Origin: Paludibacteraceae bacterium
GTDB lineage: Bacteria; Bacteroidota; Bacteroidia; Bacteroidales; Paludibacteraceae
Direction of reading: 5' to 3'
Assembly: GCA_017446455.1 (NCBI GenBank)
Contig: JAFSQV010000004.1
Location: forward strand, 1 to 33,975
DNA: 33,975 bases
Part shown: positions 1 through 33,975 of the stretch, in pieces
How the letters are laid out: each line of letters opens with the position of its first letter
How positions within the stretch are numbered: position 1 is the stretch's first letter
Translations under genes and position numbers: made by a program
Notes under the pieces: model-generated
What the model was told of the DNA's origin: nothing
The model's database searches: none
What the model saw: only the letters and a program-made list of their open reading frames with translations

Positions 1-1
1 C

Positions 2-550
2 CCGGCAGAGATGCACATCTCCGCTCCTATTTTCCAACAGTTCAACCCGTTCTATGTGGTGGCTTTGACTCCGGTGAGCATGGCTATCTTCGGTGCGCTG
101 GCAAAACGCGGTAAAGAGCCGAGCGCTCCGCGTAAGATTGCATATGGTATGTTGGTCGCAGCCGCAGCATATGCGGTAATGGCTTTCTGCTCGGTAGGTC
201 TGTTGACGCCGAACGCACAAGAGGCTGCGCTGGAAGCAGGCGAGAGTCCGCTGATGGTCAACGCGAATGTGCTGATTGGAACATACCTGATTCTCACCTT
301 TGGTGAGTTATTGCTCTCGCCGATGGGAATCTCGTTCGTCAGCAAAGTAGCTCCCCCGCAGTACAAAGGTATGATGATGGGTGGCTGGTTCGTTGCTACC
401 GCACTCGGTAACTTCCTTGTATCTGTCGGTGGTTTCCTCTGGGGCAACCTGCCGTTGTGGCTCGTATGGAGCGTATTCATCGGTGTTTGCCTTGTAGCCG
501 CTATCTTTATGTTCGCTATGATGGGTAAACTCGAAGACGCAACAAAATAA
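2..550 (+). CDS. POT-family proton-dependent oligopeptide transporter, C-terminal part (5' end outside window)
   Basis: This is the last ~182 residues of an inner-membrane MFS protein of the POT/PTR family, which couples di- and tripeptide uptake to proton entry. The reading frame is open from the window edge, so the true start lies upstream and the ATG at 11 is internal. Four or more hydrophobic segments are visible. The stretch TYLILTFGELLLSPMG followed by GMMMGGWFVATALGN matches the conserved late-helix region of POT transporters (GE..LSP.G, then G..M..WF...A.GN). The stop codon TAA shares its last base with the ATG of the next gene, so the two are probably translationally coupled. Substrate cannot be judged from this fragment. 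A different MFS peptide or sugar carrier is possible but less likely. Confidence 0.85.
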   Translation, partial: PAEMHISAPIFQQFNPFYVVALTPVSMAIFGALAKRGKEPSAPRKIAYGMLVAAAAYAVMAFCSVGLLTPNAQEAALEAGESPLMVNANVLIGTYLILTFGELLLSPMGISFVSKVAPPQYKGMMMGGWFVATALGNFLVSVGGFLWGNLPLWLVWSVFIGVCLVAAIFMFAMMGKLEDATK

Positions 551-1068
551 TGGAAGAAGTTATCAAATATTTTGAATCGCTCGAAGAGCGTATCGCTACG
601 TTAGAAGCCGAAATAGCTTCGCTGGAGGCTGAACTGGACGAACTCAAGAATCGCCCGGCGTCCGAGCCGCAAGTGATTGAAAAAGAGGTGGTAAAGGAAG
701 TGGTGGTAGAAAAACCGGTAGCCGTTGCTGCGCCGGTCGTTGAGCCGGAACTTCCGGTAGAGCCAGAACCCGTTCCGACTCCAGCACCGGCACCTGCACC
801 CGTAAAGGAAGAGGTTGTTTCGCCGAAGGCGGCGGTATACGGCAAGGCGGTGAGCGATATTCGTCAGGCGATCTCGCTGGGCGACCGGTTCCTGTACCAA
901 CGCGAGTTGTTCGGTCAGAACGCCGAACTGATGCAGCGCACCCTCGCCGAACTCAATGAGTTGGGTTCGTTCGACGAGGCTATCGCGTACATCAACCGCT
1001 TCGGATGGGACACCGAGAGTAGTACCTATCAGCAGTTTATCGTAACTCTTCACAGACGTTTCGGCTAA
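550..1068 (+). CDS. Hypothetical protein with N-terminal coiled coil and Pro/Glu/Val-rich linker
   Basis: 172 residues, no signal peptide or membrane segment, so probably cytoplasmic. Residues ~1-36 form a heptad-rich coiled coil (repeated LE.EIASLEAELDELK pattern). Residues ~40-95 are a low-complexity linker of V, E, K, P and A. Residues ~97-172 form a compact, probably helical domain (KAVSDIRQAISLGDRF..., with LNELGSFDEAIAYI and a final FIVTLHRRFG). I recall similar C-terminal domains in uncharacterised Bacteroidales proteins but know no function. Start and stop each overlap the neighbouring gene by one base (TAATG on both sides), which argues for a real gene co-translated with the transporter and rsmI. 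The coiled coil suggests self-association; that is inference. Confidence 0.8.
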   Translation: MEEVIKYFESLEERIATLEAEIASLEAELDELKNRPASEPQVIEKEVVKEVVVEKPVAVAAPVVEPELPVEPEPVPTPAPAPAPVKEEVVSPKAAVYGKAVSDIRQAISLGDRFLYQRELFGQNAELMQRTLAELNELGSFDEAIAYINRFGWDTESSTYQQFIVTLHRRFG

Positions 1069-1739
1069 TGTTATATATCGTTCCGACACCGGTAGGCAAC
1101 TTGCAGGACATGACGTTTCGGGCTATCGAGACGTTGAAGTCCGTGGACCTGATTTTGGCAGAAGACACCCGCACCAGCGGCATTCTCTTGCAGCATTTCG
1201 ATATCCACACGCCGCTGAAGAGCCATCATAAGTTCAACGAGCACGAGACGAGCGCGGATATCGTAGAGCGGCTGAAGGCAGGTGCGAATATCGCCCTGAT
1301 CTCCGATGCGGGTACACCGGCTATCAGCGATCCCGGTTTCTTTCTTGTGCGCGCTGCGTCCGAAGCGGATATCGAGATCCAGTGTCTGCCCGGAGCGACC
1401 GCTTTTGTGCCGGCCCTGGTGGACAGCGGGCTACCGAATAACCATTTCTATTTCGAAGGGTTCTTACCGCAGAAGAAAGGACGCCAGACACGCTTGCAGT
1501 ACCTTGCGGCGCTGGATGAGACCTTTATCATCTATGAGTCTCCTTTCCGCCTCGTGAAGACCTTGGAGCAGTTAGCGGCGGTGTGTGGCGAAGAGCGAAA
1601 AGCGTCTGTGACACGCGAGATCAGCAAAGTGCACGAAGAGACGGTACGCGGCACGCTTGCCGAACTGATTGGTCATTTCAAAACCACCCCGCCGAAAGGC
1701 GAGATAGTTATTTGTGTGAAAGGGAAAGAGGATGAGTGA
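1068..1739 (+). CDS. rsmI: 16S rRNA (cytidine(1402)-2'-O)-methyltransferase RsmI
   Basis: RsmI 2'-O-methylates C1402 in the decoding centre of 16S rRNA, using S-adenosylmethionine. The 223-residue product begins LYIVPTPVGNLQDMTFRA, the hallmark N-terminus of this family, followed by VDLILAEDTRTSG, SDAGTPAISDPG and LPGATAFVPALVDSGLP, the conserved tetrapyrrole-methylase-fold motifs. It is shorter than the ~286-residue E. coli enzyme; my recollection is that Bacteroidetes forms are often near this size. The start ATG overlaps the preceding stop by one base, and its own stop lies inside the first codons of the following flippase gene, so it sits in the middle of a coupled operon. Confidence 0.95.
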   Translation: MLYIVPTPVGNLQDMTFRAIETLKSVDLILAEDTRTSGILLQHFDIHTPLKSHHKFNEHETSADIVERLKAGANIALISDAGTPAISDPGFFLVRAASEADIEIQCLPGATAFVPALVDSGLPNNHFYFEGFLPQKKGRQTRLQYLAALDETFIIYESPFRLVKTLEQLAAVCGEERKASVTREISKVHEETVRGTLAELIGHFKTTPPKGEIVICVKGKEDE

Positions 1740-3192
1740 AATGAAATCCTTGGCGAAGGACACCGCCATCTACGGGTTGAGTTCGATCATTGGTAAGTTC
1801 CTCAACTACCTGTTGGTTCCGCTGTACACCTACGTGTTAGCGCGAACGAGTGACTATGGCATCGTCACGAACTTATACGCTTGGACAGCCCTCTTGTTGG
1901 TACTCCTTACCTACGGTATGGAGACGGGCTTCTTCCGTTTCGCCAACCGAGAGGACTATGACGCCGGGACAGTCTATAGGACAGCCTATATTACGCTGCT
2001 CATCAGCAGTGCGCTGTTTTCGATGCTCATCGTCGTTTTCCACCAGCCTGTTGCGAATGTGCTGGGTTATCCAGACCACGCGGAGTTTGTGGAGATGATG
2101 TTCGTGACGGTTGCCATTGATGCCTTTGCGTCTATTCCGTTCGCGTACCTCAGAAACCAGAAACGACCGGTTCTCTTTGCGGCACTCAAGTTGCTGTTTG
2201 TGGTGCTCAACATCGGCTTTAACATCCTCTTCTTAGTCGTGCTCGGCAAGAACGATGTGTTCTACGTGTTCCTGAGCAACCTGATGGCAACCACGATACA
2301 GACGCTATGTCTGCTTCCCTTCACGATGCCCAAAGGTGGTCATTTTGACGGCGTGGCACTCAAAGAGATGTTGCGTTACTCTTTACCACTTTTGGTTCTC
2401 GGAGTAGCCGGCATCATGAACCAGACACTGGACCGCATTCTCTTCCCCTACCTTTATCCGTTTGAAGACGCGGATGCACAGTTGGGTATCTACGGCGCGT
2501 GCTTCAAGGTGGCGATGGTGATGATGATGTTCACCCAGGCTTTCCGCTATGCGTACGAACCTTTCGTATTCTCCAAGCATAAAGACCGAAACTCCGTAGA
2601 GGCCTACGCGGATGCAATGAAGTACTACATCATCTTCTCGTACCTCATCCTCTTAGGCGTGATCTTCTATCTGGATATTTTCCGGTACATCATCTCCAGC
2701 GCCTATTGGGAGGGCCTGCAGATCGTGCCGGTAGTGCTATGGACGTACGTCTTCCAAGGAGTCTATTTCAACCTCAGTTTCTGGTATAAGTTGACGGACG
2801 AGACCAAGTGGGGTGCCTATTTCTCACTCATCGGTCTGGTCATCACCCTTGTGCTGCAGATCGTCGGAGTGCCGCGTATCGGGTACTGGGCAAGTTGCGG
2901 CAGTAGTCTCGTTTGTTACTTCGTGATCATGGTGCTCTCTTATGTCATCGGCCAGAAGAAAGCGCCTATCCCGTACGACCTCAAGCGTATCGGCCAATAC
3001 ACGGCGCTGACGATTGGTCTGCTCGCCGTCTATTATGCGCTGCGCCTCTATTATATCCATAATACCTGGCTCCTCATGGCTGCCGGTACCGTACTGATTG
3101 GCATTTACCTATTTATATTAACCCGTAAAGATTTTCCTATACAAGATGTTCTCAGGAATCGTAGAAACCATGGCTCAGGTCGTAAAGATTGA
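1732..3192 (+). CDS. Polysaccharide/lipid-linked oligosaccharide flippase (Wzx/MATE-like, MOP superfamily)
   Basis: 486 residues with about 14 hydrophobic helices spread over the whole length, as expected for an MOP-superfamily flippase that moves lipid-linked sugar units (or a similar lipid) across the inner membrane. The N-terminus (LAKDTAIYGLSSIIGKFLNYLLVPLYT) matches the opening of Wzx-like proteins: an amphipathic start, then a first helix with G...S...F..Y.L.P. The gene overlaps rsmI by 8 nt (ATGAGTGA); a second ATG at 1741, just after the rsmI stop, is an alternative start. Its 3' end overlaps riboflavin synthase by 47 nt in another frame. No glycosyltransferase gene adjoins it here, so the substrate is unknown. 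A second flippase of this type lies at 5652-7145. Confidence 0.85.
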   Translation: MSEMKSLAKDTAIYGLSSIIGKFLNYLLVPLYTYVLARTSDYGIVTNLYAWTALLLVLLTYGMETGFFRFANREDYDAGTVYRTAYITLLISSALFSMLIVVFHQPVANVLGYPDHAEFVEMMFVTVAIDAFASIPFAYLRNQKRPVLFAALKLLFVVLNIGFNILFLVVLGKNDVFYVFLSNLMATTIQTLCLLPFTMPKGGHFDGVALKEMLRYSLPLLVLGVAGIMNQTLDRILFPYLYPFEDADAQLGIYGACFKVAMVMMMFTQAFRYAYEPFVFSKHKDRNSVEAYADAMKYYIIFSYLILLGVIFYLDIFRYIISSAYWEGLQIVPVVLWTYVFQGVYFNLSFWYKLTDETKWGAYFSLIGLVITLVLQIVGVPRIGYWASCGSSLVCYFVIMVLSYVIGQKKAPIPYDLKRIGQYTALTIGLLAVYYALRLYYIHNTWLLMAAGTVLIGIYLFILTRKDFPIQDVLRNRRNHGSGRKD

Positions 3193-3769
3193 GACCGAGC
3201 AAACCAATAAACATTTCACGCTGCGCAACCCCTTCGGGGAGCCGCTGTCTATAGATCAGTCGATCGCTCATAACGGTGTGTGCCTGACGGTCGTGAAGAT
3301 CGAAGGCGACCTCTATACCGTGACGGCGATGCAGGAGACGCTGCGTCTGACGAACCTCGACCTGCTGAAGGTCGGCGACTTCGTGAACGTAGAGCGCTCG
3401 ATGCTGATGGGCAACCGTCTGGACGGACATATCGTGCAAGGACATGTTGATCAAGTAGCGCGTTGTGTCGAAGCCAAAGAGACCGACGGCAGTTGGTACT
3501 ACCGCTTCGAATATGACAGCACTCGCGAGATGATCGAACGCGGCTATTTCTGCGTGGACAAAGGTTCGGTAAGCATCAACGGCGTGAGCCTGACGGTGTG
3601 CGAACCCGACGTGAAAGGCGACAAAGGCTTTGTGTCCGTGTGTATCATTCCCTATACGCACGAGAACACCAATTTCAAATATATTGAGGTAGGCACCGTG
3701 GTGAACCTCGAGTTCGACATCCTCGGCAAATACCTCTCGCGCTACGCAGCAATATTAAATCAAAAATAA
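3146..3769 (+). CDS. ribE: Riboflavin synthase, alpha subunit
   Basis: Catalyses dismutation of two 6,7-dimethyl-8-ribityllumazine molecules into riboflavin, the last step of vitamin B2 synthesis, in the cytosol. The 207-residue product has the usual two lumazine-binding barrels: the first opens with the signature MFSGIVE and contains NGVCLTVV (~50); the second contains RLDGHIVQGHVDQV (~93-106) and NGVSLTVC (~147-154). Length is normal for the family. The MFSGIVE start fixes the start codon at 3146, so the first 47 nt also encode the last residues of the upstream flippase. The start of the next gene follows one base after the stop. The symbol ribE follows common Bacteroidetes naming; E. coli calls this enzyme ribC. 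Confidence 0.95.
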   Translation: MFSGIVETMAQVVKIETEQTNKHFTLRNPFGEPLSIDQSIAHNGVCLTVVKIEGDLYTVTAMQETLRLTNLDLLKVGDFVNVERSMLMGNRLDGHIVQGHVDQVARCVEAKETDGSWYYRFEYDSTREMIERGYFCVDKGSVSINGVSLTVCEPDVKGDKGFVSVCIIPYTHENTNFKYIEVGTVVNLEFDILGKYLSRYAAILNQK

Positions 3770-3770
3770 T

Positions 3771-4286
3771 ATGGATCAAAACAGTTTATCTTATCAATTA
3801 GGCCTCTCTGTGGCGCAATACCTGATGCAGTACGGAGAGAAAGAACTCAATTATGACGAGTTCAAAGCGGGCATCGAGTATGTGATGAAGATGTCCGGCG
3901 AAGCCAAGGCCGCAGGGGAGAAGTTCCTCGCGGAGAACGCGAAACGCGAAGGCGTTAAAACAACCGCAAGCGGTTTGCAGTACGAAGTTCTGGAAGCTAC
4001 CCTCGGTCAGAAGCCGAAGGCTACTGACACCGTACGCGTTCACTACGAAGGTACGCTCATCGACGGAACCGTTTTCGACAGCAGTTACAAGCGCGGCGAG
4101 TCCATCGCTTTCCCGCTCAACGGCGTCATCAAAGGTTGGACCGAAGGTCTGCAACTGATGTCCGTCGGCTCGAAGTACAAATTCTTCATCCCGTATCAAC
4201 TGGCTTACGGCGAGCGCGGTGCCGGTGGTTCTATCCCTCCCTACGCAGCCCTCATCTTTACCGTAGAACTTTTAGGAATTGAATAA
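3771..4286 (+). CDS. FKBP-type peptidyl-prolyl cis-trans isomerase, cytoplasmic form
   Basis: 171 residues. Residues ~1-60 resemble a shortened FkpA-type N-terminal helical dimerisation region (LSYQLGLSVAQYLM..., GEKFLAENAKREGVKTT). Residues ~65-171 are a complete FKBP domain with [17 protein letters not shown], the [13 protein letters not shown] loop, KYKFFIPYQLAYGERGAGG and [14 protein letters not shown]. No signal peptide is present, so a cytoplasmic folding helper is likely. The next gene is a longer lipoprotein version whose FKBP domain is nearly identical at the DNA level, which shows a recent duplication or gene conversion. The gene starts 1 nt after ribE. Confidence 0.92.
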   Translation: MDQNSLSYQLGLSVAQYLMQYGEKELNYDEFKAGIEYVMKMSGEAKAAGEKFLAENAKREGVKTTASGLQYEVLEATLGQKPKATDTVRVHYEGTLIDGTVFDSSYKRGESIAFPLNGVIKGWTEGLQLMSVGSKYKFFIPYQLAYGERGAGGSIPPYAALIFTVELLGIE

Positions 4287-4310
4287 TAACAAAAATGAAG
4301 GTTCGTGCAA

Positions 4311-4341
4311 GTCGAGTGTAAGCTCGCTTACGCAACTCGAC
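4311..4341 (+). repeat. Hairpin-forming inverted repeat between the two FKBP genes
   Basis: GTCGAGT GTAAGC, a 2-nt turn (TC), then GCTTAC, a GCA bulge and ACTCGAC: a 13-bp stem with one 3-nt bulge. It lies in the 93-nt gap between the FKBP genes (4287-4379). It is not followed by a T-run, so it is a poor intrinsic terminator. It could be an mRNA-processing or stability hairpin that sets different levels of the two isomerases; that role is inference. The rest of the gap is AT-rich with no recognisable promoter. Confidence 0.6.
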
Positions 4342-4379
4342 GCAGCCGAAGCTCCAGAAATTTAAATGAGTTTATATTT

Positions 4380-5624
4380 ATGAAAAAGATCAGTATCTTT
4401 TTACTTGCCGTACTGGCGATGATCTCCTGCGGCAACAGTTACAAAGCAAAAGATGCAACCCTCACCAACGAGACCGACTCGATCAACTACGCCGTAGGTC
4501 TGTTGAACGGTTTGCAGATCAAGATGTATTATCTGGCGAACGACAGCAGTGACGAAGCCGTTGCTGAGTTTATCGACGCTCTGGAGAAAGCGTATCTGGA
4601 CAAAGACGAAGAGTTGAGCGATATCGCACAGGCCGGTCGTCAATTCGGTACGTCCCTCAAGTCCTTTGAGAAAACGGGTCTGGCAGAGAATCCGGCGTGG
4701 ACGGTGAATGAGAAACTGCTCCTGCAGGGTTTGGTAAACGGTATCCACGGTGACTCTACCGTAATGGATCCCGACACAGCGCAAGCGTTCTTCATGGCCG
4801 CTTATCAACAGGCAGCAGAAGGCACGGCCGACAAAGCTATCACCGGTAAATGTCCGTTCAAAGTGAAGACCGTTGAACTGAAGTCCTATAACGACTCGCT
4901 CAACTATGCCTTCGGTTTGATCAATGGTTCGCAGATCAAGTTATACCTCCTGGCGGATGACGAGGATGGCAAGGACACCGAAGAGTTCATCGACAACCTG
5001 AACATCGGTCTGAAAGAAGACGTACGCAACCCGCAAGTCGTTGCGATGGGTAAGAATGTCGGTAAAGCGATCCGCGAGCAAGAGCCCGTAGGTCTGCTGG
5101 GTATTCCTGGTCTGGAGACCAACTACGATCTTATCAAGCAAGGTTTCATCAACGGTCTGTATAACTACACCGAGCAATTCGACATGCAGTCGGCCAGCGC
5201 GTATGTAGAAGCCGCTGTTTCGCGTCTGAAATACGGTGAGGCCAAAGCAGAAGGCGAGAAATTCCTGCAGGAGAACGCACTCCGCGACGGCGTACAGACG
5301 ACCGAGAGCGGTCTGCAGTACGAAGTACTTGTACAAGGCAAGGGACCGAAACCGACGGCTGAATCCACGGTTAAAGTGCACTACGAAGGTACTCTCATCG
5401 ACGGAACCGTTTTCGACAGCAGTTACCAACGTGGCGAACCCATCGAGTTCCCGCTCAACGGCGTCATCAAAGGTTGGACAGAAGGTCTGCAACTGATGCC
5501 GGTAGGTTCGAAATACAAACTGTTCATCCCGTATAACTTAGGTTACGGTGAGCGCGGCGCAGGTGCGTCTATTCCTCCGTACGCTACCCTCATCTTCACG
5601 GTTGAGTTGCTGGAAATTAAATAA
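4380..5624 (+). CDS. Lipoprotein FKBP-type peptidyl-prolyl isomerase with duplicated FkpA-type N-terminal region
   Basis: 414 residues from the ATG at 4380. This start gives a clear lipoprotein signal ([19 protein letters not shown], lipobox MISC); in-frame codons upstream encode no signal. Residues ~30-160 and ~165-310 are two copies of the FkpA-like helical N-terminal region: [21 protein letters not shown] in the first and [21 protein letters not shown] in the second. Residues ~310-414 are an FKBP domain ([54 protein letters not shown]). It should be anchored in the periplasm or outer membrane and help fold exported proteins. The double N-terminal region is longer than the usual one-copy FkpA form. 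It follows the cytoplasmic FKBP gene after a 93-nt gap containing a hairpin. Confidence 0.9.
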
Positions 5625-5625
5625 G

Positions 5626-5646
5626 CACTAAACGCTAAACGTTAAA
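5626..5646 (+). repeat. Degenerate heptamer tandem repeat before the second flippase gene
   Basis: Three 7-nt units, CACTAAA CGCTAAA CGTTAAA, followed by CGTTT and directly by the ATG at 5652. The array fills almost the whole 27-nt gap between two genes. Two other heptamer arrays occur in the window (7124-7151 and 10024-10050), and the unit CACTCAA of the last is close to CACTAAA here. Confidence 0.75.
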
Positions 5647-5651
5647 CGTTT

Positions 5652-7145
5652 ATGGGCGTCATCGCTAAGCAATCGATACGTGGTACGATCGTTACCTATT
5701 TAGGCATCGCCGTAGGCGTTGTTACCACGTTCTTCGTGTTAACCCGTTTCCTCACCACCGAGGAAATCGGGTTGGCACGGGTGCTTATCGATGCGGCTGT
5801 ACTCTTCGTAGGTCTCGCGCAGTTGGGAACGAGTAGTAGCGTCATTCGCTTCTACCCCTATTTTCATGACGATAGCAAAGAAGACCACGGATTTTTCTTC
5901 TGGGCGTTAGTCGTTCCGTTTATCGGTTTTGTACTCTTCGCCCTCATCTATTGGGCGTGCCGTGTTCCGCTCGGCGCGTGGTTCGGCGATAAATCACCGC
6001 TCTTCGTGGAGTACTACTATTTCGTACTTCCGCTGGCCTTCTTCATGTTGTACCAGACGATCTGCGAGACGACCTGCAACGTGTTGATGCACATCGTTGT
6101 GCCGCGTGCGGTGCGCGAGCTGGTGGTACGCGTCGGCCTGCTGGTGGTTTATCTGCTCTATGCCTTCGACATCCTCTCGCTGGACGGTTTGGTGATCGGT
6201 ATATGCGTCAACTACGCCCTCGCGGCACTGATCAACCTTTGTTATTTCTTCTCGCTCAAGCATATCAATCTGCGGCCTGACTGGAACTTCCTGCGCGAGA
6301 ACACACCGCTCGTGCGGCGTTACCTCGTGTACACCGGATTCCTCATCGTCTCAGCAGCGACGACGACCTTAGCGCCCACTCTCTCTTCTTTCTTTGTGAC
6401 AGCGAAGATGGGTCTGGACAGCACAGGCGTGTTTGCTATCGCGACCTATATGGCGGTGATGGTGAGTGTACCGTACCGTTCCGTCACAGCAATCGCCTCG
6501 CCGCAGTTAGCACGGGCAATCAAAGAGCAGAACCGCGAAGAAGGCTCGAAGCTCATCCAACAAGTGACGCGAAACCTGTTACTGATCGGCGGGTTTATCT
6601 TGCTGCTTATCTGGATCAATATTGACTTGATCTTCCATATTCTGCCCAACGGCGAAACCTTTGCACCCGCGAAAAACGTGGTGCTTATCTTGGGTGTCAG
6701 CCAATTGGTTTTGGCTACATTCTCTATTTGTCTCACGACGCTTAACTACTCGCGTTTCTACGCCATTAGCCTGCTCCTCTCGCTGATCTTAATCGTCAGC
6801 GCGTTGGTGCTGAACAACTACTTAGTGCCCCTGTGGGGCATGGATGGCGCGGCGATCAGTAACGTCGTCTCCTACGGATTGTACTACCTGCTTATCATCG
6901 CTACCGTCGTACCGCTCTGCCGCGTACACGTGGTAGATAGACGGTGGTGGTTGATCCTGCTGTTGATTCTGGCTATCTTCGCCCTCAACTGGGCTTGGCA
7001 AACCTATTTGCCGGCTCTTAATATCTGGGCTGACAGCATCCTCCGCAGCCTTGTACTCTTAGGCGGCGGAGCCTTGATTGCATACAAAGCAGGGCTTTCT
7101 CCAGAAGTAAGGGAGCAAATCAAAAATCGAAAATCGAAAATCTAA
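5652..7145 (+). CDS. Second oligosaccharide flippase-like membrane protein (MOP superfamily)
   Basis: 497 residues with about 14 hydrophobic segments. The opening (AKQSIRGTIVTYLGIAVGVVTTFFVLTRFLTTEEIGLARVL, shown here in its key features: SI.GT...Y.G...G...T.....FLT.EE.GL.RVL) fits the Wzx-like polysaccharide flippase family. It probably flips a lipid-linked glycan or lipid across the inner membrane. It is not close in sequence to the 1732-3192 protein, so the two are not recent duplicates. The C-terminus is basic and low in complexity (QIKNRKSKI) because the last codons lie inside a heptamer repeat array (7124-7151), so the final residues may be repeat-derived rather than functional. No sugar-transfer genes adjoin it, and substrate is unknown. 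Confidence 0.85.
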   Translation: MGVIAKQSIRGTIVTYLGIAVGVVTTFFVLTRFLTTEEIGLARVLIDAAVLFVGLAQLGTSSSVIRFYPYFHDDSKEDHGFFFWALVVPFIGFVLFALIYWACRVPLGAWFGDKSPLFVEYYYFVLPLAFFMLYQTICETTCNVLMHIVVPRAVRELVVRVGLLVVYLLYAFDILSLDGLVIGICVNYALAALINLCYFFSLKHINLRPDWNFLRENTPLVRRYLVYTGFLIVSAATTTLAPTLSSFFVTAKMGLDSTGVFAIATYMAVMVSVPYRSVTAIASPQLARAIKEQNREEGSKLIQQVTRNLLLIGGFILLLIWINIDLIFHILPNGETFAPAKNVVLILGVSQLVLATFSICLTTLNYSRFYAISLLLSLILIVSALVLNNYLVPLWGMDGAAISNVVSYGLYYLLIIATVVPLCRVHVVDRRWWLILLLILAIFALNWAWQTYLPALNIWADSILRSLVLLGGGALIAYKAGLSPEVREQIKNRKSKI

Positions 7146-7151
7146 AATCGA
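7124..7151 (+). repeat. Heptamer tandem repeat (AAATCGA)x4 across the end of the flippase gene
   Basis: Four 7-nt units: AAATCGA, AAATCGA, AAATCTA, AAATCGA. The flippase stop codon TAA (7143-7145) is created within the third and fourth units, and the array ends 5 nt before the GTG start of truA. A gain or loss of one unit would change the flippase C-terminus and the spacing to truA. Confidence 0.8.
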
Positions 7152-7156
7152 GAAGC

Positions 7157-7900
7157 GTGCGTTACTTTATTACCTTTACATATCGCGGAACGGATTTCCA
7201 TGGTTCGCAGACGCAGCCGAACGGAAACACGGTGCAGGCAGAGATGGAGCAAGCCTTTGCCACGATCCTCCGTACGCCGGTAGCTTTGACCTTCGCCGGT
7301 CGGACCGACGCGGGGGTGCATGCCGATAAGATGGTAGCGCATTTCGATGTAGAGAAAGCTGTGCCGGCGAACTTCGCCGCGCGACTCAATAACTTACTGC
7401 CCGACTCCATCGCTATCCGTGATCTCCGGTGTGTTACCGGCGAGGCACACGCGCGCTTCGATGCGCTCGAGCGAACCTACCACTATCGCATCACCATGCG
7501 CAAGGATCCCTTCGCCTACCAGACTCGTACGCGCGTCAAAGAGGGACTCAACTTCGAGGCGATGAATGAGGCTGCGCAGATCCTCTTAGGCAAACAGGAC
7601 TTCGCCTCTTTCTGCCGCGTGCACACCGACGTGAAGACCACGATATGCGATGTGCGCGAAGCGCGGTGGGTGGTAGAGAACGAGTACGAAGCGTATTTCG
7701 CCATCACGGCCGACCGGTTTTTGCGTAATATGGTACGCGCGATGGTAGGCACCCTCTTCGAGATCGGTCAAGGCAAGATGACTAAAGCACAGTTAGCGGA
7801 CATTATCGCAGCGAAAGACCGCTGTAAAGCCGGCCATTCGGCGCCCGCAGAAGGCCTGTCCTTAGTAGAAATCAAATACCCTAAAAATCTATTCATATGA
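7157..7900 (+). CDS. truA: tRNA pseudouridine(38-40) synthase TruA
   Basis: TruA isomerises uridines 38-40 in the anticodon stem-loop of many tRNAs. The 247-residue product opens RYFITFTYRGTDFHGSQTQP, a typical TruA beginning, and carries the catalytic motif FAGRTDAGVHA with the essential aspartate at residue 51. FLRNMVRAMVGTLFEIGQGK (~195-214) is the conserved C-terminal motif. Length is normal. The start is GTG at 7157; no ATG upstream is suitable and the protein aligns from this codon. Its TGA stop overlaps the ATG of the GH28 gene (ATGA), so a housekeeping tRNA gene is translationally coupled to a pectin-degradation gene. Confidence 0.95.
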   Translation: MRYFITFTYRGTDFHGSQTQPNGNTVQAEMEQAFATILRTPVALTFAGRTDAGVHADKMVAHFDVEKAVPANFAARLNNLLPDSIAIRDLRCVTGEAHARFDALERTYHYRITMRKDPFAYQTRTRVKEGLNFEAMNEAAQILLGKQDFASFCRVHTDVKTTICDVREARWVVENEYEAYFAITADRFLRNMVRAMVGTLFEIGQGKMTKAQLADIIAAKDRCKAGHSAPAEGLSLVEIKYPKNLFI

Positions 7901-9441
7901 GAAAAATGACTCTCTTGCTGCTTGCAGCAGCACTCTTGAGCGCGTGCACCAACGCACCGCAGTTCCAAACGACGAAACAAAGCGAGATCAACCGCTTGAC
8001 TAAAGCCGCTTGCTTTGACATGCCGAAAGTGAAGGTTCCTTCGTTCCCTAACCGCACGTTCAACATCATGAACTACGGCGCAGACCCGACAGGTGTAGCA
8101 CTGGCCACCGAGGCCATCCAAACGGCTATCGATAAGTGTACCGAAGCCGGCGGCGGAACGGTCATCATCCCGGAAGGTATCTATCTTACCGGCCCGATCA
8201 CGATGAAGTCCAACGTGCGTCTGTTCACCGAGCACAACAGTGTCATCATCTTCTCGCATGACCTTGACCTCTACGAGATCTACGACGAGTGGTTCGAAGG
8301 CATTCCTACCAAGCGCTGTACCTCTCCGCTCAACGCCCTGGACGCAGAGAACATCGCCATCACTGGTTATGGCACCTTCAACGGCAACGGCGACTGGTGG
8401 AGACCGCTCAAGAAATCCAAGATGGCGCCGGCACAATGGAAGAAACATCTCAAAGAGAAAGGCGGCATCGTAGACAACGATATCTGGTATCCGGATAGCG
8501 CCTCGCTGCTCGCGCAGAGTTACTGCTTGGATCAGAACGTACCCGTCATCACCGATGACAGCCTCTGGCAAGTGGTGAAATCCTTCTTGCGCCCCGTGCT
8601 GCTCCATTTCGTAGGATGTAAGAACATCCTTCTCGAGGGTGTCACGTTCGAGAACAGCCCGGCGTGGAACCTCCATCCGATGTGCTGCGAAAACCTCATC
8701 CTCAATAACCTCTCTGTCCGCAACCCCTGGTATAGCCAAAACGGCGACGGTGTGGACGTAGAGAGTTGTAAGAATGTGGTGATCAGTCGTTGCTCCTTCG
8801 ACGTAGGCGACGATGCGATCTGTATGAAGTCCGGCAAGGACAAACCCGGTCGCGACAGAGGTATCCCGACGGAGAACGTAGTAGTTGACGACTGCGTCGT
8901 TTATCACGGTCACGGAGGCTTCGTCTGCGGTTCGGAGATGTCCGGCGGCATCAAGAATGTGCAGGTCAGCAACAACCTTTACATCGGTACAGACGTCGGC
9001 CTGCGTTTCAAATCGACACGCGGTCGTGGCGGCGTGGTAGAGAACATCTACATCAACGGCGTCAACATGGTCAATATCCCGAACGAAGGCCTTCTTTTTG
9101 ACCTTTTCTACGGCGGCAAGGGCGCTGGCGAAGAGACCGAAGAAGAACTCGCCGCACGCATGAATGCCGAAGCACCGGCGGTTTCCGAAGAGACACCGGC
9201 CTTTAAGAATATCGTCATTGAGAACGTCAAGGGCTCGAATATCAAACGCGCCATCTATTTCAATGGCCTGCCGGAGATGAAGATCCAGAACGTCACGCTT
9301 CGCAATATCGCCATCAGCGCGACCGAAGGCGCACTCTTCCGTCAAACGAACGGCCTCGTCATCGACAACGTGGATATCAAGCCCGCTAAGGGCGAAGCCT
9401 TCCAACTCGCCCCGACGGTGGAGAATGTTCACATTAACTAA
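7897..9441 (+). CDS. GH28 polygalacturonase-family lipoprotein
   Basis: 514 residues. The N-terminus MRKMTLLLLAAALLSACTN is a lipoprotein signal (lipobox LSAC), so the enzyme should be anchored to an envelope membrane. From ~60, GADPTGVALATEAIQTAID and AGGGTVIIPEGIYLTGPI are the usual start of the GH28 right-handed beta-helix. The catalytic region carries NGDGVD, then GDDAICMKSGKD with the paired aspartates, then GHGGFVCGSE with the histidine, and RFKSTRGRGG with the substrate-binding R/K: the full GH28 active-site set. It probably hydrolyses galacturonan or a rhamnogalacturonan from plant pectin; the exact bond is not predictable. The next gene, overlapping by 17 nt, is a DUF4861 protein, a family found in pectin-degradation loci. 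No SusC/SusD pair lies in the window. Confidence 0.92.
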   Translation: MRKMTLLLLAAALLSACTNAPQFQTTKQSEINRLTKAACFDMPKVKVPSFPNRTFNIMNYGADPTGVALATEAIQTAIDKCTEAGGGTVIIPEGIYLTGPITMKSNVRLFTEHNSVIIFSHDLDLYEIYDEWFEGIPTKRCTSPLNALDAENIAITGYGTFNGNGDWWRPLKKSKMAPAQWKKHLKEKGGIVDNDIWYPDSASLLAQSYCLDQNVPVITDDSLWQVVKSFLRPVLLHFVGCKNILLEGVTFENSPAWNLHPMCCENLILNNLSVRNPWYSQNGDGVDVESCKNVVISRCSFDVGDDAICMKSGKDKPGRDRGIPTENVVVDDCVVYHGHGGFVCGSEMSGGIKNVQVSNNLYIGTDVGLRFKSTRGRGGVVENIYINGVNMVNIPNEGLLFDLFYGGKGAGEETEEELAARMNAEAPAVSEETPAFKNIVIENVKGSNIKRAIYFNGLPEMKIQNVTLRNIAISATEGALFRQTNGLVIDNVDIKPAKGEAFQLAPTVENVHIN

Positions 9442-10501
9442 AACACCTCGAATCCTAGGATTCCTAGGGTGCCTAGGTCTCCTATCGTCTTGTTCCCCGC
9501 GGGTAGCGACGTCGTTCTGGCGCATCGGAACGCCGGCGGATTCTACCCGCGCGGGCTACACTGTCATTCACGCCGAAGGAAAAACGCGGCACTGCTATCC
9601 TACTACGGAATGGACGGATTCGATTCAACCCAATTACGTAGGTAAAGGAGACACCTACCATCAGCTGCATCATCACGGTGTAGCCGTAGAGTCGGAGCAC
9701 ATGGCCTATCGTATTTATTTCGACAAGAAGCAAACCATCGACCCCTATTGCAAGCGCACGCCGCAACTCGAGCTCGCACAAAGTCACTGGTATCCTAACG
9801 ACAGCCTTCTCGCCGCAGGCTACGGCGATGACATTCTTCGCGTCTCGGGCACTGTAGGCGTCGGTTCTGTCAAATACTGGAACGGCCAAAAGATGGTGCA
9901 TATCGAACCCATCAATGAACGCTCCCAGCGCATCGTCTCGCAGTCCCATAATAAAGCGACCATAGAGGTCGCCGTAAAAGGATGGGAAATACCACTTAAT
10001 AACTATCCACTAAACGACTTCTCTCAACACTCAACACTCAACACTCAACTACTGGACATGTCTGTCCAATACACTCTTTGTGCTAGCCATCGTGACATGC
10101 GATGCGACGTGACCCTCAGCGAAGCGGTGGAAGGTCTCTGTACCGGTGTGCAGACCATCCCTGCCAAAGGCGGCAAAGATACCGCAACGATTATTCTGCC
10201 TAACGGTGTATTGTTGGCAAGTTGGGGCACAGACTGGCCGGTGAACGACTCTGCCAAATACGCGAAAGAGACCGTCGGTCTCGCCGTCTTCATCCCCAAA
10301 TCCTATGCCGGCGCCCTCGTTCATGACAAGCAGAACAACCTGTGTCTTTTACGCACAAACAAAGAAACAAAAAAAGACACAAGCTATACCGCACATTTCT
10401 ATCTTACTTGTGTCGGTGCCACAAAAGAAAACCACCCCGTGGCAAGGACTGCCGCGGAGTGGTTCGCTTATCTTCGCCGCTGGGCGAAACATCTTCGCTA
10501 A
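9425..10501 (+). CDS. DUF4861-family lipoprotein, pectin-utilisation associated
   Basis: 358 residues. The signal peptide ends in the lipobox LSSC (residues ~20-23). The core carries HMAYRIYFDKKQTIDPYCKR, WYPNDSLLAAGYGDDILRVSG and VGVGSVKYWNG, which I recognise as the DUF4861 pattern. The family has no settled reaction; co-occurrence with pectinases suggests a role in pectic oligosaccharide handling. The gene overlaps the GH28 gene by 17 nt. Two repeat features shape the protein: CCTAGG nonamers encode the hydrophobic core of the signal peptide, and heptamers (10024-10050) encode a low-complexity segment (SQHSTLNTQ, ~200-208) that looks inserted between family-like sequence. Its stop codon abuts the stop of the 41-residue gene on the other strand. 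Confidence 0.8.
   Translation: MFTLTKTPRILGFLGCLGLLSSCSPRVATSFWRIGTPADSTRAGYTVIHAEGKTRHCYPTTEWTDSIQPNYVGKGDTYHQLHHHGVAVESEHMAYRIYFDKKQTIDPYCKRTPQLELAQSHWYPNDSLLAAGYGDDILRVSGTVGVGSVKYWNGQKMVHIEPINERSQRIVSQSHNKATIEVAVKGWEIPLNNYPLNDFSQHSTLNTQLLDMSVQYTLCASHRDMRCDVTLSEAVEGLCTGVQTIPAKGGKDTATIILPNGVLLASWGTDWPVNDSAKYAKETVGLAVFIPKSYAGALVHDKQNNLCLLRTNKETKKDTSYTAHFYLTCVGATKENHPVARTAAEWFAYLRRWAKHLR
9451..9477 (+). repeat. In-frame nonamer repeat, three CCTAGG palindromes 9 nt apart
   Basis: Units AATCCTAGG, ATTCCTAGG and GTGCCTAGG (CCTAGG at 9454, 9463 and 9472), followed by the degenerate TCTCCTATC. They encode I-L-G, F-L-G, C-L-G in the hydrophobic part of the DUF4861 lipoprotein signal. Because the unit is 9 nt, copy changes keep the frame and only lengthen or shorten the signal. 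Confidence 0.8.
10024..10050 (+). repeat. Heptamer tandem repeat (TCAACAC)x3 inside the DUF4861 coding sequence
   Basis: TCAACAC at 10024, 10031 and 10038, then a partial TCAACT. Degenerate heptamers may extend upstream to about 9993 (phrases such as CCACTAA and CTCTCAA fall in the same 7-nt register). One unit gained or lost would shift the frame of the gene. Confidence 0.8.
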
Positions 10502-10627
10502 TTAGAATACAGCATCCCGACGCGGAGGAGCACCTACAGGTGTCATCTTACTTTCTGCCAATGCTATTGGCATATTGCAGGTCAACTGCACAATTTCCAC
10601 TGTCGGTATGTAATACGTTTTTCTCAT
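10502..10627 (-). CDS. Small 41-residue hypothetical protein, Bacteroidales MK/RKTY-type
   Basis: Reading leftward from the ATG at 10627-10625 to the TAA at 10504-10502 gives 41 residues: MRKTYYIPTVEIVQ, then LTCNMPIALAESKM, then TPVGAPPRRDAVF. Many Bacteroidales genomes carry short genes that begin M(K/R)KTY..P..E.V; this resemblance is from memory. No signal peptide is evident. A perfect TTTG-N20-TACCTTTG promoter ends 10 nt upstream of the ATG, so the mRNA would have almost no leader. The stop abuts the DUF4861 stop with no bases between, so there is no room for a terminator between these convergent genes. It lies 47 nt after the giant gene and could also be transcribed from it. It is below usual gene-calling length. 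Function unknown. Confidence 0.65.
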   Translation of the reverse strand: MRKTYYIPTVEIVQLTCNMPIALAESKMTPVGAPPRRDAVF

Positions 10628-10636
10628 TTGCGGCCG

Positions 10637-10668
10637 CAAAGGTACTGCTTTTTTTTCAATTGTGCAAA
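10637..10668 (-). promoter_or_regulatory. Bacteroidetes-type promoter of the 41-aa gene
   Basis: On the minus strand: TTTG (10668-10665), exactly 20 nt, then TACCTTTG (10644-10637), a full match to the Bacteroides primary-sigma consensus TTTG / TAnnTTTG. Transcription would start about 10628-10632, next to the ATG at 10627. A 14-nt palindrome, TTTGCGGCCGCAAA (10627-10640), overlaps the -7 box and the expected start point. Confidence 0.75.
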
Positions 10669-10674
10669 TATTTC

Positions 10675-13600
10675 TTAATATTTTACACTCTTTCCGACGA
10701 TATCGTACATCTTACCTTCCGGAGTGATAAGGTAGATCTTGTCGTTAATGACTACTTTGCGTACGGACTGACTATCAGCGTTCGTCTCATCAATGCCGGT
10801 AGCGATTTGCGGTGCACGAGCAGTTATACGTAAACCGTAACCTTCAGTTGTACCCTTTGCGAGATCAAAGACATACGGACTTGCCGTCAGATCCCAAATA
10901 ACTTGATCGTTATAGGTCAGATAGAGACTTGCGTCTTCCGGAGCACGATCAACCGTCAGCTCATACATTCCGGCCTTCGGAGCATACAATCCAAGCGCAC
11001 AATTCGCCTTATTATTTACCAGCGGCATCTCGATATCGCAAAGTGTCAATCCATTATTAGTACTCCAGATCTGCGCTACTTTCGCTTGGGTAGGTGTGCC
11101 CATCTTCAACAAATCGCGTCCAATAACATACTCGCCGGTAGCTTCTTCGCTGGCAGAAACCCACATATAGTCAGCCACATTCGCATTGCCTTCTTCGGTA
11201 AGCGCCAGGCGGAACTCTTCCACACTACGTCTTTCACGTGCGGGAGCAAGGAATGCACGTTGTTCCGTCACTGTCGTCAAGTCTATGTTCTTGGCTTCGT
11301 CCACTTGTACAAAGAACGCTGTTCCAACTGCATATGTGTAGTCCGCAGCTTCGCGCTCCATGTAACGATCATTAATATGGTCATATACCAGAACTTTTGT
11401 CTGATCAGGTAAGTTGTTGAGTTGGCAATATCTCAGTGTACCATTACCCATACCATTCCATCCGCAATCTTTCTTTGCTCCGCCATCCGAACAAGAAGCA
11501 CCATATACATTGCTTCCAAAAGTATCTACATCTGTCTTACGTTTGAAGAGGAAGGTATTCCAAGTCTTAGTCTCCTCTAATGTAATGGAATAGAGTGTGC
11601 CAGGTTGCAAAGTGCCTGAGAACCAATTCCAGTGCTTGCCGTTGACTGCACGCTTGGCCTCACTGAAGTCCATGATAGCATAATCTACATTATAGGTCAA
11701 CTTATTGCCATCCTTGTCAAAGATGCCATTCAGCACATCTACTTCAAACGGTACCGTAAAGTCATACCAGCCGTACGAAATAGCACCGCTCGGATCAAAT
11801 GAGATTTGGAAATATATCTCTCCATTAACATCCAAATCACCTTCTCCACCTACTTGTCCGGACGAAGCCGGTGTACCATTGCCACCAATCGAAGCCTCTA
11901 AGGTAAAGTTATTGATATTCAGTATACCGCCATCTTGTATAATGACTTGCGCGCTATCTTCCACATATAGGTTTCCGTATGTTGTCAGACCCTTCGGAGC
12001 GCCGTTACCAATCTGCAGCGTTATGCCTTTCTTCACCGTTACAGTCACACCTTCCTCAATCGTGATACTCTTCACATTCGCAGCCGAGCTAATAATCATG
12101 TCCTTCGCTACAGTGATGTCTGCATTCTCGTCAGGCACAAGGTTCGTCGTCCAGTTACTACTGTTATTCCATTCACCTGCTACATCGAATATATACTCCT
12201 CATTCGCAGTAACGGTAGCCGTAAGCGTAACCGTGATACTAAGGTTGGCTATATTGTCATAAACCTCTACGGTTCCTTGCCAGTCACCATCCTTCGACGG
12301 CGTAAAGGTTACCTGCAAATCGTAATGACCGAAACTACCGCACTCCAAGTCAATAACGCCGTTATCCTTAATCGTCAAATCGGTCGTGTTGTTGATCGTC
12401 CGGGCCGTCAGATCTCCCTTCACGTCGGAGTAATCGAATCCAATTGTTACAGGTGTAGCTTGACCTATCTTGATTTCACCCAGATTGATTTCGTTATTGG
12501 TCTCACGCAGGTATTGCTTACGCGTCACCTGAATGTCTTTGATATAATGGTGTCCGGTACCACCTTGCTCGCGGATGATACGCAATGCATCAGCATTCTC
12601 ATCCAATTGCAGATTGGATTTGGTATTCCATTCGTTCTTAACGGTCTCTACCCGAGAGTTTGTAACAGCAATCCAGCTTCCGTTAACGTGTTGCTCAAAC
12701 TTAATAAAACCGCCAAAGTATTCCGTGCCTAATACTGGAACAGTATATACCTCTCCTTCATAGCTGAACGACAACTTATCCGGTTTTCCTTGCGCATGAT
12801 CTATCGCTATCACGTCTGAAACCATCTCCTCTGTGGTCAAATTGAAATAATTCGAGAAATCCACATCCACTTCGAACATATCGATGATATCTGTGCGATT
12901 TAATACCAGCGGAGTCTCACAACCTACTGACGGTTGACGAACATTAATCAGCATGATTACGGAAGCCGCTGCTGCATAATCTGCGTTGCCACCTACGGAA
13001 GCCGTTACCTTCACTTCTCCGTAGTCCAAAACGGTCATCTTGTTCCCGCTGACAGTAACTACTCCATTATTCGTCGGGCAAGTATAATTGATACACGGAG
13101 TACGTTCTGCGCTGTATATCAAAGCGTTCGTCGTAAGGTTGCGCAGATATACTTTCGCATCCAAATCAATCACGTCACCCGGTTCCATAAAGCGCGGGAA
13201 ACTTTGGTTCCATACAATTTCTTGTACAATCTTGTCCGTAGCATTGATAACGCGAGTGTCGCTTACCTCTTTCCATTTATCATTCTCCGGAGCTGTTGCG
13301 GTAAGTACCGCCGAGCCGGCTTTTATGATTCTAAACGCATAGCCATTTTCAATAATCTCTACCACGCTCTCATCGCTCGATTCATACTTAATCAACGCCG
13401 TACTCGTCGTCGTAGCAGCAGGATTAATCGCATTGACAGTCAAACCTATCGGCAAGGTCAACGGGTTGTTCGTGTAACCTTCTTGCCATATCAATTCCGG
13501 CGTACGCTTGGTCGTCTCGCCGCTTACCGACAACGCGCGAGTCTGGTAACTGGTATGTACAGTGATCACCGCATTGTGCGTACCTAATTCCGTACTATGA

Positions 13601-16600
13601 TACGTTACCGTGATCTCCTTCTTGGCCGACAGGAGGTTATCGTGCTTGTCGGAAACATTGATCGCCGATTCGCTAACTGTGAAATGTTCCGGATCACTGG
13701 ACTCAATAATAATCTCATCCGCGCAGGTGCTATAATCAATATAGAATTTCGCTGTAGCGGTAGAGGTCTCATCAATCGTACACATCATGGTCGGCAGTTT
13801 CGAGATCTTATTTTTCTCTGCGTCCTGCAGATTGAGATATGCTCTACGAGAAATCTGTACATCCTTATACCATTTGCTCAGCGTTGCACCTGTTTTTGCG
13901 CCAAAACGTACGTGCGTGATACGCTCGGTTCCTTGCATCGTGGGGAAGGTTGCAGAGAAAGCCGAAGATTTATATTTTGTATCCAAAGAGGGGGACAAAA
14001 GTGTTGACCAGTTTTTACCGTTATCTTTGGAATATTGAACGACAAAGTTATTAACACCGGCCCATTGTCTCTTGGCATTGAACCAAATCTTATCGACTGG
14101 AGAATTAATCGCTATCGGCGTTTCAAAATGGCCCTCTGCATCGCCAATACCAGTGGCAAATTCATGTTCACTGTTATCCTGATATACGTAGCATGTCGGC
14201 GGAGCCGGCACACCTACCGTCACAATCACGTCAGCCTCAGCGGAATAATATTCATAGTTCTCCGCTTGAGATACGTGCCAGATAGCATAACCCTTCGTTG
14301 TATTGGTTGTAATCGTTGCGCCCGCTGCATCGCCGGTCAACGTAGCTACATCCTCGCCGTAAATCCGATCAATCGAAATAGGATAATTTGCATAATCGCC
14401 ATGCGTGGAAGTAAACGACACGTTCAGTGATGCGCTCTCATTCATCGCTTTCTGCCATACGTTGTTGCCCCACGAGTTGCTGAGTTGGTTATCGCGTTTC
14501 TCTACGGTGACATTACACATCAGCGTAGCACCCGTATATTTATAAGTCTCTTTCTGGAAGAAAGTGATCTTCGTCGTACCGGCATTGTGTCCGGTAATCT
14601 CGTTTTCGGACGGGTTGTAAGTGATCAATTGATCTCCATTATTCAGCGCCTCGTTATCAAAACTCGGGGCATCAATCGTGTAATAGAAATCATCATTTAG
14701 ATTGTTGCTCGGATATTCAGCAGAAGTGTTAGTAAAACTATAATTACCCGTTACCGTCTCGTTTACTTTCAATGTAATATCCTCACCCGACTTAGTCGTC
14801 TCGTATTTCTTAACCGTCAGCGTAATCGTCTTCTCTCCGGAAGCTTCGAAACGCTCCGTTTCTTCTTGCCAGATCTTGATCGTTACCGTCTTTTGGCTAC
14901 CGAACATTTGATAATCGCTCTCGTCATTCGGAATAACAATCGTGTTGCTTGCTACATCATAACGTGCTATCGTCGGGAAGTCACTACTGGTCTGAACCTC
15001 CGCGTCACTATTCTGTACGTCACGAACATTCGTTACCTCCTGATCTACGAACCGCTCAAACGATGTACCGGAGATAACCATCGTGTTCGCGCGCTTGCTT
15101 ACGGTTACAGTGAACTCATCCGTTACTTCATTATACCAATCCGTCTGCGCCTTCGTTGCACGAATTCTATAATCGCCAATAACCCTTGCCGAGAAGATAT
15201 TACCTGCGGCAATGTCCGCATTCGCCTTATTCTCGCTGATAACCTCATACGTTACCGCGCCCGTGCGTTCATTATTATTAACTATATCATGGGTCTGCGA
15301 AGCAATCAAATCATCCAAATCAATCTTCGAATCCGGCTTGCCGGCATCAATTCCGTCAACCGCTATCTTCACAGCGCCATTATTCATCTCAAGCGTCTGA
15401 GCCGTACGCAGAATAGTAATCGTCTGGTCATATTCTACATTATTGTACATACCTCCGTCACTCGGCGTGAAGGTCGCTTTATAACTGTGCTCACCGGCCG
15501 CATCCATAACCACATGCTCCGGATCGTTCCAAGAGAACGAACCTGCTACAACCGTGTTCGGTACACCACGCAAGGTCACTTTTGCAACACCGGCCTCTTC
15601 CCATGTACTATTTTTCAACGCACTACGGTACTCAATCGCTTTTCCCGTCGGATTGGTAATATTAGGGCTGACCTTATTGACCGTAATATTATGCGTCGTT
15701 TCGAATTCCTGAGACATAGCATCTCCCGGTTGATAAGCACGGATAGTTGCCGTACCCGAACCGCTAAATGTCATCACACCTGCATTCGAAATCGAAACAA
15801 TATTTGCCGGATTAGAAGTCGTTGCCGTGAACGTAAAATCCGTATTATCTACCGTGGTAGATGCTTGCAATGTTTCTTGGTCTGTCGTATTATACGTGTC
15901 TGCGATATTCCACGACTTTAAGAATTGCTCTTGCGCAGTTACAGAAGCCGACAAATCAATCGTGTGCAACAAAGTACCCACATTATTGCGCACATACAAC
16001 TTGTCCGTAAAATTACCCTTTGTATTCGACTGGAATGTAACCGTCACATTCTGCGAACCTTTCTTTCCACAGCCGCCGAATTTACTGGTACTCAAGCTCC
16101 ACAAACTCGTGCCCTTTACACCTGCATCCTCATCCGATTTGAACGAAAGGAATACCGGAATATTAGAATACGAAACAGACACTTGCTTACCCAACGACTG
16201 TCCCGGATCGGTTGCATAAGACAAAGCATTCAAAGAAACCGAAGAAGTTGTCACACGCGTGGTGGATACATTGGAAACAGTACAAGAATAGGACAAATAG
16301 GCATCACAATAGAGCTCTATCTTTGTCGTATTGGCATTGCAATTAACCGTTTTGGTCTCACCCGAAGTGCTTATATCGCTGTTGTTATACTCCGTTGTGG
16401 CCAATAACGAATTGTTCGAACTATATTCTTTTACAGTAAATTTGTTTAGCACAAACCAGGAAGACGAACGAACCACCTTGAATGTTAATTTTCCTGGCAA
16501 GGTCGGATAAATAACCAGAGACTTGTTGTCTTTGTCAAGCGTTTTACCATTATAACTATCCGATGTAGCACAAGGATGCGACATATCAATTACGGTCGCA

Positions 16601-17973
16601 TACTTCGTCACAGATGTCGGAGCAAAATCAGCATTTCCTGCCGCAGTCGCTGTAATAGCCACCGGACCACCGATTGCTTTTACGGTCAACACATTTCCTG
16701 ACAAACTCAAATAATCATTCGCTGCCATCGAATATGTAATCGTTTGACCGGTATTAGCACCCGTTTTTGCGTTCTTGGCAACAGCATTTAATGGAATCGT
16801 GTGACCTATCTCCTCATCGCTGATATCCGAAATATCATTAGTCCACTCAATAGTCTGCGGAGTCAGGTTGGTGACATTCAGCGTAAATGCCTCTGAATAA
16901 GCAGCATAATAAGTGCTTGTATTCTTTGCCAAATTAGCCGTTACCGACAAATTATTAATCGTTCCGGAGATATCCTCACGTACGGTCAAAATCGGATTGT
17001 CATCACCATCCGTTCCTGCCGTAAAATAACTTGTGTTAAAGCCGCTATAAGAAATGGTTTGTCCTGTCGTACAAGTAGCGCGTAATACATCTCCTGCACT
17101 CAGCGTCGTTTCGCCGCTTACCAATCCGCTACCATTACCATCTACCCAAGTAATCGAAGGCTCGTTATAACCCGTACCGGAAAGATAATACGTAAGAGAA
17201 GAAAGACCATTATTACTGCTTACCGTCAATGTACAAGTACGAAGACCGTTATTCTGAGGCACAAACTTTACATAAAGAGTTCGTGTGGTTTCCGTAGTGG
17301 ACTCAAACGAACTTAACTCAGTTGTTGCTCCGGTTGTTGCACCTACGAAAAAATCGCCGTCATTTCCGCTTTGCGAAATAGTAACCGTCCCGGCATGCGC
17401 ATGATCAATCTTAATTTGCTTCCAACCAGACTCTTCTCCCACATTGGTATCATCAAACGTCAACGTACTTCCTGCTGCCGGCGTGTTGGCTGCCATCCGA
17501 GCAAAAATTGCATAATATGTATCCGCATTGACTTCTTCAGTTCCCCATCGACTTCCAGTTCCGTAATACGTCGCACTCATCGGATTCGTTGTTGTACCAG
17601 AATTTGAATCGGACGATTTTGACCAACCTTTAAAAGTATAACCGCTTTTCTGAGTGGCGGTATAAGTAAATGTAGCCGAGGTTTGTTTATATCCAGTTAT
17701 CCAATTACCACCAGATGTTTTAGTTTGAGGAGAAGAAGGAGAAATCGAGACCGTTCCACCTGTAGAAGGAGATGCTGCAACAGAAGCACTAAACTTCACA
17801 TCTCCAGCTCCTCCCCACGCACTCTCATTCACGCCAAAAAGTCCAAACGCCACAAATAGCATCGGGGTAATTACCTGATAAAGTGCTGGTTTTATGCTGG
17901 TAATCCTAGACTTTAGTCCTGAGAGCAAGCCGAGAACAACCTTAGAATTATTTACTGAGTCAATCTTTTTCAT
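10675..17973 (-). CDS. Giant secreted multi-domain Ig-like surface protein with type IX-style C-terminal tail
   Basis: 2432 residues. The N-terminus has a ~30-residue polar extension before the hydrophobic signal core (ALYQVITPMLFVAFGLFG, ~31-48). Then: an InlB/Listeria-Bacteroides-like repeat (GYTFKGWS ~111, YYAIFA); an Ig-like domain with TLTFDDTNVG (~165-270); BIG2-like Ig domains (~370-450); and from ~764 to ~1253 five MBG-like Ig repeats of 87-105 residues, each closing with an I/V-T-V-x-K/R strand. A two-part unit occurs twice (~1261-1480 and ~1733-1860; compare WYKDVQISRRAYL with YIKDIQVTRKQYL). At ~1940 a W..SSNW....VPDENADI module leads into a C-terminal half related to the 692-residue protein. 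The last ~40 residues (from TGIDET, ~2393) form the shared tail. No catalytic motif was seen; an adhesin or cell-surface scaffold is likely. Confidence 0.85.
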   Translation of the reverse strand: MKKIDSVNNSKVVLGLLSGLKSRITSIKPALYQVITPMLFVAFGLFGVNESAWGGAGDVKFSASVAASPSTGGTVSISPSSPQTKTSGGNWITGYKQTSATFTYTATQKSGYTFKGWSKSSDSNSGTTTNPMSATYYGTGSRWGTEEVNADTYYAIFARMAANTPAAGSTLTFDDTNVGEESGWKQIKIDHAHAGTVTISQSGNDGDFFVGATTGATTELSSFESTTETTRTLYVKFVPQNNGLRTCTLTVSSNNGLSSLTYYLSGTGYNEPSITWVDGNGSGLVSGETTLSAGDVLRATCTTGQTISYSGFNTSYFTAGTDGDDNPILTVREDISGTINNLSVTANLAKNTSTYYAAYSEAFTLNVTNLTPQTIEWTNDISDISDEEIGHTIPLNAVAKNAKTGANTGQTITYSMAANDYLSLSGNVLTVKAIGGPVAITATAAGNADFAPTSVTKYATVIDMSHPCATSDSYNGKTLDKDNKSLVIYPTLPGKLTFKVVRSSSWFVLNKFTVKEYSSNNSLLATTEYNNSDISTSGETKTVNCNANTTKIELYCDAYLSYSCTVSNVSTTRVTTSSVSLNALSYATDPGQSLGKQVSVSYSNIPVFLSFKSDEDAGVKGTSLWSLSTSKFGGCGKKGSQNVTVTFQSNTKGNFTDKLYVRNNVGTLLHTIDLSASVTAQEQFLKSWNIADTYNTTDQETLQASTTVDNTDFTFTATTSNPANIVSISNAGVMTFSGSGTATIRAYQPGDAMSQEFETTHNITVNKVSPNITNPTGKAIEYRSALKNSTWEEAGVAKVTLRGVPNTVVAGSFSWNDPEHVVMDAAGEHSYKATFTPSDGGMYNNVEYDQTITILRTAQTLEMNNGAVKIAVDGIDAGKPDSKIDLDDLIASQTHDIVNNNERTGAVTYEVISENKANADIAAGNIFSARVIGDYRIRATKAQTDWYNEVTDEFTVTVSKRANTMVISGTSFERFVDQEVTNVRDVQNSDAEVQTSSDFPTIARYDVASNTIVIPNDESDYQMFGSQKTVTIKIWQEETERFEASGEKTITLTVKKYETTKSGEDITLKVNETVTGNYSFTNTSAEYPSNNLNDDFYYTIDAPSFDNEALNNGDQLITYNPSENEITGHNAGTTKITFFQKETYKYTGATLMCNVTVEKRDNQLSNSWGNNVWQKAMNESASLNVSFTSTHGDYANYPISIDRIYGEDVATLTGDAAGATITTNTTKGYAIWHVSQAENYEYYSAEADVIVTVGVPAPPTCYVYQDNSEHEFATGIGDAEGHFETPIAINSPVDKIWFNAKRQWAGVNNFVVQYSKDNGKNWSTLLSPSLDTKYKSSAFSATFPTMQGTERITHVRFGAKTGATLSKWYKDVQISRRAYLNLQDAEKNKISKLPTMMCTIDETSTATAKFYIDYSTCADEIIIESSDPEHFTVSESAINVSDKHDNLLSAKKEITVTYHSTELGTHNAVITVHTSYQTRALSVSGETTKRTPELIWQEGYTNNPLTLPIGLTVNAINPAATTTSTALIKYESSDESVVEIIENGYAFRIIKAGSAVLTATAPENDKWKEVSDTRVINATDKIVQEIVWNQSFPRFMEPGDVIDLDAKVYLRNLTTNALIYSAERTPCINYTCPTNNGVVTVSGNKMTVLDYGEVKVTASVGGNADYAAAASVIMLINVRQPSVGCETPLVLNRTDIIDMFEVDVDFSNYFNLTTEEMVSDVIAIDHAQGKPDKLSFSYEGEVYTVPVLGTEYFGGFIKFEQHVNGSWIAVTNSRVETVKNEWNTKSNLQLDENADALRIIREQGGTGHHYIKDIQVTRKQYLRETNNEINLGEIKIGQATPVTIGFDYSDVKGDLTARTINNTTDLTIKDNGVIDLECGSFGHYDLQVTFTPSKDGDWQGTVEVYDNIANLSITVTLTATVTANEEYIFDVAGEWNNSSNWTTNLVPDENADITVAKDMIISSAANVKSITIEEGVTVTVKKGITLQIGNGAPKGLTTYGNLYVEDSAQVIIQDGGILNINNFTLEASIGGNGTPASSGQVGGEGDLDVNGEIYFQISFDPSGAISYGWYDFTVPFEVDVLNGIFDKDGNKLTYNVDYAIMDFSEAKRAVNGKHWNWFSGTLQPGTLYSITLEETKTWNTFLFKRKTDVDTFGSNVYGASCSDGGAKKDCGWNGMGNGTLRYCQLNNLPDQTKVLVYDHINDRYMEREAADYTYAVGTAFFVQVDEAKNIDLTTVTEQRAFLAPARERRSVEEFRLALTEEGNANVADYMWVSASEEATGEYVIGRDLLKMGTPTQAKVAQIWSTNNGLTLCDIEMPLVNNKANCALGLYAPKAGMYELTVDRAPEDASLYLTYNDQVIWDLTASPYVFDLAKGTTEGYGLRITARAPQIATGIDETNADSQSVRKVVINDKIYLITPEGKMYDIVGKSVKY

Positions 17974-18218
17974 ATCCTTTTTATACCTTAAATTTCTTAT
18001 CTCACTTCGCTCGAACGATTATTTCGCTAGCGAAATTTTCTATTGTTTGTTTTTTGTCGTGACAAAGTGGCAAAGTTGGCAAACTCCTTTATTTTTGCGG
18101 CCTCAGCGCACTTTGTCACTTTCGACACTTTTTACCATTTTGCAAACTATATTTTACAAATGTACGATTTTTAAGATTGAATGTACATTTTCTAAGCCAT
18201 AGTTTCCAAAATCGAGTG
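17974..18218 (-). promoter_or_regulatory. Long structured 5' leader of the giant gene
   Basis: If transcription starts near 18212 the leader is ~240 nt, much longer than others here. It contains a perfect 16-nt palindrome ATTTCGCTAGCGAAAT (18021-18036); a perfect 11-bp inverted repeat GTGACAAAGTG (18059-18069) with CACTTTGTCAC (18109-18119), 39 nt apart; and AAATGTAC (18158-18165) with GTACATTT (18183-18190). There is no coding sequence. I do not recognise a known riboswitch. The 11-bp repeat could fold into a long stem in mRNA. Confidence 0.5.
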
Positions 18219-18250
18219 CAAAATTAATATTTCCAAATGACATACGCAAA
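18219..18250 (-). promoter_or_regulatory. Bacteroidetes-type promoter of the giant gene
   Basis: Minus strand: TTTG (18250-18247), exactly 20 nt, TAATTTTG (18226-18219). Full consensus match. A sequence upstream of its -33 box (18259-18302) resembles one upstream of the 692-residue gene's promoter. Confidence 0.75.
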
Positions 18251-18258
18251 TTTTATAC

Positions 18259-18302
18259 GCGCGCAAGCGCACGATTAATAATAAGGAATAGCCGAATCTT
18301 AA
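18259..18302 (-). promoter_or_regulatory. Candidate shared upstream regulatory element, copy A
   Basis: Written on the plus strand: a GC-rich alternating block (GCGCGCAAGCGCACGATT) followed by ATAAGGAA, TAGCCG and TCTTA. The same ordered words occur at 21792-21839 beside the 692-residue gene's promoter, at nearly the same distance from the -33 box (ATAAGGAA starts 31 nt from it here, 27 nt there). A position just upstream of -33 suits an activator site. Inference from two copies only. The element also lies ~50 nt upstream of the plus-strand promoter at 18350. Confidence 0.5.
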
Positions 18303-18349
18303 AAAATGTACTGTTTTAATGTTGTAAAAAGCAGAAAAGTCACTTTTTT

Positions 18350-18381
18350 CTTGCATATGTAGAAAAAAAGCAGTACTTTTG
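18350..18381 (+). promoter_or_regulatory. Bacteroidetes-type promoter of the four-helix membrane protein
   Basis: CTTG (18350-18353, one mismatch to TTTG), 20 nt, TACTTTTG (18374-18381). The start codon at 18406 lies 24 nt past the -7 box, giving a short leader. Confidence 0.65.
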
Positions 18382-18405
18382 CACCGCAATTGCAAGAAAA
18401 TAAAG

Positions 18406-18909
18406 ATGAGTAGAGCAGAAAAAGCGATGTACCGCAGGTGGGTATACATGGCCGTGGCAATCATTGCCGCAGTCGTGTTGTTGCATCACCCGGTATGTAA
18501 TTTCCTGGACGATAAAGGCATTCTGTATGTCCGCAGTTTCTCTATGACGCAGGAGGAATTTGTGGTTACGCAAACAGAATTGGCTACCAACATCAGCTCC
18601 ACGACCGCAACGATGTCCGTGAAAGGCCTCTACTACTGCATAAAAGCCATGATTGTCGGCGTCATCCTCTGTTTCCTGTGCTTCTTCAGCGACAAATGGC
18701 GTATTATTATCGCCGTCGTAACAGCTTTTATAGCGGGCTTTTACTATGTCTTTCTGGTCTATTATATATCAAAAATAGCCGATCTGCATTACGCGACCGT
18801 CTATCCGAACTTCATGGCGATTCTTCCCGCCGTTGTGTGCCAAATGATGCTTCTCGTCAGAAAGAATATCTTCGACGAGATTGCTTACGCAGAAGACCAT
18901 AACCCATAA
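18406..18909 (+). CDS. Hypothetical four-helix inner-membrane protein
   Basis: 167 residues from the ATG at 18406, chosen because it follows the promoter at a normal distance; in-frame codons further upstream are inside the promoter. Hydrophobic segments: ~13-28 (VYMAVAIIAAVVLLHH), then a ~45-residue extracytoplasmic loop (ILYVRSFSMTQEEF...), then three closely packed helices (~78-94, ~99-120, ~129-147) and a charged C-terminus (RKNIFDEIAYAEDHNP). This order (one helix, long loop, three helices, polar tail) resembles the DUF4293 proteins of Bacteroidetes, but I see no clear sequence motif, so the link is weak. Its last 53 nt overlap, tail to tail, the end of the minus-strand Cys-rich gene. 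Function unknown. Confidence 0.7.
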   Translation: MSRAEKAMYRRWVYMAVAIIAAVVLLHHPVCNFLDDKGILYVRSFSMTQEEFVVTQTELATNISSTTATMSVKGLYYCIKAMIVGVILCFLCFFSDKWRIIIAVVTAFIAGFYYVFLVYYISKIADLHYATVYPNFMAILPAVVCQMMLLVRKNIFDEIAYAEDHNP

Positions 18910-19630
18910 CGAGTGTGGCCATAAACAACCAGACTTGCCAGCCGTCGTCTATCGGACAACGGCAGTATCCGTGTTCTTCATCGCAAGTGCAGCCGTCTAA
19001 TGCATCGTGACCGCAGACCGTGCACACCCATTTCGTACCATCCCATACCCAGTGACATTGATCACAAACGCCCGGAGGTAACGGCATATCTTTCTTCGCG
19101 TACGCTGCGCCTCTATGCTGCATTCCTGCGTACGTCTCTTCTGCCGATCTACCGCCCGAAACAGACGAAGCAGAAGTGATAAATCCTTGTACTACCGGCG
19201 GAATATACATCGAAGAATTGGCAGTATAATTGATTCCTCGCGACGTACTACTTGACGCGCCGGAAGAAACCTGGCCATAACCTCCATTTCCTCCCATTCC
19301 TCCGCTGTTCACCACTGTCACACGTGCCGAAGATGTCGTCGCTATGCGCGTATTGCCCGTGCTCATCGGAGCCGCCGTACTCTTCATTTCCATTTGCGGC
19401 ATAGCTACCGGAGACGAAGAGAGAGAAAACGACGATCGGCGAACAGAAGAAACAACTACCGACGGCGCAGGACTCTTATAACTCGAGCTATAAGTCATCG
19501 CCGGCCGTACGTACACCTCCGTCTCCAAATTCTTGGGCATCGTCATAACGTAGAAGATACATAGTGACCAAATCACCATGCACACGCCAAGTAAGAAAAA
19601 TATGAATGCCCGACGACTCTGCATACTCAA
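18857..19630 (-). CDS. Hypothetical Cys-rich protein with N- and C-terminal membrane segments
   Basis: 257 residues. A helix at ~9-30 (FIFFLLGVCMVIWSLCIFYV) acts as a signal anchor. Residues ~40-165 are Ser/Thr/Gly/Val-rich low complexity. Residues ~180-226 carry eight cysteines in CDQC, CTVC, CTC and CRC, a zinc-ribbon-like or disulfide-bonded unit. The protein ends PIDDG, a hydrophobic helix (WQVWLFMATLVMGYGLL) and a basic tail (RKQSRRRYSF), a tripartite arrangement like known cell-surface sorting signals. It starts 7 nt after the stop of the 692-residue secreted protein, so they form an operon. The last 53 nt overlap the end of the plus-strand membrane-protein gene. Not recognised as any named family. 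Confidence 0.7.
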   Translation of the reverse strand: MSMQSRRAFIFFLLGVCMVIWSLCIFYVMTMPKNLETEVYVRPAMTYSSSYKSPAPSVVVSSVRRSSFSLSSSPVAMPQMEMKSTAAPMSTGNTRIATTSSARVTVVNSGGMGGNGGYGQVSSGASSSTSRGINYTANSSMYIPPVVQGFITSASSVSGGRSAEETYAGMQHRGAAYAKKDMPLPPGVCDQCHWVWDGTKWVCTVCGHDALDGCTCDEEHGYCRCPIDDGWQVWLFMATLVMGYGLLRKQSRRRYSF

Positions 19631-19637
19631 CTCCCGA

Positions 19638-21716
19638 TTAACGACTTACCACAACACCCAACACGTTGTATATCAAGCCGTTCTTTATCACAAACAACCG
19701 GCCGTCCTTTATGAATTTACGACTCTCCGTGCCATCGCCCACTTTCTCCAGATCGGTGGTGATAGCCGGCGCATCATTACGCTCCGTAATATAGAAACGA
19801 TCTCTAATCTCACTATTCGGTTCAGCAAAGAACGTATATTGCATACCTTCCTCGATCGCTATCGTCTCCTGGGCCTGAGCGTCGTACAACGACCACTCCG
19901 TCTCTCCGCTCAACGCCCCGAACGTCAAGGTATAAGCTGTCTCTTCACCTGTACGCACGCCTATCTTCGTTCCGGCAATATGATTCGTTGCATCTACTGC
20001 CAAAGCTTCTTCGCCTTCAAGCGTGAAGATATTTAAGTTACCCTGCATCAGTTTATGCGCATCGTAACCGTTCTCGAACGCCGCGTCGTACTCTTCAGCC
20101 TCTAACAAGTACACCTGATCTCTCCATCCATCCGCTTCTACCATTACGCACAGGCTACCCTTCTGTTGCTCCTCAGCGCGTTTAGCGCGTAAAGGCGTAT
20201 TACTATGCGTCGCATTCCAAACTAAGCGCTCGTAGTTCAATGTCAGCGTACTACCTGCACTATTTGCCTTCACATAGAATCCCTGCATAGCAGGAATAAC
20301 CGCAGGCAACAGAAAACCGTCCTTCACTGTTCCCGCCAAATGAATAGGAATAGCGATAAACTGACCGGCAGCATTACCATCAAACTCCGTTAACGCCGTC
20401 ACATCATTCTTCGAACCGGTATTGAACAGATAAATCGTTGCATCAACACCCGTAGAGAAATCGGTGTCCACAAACTTCGTAATATCTATCGGAGCGGTGT
20501 AACTATTGGCCAGCACATTGATGCCCGGCTCTGCGGAAGTAGGCGTATAGGACAAATTTAATACCTGATCGCCATTAGACGCTAATTGGCCCTTATGCTC
20601 AATCAGGATTCCTGCAGGATCCATATACTGCGAAGTACAATATCCCACAAACGGCTCTAAGGTCAAGGTCTTACGTTTATTCTTCCATTCACCGGAGTCT
20701 TCGAACCAACTATAGACCCAACTATTGGGGAAAATGGTCTTTGCTGCCGTGCCGGCTACCATCGGCGAACCCACATACTGATACGAACCCACATTATTAC
20801 GGTCGTCAGCCGTCATGTCGAAATACGCTTTCGAATACATCTCTGCCGTAGCGCTCGGCATCGTCGTACAACTCGGATCAATCAGCAGCACACCTGATTG
20901 ACCTTGGTTGGTACCCGCCGTTGCGGCCTGCAACTTAAAGTTCTCCGTGGTCGCATTTTTTACTCCACCATCTCCGACCTTCAGTGTACCCGTCGGTGCA
21001 ACTGTCACTTTATTCGTTCCCTCAATCGTCACGCTCTTGGCAGTTGCATTTCCTGTAATAACCGCATCATGACGAATAAACACGGAATCGTTAATGGTCG
21101 GCAATGCATTCGGCAACCAGTTATCCGCTTGCTCCCATTTCAAATGATCACTTTCTGACCCGCTACCATTGCCTTTGAAGATAAACTTCGGTATAAGAGT
21201 ATAAGTAATCGTAATATAATTGACCGCGACCGTGGACCAAGTGCCGGCTTTTTCGAAAACAATAGGAACGGATTCAAAAGTCGTATATACTTTGGAACCC
21301 GAAGATAAATTCGCCGTAATCATCCAATGCACATCTCCGGTGCGCGAGCCATCACCAACGGTGATATAAGAGCCTATACCGGAAGCTTTGTTGACATTAA
21401 TCGTTACTTTGGAAACAGCGAGATTATAATCCGCATCTACGCTCCATGACAAAGTAAACGTAGCGCCGGTATTCTGAGGAACAAGACCTACCGGGCCACT
21501 CGCCATGTATAAATTTCCCAAGGTGGAATAGATTGCTTTATTCGTTCCCACAAGAGTAAACGTCACCTTATGATCTTCTGCATCCCACGAAACGGAATGA
21601 CTCGTTTCGTTAAAACTGCTAACCAGTGTTGACTGATTTATTGTTGATGTAGAAGCGCTCAGTGGTATAGCCCATACTCCTAAAAGGAGCATCCATATAT
21701 ATCGAATTTTAAGCAT
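19638..21716 (-). CDS. Secreted adhesin-like protein, paralogous to the giant protein's C-terminal half, with the shared tail
   Basis: 692 residues. Signal peptide ~1-21 (YIWMLLLGVWAIPLSAS). Residues ~25-180 are a beta-rich domain with repeated T/S strands. From ~185 comes the module FKGNGSGSESDHLKWEQADNW (in key features: W..A.NW....LPT..D.V.I), then AKSVTIEGTNKVTV and LKVGDGG, equivalent to the NWTTNLVPDENADITV / AANVKSITIE region of the giant protein (~1944). Next is a segment containing YQYVGSPM and a C-terminal domain. The last ~40 residues (DLEKV...KFIKDGRLFVIKNGLIYN..G) match the tail shared by five products here, so type IX-like secretion is likely. It has its own consensus promoter, and the Cys-rich gene follows 7 nt later. 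No enzymatic motif; surface adhesin likely. Confidence 0.82.
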   Translation of the reverse strand: MLKIRYIWMLLLGVWAIPLSASTSTINQSTLVSSFNETSHSVSWDAEDHKVTFTLVGTNKAIYSTLGNLYMASGPVGLVPQNTGATFTLSWSVDADYNLAVSKVTINVNKASGIGSYITVGDGSRTGDVHWMITANLSSGSKVYTTFESVPIVFEKAGTWSTVAVNYITITYTLIPKFIFKGNGSGSESDHLKWEQADNWLPNALPTINDSVFIRHDAVITGNATAKSVTIEGTNKVTVAPTGTLKVGDGGVKNATTENFKLQAATAGTNQGQSGVLLIDPSCTTMPSATAEMYSKAYFDMTADDRNNVGSYQYVGSPMVAGTAAKTIFPNSWVYSWFEDSGEWKNKRKTLTLEPFVGYCTSQYMDPAGILIEHKGQLASNGDQVLNLSYTPTSAEPGINVLANSYTAPIDITKFVDTDFSTGVDATIYLFNTGSKNDVTALTEFDGNAAGQFIAIPIHLAGTVKDGFLLPAVIPAMQGFYVKANSAGSTLTLNYERLVWNATHSNTPLRAKRAEEQQKGSLCVMVEADGWRDQVYLLEAEEYDAAFENGYDAHKLMQGNLNIFTLEGEEALAVDATNHIAGTKIGVRTGEETAYTLTFGALSGETEWSLYDAQAQETIAIEEGMQYTFFAEPNSEIRDRFYITERNDAPAITTDLEKVGDGTESRKFIKDGRLFVIKNGLIYNVLGVVVSR

Positions 21717-21756
21717 TTATGTACCTTTTTAAAACAGAATAACCCAAAAACGGGCG

Positions 21757-21788
21757 CAAAATTAATATATTTCTTCGAAATACACAAA
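21757..21788 (-). promoter_or_regulatory. Bacteroidetes-type promoter of the 692-residue gene
   Basis: Minus strand: TTTG (21788-21785), exactly 20 nt, TAATTTTG (21764-21757). Full match, with the same -7 box as the giant gene. Leader about 35 nt. Confidence 0.75.
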
Positions 21789-21791
21789 AAA

Positions 21792-21839
21792 TCGCACGCT
21801 CGCGCGTACGATTCATAAGGAAGTATAGCCGTTTCTTAA
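21792..21839 (-). promoter_or_regulatory. Candidate shared upstream regulatory element, copy B
   Basis: Plus-strand view: GC-rich block (CGCTCGCGCGTACGATT), ATAAGGAA (21815-21822), TAGCCG, TCTTAA. Same order as at 18259-18302. Overlapping it is an inverted repeat CCGTTT cttaac AAACGG (21829-21846). This gap (21717-21873) also receives the end of the PqqD operon, for which no clear terminator is visible. Confidence 0.5.
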
Positions 21840-21873
21840 CAAACGGACACTTTTATTTATAATTTTTCCCCTT

Positions 21874-22155
21874 TTATTCTATCACTCCTGCTTCGCGCCA
21901 AGAAGCGATAGTAGCCTCTACGTCACTCATCGCTTGTTCCGGCGAAACTTCGTATTCCGCACAGAGCGCTTTGCATAGTTCCACAGCCGTAAACTCGCCT
22001 TGAGAAACGCTCTTTTCTTCTGCTTCTTTCCAAAGGAAAGCGGCCGTCTCATTGAGCGTAATCATCTTATTAAAATTGATGAGCGCCATCGACTCGCCTA
22101 CCAGAATAAATTCATTGCCTAACTTGCGCAATTTAAAACCTTCAATTGTCTTCAT
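21874..22155 (-). CDS. PqqD-family protein (RiPP-recognition-element-like fold)
   Basis: 93 residues from the ATG at 22155. That start places the beginning 8 nt after the S26 peptidase stop; longer in-frame extensions run back into the peptidase gene. The sequence shows the PqqD pattern: a beta-rich N-terminus (FKLRKLGNEFILVGES), then INFNKMITLNETAAFLWKEA and a C-terminal winged helix (LCKALCAEYEVSPEQAMSDVEATIASWREAGVIE in outline: L...L...Y.V....A..DV......W...G.I). PqqD proteins bind leader peptides of ribosomally made natural products, but many Bacteroidales copies stand alone with unknown targets. It is the last gene of the M6/secreted/S26/PqqD operon; no radical-SAM or cyclase gene is nearby. 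Confidence 0.85.
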   Translation of the reverse strand: MKTIEGFKLRKLGNEFILVGESMALINFNKMITLNETAAFLWKEAEEKSVSQGEFTAVELCKALCAEYEVSPEQAMSDVEATIASWREAGVIE

Positions 22156-22163
22156 AATGATTC

Positions 22164-22634
22164 TTATTTTTCGGTATCCCTGTATAACGGAACAACGGTA
22201 TGACGATAAATTTTTAATAAAAAACCTCGAATTGGCAGCAGTGCATGCCAGAGTCTCCCTCGCGTAAGCAGTTTGGCTCGTCCCTTCGGAGTTTCTATCC
22301 GCCGAACTCGACCGATAACATCCGATCTTCGGCATGTTTCTTCGCCTTGCAAATTGCCGTCTCCCTGTAACACAAGGAGTTCTCCGTGCTCGTCGTGCGC
22401 TATTCGCACGAGTCGGTGCAGCACGTAGGTCGTCTGTCCACCGGGCTGCGTAGCACCTACAAGGAGTATATCTCCGCGCCGCGGAGAACGAGTAAGCGGA
22501 GCCAAAATCACACTGTCGTGATTCCCCTCTATGAACGGCCGCATACTATTGCCGGAAGGGGTAAAACGCACCTCTTTCTCTTCGGCTAATAATCGCGCCA
22601 ATTCCGGAACTAATATCTCGTTCGCTATCTTCAT
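22164..22634 (-). CDS. S26-family signal-peptidase-like serine protease (S24/S26 fold)
   Basis: 156 residues. PSGNSMRPFI holds the presumed nucleophile Ser30, RRGDILLVG (~52-60) is the next conserved strand, YVLHRLVRI places His73 where bacterial SPase I has its general-base lysine, and LQGDGN (Asp92) matches the C-terminal GD box. Ser/His/Asp is the SipW/SEC11 (S26B) arrangement rather than the Ser/Lys type. There is no N-terminal membrane anchor; a hydrophobic patch near the C-terminus (LWHALLPIRGFLLKIY) may associate with membrane. Its ATG directly follows the stop of the 174-residue secreted gene and PqqD follows after 8 nt. Substrate unknown; processing of a co-encoded secreted protein or peptide is the obvious guess. 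Confidence 0.85.
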   Translation of the reverse strand: MKIANEILVPELARLLAEEKEVRFTPSGNSMRPFIEGNHDSVILAPLTRSPRRGDILLVGATQPGGQTTYVLHRLVRIAHDEHGELLVLQGDGNLQGEETCRRSDVIGRVRRIETPKGRAKLLTRGRLWHALLPIRGFLLKIYRHTVVPLYRDTEK

Positions 22635-23159
22635 TTATTCGCTTACTACCCGCAAACAATGGCAAGGACTATAGGCATAGTGAAAACTCAAAAATTTGAT
22701 AGCACTCCCGCTGTTTTCTATCTTAAGATAGTAGTTACCCTTCGCGGGCATAGGAGCGTTAATCGCATAGGCGACAAACATGTCTGAAGAAGTGATATCG
22801 GTCCACGTGCTATTATCCGTGGAAATTAAGATCCGCACGCCGGTCAGTTTAGATGCCACATTATGCGTCACATTAAGGTGCGTCATATTCTCCACGGCCG
22901 GAGAAGTCTGCACAACGCCTCCCCCTGCCGGTAAGGCGATACAATACGCTGCCTCGTTTAATCCAAAACTTCCTCCGTCAGAACAGGTATAGGTAATCTG
23001 ATCGGTAACACCTACCGTATAATCACTACTGGCCCGATAAGGGAACGTCAACGTACCTCCCCTTGCCATATCGTCAAAATTGTGCGTAAAACTCTCAGCC
23101 CTGCAATACGCAGCGCTGAGAGTGCACATACTTAACAATACAATTGCTATCTTTTTCAT
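22635..23159 (-). CDS. Small secreted beta-rich protein in the M6/S26/PqqD operon
   Basis: 174 residues with a signal peptide (KKIAIVLLSMCTLSAAYCRA, cleavage near residue 21). The mature part is rich in S, T, N and aromatic residues and looks like a beta-sandwich or carbohydrate-binding module (FTHNFDDMARGGTLTFPY, GVRILISTDNSTWTDI, YYLKIENSGSAIKFLSFHY). It ends abruptly in PCHCLRVVSE and lacks the shared C-terminal tail carried by other secreted proteins here; the final CxC might be a modification, metal-binding or disulfide site. Start and stop abut the neighbours with zero spacing (TAAATG on both sides), so it is translated in step with the protease upstream and the signal-peptidase-like gene downstream. 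Family not recognised. Confidence 0.8.
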   Translation of the reverse strand: MKKIAIVLLSMCTLSAAYCRAESFTHNFDDMARGGTLTFPYRASSDYTVGVTDQITYTCSDGGSFGLNEAAYCIALPAGGGVVQTSPAVENMTHLNVTHNVASKLTGVRILISTDNSTWTDITSSDMFVAYAINAPMPAKGNYYLKIENSGSAIKFLSFHYAYSPCHCLRVVSE

Positions 23160-25472
23160 TTATCGGATACGCTCACCGGTGATGGTGAATTCTTCGTCAC
23201 CGCGGATGATCACAATACGACCTTCGCGGATCACTTTGACTGCCGCCGGTTTTGCGATCTCAATGTCCTCGATACCTTGTCCGCCGCAACCGCTAACCGC
23301 ACTGTAGTCGGTCAACTTAGCACCGGCTCCGCCTCCGATCTCCAGGTCGAAGTACTCGGTACCATTGATATTGCTGGTCGAATAAGCGCCGAATACGTTG
23401 TATGTGCCCGCGCGGAACGCAAGTGCACGACCGGTATTGGTAGTCGAGTTAACGCGCCAGGAACCTTGCGTGCCGGCCTCGATAGCCCAAGTGTATGCCG
23501 TGTTAGCCAGACTTACGTTGGTCTTTGAGCCATTGGAAAGGTATTTACCGCCTGTCTGGATGGTGAATCCGCCGGTGACAGGAGTCAATACAAATTCAGC
23601 AGCTTCTGCTTCGCTGGTCGTAGGTTGCACCTTATTGGCGCTGCTTACCGAACTGGTAGCATAATACTTCGTTCCGTTCACATTCGCGTAGATCTTGAAC
23701 GTTCCGCCGGTAACGCCGTCAAAAGCTGCCTCACCGCTTCCACTTGTTTGGGTAGCAAAGATCGCATAGAACTTAGCGCCTTCTTCTACGTCATCACCTG
23801 CTTTGACTAACTTCGGAGCGACAGCCTCGCTCTCATAACTTGCGTTCGCGCACCATCCGATGAATACGCGATCGCCGCAAGCCGTAGGCTCATCACTCGG
23901 CAAAACAACCTTTCCTAAGTCCGTACATTGATTGGTCTCAAAGAGTTTTCCATCCGAGAACCATTGCACATCGAACGGCTCGATAGGCTCTACCGGTTCT
24001 TCAATATATACCAGCGTGATATTACTTCCGCTTTTCTTGATATCCTTCAGCGGTTTGCCGCTTACGCCATCCCATGAGTTCTTCAGCGACGAACCGCTAC
24101 CGTACGGCCATACGTTCTTTGTGCCATAGCTGGCACCTATTTTTGTGCCATTCGGAATTTCCAAAGTATATCTGGGGTTTCCTGATGTATTATTCGGCGT
24201 ATTGCTCGACCAAGCAGAAGAGCTGAAGTTCACCTTCCAAATCAGCATACCCGCTGCAGGAATATCGATGTCCCATCCTTTCTTTTGACGACACTCGATA
24301 TAATAGTTCAGTCCATTCGTAGTAGCCGTCTGCTGTTTGCCGGAAGCATTGATTTGATAGGTATTGTAATTTTCTGTTCCGTTCGGATAGAGTGTCAGAA
24401 CGGCGCCTTCATTGCCTAAGTTAACCGGTGTTGCCCAGCCGAAGAAATATTTCTCCCATGCACTGTAGTTAGGCGGGCAGTGACCGTCTCCATTATATGC
24501 GCCGCCATCCATAACGTCCCAATCGTTGGGGGTTACTTCATTATTGTAGTTATCTCCATACTTCGTATCATAGAAATCCGGCAAGCCCATTACGTGACCA
24601 AACTCATGGCAGAGCGTACCAATACCGCCGAGGGTGTTACCGGACAACTCACTCGACATCGCGTAGTTATCAATCTTCTTGCCGCCCAACGTGCGCTGCG
24701 CATTCGTGTACGTGCAGTATCCATAACTGATAGCAGAGCTTACATCCCAGTTATGCGGCCAGATAGTGGTAGAAGCACCGCCGTCTGCCTGACCCTTACC
24801 GGCATAGATCACATATACGAAATCGACCTTGCCATCGTTGTTCGAGTCATAATCTGCCCAGTTAATAGTAAATTGCTGATTGGCGAGAATACAAGCTTCT
24901 ACTACAGCGTCGGTAGCATGCTGGTCGTCGCCCTCTTCGCTACCGTCCGTTCCATAATACGACACATTGCGGCTAAGCGTCACCGGACCGAACACATCAA
25001 ACACCGGGTGGTATGCGCCGCTACTCTGGTCCGCAAAATACTGTGCTGCAGAGGGATAACCGCTATTGACCGTACAATTGTCCGAGTTACAAAGCTCATC
25101 GAAGGTAGCCTGCGTATGGCCGGATTTCATTTGGCTGTCTTTGAAGTTCGCCAAGATAACAACACCCTTCGGCGCCAAGTTCGGCTCTACACCTATATCT
25201 TTGCGTTGACGGCGAGCAGCCGCTTGAGCATGAAGCGCTTTCGCTTTTGCGGGCGTCGGAGCGTCGCCAACCACTTGGAATTGACCATTGATCTCACGCA
25301 CTTGTTTTCCTTCGCGGTTGATGGTGTAGTGATAGAACTCATCACCAATCACCTGCACCTCGATTGTAGTACCATCGGCTTGCGTGCGGGTTTGCCATCC
25401 GCGTCTCGCCGGCACTGCATAGGCCATCATCGCGATGACACATACAATGATTAAAGATACGATTTTTTTCAT
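23160..25472 (-). CDS. Secreted M6-family metalloprotease with InlB-type repeat and shared C-terminal tail
   Basis: 770 residues. Signal peptide ~1-19 (VSLIIVCVIAMMAYA). Residues ~20-95 are the propeptide (PARRG, later GDEFYHYTINREG). The catalytic domain starts near NLAPKGVVILANFKD. It contains [20 protein letters not shown] and the zinc site HEFGHVMGLPD (His289, Glu290, His293, Asp299), with WDVMDGG as the Met-turn, all typical of M6 (immune-inhibitor-A-like) peptidases. After ~500 follow an InlB/Listeria-Bacteroides-like repeat (FIGWCANASYE, KFYAIFAT), a ricin-like or Ig-like domain, and the tail GIEDIEIAKPA...VKVIREGRIVIIRG. First gene of a four-gene operon with its own promoter. A second M6 protease is encoded at 28292-29899. 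Confidence 0.9.
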   Translation of the reverse strand: MKKIVSLIIVCVIAMMAYAVPARRGWQTRTQADGTTIEVQVIGDEFYHYTINREGKQVREINGQFQVVGDAPTPAKAKALHAQAAARRQRKDIGVEPNLAPKGVVILANFKDSQMKSGHTQATFDELCNSDNCTVNSGYPSAAQYFADQSSGAYHPVFDVFGPVTLSRNVSYYGTDGSEEGDDQHATDAVVEACILANQQFTINWADYDSNNDGKVDFVYVIYAGKGQADGGASTTIWPHNWDVSSAISYGYCTYTNAQRTLGGKKIDNYAMSSELSGNTLGGIGTLCHEFGHVMGLPDFYDTKYGDNYNNEVTPNDWDVMDGGAYNGDGHCPPNYSAWEKYFFGWATPVNLGNEGAVLTLYPNGTENYNTYQINASGKQQTATTNGLNYYIECRQKKGWDIDIPAAGMLIWKVNFSSSAWSSNTPNNTSGNPRYTLEIPNGTKIGASYGTKNVWPYGSGSSLKNSWDGVSGKPLKDIKKSGSNITLVYIEEPVEPIEPFDVQWFSDGKLFETNQCTDLGKVVLPSDEPTACGDRVFIGWCANASYESEAVAPKLVKAGDDVEEGAKFYAIFATQTSGSGEAAFDGVTGGTFKIYANVNGTKYYATSSVSSANKVQPTTSEAEAAEFVLTPVTGGFTIQTGGKYLSNGSKTNVSLANTAYTWAIEAGTQGSWRVNSTTNTGRALAFRAGTYNVFGAYSTSNINGTEYFDLEIGGGAGAKLTDYSAVSGCGGQGIEDIEIAKPAAVKVIREGRIVIIRGDEEFTITGERIR

Positions 25473-25541
25473 TTTGTTGAGTTAAATTTATTGTTTTTTC
25501 GTTAAATATTTGCGTTTCTTCCATTAAATGTTCTATATGTA

Positions 25542-25557
25542 TTTCCACGAGTGGAAA
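25542..25557 (-). promoter_or_regulatory. Perfect palindromic hairpin at the transcription start of the M6 operon
   Basis: TTTCCAC GA GTGGAAA, a 7-bp perfect stem with a 2-nt turn. On the minus strand it lies 6-22 nt after the -7 box, so it would sit at the extreme 5' end of the mRNA or act as an operator over the start point. The rest of 25473-25680 is AT-rich and non-coding. Confidence 0.6.
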
Positions 25558-25563
25558 AGTGTG

Positions 25564-25595
25564 CAAAGTTACGGCTTTTTTGGCACATACGCAAA
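25564..25595 (-). promoter_or_regulatory. Bacteroidetes-type promoter of the M6/secreted/S26/PqqD operon
   Basis: Minus strand: TTTG (25595-25592), exactly 20 nt, TAACTTTG (25571-25564). Full consensus match, ~85 nt before the ATG at 25472. Confidence 0.8.
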
Positions 25596-25764
25596 TTTTT
25601 TGACCGAAAAATGCAATATGCGTGTATTTTTTGACGAAACTTGTGTAAATTTGTTTTTTATCTCCTTTTAACCATAGCGTATGTGCGCGAGGTTTTGTAT
25701 CTTTGCCCTCGCTATTGCATATAACACAAAAACTATACCAATTTTTATTAACCAAAAATTTAAA

Positions 25765-26052
25765 TCTATTAACGGCGTGGTAAACACCGAGGTTGGTACG
25801 CTTAATACCACAAAAGTGGTGTCTGCCGCTATCGAAGTTCCTGCCGGAAAAGTAGTTCTTCAAGGAGCATTCGAGGACGGAACAACACAGTATTTGCGTG
25901 TTTACAAACTTACGTTTGCCACCGAGAAACCCGATCCGCAAGGCATAGAGGATCTTGAGGCTTCGGAGCAGGCTGTGAAATTCATCCAAGACGGACAGAT
26001 TTTGATCCGCCGCGGAGAGAAAATCTTCACCGTAACCGGTCAAGAGAAGTAA
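25765..26052 (+). pseudogene. Headless C-terminal fragment of a secreted protein with the shared tail
   Basis: An open frame gives VSAAIEVPAGKVVLQGAF, YLRVYKLTFATEKPDPQ and then the shared tail GIEDLEASEQAVKFIQDGQ..IRRG...FTVTG, ending in TAA with a terminator 30 nt later. No signal peptide or convincing start exists: upstream is AT-rich leader-like sequence, and a lone -7-like box TATCTTTG (25698-25705) has no -33 partner at the right distance. The in-frame GTG at 25777 would yield a non-secreted 91-residue product. The simplest reading is that a deletion fused an old promoter and leader to the last ~90 codons of a secreted protein. Alternatively it could be a tail reservoir for recombination. 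Confidence is good that it derives from such a gene, lower that it is dead. Confidence 0.65.
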
Positions 26053-26081
26053 TTGGCACACCAGCTATAGGTTAAGGAAGA

Positions 26082-26109
26082 ACAGCTCGCAGCAACGCGG
26101 GCTGTTTTT
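26082..26109 (+). terminator. Rho-independent terminator after the C-terminal fragment
   Basis: Stem ACAGCTCGC / GCGGGCTGT (nine pairs including one G-T wobble), loop AGCAAC, followed by TTTTT (26105-26109 in part). Oriented for rightward transcription. Confidence 0.8.
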
Positions 26110-26135
26110 CGATGATAAGGGAGGATTAAACAAAA

Positions 26136-26190
26136 GAGCAAAGAGGCAACAAAGGGATAGCAAAGAAGTAGCAAAGGAATAGCAAAACAC
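26136..26190 (+). repeat. 11-nt tandem repeat, five degenerate copies (family 1)
   Basis: Units GAGCAAAGAGG, CAACAAAGGGA, TAGCAAAGAAG, TAGCAAAGGAA and TAGCAAAACAC, core GCAAAG. Non-coding, between the terminator and the mlaE promoter. Confidence 0.8.
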
Positions 26191-26208
26191 CCTGATCCAA
26201 CCCCGAAA

Positions 26209-26252
26209 ATCTCGCACTTATCTCGTACTTATGACGCACTTATCTCGCACTA
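26209..26252 (+). repeat. 11-nt tandem repeat, four degenerate copies (family 2)
   Basis: Units ATCTCGCACTT, ATCTCGTACTT, ATGACGCACTT and ATCTCGCACTA. Same period as family 1 but a different sequence, 18 nt further on. Confidence 0.85.
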
Positions 26253-26274
26253 ATTTTTGCACCTTATTATGTTG

Positions 26275-26299
26275 GTATTATATACTATGTATATAATAC
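26275..26299 (+). promoter_or_regulatory. AT-rich perfect inverted repeat upstream of the mlaE promoter
   Basis: GTATTATATAC, TAT, GTATATAATAC: 11-bp perfect arms with a 3-nt centre, 47 nt before the -33 box. It could be an operator or a cruciform; no T-run follows, so it is not a terminator. Confidence 0.6.
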
Positions 26300-26345
26300 T
26301 GTAGTTTATGCAAAAATGAAAGAAAAAATAAAAAACGCGCGAATA

Positions 26346-26377
26346 TTTGCATATATGCAAAATTTTTTGTACTTTTG
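26346..26377 (+). promoter_or_regulatory. Bacteroidetes-type promoter of the mlaE-led operon
   Basis: TTTG (26346-26349), exactly 20 nt, TACTTTTG (26370-26377). Full match. The -33 box is the left edge of a perfect 16-nt palindrome TTTGCATATATGCAAA (26346-26361). The start codon is at 26415. Confidence 0.8.
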
Positions 26378-26414
26378 CACGATTTTTGTATTTTAAGGGT
26401 GAAAAGGACTGTTT

Positions 26415-27152
26415 ATGCAAATATTACGACACATAGGAGAATATACCTTACTGATGGGCAAAGTGCTGCGGATTCCTGACAGGCAACGGATGTTCTGGCG
26501 GCAGTACAGCCGCGAGTTGGAGAAGCAGGGATTGCAGAGTTTGCCAATTGTGCTGATCATTTCCGTTTTCATAGGTGCCATATTGACGATTCAAGCAAAG
26601 ACGAATACTGAGAACCCGTTGCTTCCTACCTACACAGTAGGTTTGCTGACTCGCGAGACTTTGTTGCTGGAGTTCTCGAGCACTATTCTCTGTCTGATAT
26701 TAGCGGGCAAGGTAGGATCGAATATCGCGTCAGAGATCGGTACGATGCGTATCACGGAGCAGATTGATGCGATGGAGATTATGGGCGTGAACAGCGCCAA
26801 CTACCTGATTTTGCCGAAGATTCTGGCGTTTGTAACCATGATGCCTATGCTGGTGATTATCTCCACCGCCGTAGGCCTGGTAGGCGGATGGGCGGTAGGT
26901 GCGTTCACGGACATCATCACGGTGCATGATTACTTGGTAGGTGTGCAATACGCGTTCAATCCATACTATGTATGGTACGGAATCATCAAGAGTCTGGTGT
27001 TCGCGTTTGTGATCACAAGTATGGCGAGTTACTATGGTTACTACGCGCGGGGAGGCGCGTTGGAAGTAGGTCGCGCAAGCACCAATGCCGTCGTAAACAG
27101 CAATATAATGATTCTATTCCTCGACCTCATCTTGAGTAAATTATTGTTATGA
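26415..27152 (+). CDS. mlaE: MlaE-family ABC transporter permease (phospholipid transport)
   Basis: 245 residues, integral inner-membrane protein of the Mla/YrbE family that, with an MlaF ATPase and an MCE protein, moves phospholipids between the membranes. Hydrophobic helices begin at ~45 (SLPIVLIISVFIGAILTIQ). Diagnostic regions are LILAGKVGSNIASEIGTMRITEQIDAMEIMGVN (in outline AG..G..IA.E.G.M..TEQIDA...MG) and the C-terminal YARGGALEVGRASTNAVV. Length is normal. It is the first gene after a perfect promoter. The stop overlaps the mlaF start (ATGA). Confidence 0.92.
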   Translation: MQILRHIGEYTLLMGKVLRIPDRQRMFWRQYSRELEKQGLQSLPIVLIISVFIGAILTIQAKTNTENPLLPTYTVGLLTRETLLLEFSSTILCLILAGKVGSNIASEIGTMRITEQIDAMEIMGVNSANYLILPKILAFVTMMPMLVIISTAVGLVGGWAVGAFTDIITVHDYLVGVQYAFNPYYVWYGIIKSLVFAFVITSMASYYGYYARGGALEVGRASTNAVVNSNIMILFLDLILSKLLL

Positions 27153-27907
27153 TCGAAGTTAAAGATATAGTAAAGAGTTTTGACGGGAACGTGGTGTTGG
27201 ACCATGTTTCGGCGACGCTGCGGGACGGGGAAGTGAACATGATCATCGGTCAGTCGGGTAGCGGTAAGACGGTGTTTATGAAATCTCTGATCGGTCTACA
27301 TTCCGTTGATAGCGGACAGATATTATACGACGGCCGCGACTTGGCGAAGATGAAAGAACGCGAGATCCGCGAGTTGCACCGCGAGGTGGGCATGCTTTTC
27401 CAGGGATCGGCGCTCTTCGACTCGATGACCGTAATGGAGAATGTGCTCTTTCCGATGGAGATGTTCAGCCGTCAGACACGCGAGCAAATGCAAGCGCGCG
27501 CGGAGTTTTGTCTGCGACGCGTAGAAATGCCGGAGCGTGTATGGCACCTCATGCCGAGCGAGATATCCGGTGGTCAGCAGAAACGTGTGGCAATCGCCCG
27601 CGCGATAGTGCTGGAGCCGCGTTACCTTTTCTGCGACGAACCCAACTCGGGTCTCGATCCGAAGACAAGTCTCGTCATCGATGCGCTCATACAGGACATC
27701 ACCCGCGAGTATAAGATCTGTACCATCGTCAATAGTCATGATATGAACTCCATCATGGAGATCGGCGATAACATCATCTTCCTCAAGGACGGCAAGAAAG
27801 AGTGGCAAGGTAGCCGCCATGAAATTATGACAAGCGAGAACGAAGCGCTCAACGACTTCGTCTTCGCATCGGATCTGTTCAAAAAAGTAAAACAAGCAAA
27901 TAGTTAA
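27149..27907 (+). CDS. mlaF: MlaF-family ABC transporter ATP-binding protein
   Basis: 252 residues, cytoplasmic ATPase partner of MlaE. It has the Walker A motif GQSGSGKTV (~34-42), the Q-loop region VGMLFQGSALFDSMTVMENV typical of MlaF, the signature SGGQQKR, Walker B YLFCDEPNSGLDP and the switch histidine in NSHDM. The 4-nt overlap with mlaE shows coupling. An MCE-domain partner (MlaD), often the next gene, is absent here; a secreted propeptide-like protein follows 5 nt later. The MCE protein may be encoded elsewhere in the genome. Confidence 0.92.
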   Translation: MIEVKDIVKSFDGNVVLDHVSATLRDGEVNMIIGQSGSGKTVFMKSLIGLHSVDSGQILYDGRDLAKMKEREIRELHREVGMLFQGSALFDSMTVMENVLFPMEMFSRQTREQMQARAEFCLRRVEMPERVWHLMPSEISGGQQKRVAIARAIVLEPRYLFCDEPNSGLDPKTSLVIDALIQDITREYKICTIVNSHDMNSIMEIGDNIIFLKDGKKEWQGSRHEIMTSENEALNDFVFASDLFKKVKQANS

Positions 27908-27912
27908 AACAT

Positions 27913-28272
27913 ATGAAAAAGATTCTCTTATTGGTAGCCATGATGGCTACAATGGTTTTGGGCGCGCAGGCTCAAGAAGCAGAGGCCGCTCCGCGCCACA
28001 ACGTACCGGCTTACCGCGGACTGATTGTTCGCGACCTGCCGAACGGATACCAGTTGCGTACCTACCTGCGCGGTGATGAACACTTCCATTGGTCGATGAC
28101 CGAAGACGGATGGCAGATCATCGAGACCTCCAAAGGATGGTTCAAATACGCCAAACTGAATCGCAAAGGACAGGTCGTTTCGCACTGGCGCAAAGCGCAT
28201 AATGCGGAAGACCGCGGCCGTTGCGAGAAGAAATGGTTAGAGAAGCACGGAATAAAAAAAGTAGTTGCATAA
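27913..28272 (+). CDS. Stand-alone secreted protein resembling an M6-protease propeptide
   Basis: 119 residues with a signal peptide (KKILLLVAMMATMVLGAQA, cleavage near residue 20). The mature part contains PAYRGLIVRDLPNG, then TYLRGDEHFHW and DGWQIIET. This matches the propeptides of both M6 proteases in the window: [14 protein letters not shown]...[11 protein letters not shown] in the next gene and PARRG...GDEFYHY in the 23160-25472 protein. No protease domain, zinc motif or shared tail follows; it ends in a basic helix-like tail (KKWLEKHGIKKVVA). It lies 5 nt after mlaF and 19 nt before the second M6 protease. Known stand-alone propeptide homologues act as protease inhibitors or folding helpers; such a role here is inference. 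Confidence 0.8.
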   Translation: MKKILLLVAMMATMVLGAQAQEAEAAPRHNVPAYRGLIVRDLPNGYQLRTYLRGDEHFHWSMTEDGWQIIETSKGWFKYAKLNRKGQVVSHWRKAHNAEDRGRCEKKWLEKHGIKKVVA

Positions 28273-28291
28273 CTACATAATAATAGGTATT

Positions 28292-29899
28292 ATGAAAAAG
28301 TTTATTAGTCTGATGAGTTGTTTGGTCCTCGCCGGGATGGTGATGGCTAAACCCGCGTACCGCGGTCCGATCGTTCAGGTCGCCGAAGACGGTACGGAAA
28401 AAACAGTGTATCTGCATGGTGATGAGCATTTCAGCTATATGACCGATGAATCCGGTGTATGGTTGGACGAGACGACGCTCAAACCGATGACATCCGCGCA
28501 GAAAGAGTTCCGCATGGCGCAGAAAGCCAAAGCACGCCGTGCGCCGCAAGCTACCGAAGCTACCCAAGCCGGAGGCGCACCGAACCTCGCGCCGCATGGA
28601 CTGGTGATCTTGGCGAACTTCCAAGATAAGACCTTCGGTACCGATAAGGCCACGATGGACTCCATGCTGACCGGTATGAATTTCACGCGTAACTATTCGT
28701 ACAAGAAGAAAGAGGGCGGCGAGACAGTCACCATCAGGATCAAGAGTAAAGGCAGTGCACGGCAGTATTTCTACGACCAGAGTTATGGTCAGTACAATCC
28801 CACCTTTGATGTGATTGGTCCGGTGACGGTTAGTCAGAACTTTGCCTATTACGGCGAGCCGGTGAAAGATGCGCAAGGGAATGTCACCGCGCACGATAAG
28901 AATCCGCGCGAACTGATCAAAGAGGCATGTCAGTTAGCCGACGAAGCAGGAGTGGATTTCTCCCAATACGACAATGACCACGACGGATATGTGGACTTCG
29001 TGTACGTCATCTATGCCGGCTACGGCGAAGCGGATGGCGGCGGCGCGAACACGATCTGGCCGCACCAATGGAGTATGGCGCCCTTGGCTATTAAGATTGA
29101 TAACAAACTGCTCGGCCGATATGCCTGCGGATGCGAGTTGAATAACATCAGTAAGGTATACGACGGTATCGGTACCTTCTGCCATGAGTTCAGCCACGTA
29201 TTGGGTCTGCCGGACTTCTATGTAACGGCTGATATGGACAACCCGCCTCATACTTTGTGCGACTGGTCCATCATGGATTACGGTCCATACAACAACGATG
29301 GTAACACCCCACCCGCTTACTCGGCATACGAGCGCTTCTACATGGGTTGGTTGACGCCGCGTCTGTTGGTGGACCAGGAGAAAGTGACGTTGCATAACAT
29401 CAACGAAGGCGAAGGAGAGTCGCTCCTCATCTCGGAGAATAACCAATTGCCGTCGAGCGGTTGGAATCCCCTCCCGAGGATATTCTACACGCTGGAGGCA
29501 CGCGTTAAAAAAGGCTGGGACGAGTTCCTGCCCGGCGAAGGCATGCTCATCACCAGAATCTCGTACAACCAGGCAAAATGGCAGGGCAACTCGGTGAACA
29601 ACGATCCGAACAACATGGGTGTGGATATTCTGGAGGCAACGACGAACTACACCAAGAAAGGTCTCGCTACGGATGCTTTCCCCGAAGGGGCAACAGAATG
29701 GACACTTGTGGAGGACCATGAGATCACAGGAATCACGCGCAATTTGCGTAGCGGATCGGTGATCTTCTACTATCGTGGAAACCCGCAGGGTATCGAAGAT
29801 ATCGAGGACGGCAAAGCCGCGCAGAAAATTCTGCGCGACGGTAAAGTAGTGATCCTTCGCGGAGGTGTAGAGTATGACCTCAACGGACGTAAATTATGA
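28292..29899 (+). CDS. Secreted M6-family metalloprotease with shared C-terminal tail
   Basis: 535 residues from the ATG at 28292, which opens a clear signal peptide ([18 protein letters not shown]); codons further upstream do not. Propeptide ~20-85 ([15 protein letters not shown]). Catalytic domain from [15 protein letters not shown], with [20 protein letters not shown] and the zinc site [11 protein letters not shown] (His298, Glu299, His302, Asp308), then WSIMDYG as the Met-turn. The tail [29 protein letters not shown] ends the protein. It is shorter than the other M6 protease because it lacks the InlB-like and following domain. It overlaps xth by 4 nt (ATGA). Probably cell-surface or secreted, degrading host or dietary protein or processing surface proteins. 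Confidence 0.9.
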
Positions 29900-30657
29900 A
29901 AATCATCAGTTATAATCTCAACGGCATCCGCTCGGCCATCAACAAAGGTCTGCTGGATTGGTTAGCGGCTGAGAACCCGGATGTCTTTTGTATCCAGGAG
30001 AGCAAGGCGCAGCCCGAGCAGATCGACGTGCTGGCCATGCAGGAACTGGGTTACCGCAGTTATATCCACTCCGCGGAAAAGAAAGGCTACTCCGGCGTGT
30101 GTATCTTCACCAAACGTGAGCCCGACAAAGTGGTCGTAGGTATGGGCAATCCCAAATACGACCGCGAGGGGCGCGTGCTGCGTGCGGACTTCGGCGACCT
30201 CACTATCGTAGACGCCTATATCCCGAGTGGCACGACGGGAGACATCCGCCAGGACTTTAAGATGGAGTTTCTCGAGGACTTCCTCGTATGGGTGAACGAA
30301 CTGCGCAAAGAGCGCCCGAATATCGTCATATGCGGAGATTATAACATTTGTCATAAACCCATTGATATCAACCACCCCGAGCGCCAGATCGGTGTATCGG
30401 GATTCCTACCCGAAGAGCGTGAATGGATGGACCGGTGGGAAGCCAGCGGACTGGTGGACTCTTTCCGCGTGTTTGACCAGAGTGCTGAGCGATACAGTTG
30501 GTGGTCTTGGCGCGCCGGTGCCCGTGCACGCAACGTCGGCTGGCGCATCGACTACCACTGGGTAAGCGAGAGTCTCAGACCGCGTCTCAAGGATGCAAAG
30601 ATATTAACCGACGCCGTACATTCGGACCACTGTCCGGTGATGGTAGAGATAGATTAA
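29896..30657 (+). CDS. xth: Exodeoxyribonuclease III / AP endonuclease (Xth)
   Basis: 253 residues, cytoplasmic base-excision repair enzyme that cuts DNA at abasic sites and removes 3' blocks. It opens [14 protein letters not shown] with the metal-binding glutamate at ~35 (VFCIQESKA). It carries VDAYIPSG, the [10 protein letters not shown] motif with catalytic D and N, RIDYHWVS, and ends at the catalytic [12 protein letters not shown]. Length matches the Xth/ExoA family. Start overlaps the preceding M6 protease stop by 4 nt; lptB follows after 1 nt. The operon thus mixes secreted proteolysis and DNA repair, which probably reflects loose clustering rather than shared function. Confidence 0.95.
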
Positions 30658-30658
30658 T

Positions 30659-31402
30659 ATGGATATATTACGAACCGAACACCTGGTAAAGAAATACGGT
30701 AAGCGCACCGTAGTGGACGATGTGTCCATCGAACTGGAGCAGGGCGAGATCGTCGGTCTGCTAGGTCCTAATGGCGCCGGTAAGACCACGACTTTCTATA
30801 TGACGACGGGACTGGTGGCGGCGAACAAAGGGCGTATCTTCCTCAACGACCAAGAACTAACTTCGCTGCCGATGTACAAGCGTGCGCAATTGGGTATCGG
30901 CTACTTGCCGCAAGAGGCCAGCGTGTTCCGCAAGATGACCGTCGAAGATAACATCCGCGCTGTGCTCGAGATGACCACTTTCACGAAGGAGTACCAGACC
31001 CGGAAATTAGAGAGTCTCATCAAGGAATTCAACCTCGAGCACGTGCGTCATAACCTTGGCGACCACCTCAGCGGCGGTGAGCGCCGCCGCACGGAGATCG
31101 CGCGATGCCTGGCTATCGAGCCGAAGTTCGTGATGCTCGACGAACCCTTTGCGGGTGTCGATCCGATTGCCGTGCAGGAGATCCAAGATGTCGTATGGCG
31201 ACTCAAAGACAAGAACATCGGCATTCTCATCACCGACCATAACGTCGATGAGACGCTTATGATCACCGACCGCGCGTACCTGCTCTTCGAAGGACGCATC
31301 CTCTTCCACGGTACGCCGGAAGAACTGGCCGCCAACCCCACCGTTCGCAAGAACTACCTCGGCCGCGACTTCGAGTTAAAGAAAAAGACCCGCGTAGCAT
31401 AA
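30659..31402 (+). CDS. lptB: LPS export ABC transporter ATP-binding protein LptB
   Basis: 247 residues. LptB is the ATPase that drives extraction of lipopolysaccharide from the inner membrane by LptFG. Walker [11 protein letters not shown] (~36-45), the Q-loop region [22 protein letters not shown] characteristic of LptB, the signature [13 protein letters not shown], Walker [14 protein letters not shown] and the ITDHNVDET switch are all present. Length agrees with the family. LptF/G are not in the window. It is in the same transcription unit as mlaE/mlaF, so two outer-membrane lipid transport functions may be co-expressed. Confidence 0.95.
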
Positions 31403-31407
31403 GGCGG

Positions 31408-32388
31408 ATGAATCGCTTCATACTACATATCATGGCTATCACAGCTGTCGTGTTGAGCGCCTGTACAGACAATACGCCTACGGTAGCTGTGCGCGTCAAG
31501 GAGTGCGCCGCCATGCCGGTTCCTCGCGCCAGTGCCGCAGCATGCGCGCTGGACGGCAAAGGATATGTATTCGGCGGACGCGATGCGAACGGCATCTATC
31601 TCAATGACCTTTGGCAGTACGACCCGGGCACGGACAGTTGGAAGCAGTTAAGTGCCTTTCCCGGCAAGGCGCGCGTGAAAGCCGTGATGGTTGCCTACGA
31701 TGGGGCGCTTTATATGGGATTAGGTTTCTCCGGCGAGAAGGTCTATGTCGATAGCTGTTACCTGCGGGATATATGGCGCTATACGCCGGCCGATGACCAA
31801 TGGACGAGGCTGGCGGATTGTCCGTCCGCTAACACCGTCAGCGGTGTTCCTTGCATGGCCGATGGGCGTATGTATGTGCTCTATAGCACCGGCTGGTCGC
31901 AAAGCAAAGATATCATCTATTTCGATATAGCGAATAATCGTTGGGGCAACATCCCGGATACCGGTAAACGTCCCGGGGCATGCTTTGGCGCGACGGGTGT
32001 GCCTTTCGGCGGACGATTCTACTTTAGTACGGGTTTAACCTGGGAGAACACCAAACAGTGGTATGAGGTGGACATCGCCAATGACCGATGGACTCCGCTC
32101 GCGGCCTACCCCGGCAAAGGGCGGGAGTTATGCGCCGGCTGCGCCACCGACAACTATATCTATCTCTTCGGCGGCCGCTATTTTGCCGGAGAACATACAG
32201 GAGGAGAAGTGTTTAGCGAGTTTATGCGATATAATGCGAACTCCGATCAGTGGGAGCACTGCGGCGCTATGCCATGCGGCAAAGGCGAGAACATGATCGC
32301 TTTCAGTATTAACCATATAGCCTATTTTGGTCTGGGAGAAGACGAGAAAGGCACCCTTCATAACACCTTGTACCGCATTGAAGAATAG
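31408..32388 (+). CDS. Kelch-repeat beta-propeller lipoprotein
   Basis: 326 residues. The N-terminus (ILHIMAITAVVLSACTD) has lipobox LSAC, so an envelope-anchored lipoprotein is expected. The rest is a series of ~50-residue kelch repeats with the usual YVFGG / YLFGG turn and W-x-x-L or W-x-x-C strands: LNDLWQYDPGTDSWKQLSAF, LRDIWRYTPADDQWTRLADC, YEVDIANDRWTPLAAYPGKG, EFMRYNANSDQWEHCGAM. Five or six blades are evident, consistent with a six-blade propeller. No catalytic residues are apparent, so a binding or scaffolding role is likely. It lies 5 nt after lptB and overlaps the Wzi-family gene by 11 nt. Confidence 0.85.
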   Translation: MNRFILHIMAITAVVLSACTDNTPTVAVRVKECAAMPVPRASAAACALDGKGYVFGGRDANGIYLNDLWQYDPGTDSWKQLSAFPGKARVKAVMVAYDGALYMGLGFSGEKVYVDSCYLRDIWRYTPADDQWTRLADCPSANTVSGVPCMADGRMYVLYSTGWSQSKDIIYFDIANNRWGNIPDTGKRPGACFGATGVPFGGRFYFSTGLTWENTKQWYEVDIANDRWTPLAAYPGKGRELCAGCATDNYIYLFGGRYFAGEHTGGEVFSEFMRYNANSDQWEHCGAMPCGKGENMIAFSINHIAYFGLGEDEKGTLHNTLYRIEE

Positions 32389-33796
32389 GCTCTTATCCAT
32401 AGTGTGTCTCCTGTTATGCGCCATGAGCGCGTATGCCTGGGACTGGTGGCCATTACCAATGGCCCAACCGGATACATGCCGCGATACCCTCTTCTATTCC
32501 GGCGGCGTGAGTGCGGTGGCATCGTCGCCAAGCGGTTCCCCCACCTGGATACACGGCAACCGAAACGGAGATATCTCTACCCTGCCCTATAGCGGAAACA
32601 TCCGTCTGGGTATCATCAAACCCGCCACACGTCCGAACCGCTGGTACGACTGGGATGGCGCAGTAGTGTTAAGCGGACGTATTGCCGGTTCGAACACCGC
32701 CGTACAAGGCACCGGTTTCTTCTCTTTGCTCTATGCGCACGCACGCTTGTACGTGGTCGACATCACGGTCGGCATCAAACCCTGGTATTCTCCATTCGGC
32801 GATGCCGAACTGACGGCCGGGGATCTGTTGTTCTCCAACAATGCGCATCCTATCCCGCGTATCTCCGTCGGCATCGACAACTACACCGCTTTCCCGGGTT
32901 TATACGGATATGTCGAAGTACGCGGAGGACTGACCCAAGGATGGTTGGGCGATAACAATCCCTATGTCTCCAAGACGCTGCTGCACCATAAATTCCTTGG
33001 CGTCCGATTGGGCGGCAGACTACCGGTCAACCTGGCGTACGAACTACACCATGCGGCCCAGTGGGGCGGATATGAGAACGGCGTGGTGGACTTAGGTAAT
33101 GACTGGAACAGCTTCATGCGCGTCTTTAGCGGAAAGCAAGGAGGTTCCGCCCGAATAGAGCAACTCAACTCGCAGGGCAACCATATAGTCAGTCAGATAC
33201 TCTGTCTTACGGCGAAGGGCGAGAAATGGCATGTCGATCTCTATTGGCAGGATCTTCAAGAAGATGGCGTCGTGCATTTTATGGGTAGCCGCAGAAATTC
33301 CAAAGACGGTCGCTGGGGTATCCACGCGGCGCAAGACGTATGGCCGTTTATTTCCGGCTTCACCTTCGAATGTATTCAAATGACCGATCAATCCGGTCCA
33401 TGGGAAAACCGGGACGGTATGGTGTTTGGTGGCAATGATTTCTATTATTCGAATGGCGTGTACAAGCAAGGATGGACCTATTTCGGCCGGTCTATATGTT
33501 CGCCCCTCTTAAGTCCGGACAACAGTCGCGTGTGGGCCTACCATGCCGGCATAAAGGGTGATATCTATGGTTTTAAGTATCGCGTGCTGTGCACCTATGC
33601 CGATAATTACGGCACCTACTACGTACCTCTGAACAACCATAATACCACGGTACTGTTGGAGGTGCACAAGACCGTTCCTCAAGCCTGGGGTTTGGATTTC
33701 GGTATCGCTTTAGGCGGTGATTTCGGTACGCAGTACGGTACACGCCTGGGAGGAATGATCACGATTAGCAAACGAGGTTTAATAAAAAGTTGGTAA
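32378..33796 (+). CDS. Capsule assembly Wzi-family outer-membrane protein
   Basis: 472 residues using the TTG at 32378; this gives a clean signal peptide (MKNRLLSIVCLLLCAMSAYA, cleaved before WDWWP), whereas codons upstream add 17 residues read in the kelch gene. The mature protein has many alternating aromatic and hydrophobic strands of a beta-barrel, with motifs seen in Wzi-like proteins of Bacteroidetes: GNRNGDISTLPYSG, WYDWDGAVVLSGR, ARLYVVDITVGIKPW, FLGVRLGGRLPVNLAYELHHAAQWGG (in outline), and a Phe/Trp-rich C-terminal part. In other bacteria Wzi holds surface polysaccharide at the outer membrane. It overlaps the kelch gene by 11 nt and is followed after 2 nt by a GT11 gene, supporting a surface-glycan role. 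Confidence 0.82.
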   Translation: MKNRLLSIVCLLLCAMSAYAWDWWPLPMAQPDTCRDTLFYSGGVSAVASSPSGSPTWIHGNRNGDISTLPYSGNIRLGIIKPATRPNRWYDWDGAVVLSGRIAGSNTAVQGTGFFSLLYAHARLYVVDITVGIKPWYSPFGDAELTAGDLLFSNNAHPIPRISVGIDNYTAFPGLYGYVEVRGGLTQGWLGDNNPYVSKTLLHHKFLGVRLGGRLPVNLAYELHHAAQWGGYENGVVDLGNDWNSFMRVFSGKQGGSARIEQLNSQGNHIVSQILCLTAKGEKWHVDLYWQDLQEDGVVHFMGSRRNSKDGRWGIHAAQDVWPFISGFTFECIQMTDQSGPWENRDGMVFGGNDFYYSNGVYKQGWTYFGRSICSPLLSPDNSRVWAYHAGIKGDIYGFKYRVLCTYADNYGTYYVPLNNHNTTVLLEVHKTVPQAWGLDFGIALGGDFGTQYGTRLGGMITISKRGLIKSW

Positions 33797-33798
33797 AT

Positions 33799-33975
33799 AT
33801 GAACATTGTGCAAATACGATCGGGGTTAGGCAACCAGATGTTTCAGTACGCCTTCTATTTAGCACTGAAACATCATCGACCGGATACGAAGATAGACGCA
33901 TCTATCTATCGGTACCGTCCGTCCCATAACGGCTATGAGTTAGAGCGTATTTTTGCTATCCATCCCGAACATGCC
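33799..33975 (+). CDS. GT11-family (alpha-1,2-fucosyltransferase-like) glycosyltransferase, N-terminal part
   Basis: The first 59 codons of a gene cut by the window end. IVQIRSGLGNQMFQYAFYLAL is the signature opening of GT11 transferases (GLGNQMFQYA), which transfer fucose, usually from GDP-fucose, to galactose. The following segment (DASIYRYRPSHNGYELERIF) fits family members, which often carry HNGYEL near this position. It starts 2 nt after the Wzi-family gene. It could fucosylate a surface polysaccharide or O-antigen. The catalytic region lies beyond the window. Confidence 0.88.
   Translation, partial: MNIVQIRSGLGNQMFQYAFYLALKHHRPDTKIDASIYRYRPSHNGYELERIFAIHPEHA

What the first reader, a model, noticed from the sequence alone, without database searches (positions are those of the whole stretch)
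22163..25472. Zero-spacing operon M6 protease - small secreted protein - S26B-like peptidase - PqqD
Seen: the first three genes abut exactly (TAAATG twice) and PqqD follows 8 nt after the peptidase, all under one perfect promoter. Known: PqqD-like domains bind leader peptides, and S26 proteases cut signal or leader sequences. Inferred: this could be a compact maturation and export system in which the 174-residue secreted protein (unusual PCHC-containing end, no type IX-style tail), or an unlinked small peptide, is recognised by PqqD and cut by the S26 enzyme. No radical-SAM, cyclase or transporter is present, so it does not fit a standard RiPP cluster.
Basis: partly seen in the sequence, partly recalled or inferred. 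Interest (0 to 1): 0.75.

Follow-up and report, generated by a model that had tools for sequence, protein, structure and literature searches.

The report
Scattered RiPP maturation genes, hidden precursor
Two genes in this gut-type bacterium look like the cutter and the recognition clamp of a peptide-modifying pathway so far described from unrelated Gram-positive bacteria, and a likely target, a 41-residue peptide, is encoded about 11 kb away in the same window.

Summary
In detail: M6 protease, 174-aa protein (P174), S26 peptidase and PqqD lie head to tail behind a Bacteroidetes-type promoter. S26-PqqD is best read as leader peptidase and RiPP recognition element of an LPP-like pathway (linear polyphosphorylated peptides, published May 2026, there called restricted to Bacillota). 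Parts that vary together across this Paludibacteraceae-related genus: S26-PqqD, an HprK-like kinase, an NTP_transf_5 nucleotidyltransferase, and many tiny YxxP peptides, mostly unlinked. One peptide is in the window (10502-10627, minus); seven further hits, some weak, are in this genome. P174 is probably not the standard substrate: no conserved YxxP, and it occurs in a 97%-complete genome where the other parts were not found. Yet it is translationally coupled to S26 and ends in Cx1-2C (55 of 55). An unrelated protein in the same slot of a sister clade ends alike; of 1,265 ORFs screened, only these two families and two apparently spurious ORFs match. M6 is a frequent neighbour (34 of 50), not a required part. 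Chemistry, product and tail function are untested. Verdict: a new variant of a known kind with one unexplained element, the tail.

The parts
22164..22634 (-). S26-type peptidase, 156 aa, probably without membrane anchor; candidate RRE-dependent leader peptidase (LppS-like)
   Evidence: Ser30, His73, Asp92 in 23 of 23 aligned homologues; highest 19-residue mean hydropathy 1.59, under 1.6 in all 23 (a crude measure); AlphaFold pLDDT 90; best Foldseek hits human signal peptidase complex catalytic chains, weak, E 0.003-0.004
21874..22155 (-). PqqD-family discrete RRE, 93 aa; candidate precursor-binding domain (LppB/B1-like)
   Evidence: PF05402 5e-16; best solved relative by sequence TfuB1, 6.6e-5, aligned through the A-x-x-D region; follows S26 in 80 of 80 named loci; only PqqD hit in this genome at E 0.01
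10502..10627 (-). Candidate RiPP precursor, 41 aa: MRKTYYIPTVEIVQLTCNMPIALAESKMTPVGAPPRRDAVF; leader motif YYIPTV (YxxPxV), C-terminal AP.RR..VF
   Evidence: family of 48 distinct peptides; 8 hits in this genome at E 0.1; no Pfam or NCBIfam match at E 1
10637..10668 (-). Promoter-like TTTG-N20-TACCTTTG just upstream of the 41-aa ORF
   Evidence: of 50 rows, 11 have such a site within 220 nt upstream
10431..10447 (-). Weak terminator-like hairpins after the 41-aa ORF
   Evidence: consensus match only; 5 terminator-like sites in the region on both strands, shuffles 0.5
22635..23159 (-). P174: probably secreted jelly-roll protein with a conserved C-terminal Cys tail
   Evidence: AlphaFold pLDDT 90.4 with helix 4-19 and an end without secondary structure; weak jelly-roll hits, among them CBM6/29/32/86 and Eph ligand-binding domains; A6 invariant columns Y57, C166, C168 only; no dedicated signal-peptide predictor was at hand
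22638..22664 (-). C-terminal tail, C166 to E174 (CHCLRVVSE)
   Evidence: Cx(1,2)C tail in 55 of 55 distinct P174; shared with unrelated P270
23160..25472 (-). M6 metalloprotease, 770 aa; first gene of the unit, frequent but not required neighbour
   Evidence: TIGR03296 2e-54; upstream on the same strand within 3.6 kb in 34 of 50 P174 loci
25564..25595 (-). Promoter TTTG-N20-TAACTTTG of the four-gene unit

Best explanation
S26 and PqqD are the leader peptidase and the RiPP recognition element of a dispersed LPP-like RiPP pathway. PqqD binds the N-terminal YxxP leader of roughly 40-60-residue precursor peptides, one of them at 10502-10627 in this window, with seven further hits elsewhere in the genome. 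It presents the leader end to the Ser/His/Asp S26 peptidase, which is probably soluble. An HprK-like kinase encoded on another contig (G000:C67) probably phosphorylates a core Ser, and an NTP_transf_5 nucleotidyltransferase, found in most relatives with S26 but not in this incomplete genome, may extend the modification (a hexose in the pseudomycoidin precedent). P174, made by translational coupling with the peptidase, is a clade-specific, probably secreted partner whose Cx1-2C tail is what ties it to this gene slot; whether that tail is a second substrate, a docking site or an attachment point for the peptide is open. Shown here: gene set, conserved catalytic residues, precursor family, co-variation, gene overlap, tail conservation. 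Inferred from LPP and lasso precedents: binding, cleavage, phosphorylation. Unknown: export, product, function.
For: Same gene set as published LPP clusters (SpI, discrete RRE, HprK-like kinase, NTP transferase, MsbA-like transporter; PMC13381572). LppS triad S29/H68/D93 parallels S30/H73/D92, 23 of 23. PqqD's nearest solved relative by sequence is lasso RRE TfuB1. HprK-S26-PqqD, often with NTase, is a compact cassette elsewhere in the order: in 28 S26 loci with 1.5-kb flanks (27 outside the genus), HprK in 24, PqqD in 20, NTase in 11, with profile models made mostly from this genus. In G055 a 40- to 47-aa peptide with YTSPEI ends 38 nt upstream of HprK. Over 61 same-genus genomes: S26/HprK 41 both, 2, 2, 16 neither, p 1e-10; S26/NTase 38, 5, 2, 16, p 1e-8; S26/precursor 38, 5, 3, 15, p 1.3e-7; HprK/precursor 39, 4, 2, 16, p 3e-9. 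With kinship controlled on one marker gene in 59 of these genomes, S26 and HprK go the same way in 7.4 of 8 independent pairs and never the other way (median p 0.016); S26 and precursor 5.9 same, 0.1 opposite, 2.0 no difference (median p 0.031, range 0.016-0.375). Fifteen genomes, compiled by hand, carry a precursor 6-15 kb downstream of S26 on the same strand (distances). Lasso leader peptidase family PF13471 exceeds its cutoff in 0 of 37 same-genus genomes; one sub-cutoff match, G008.
Against: The LPP leader consensus beyond YxxP (HQxIxFETxxS) is not seen; the genus consensus is YxxPxxE[IV]xx[LVF]. NTase not found in the window's genome (80% complete). No exporter was sought in G000. G067 keeps a precursor hit (9e-5) but lacks S26, HprK and NTase matches; G005, G010, G036, G062, G084 have S26 but no precursor at E 0.1. 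The precursor profile was seeded from flanks of S26 loci, eight of nine seeds by a regex that demands [YW]xxP, so YxxP in 48 of 48 is partly by construction; many of the genome-wide hits are weak (E 0.001-0.1). The profile hits 1 of 40 genomes outside the genus, so it says nothing on precursors there. The kinase is only distantly related to named HprK models (TIGR04352 6e-4 for the G055 protein, none for L057). PqqD was not detected in 8 of 28 S26 loci of the order set. The tree rests on one gene, with 22 of 59 inner branches well supported. No experiment.
Confidence: 0.78

Rival explanations
1. P174 (or P270) is itself a main substrate: PqqD and S26 act on its conserved C-terminal CxC tail, a reversed-polarity system in which the recognition element is a C-terminal follower. 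(Not exclusive of the peptides being substrates too.)
For: Tail in 55 of 55 P174 and at the very end of 5 of 6 distinct P270 (the sixth, L189, has CPGCYLYT followed by an extension); only the tail aligns between the two families (hhalign P 0.0098, probability 4%); 43 of 50 translationally coupled; the end has no secondary structure in the model.
Against: No conserved YxxP. P174 presence needs 2 changes on the tree and does not co-vary with S26. G065, 97% complete, has M6-P174 but no match for S26, HprK, NTase or precursor. P174 seems to have a signal peptide (a hydrophobic stretch of 1.6 or more in 33 of 53; helix 4-19) whereas S26 and PqqD do not. S26-PqqD occurs with neither P174 nor P270 in 24 of 80 named loci.
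Confidence: 0.25
2. Ordinary neighbourhood for P174 and M6: S26-PqqD serves the peptides, and P174 and M6 are surface proteins that merely share the transcript.
For: P174 presence is about one event on the tree; the locus is rich in large surface-type proteins; G065 keeps M6-P174 without the pathway.
Against: Two unrelated proteins occupy the same slot with the same tail, and of 1265 distinct called ORFs of 120 aa or more only P174 (53), P270 (5) and 2 others, apparently spurious, match a regex fitted to P174 tails.
Confidence: 0.4
3. S26 is an accessory signal peptidase for secreted proteins of the locus.
For: Closest solved folds are SEC11-type signal peptidases, also UmuD, SipA and SpsB, all weak.
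Against: No membrane anchor by a crude hydropathy measure in 23 of 23; PqqD next to it in 80 of 80 named loci; co-varies with HprK and precursors.
Confidence: 0.07
4. A lasso-peptide pathway.
For: Shared kinase, nucleotidyltransferase and RRE types (PMC9266682 passages).
Against: Leader peptidase family PF13471 above cutoff in 0 of 37 same-genus genomes. Macrolactam synthetase was not searched for.
Confidence: 0.04

Closest known systems
Linear polyphosphorylated peptides (LPP; LppA/K/B/S/D/N), Popov et al., Nat Commun 2026, PMC13381572 (abstract, passages, sections 6, 8, 9, 11, 12 read)
   Same: SpI-like peptidase with Ser/His/Asp, discrete RRE, HprK-like kinase, NTP transferase, small precursor with YxxPx[V/I]-type leader motif
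   Different: Bacteroidales rather than Bacillota; genes scattered in the window's genome; up to 11 precursor hits per genome; leader consensus after YxxP differs; S26-PqqD coupled to a probably secreted protein with a Cys tail
Paeninodin/pseudomycoidin-type lasso peptides (PMC9266682, passages seen)
   Same: B1-type RRE, HprK-like kinase and nucleotidyltransferase; in pseudomycoidin the kinase phosphorylates the C-terminal Ser and PsmN is linked to hexose addition
   Different: PF13471 leader peptidase above cutoff in 0 of 37 same-genus genomes; S26 peptidase instead
SEC11/SipW-type (S26B) signal peptidases
   Same: fold and Ser-His catalytic pair
   Different: no membrane anchor seen; PqqD beside it in 80 of 80 named loci (detected in 20 of 28 of the wider order set)
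CBM6/29/32/86-like jelly-rolls (for P174)
   Same: fold only, TM-scores about 0.4-0.57; Eph ligand-binding domains score as well
   Different: variable body; conserved C-terminal Cx1-2C tail; ligand unknown

Membership tests
LPP RiPP pathway | archaeal/SipW-type signal-peptidase-like leader peptidase with Ser/His/Asp | tested here: met
   S30/H73/D92 in 23 of 23; sub-cutoff match to TIGR02228 sigpep_I_arch. That it cuts a leader is not shown
LPP RiPP pathway | discrete RRE beside the peptidase | tested here: met
   PF05402; 80 of 80 named loci, 20 of 28 in the order set
LPP RiPP pathway | HprK-like kinase | tested here: met
   in trans in this genome at G000:C67:16106-16972; 43 of 61 same-genus genomes. 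P-loop and HprK/PEPCK-like motifs, weak model scores
LPP RiPP pathway | NTP transferase | tested here: inconclusive
   PF14907-related member in 40 of 61 same-genus genomes, not found in G000, 80% complete
LPP RiPP pathway | MsbA-like exporter | tested here: inconclusive
   ABC protein, best but sub-cutoff match MsbA, in the G055 cassette; not sought in G000
LPP RiPP pathway | short precursor with YxxPx[V/L] leader motif | tested here: met
   window 10502-10627: YYIPTV; 48 distinct peptides
LPP RiPP pathway | full leader consensus YxxPxVLxHQxIxFETxxS | tested here: not met
   genus consensus YxxPxxE[IV]xx[LVF]; only a Ser further on (48 of 48, most often 17-19 after P) is loosely shared
LPP RiPP pathway | genes in one cluster | tested here: not met
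   scattered in G000; clustered in other families and in part of this genus
LPP RiPP pathway | core Ser phosphorylation and RRE-dependent leader cleavage | not testable with these tools
   needs biochemistry
LPP RiPP pathway | RRE falls in the LPP clade | not tested
   LppB and other LPP RRE sequences were not at hand
Lasso peptides | B2 leader peptidase (PF13471) | tested here: not met
   0 of 37 same-genus genomes above cutoff
Lasso peptides | macrolactam synthetase | not tested
   no search made

The most novel reading that the evidence does not exclude
The Cx1-2C[F/L]x[Y/V]xxE tail is a new C-terminal handle through which a dispersed RiPP machinery acts on, or attaches its modified peptides to, secreted carbohydrate-binding-like proteins, so that a RiPP pathway decorates surface proteins rather than releasing a free natural product.
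Probability: 0.25. Interest if true: 0.9.

Novelty: new variant of a known kind. Interest (0 to 1): 0.74.

Why it matters
If right, it extends the signal-peptidase-dependent phosphopeptide RiPPs from Bacillota, to which their discoverers thought them restricted, to the gut order Bacteroidales (a peptidase of this type at E 1e-9 in 48 of 393 order genomes searched). It gives concrete candidate precursors, very short ORFs that cluster-based mining could easily fail to link to their enzymes because the genes are scattered. It also exposes a conserved Cys tail shared by unrelated proteins in one gene slot, a clean testable question about what such a pathway does at the cell surface.

Tried and rejected
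P174 as a YxxP substrate: rejected (4 of 55, scattered; 0 of 5 P270). Tail copies elsewhere in genomes: two DNA-pattern searches (CxCFxYxP; CxxCFxYxP) gave, by my count over the 61 same-genus genomes, 26 matches against 30 for the reversed-pattern control and 20 against 21; loci were given for only part of the hits, and of those that end an ORF of 150 aa or more all are P174. The L-type tail (CxCLRV) was not pattern-searched. HprK context in trans, 5 loci: an addB-like gene upstream in 4 and an mtaB-like gene beside it in 5 (names recalled); that listing shows ORFs of 60 aa or more only, and the short-ORF regex found no convincing precursor in those 5 loci. NTase context: a homologue of a Bac_transf (PF02397) protein directly upstream in 11 of 23 loci; only one of these proteins was scanned against Pfam. 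Lasso pathway. Paper searches: (nine); the only LPP paper listed was PMC13381572. PMC10352776 (passages) mines Bacteroidales RiPPs, and no passage shown was about this gene set. PMC7533575: passages only. The other papers listed were not opened.

Dropped rows and choices: one search lists all motif matches, spurious ones included. A6 uses 53 of the 55 P174 (near-duplicate L156 and the short-start L166 left out); the truncated G031 copy has no end to look at. A7 uses 5 of 6 distinct P270 (L189/L231 left out because of its extended end). A2 uses 23 of the 30 S26 matches, A3 19 of 30 PqqD. Of 16 peptides listed, eight that looked like one family, plus the window's, made A9; the other eight (L031, L140, L172, L210, L214, L227, L338, L340) were left out, two of which (L031 from G055, L340) look like precursors of other families. 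One search uses 48 of 50 rows. The tree has 59 of 61 same-genus genomes (no marker match in G023 and G031) plus 3 outgroups. One change after checking: confidence lowered from 0.80 to 0.78 because PqqD was missed in 8 of 28 order loci.
Full report
What is there. The four genes are as described: M6 23160-25472, P174 22635-23159, S26 22164-22634, PqqD 21874-22155, all minus, with two TAAATG junctions and an 8-nt gap. One of seven TTTG-N19-21-TAnnTTTG sites of the window (0.32 expected) lies upstream of M6, and another after PqqD, in front of the next gene. PqqD and M6 are clear family members; the 156-aa protein reaches only sub-cutoff signal-peptidase-type models.

Who else has it. S26 homologues occur in 28 of 37 same-genus genomes in a first search and in 43 of 61 in a profile search. 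A scan of named genomes kept the best 80 loci, their titles naming uncultured or MAG-derived Bacteroidales and Paludibacteraceae, many from ruminants, some from horses and deer. PqqD follows S26 in 80 of 80. Upstream within 260 nt is P174 in 50; an unrelated protein (P270) is in the same slot in 6; an HprK-like kinase is near the pair in 17; none of these in 7, of which L165 is cut at the contig end. The P174 stop and S26 start are -4 to +10 nt apart in 43 of 50. M6 is upstream in 34 of 50, so it is a companion, not a core part.

The pathway. In part of the genus and in other Bacteroidales families the pair sits in a cassette with a P-loop kinase distantly related to HprK/PEPCK, often a nucleotidyltransferase of PF14907 and, in G055, an MsbA-like ABC protein. 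In the P174 genomes no kinase or nucleotidyltransferase lies near S26 (0 of 50 named loci); where found they are elsewhere. In the window's own genome the kinase is on contig C67, and the nucleotidyltransferase was not found in this 80% complete assembly. Presence of S26 and kinase agrees in 57 of 61 genomes.

Literature. Popov et al. 2026 (PMC13381572; abstract, passages and sections 6, 8, 9, 11, 12 read) describe LPPs in Bacillota: SpI-like peptidase LppS (S29/H68/D93), RRE LppB, HprK-like LppK, NTP transferase LppN, MsbA-like LppD, and a precursor with a YxxPxVLxHQxIxFETxxS leader. LppB presents the precursor to LppS, and LppK phosphorylates a core Ser. They call LPPs restricted to Bacillota. 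The S26 of the window has a matching set of Ser, His and Asp (S30/H73/D92, 23 of 23 rows), no hydropathy window of 1.6 or more (highest 1.59), a model of pLDDT 90 and weak SEC11/UmuD/SipA-like fold hits. PqqD is nearest, among solved structures by sequence, to the lasso RRE TfuB1.

The precursor. A scan for short ORFs with a YxxP motif near the start found peptides in flanks of the loci, and inspection of the window showed one at 10502-10627 (-), MRKTYYIPTVEIVQLTCNMPIALAESKMTPVGAPPRRDAVF, with a promoter-like site of its own. A profile of nine such peptides hits, at E 0.1, 41 of 61 same-genus genomes and 1 of 40 others, with 8 hits in the window's genome (weakest E 0.06) and up to 11 in one genome. 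Of 48 distinct peptides all have YxxP (partly by construction), and in the aligned C-terminal columns A 37 of 47, P 44 of 47, R 30 of 46, V 25 of 43, F 27 of 43; 11 of the 50 rows have a promoter-like site within 220 nt. The profile hits 1 (G067) of the 16 genomes that lack both S26 and kinase (all 16 lack the nucleotidyltransferase too), and 38 of 43 with S26. Fifteen genomes, compiled by hand, carry a copy 6-15 kb downstream of S26 on the same strand. On a one-gene tree of 59 genus genomes the agreement of S26 with kinase and with precursor survives control for kinship (median p 0.016 and 0.031), whereas S26 and P174 do not co-vary.

P174 and its tail. P174 is modelled as a jelly-roll with weak hits to CBMs and to Eph ligand-binding domains; the N-terminal helix and the end are the low-confidence parts. 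Its body is variable (mean majority-residue frequency 0.43 in the body against 0.62 in the last ten positions); the only invariant columns of 53 sequences are Tyr57 and the two tail cysteines. All 55 distinct P174 end in Cx1-2C plus 4-9 residues. P270, found in G068, whose branch is sister to the P174 clade, has a different body, and hhalign aligns only the tail (P 0.0098, probability 4%). Of 1265 distinct called ORFs of 120 aa or more in these loci, 60 match a regex fitted to the P174 tails: 53 P174, 5 P270 and 2 others that look spurious. The tail is thus a real, shared feature of this gene slot. Its function is not known. Against a dependence of P174 on the pathway: G065 (97% complete) has M6-P174 but no match for S26, kinase, nucleotidyltransferase or peptides, G067 has P174 without the first three, and in four loci S26 follows M6 without P174 (L140, L145, L162, L185).

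Judgement. S26-PqqD as an LPP-like leader peptidase and RRE acting on scattered YxxP peptides: about 0.78. P174 as a functional partner through its tail: open. New variant of a known kind.

Noticed in passing
window 27913-28272 (+) and 28265-29899 (+): A 119-aa protein overlaps the start of a second M6 protease and, by eye, resembles the pro-region of that protease (PAYRG..V...GDEHF), perhaps a free-standing M6 propeptide or inhibitor.
   Followed up: no
window 19638-21716 (-), 23160-25472 (-), 25681-26052 (+), 28265-29899 (+): Proteins here end in a shared, by-eye K.I.DGQ..I.RG...Y...G... tail; three of the four were scanned against NCBIfam and gave no sorting-domain hit.
   Followed up: no
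L227-L229, L294, L299, L300, L303-L306, L309: The nucleotidyltransferase gene directly follows a homologue of a Bac_transf (PF02397) sugar-transferase protein in 11 of 23 loci examined, which recalls the hexose-adding PsmN.
   Followed up: partly
L372-L376 (G000 contigs C30, C35, C48, C13): Near-identical precursor copies on several contigs of the same genome, two of them about 500 bases from a contig start, as if duplicated or on repeats.
   Followed up: no
L189 and L231, upstream of S26: One P270 has its CPGCYLYT tail extended by about 20 residues that hold a repeated TPYT stretch.
   Followed up: no
L060 10843-11007 (-), same as L316 2840-3004 (-), G055: Peptide MKKLYTSPEIEVVEVIEYGFAAS... 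directly upstream of the HprK-S26-PqqD-NTase-ABC cassette, spacing like the LPP leader.
   Followed up: partly
G036, G007, G001; G036, G084, G010, G086: S26 matches with an in-frame stop reported, possibly decaying or misassembled copies.
   Followed up: no
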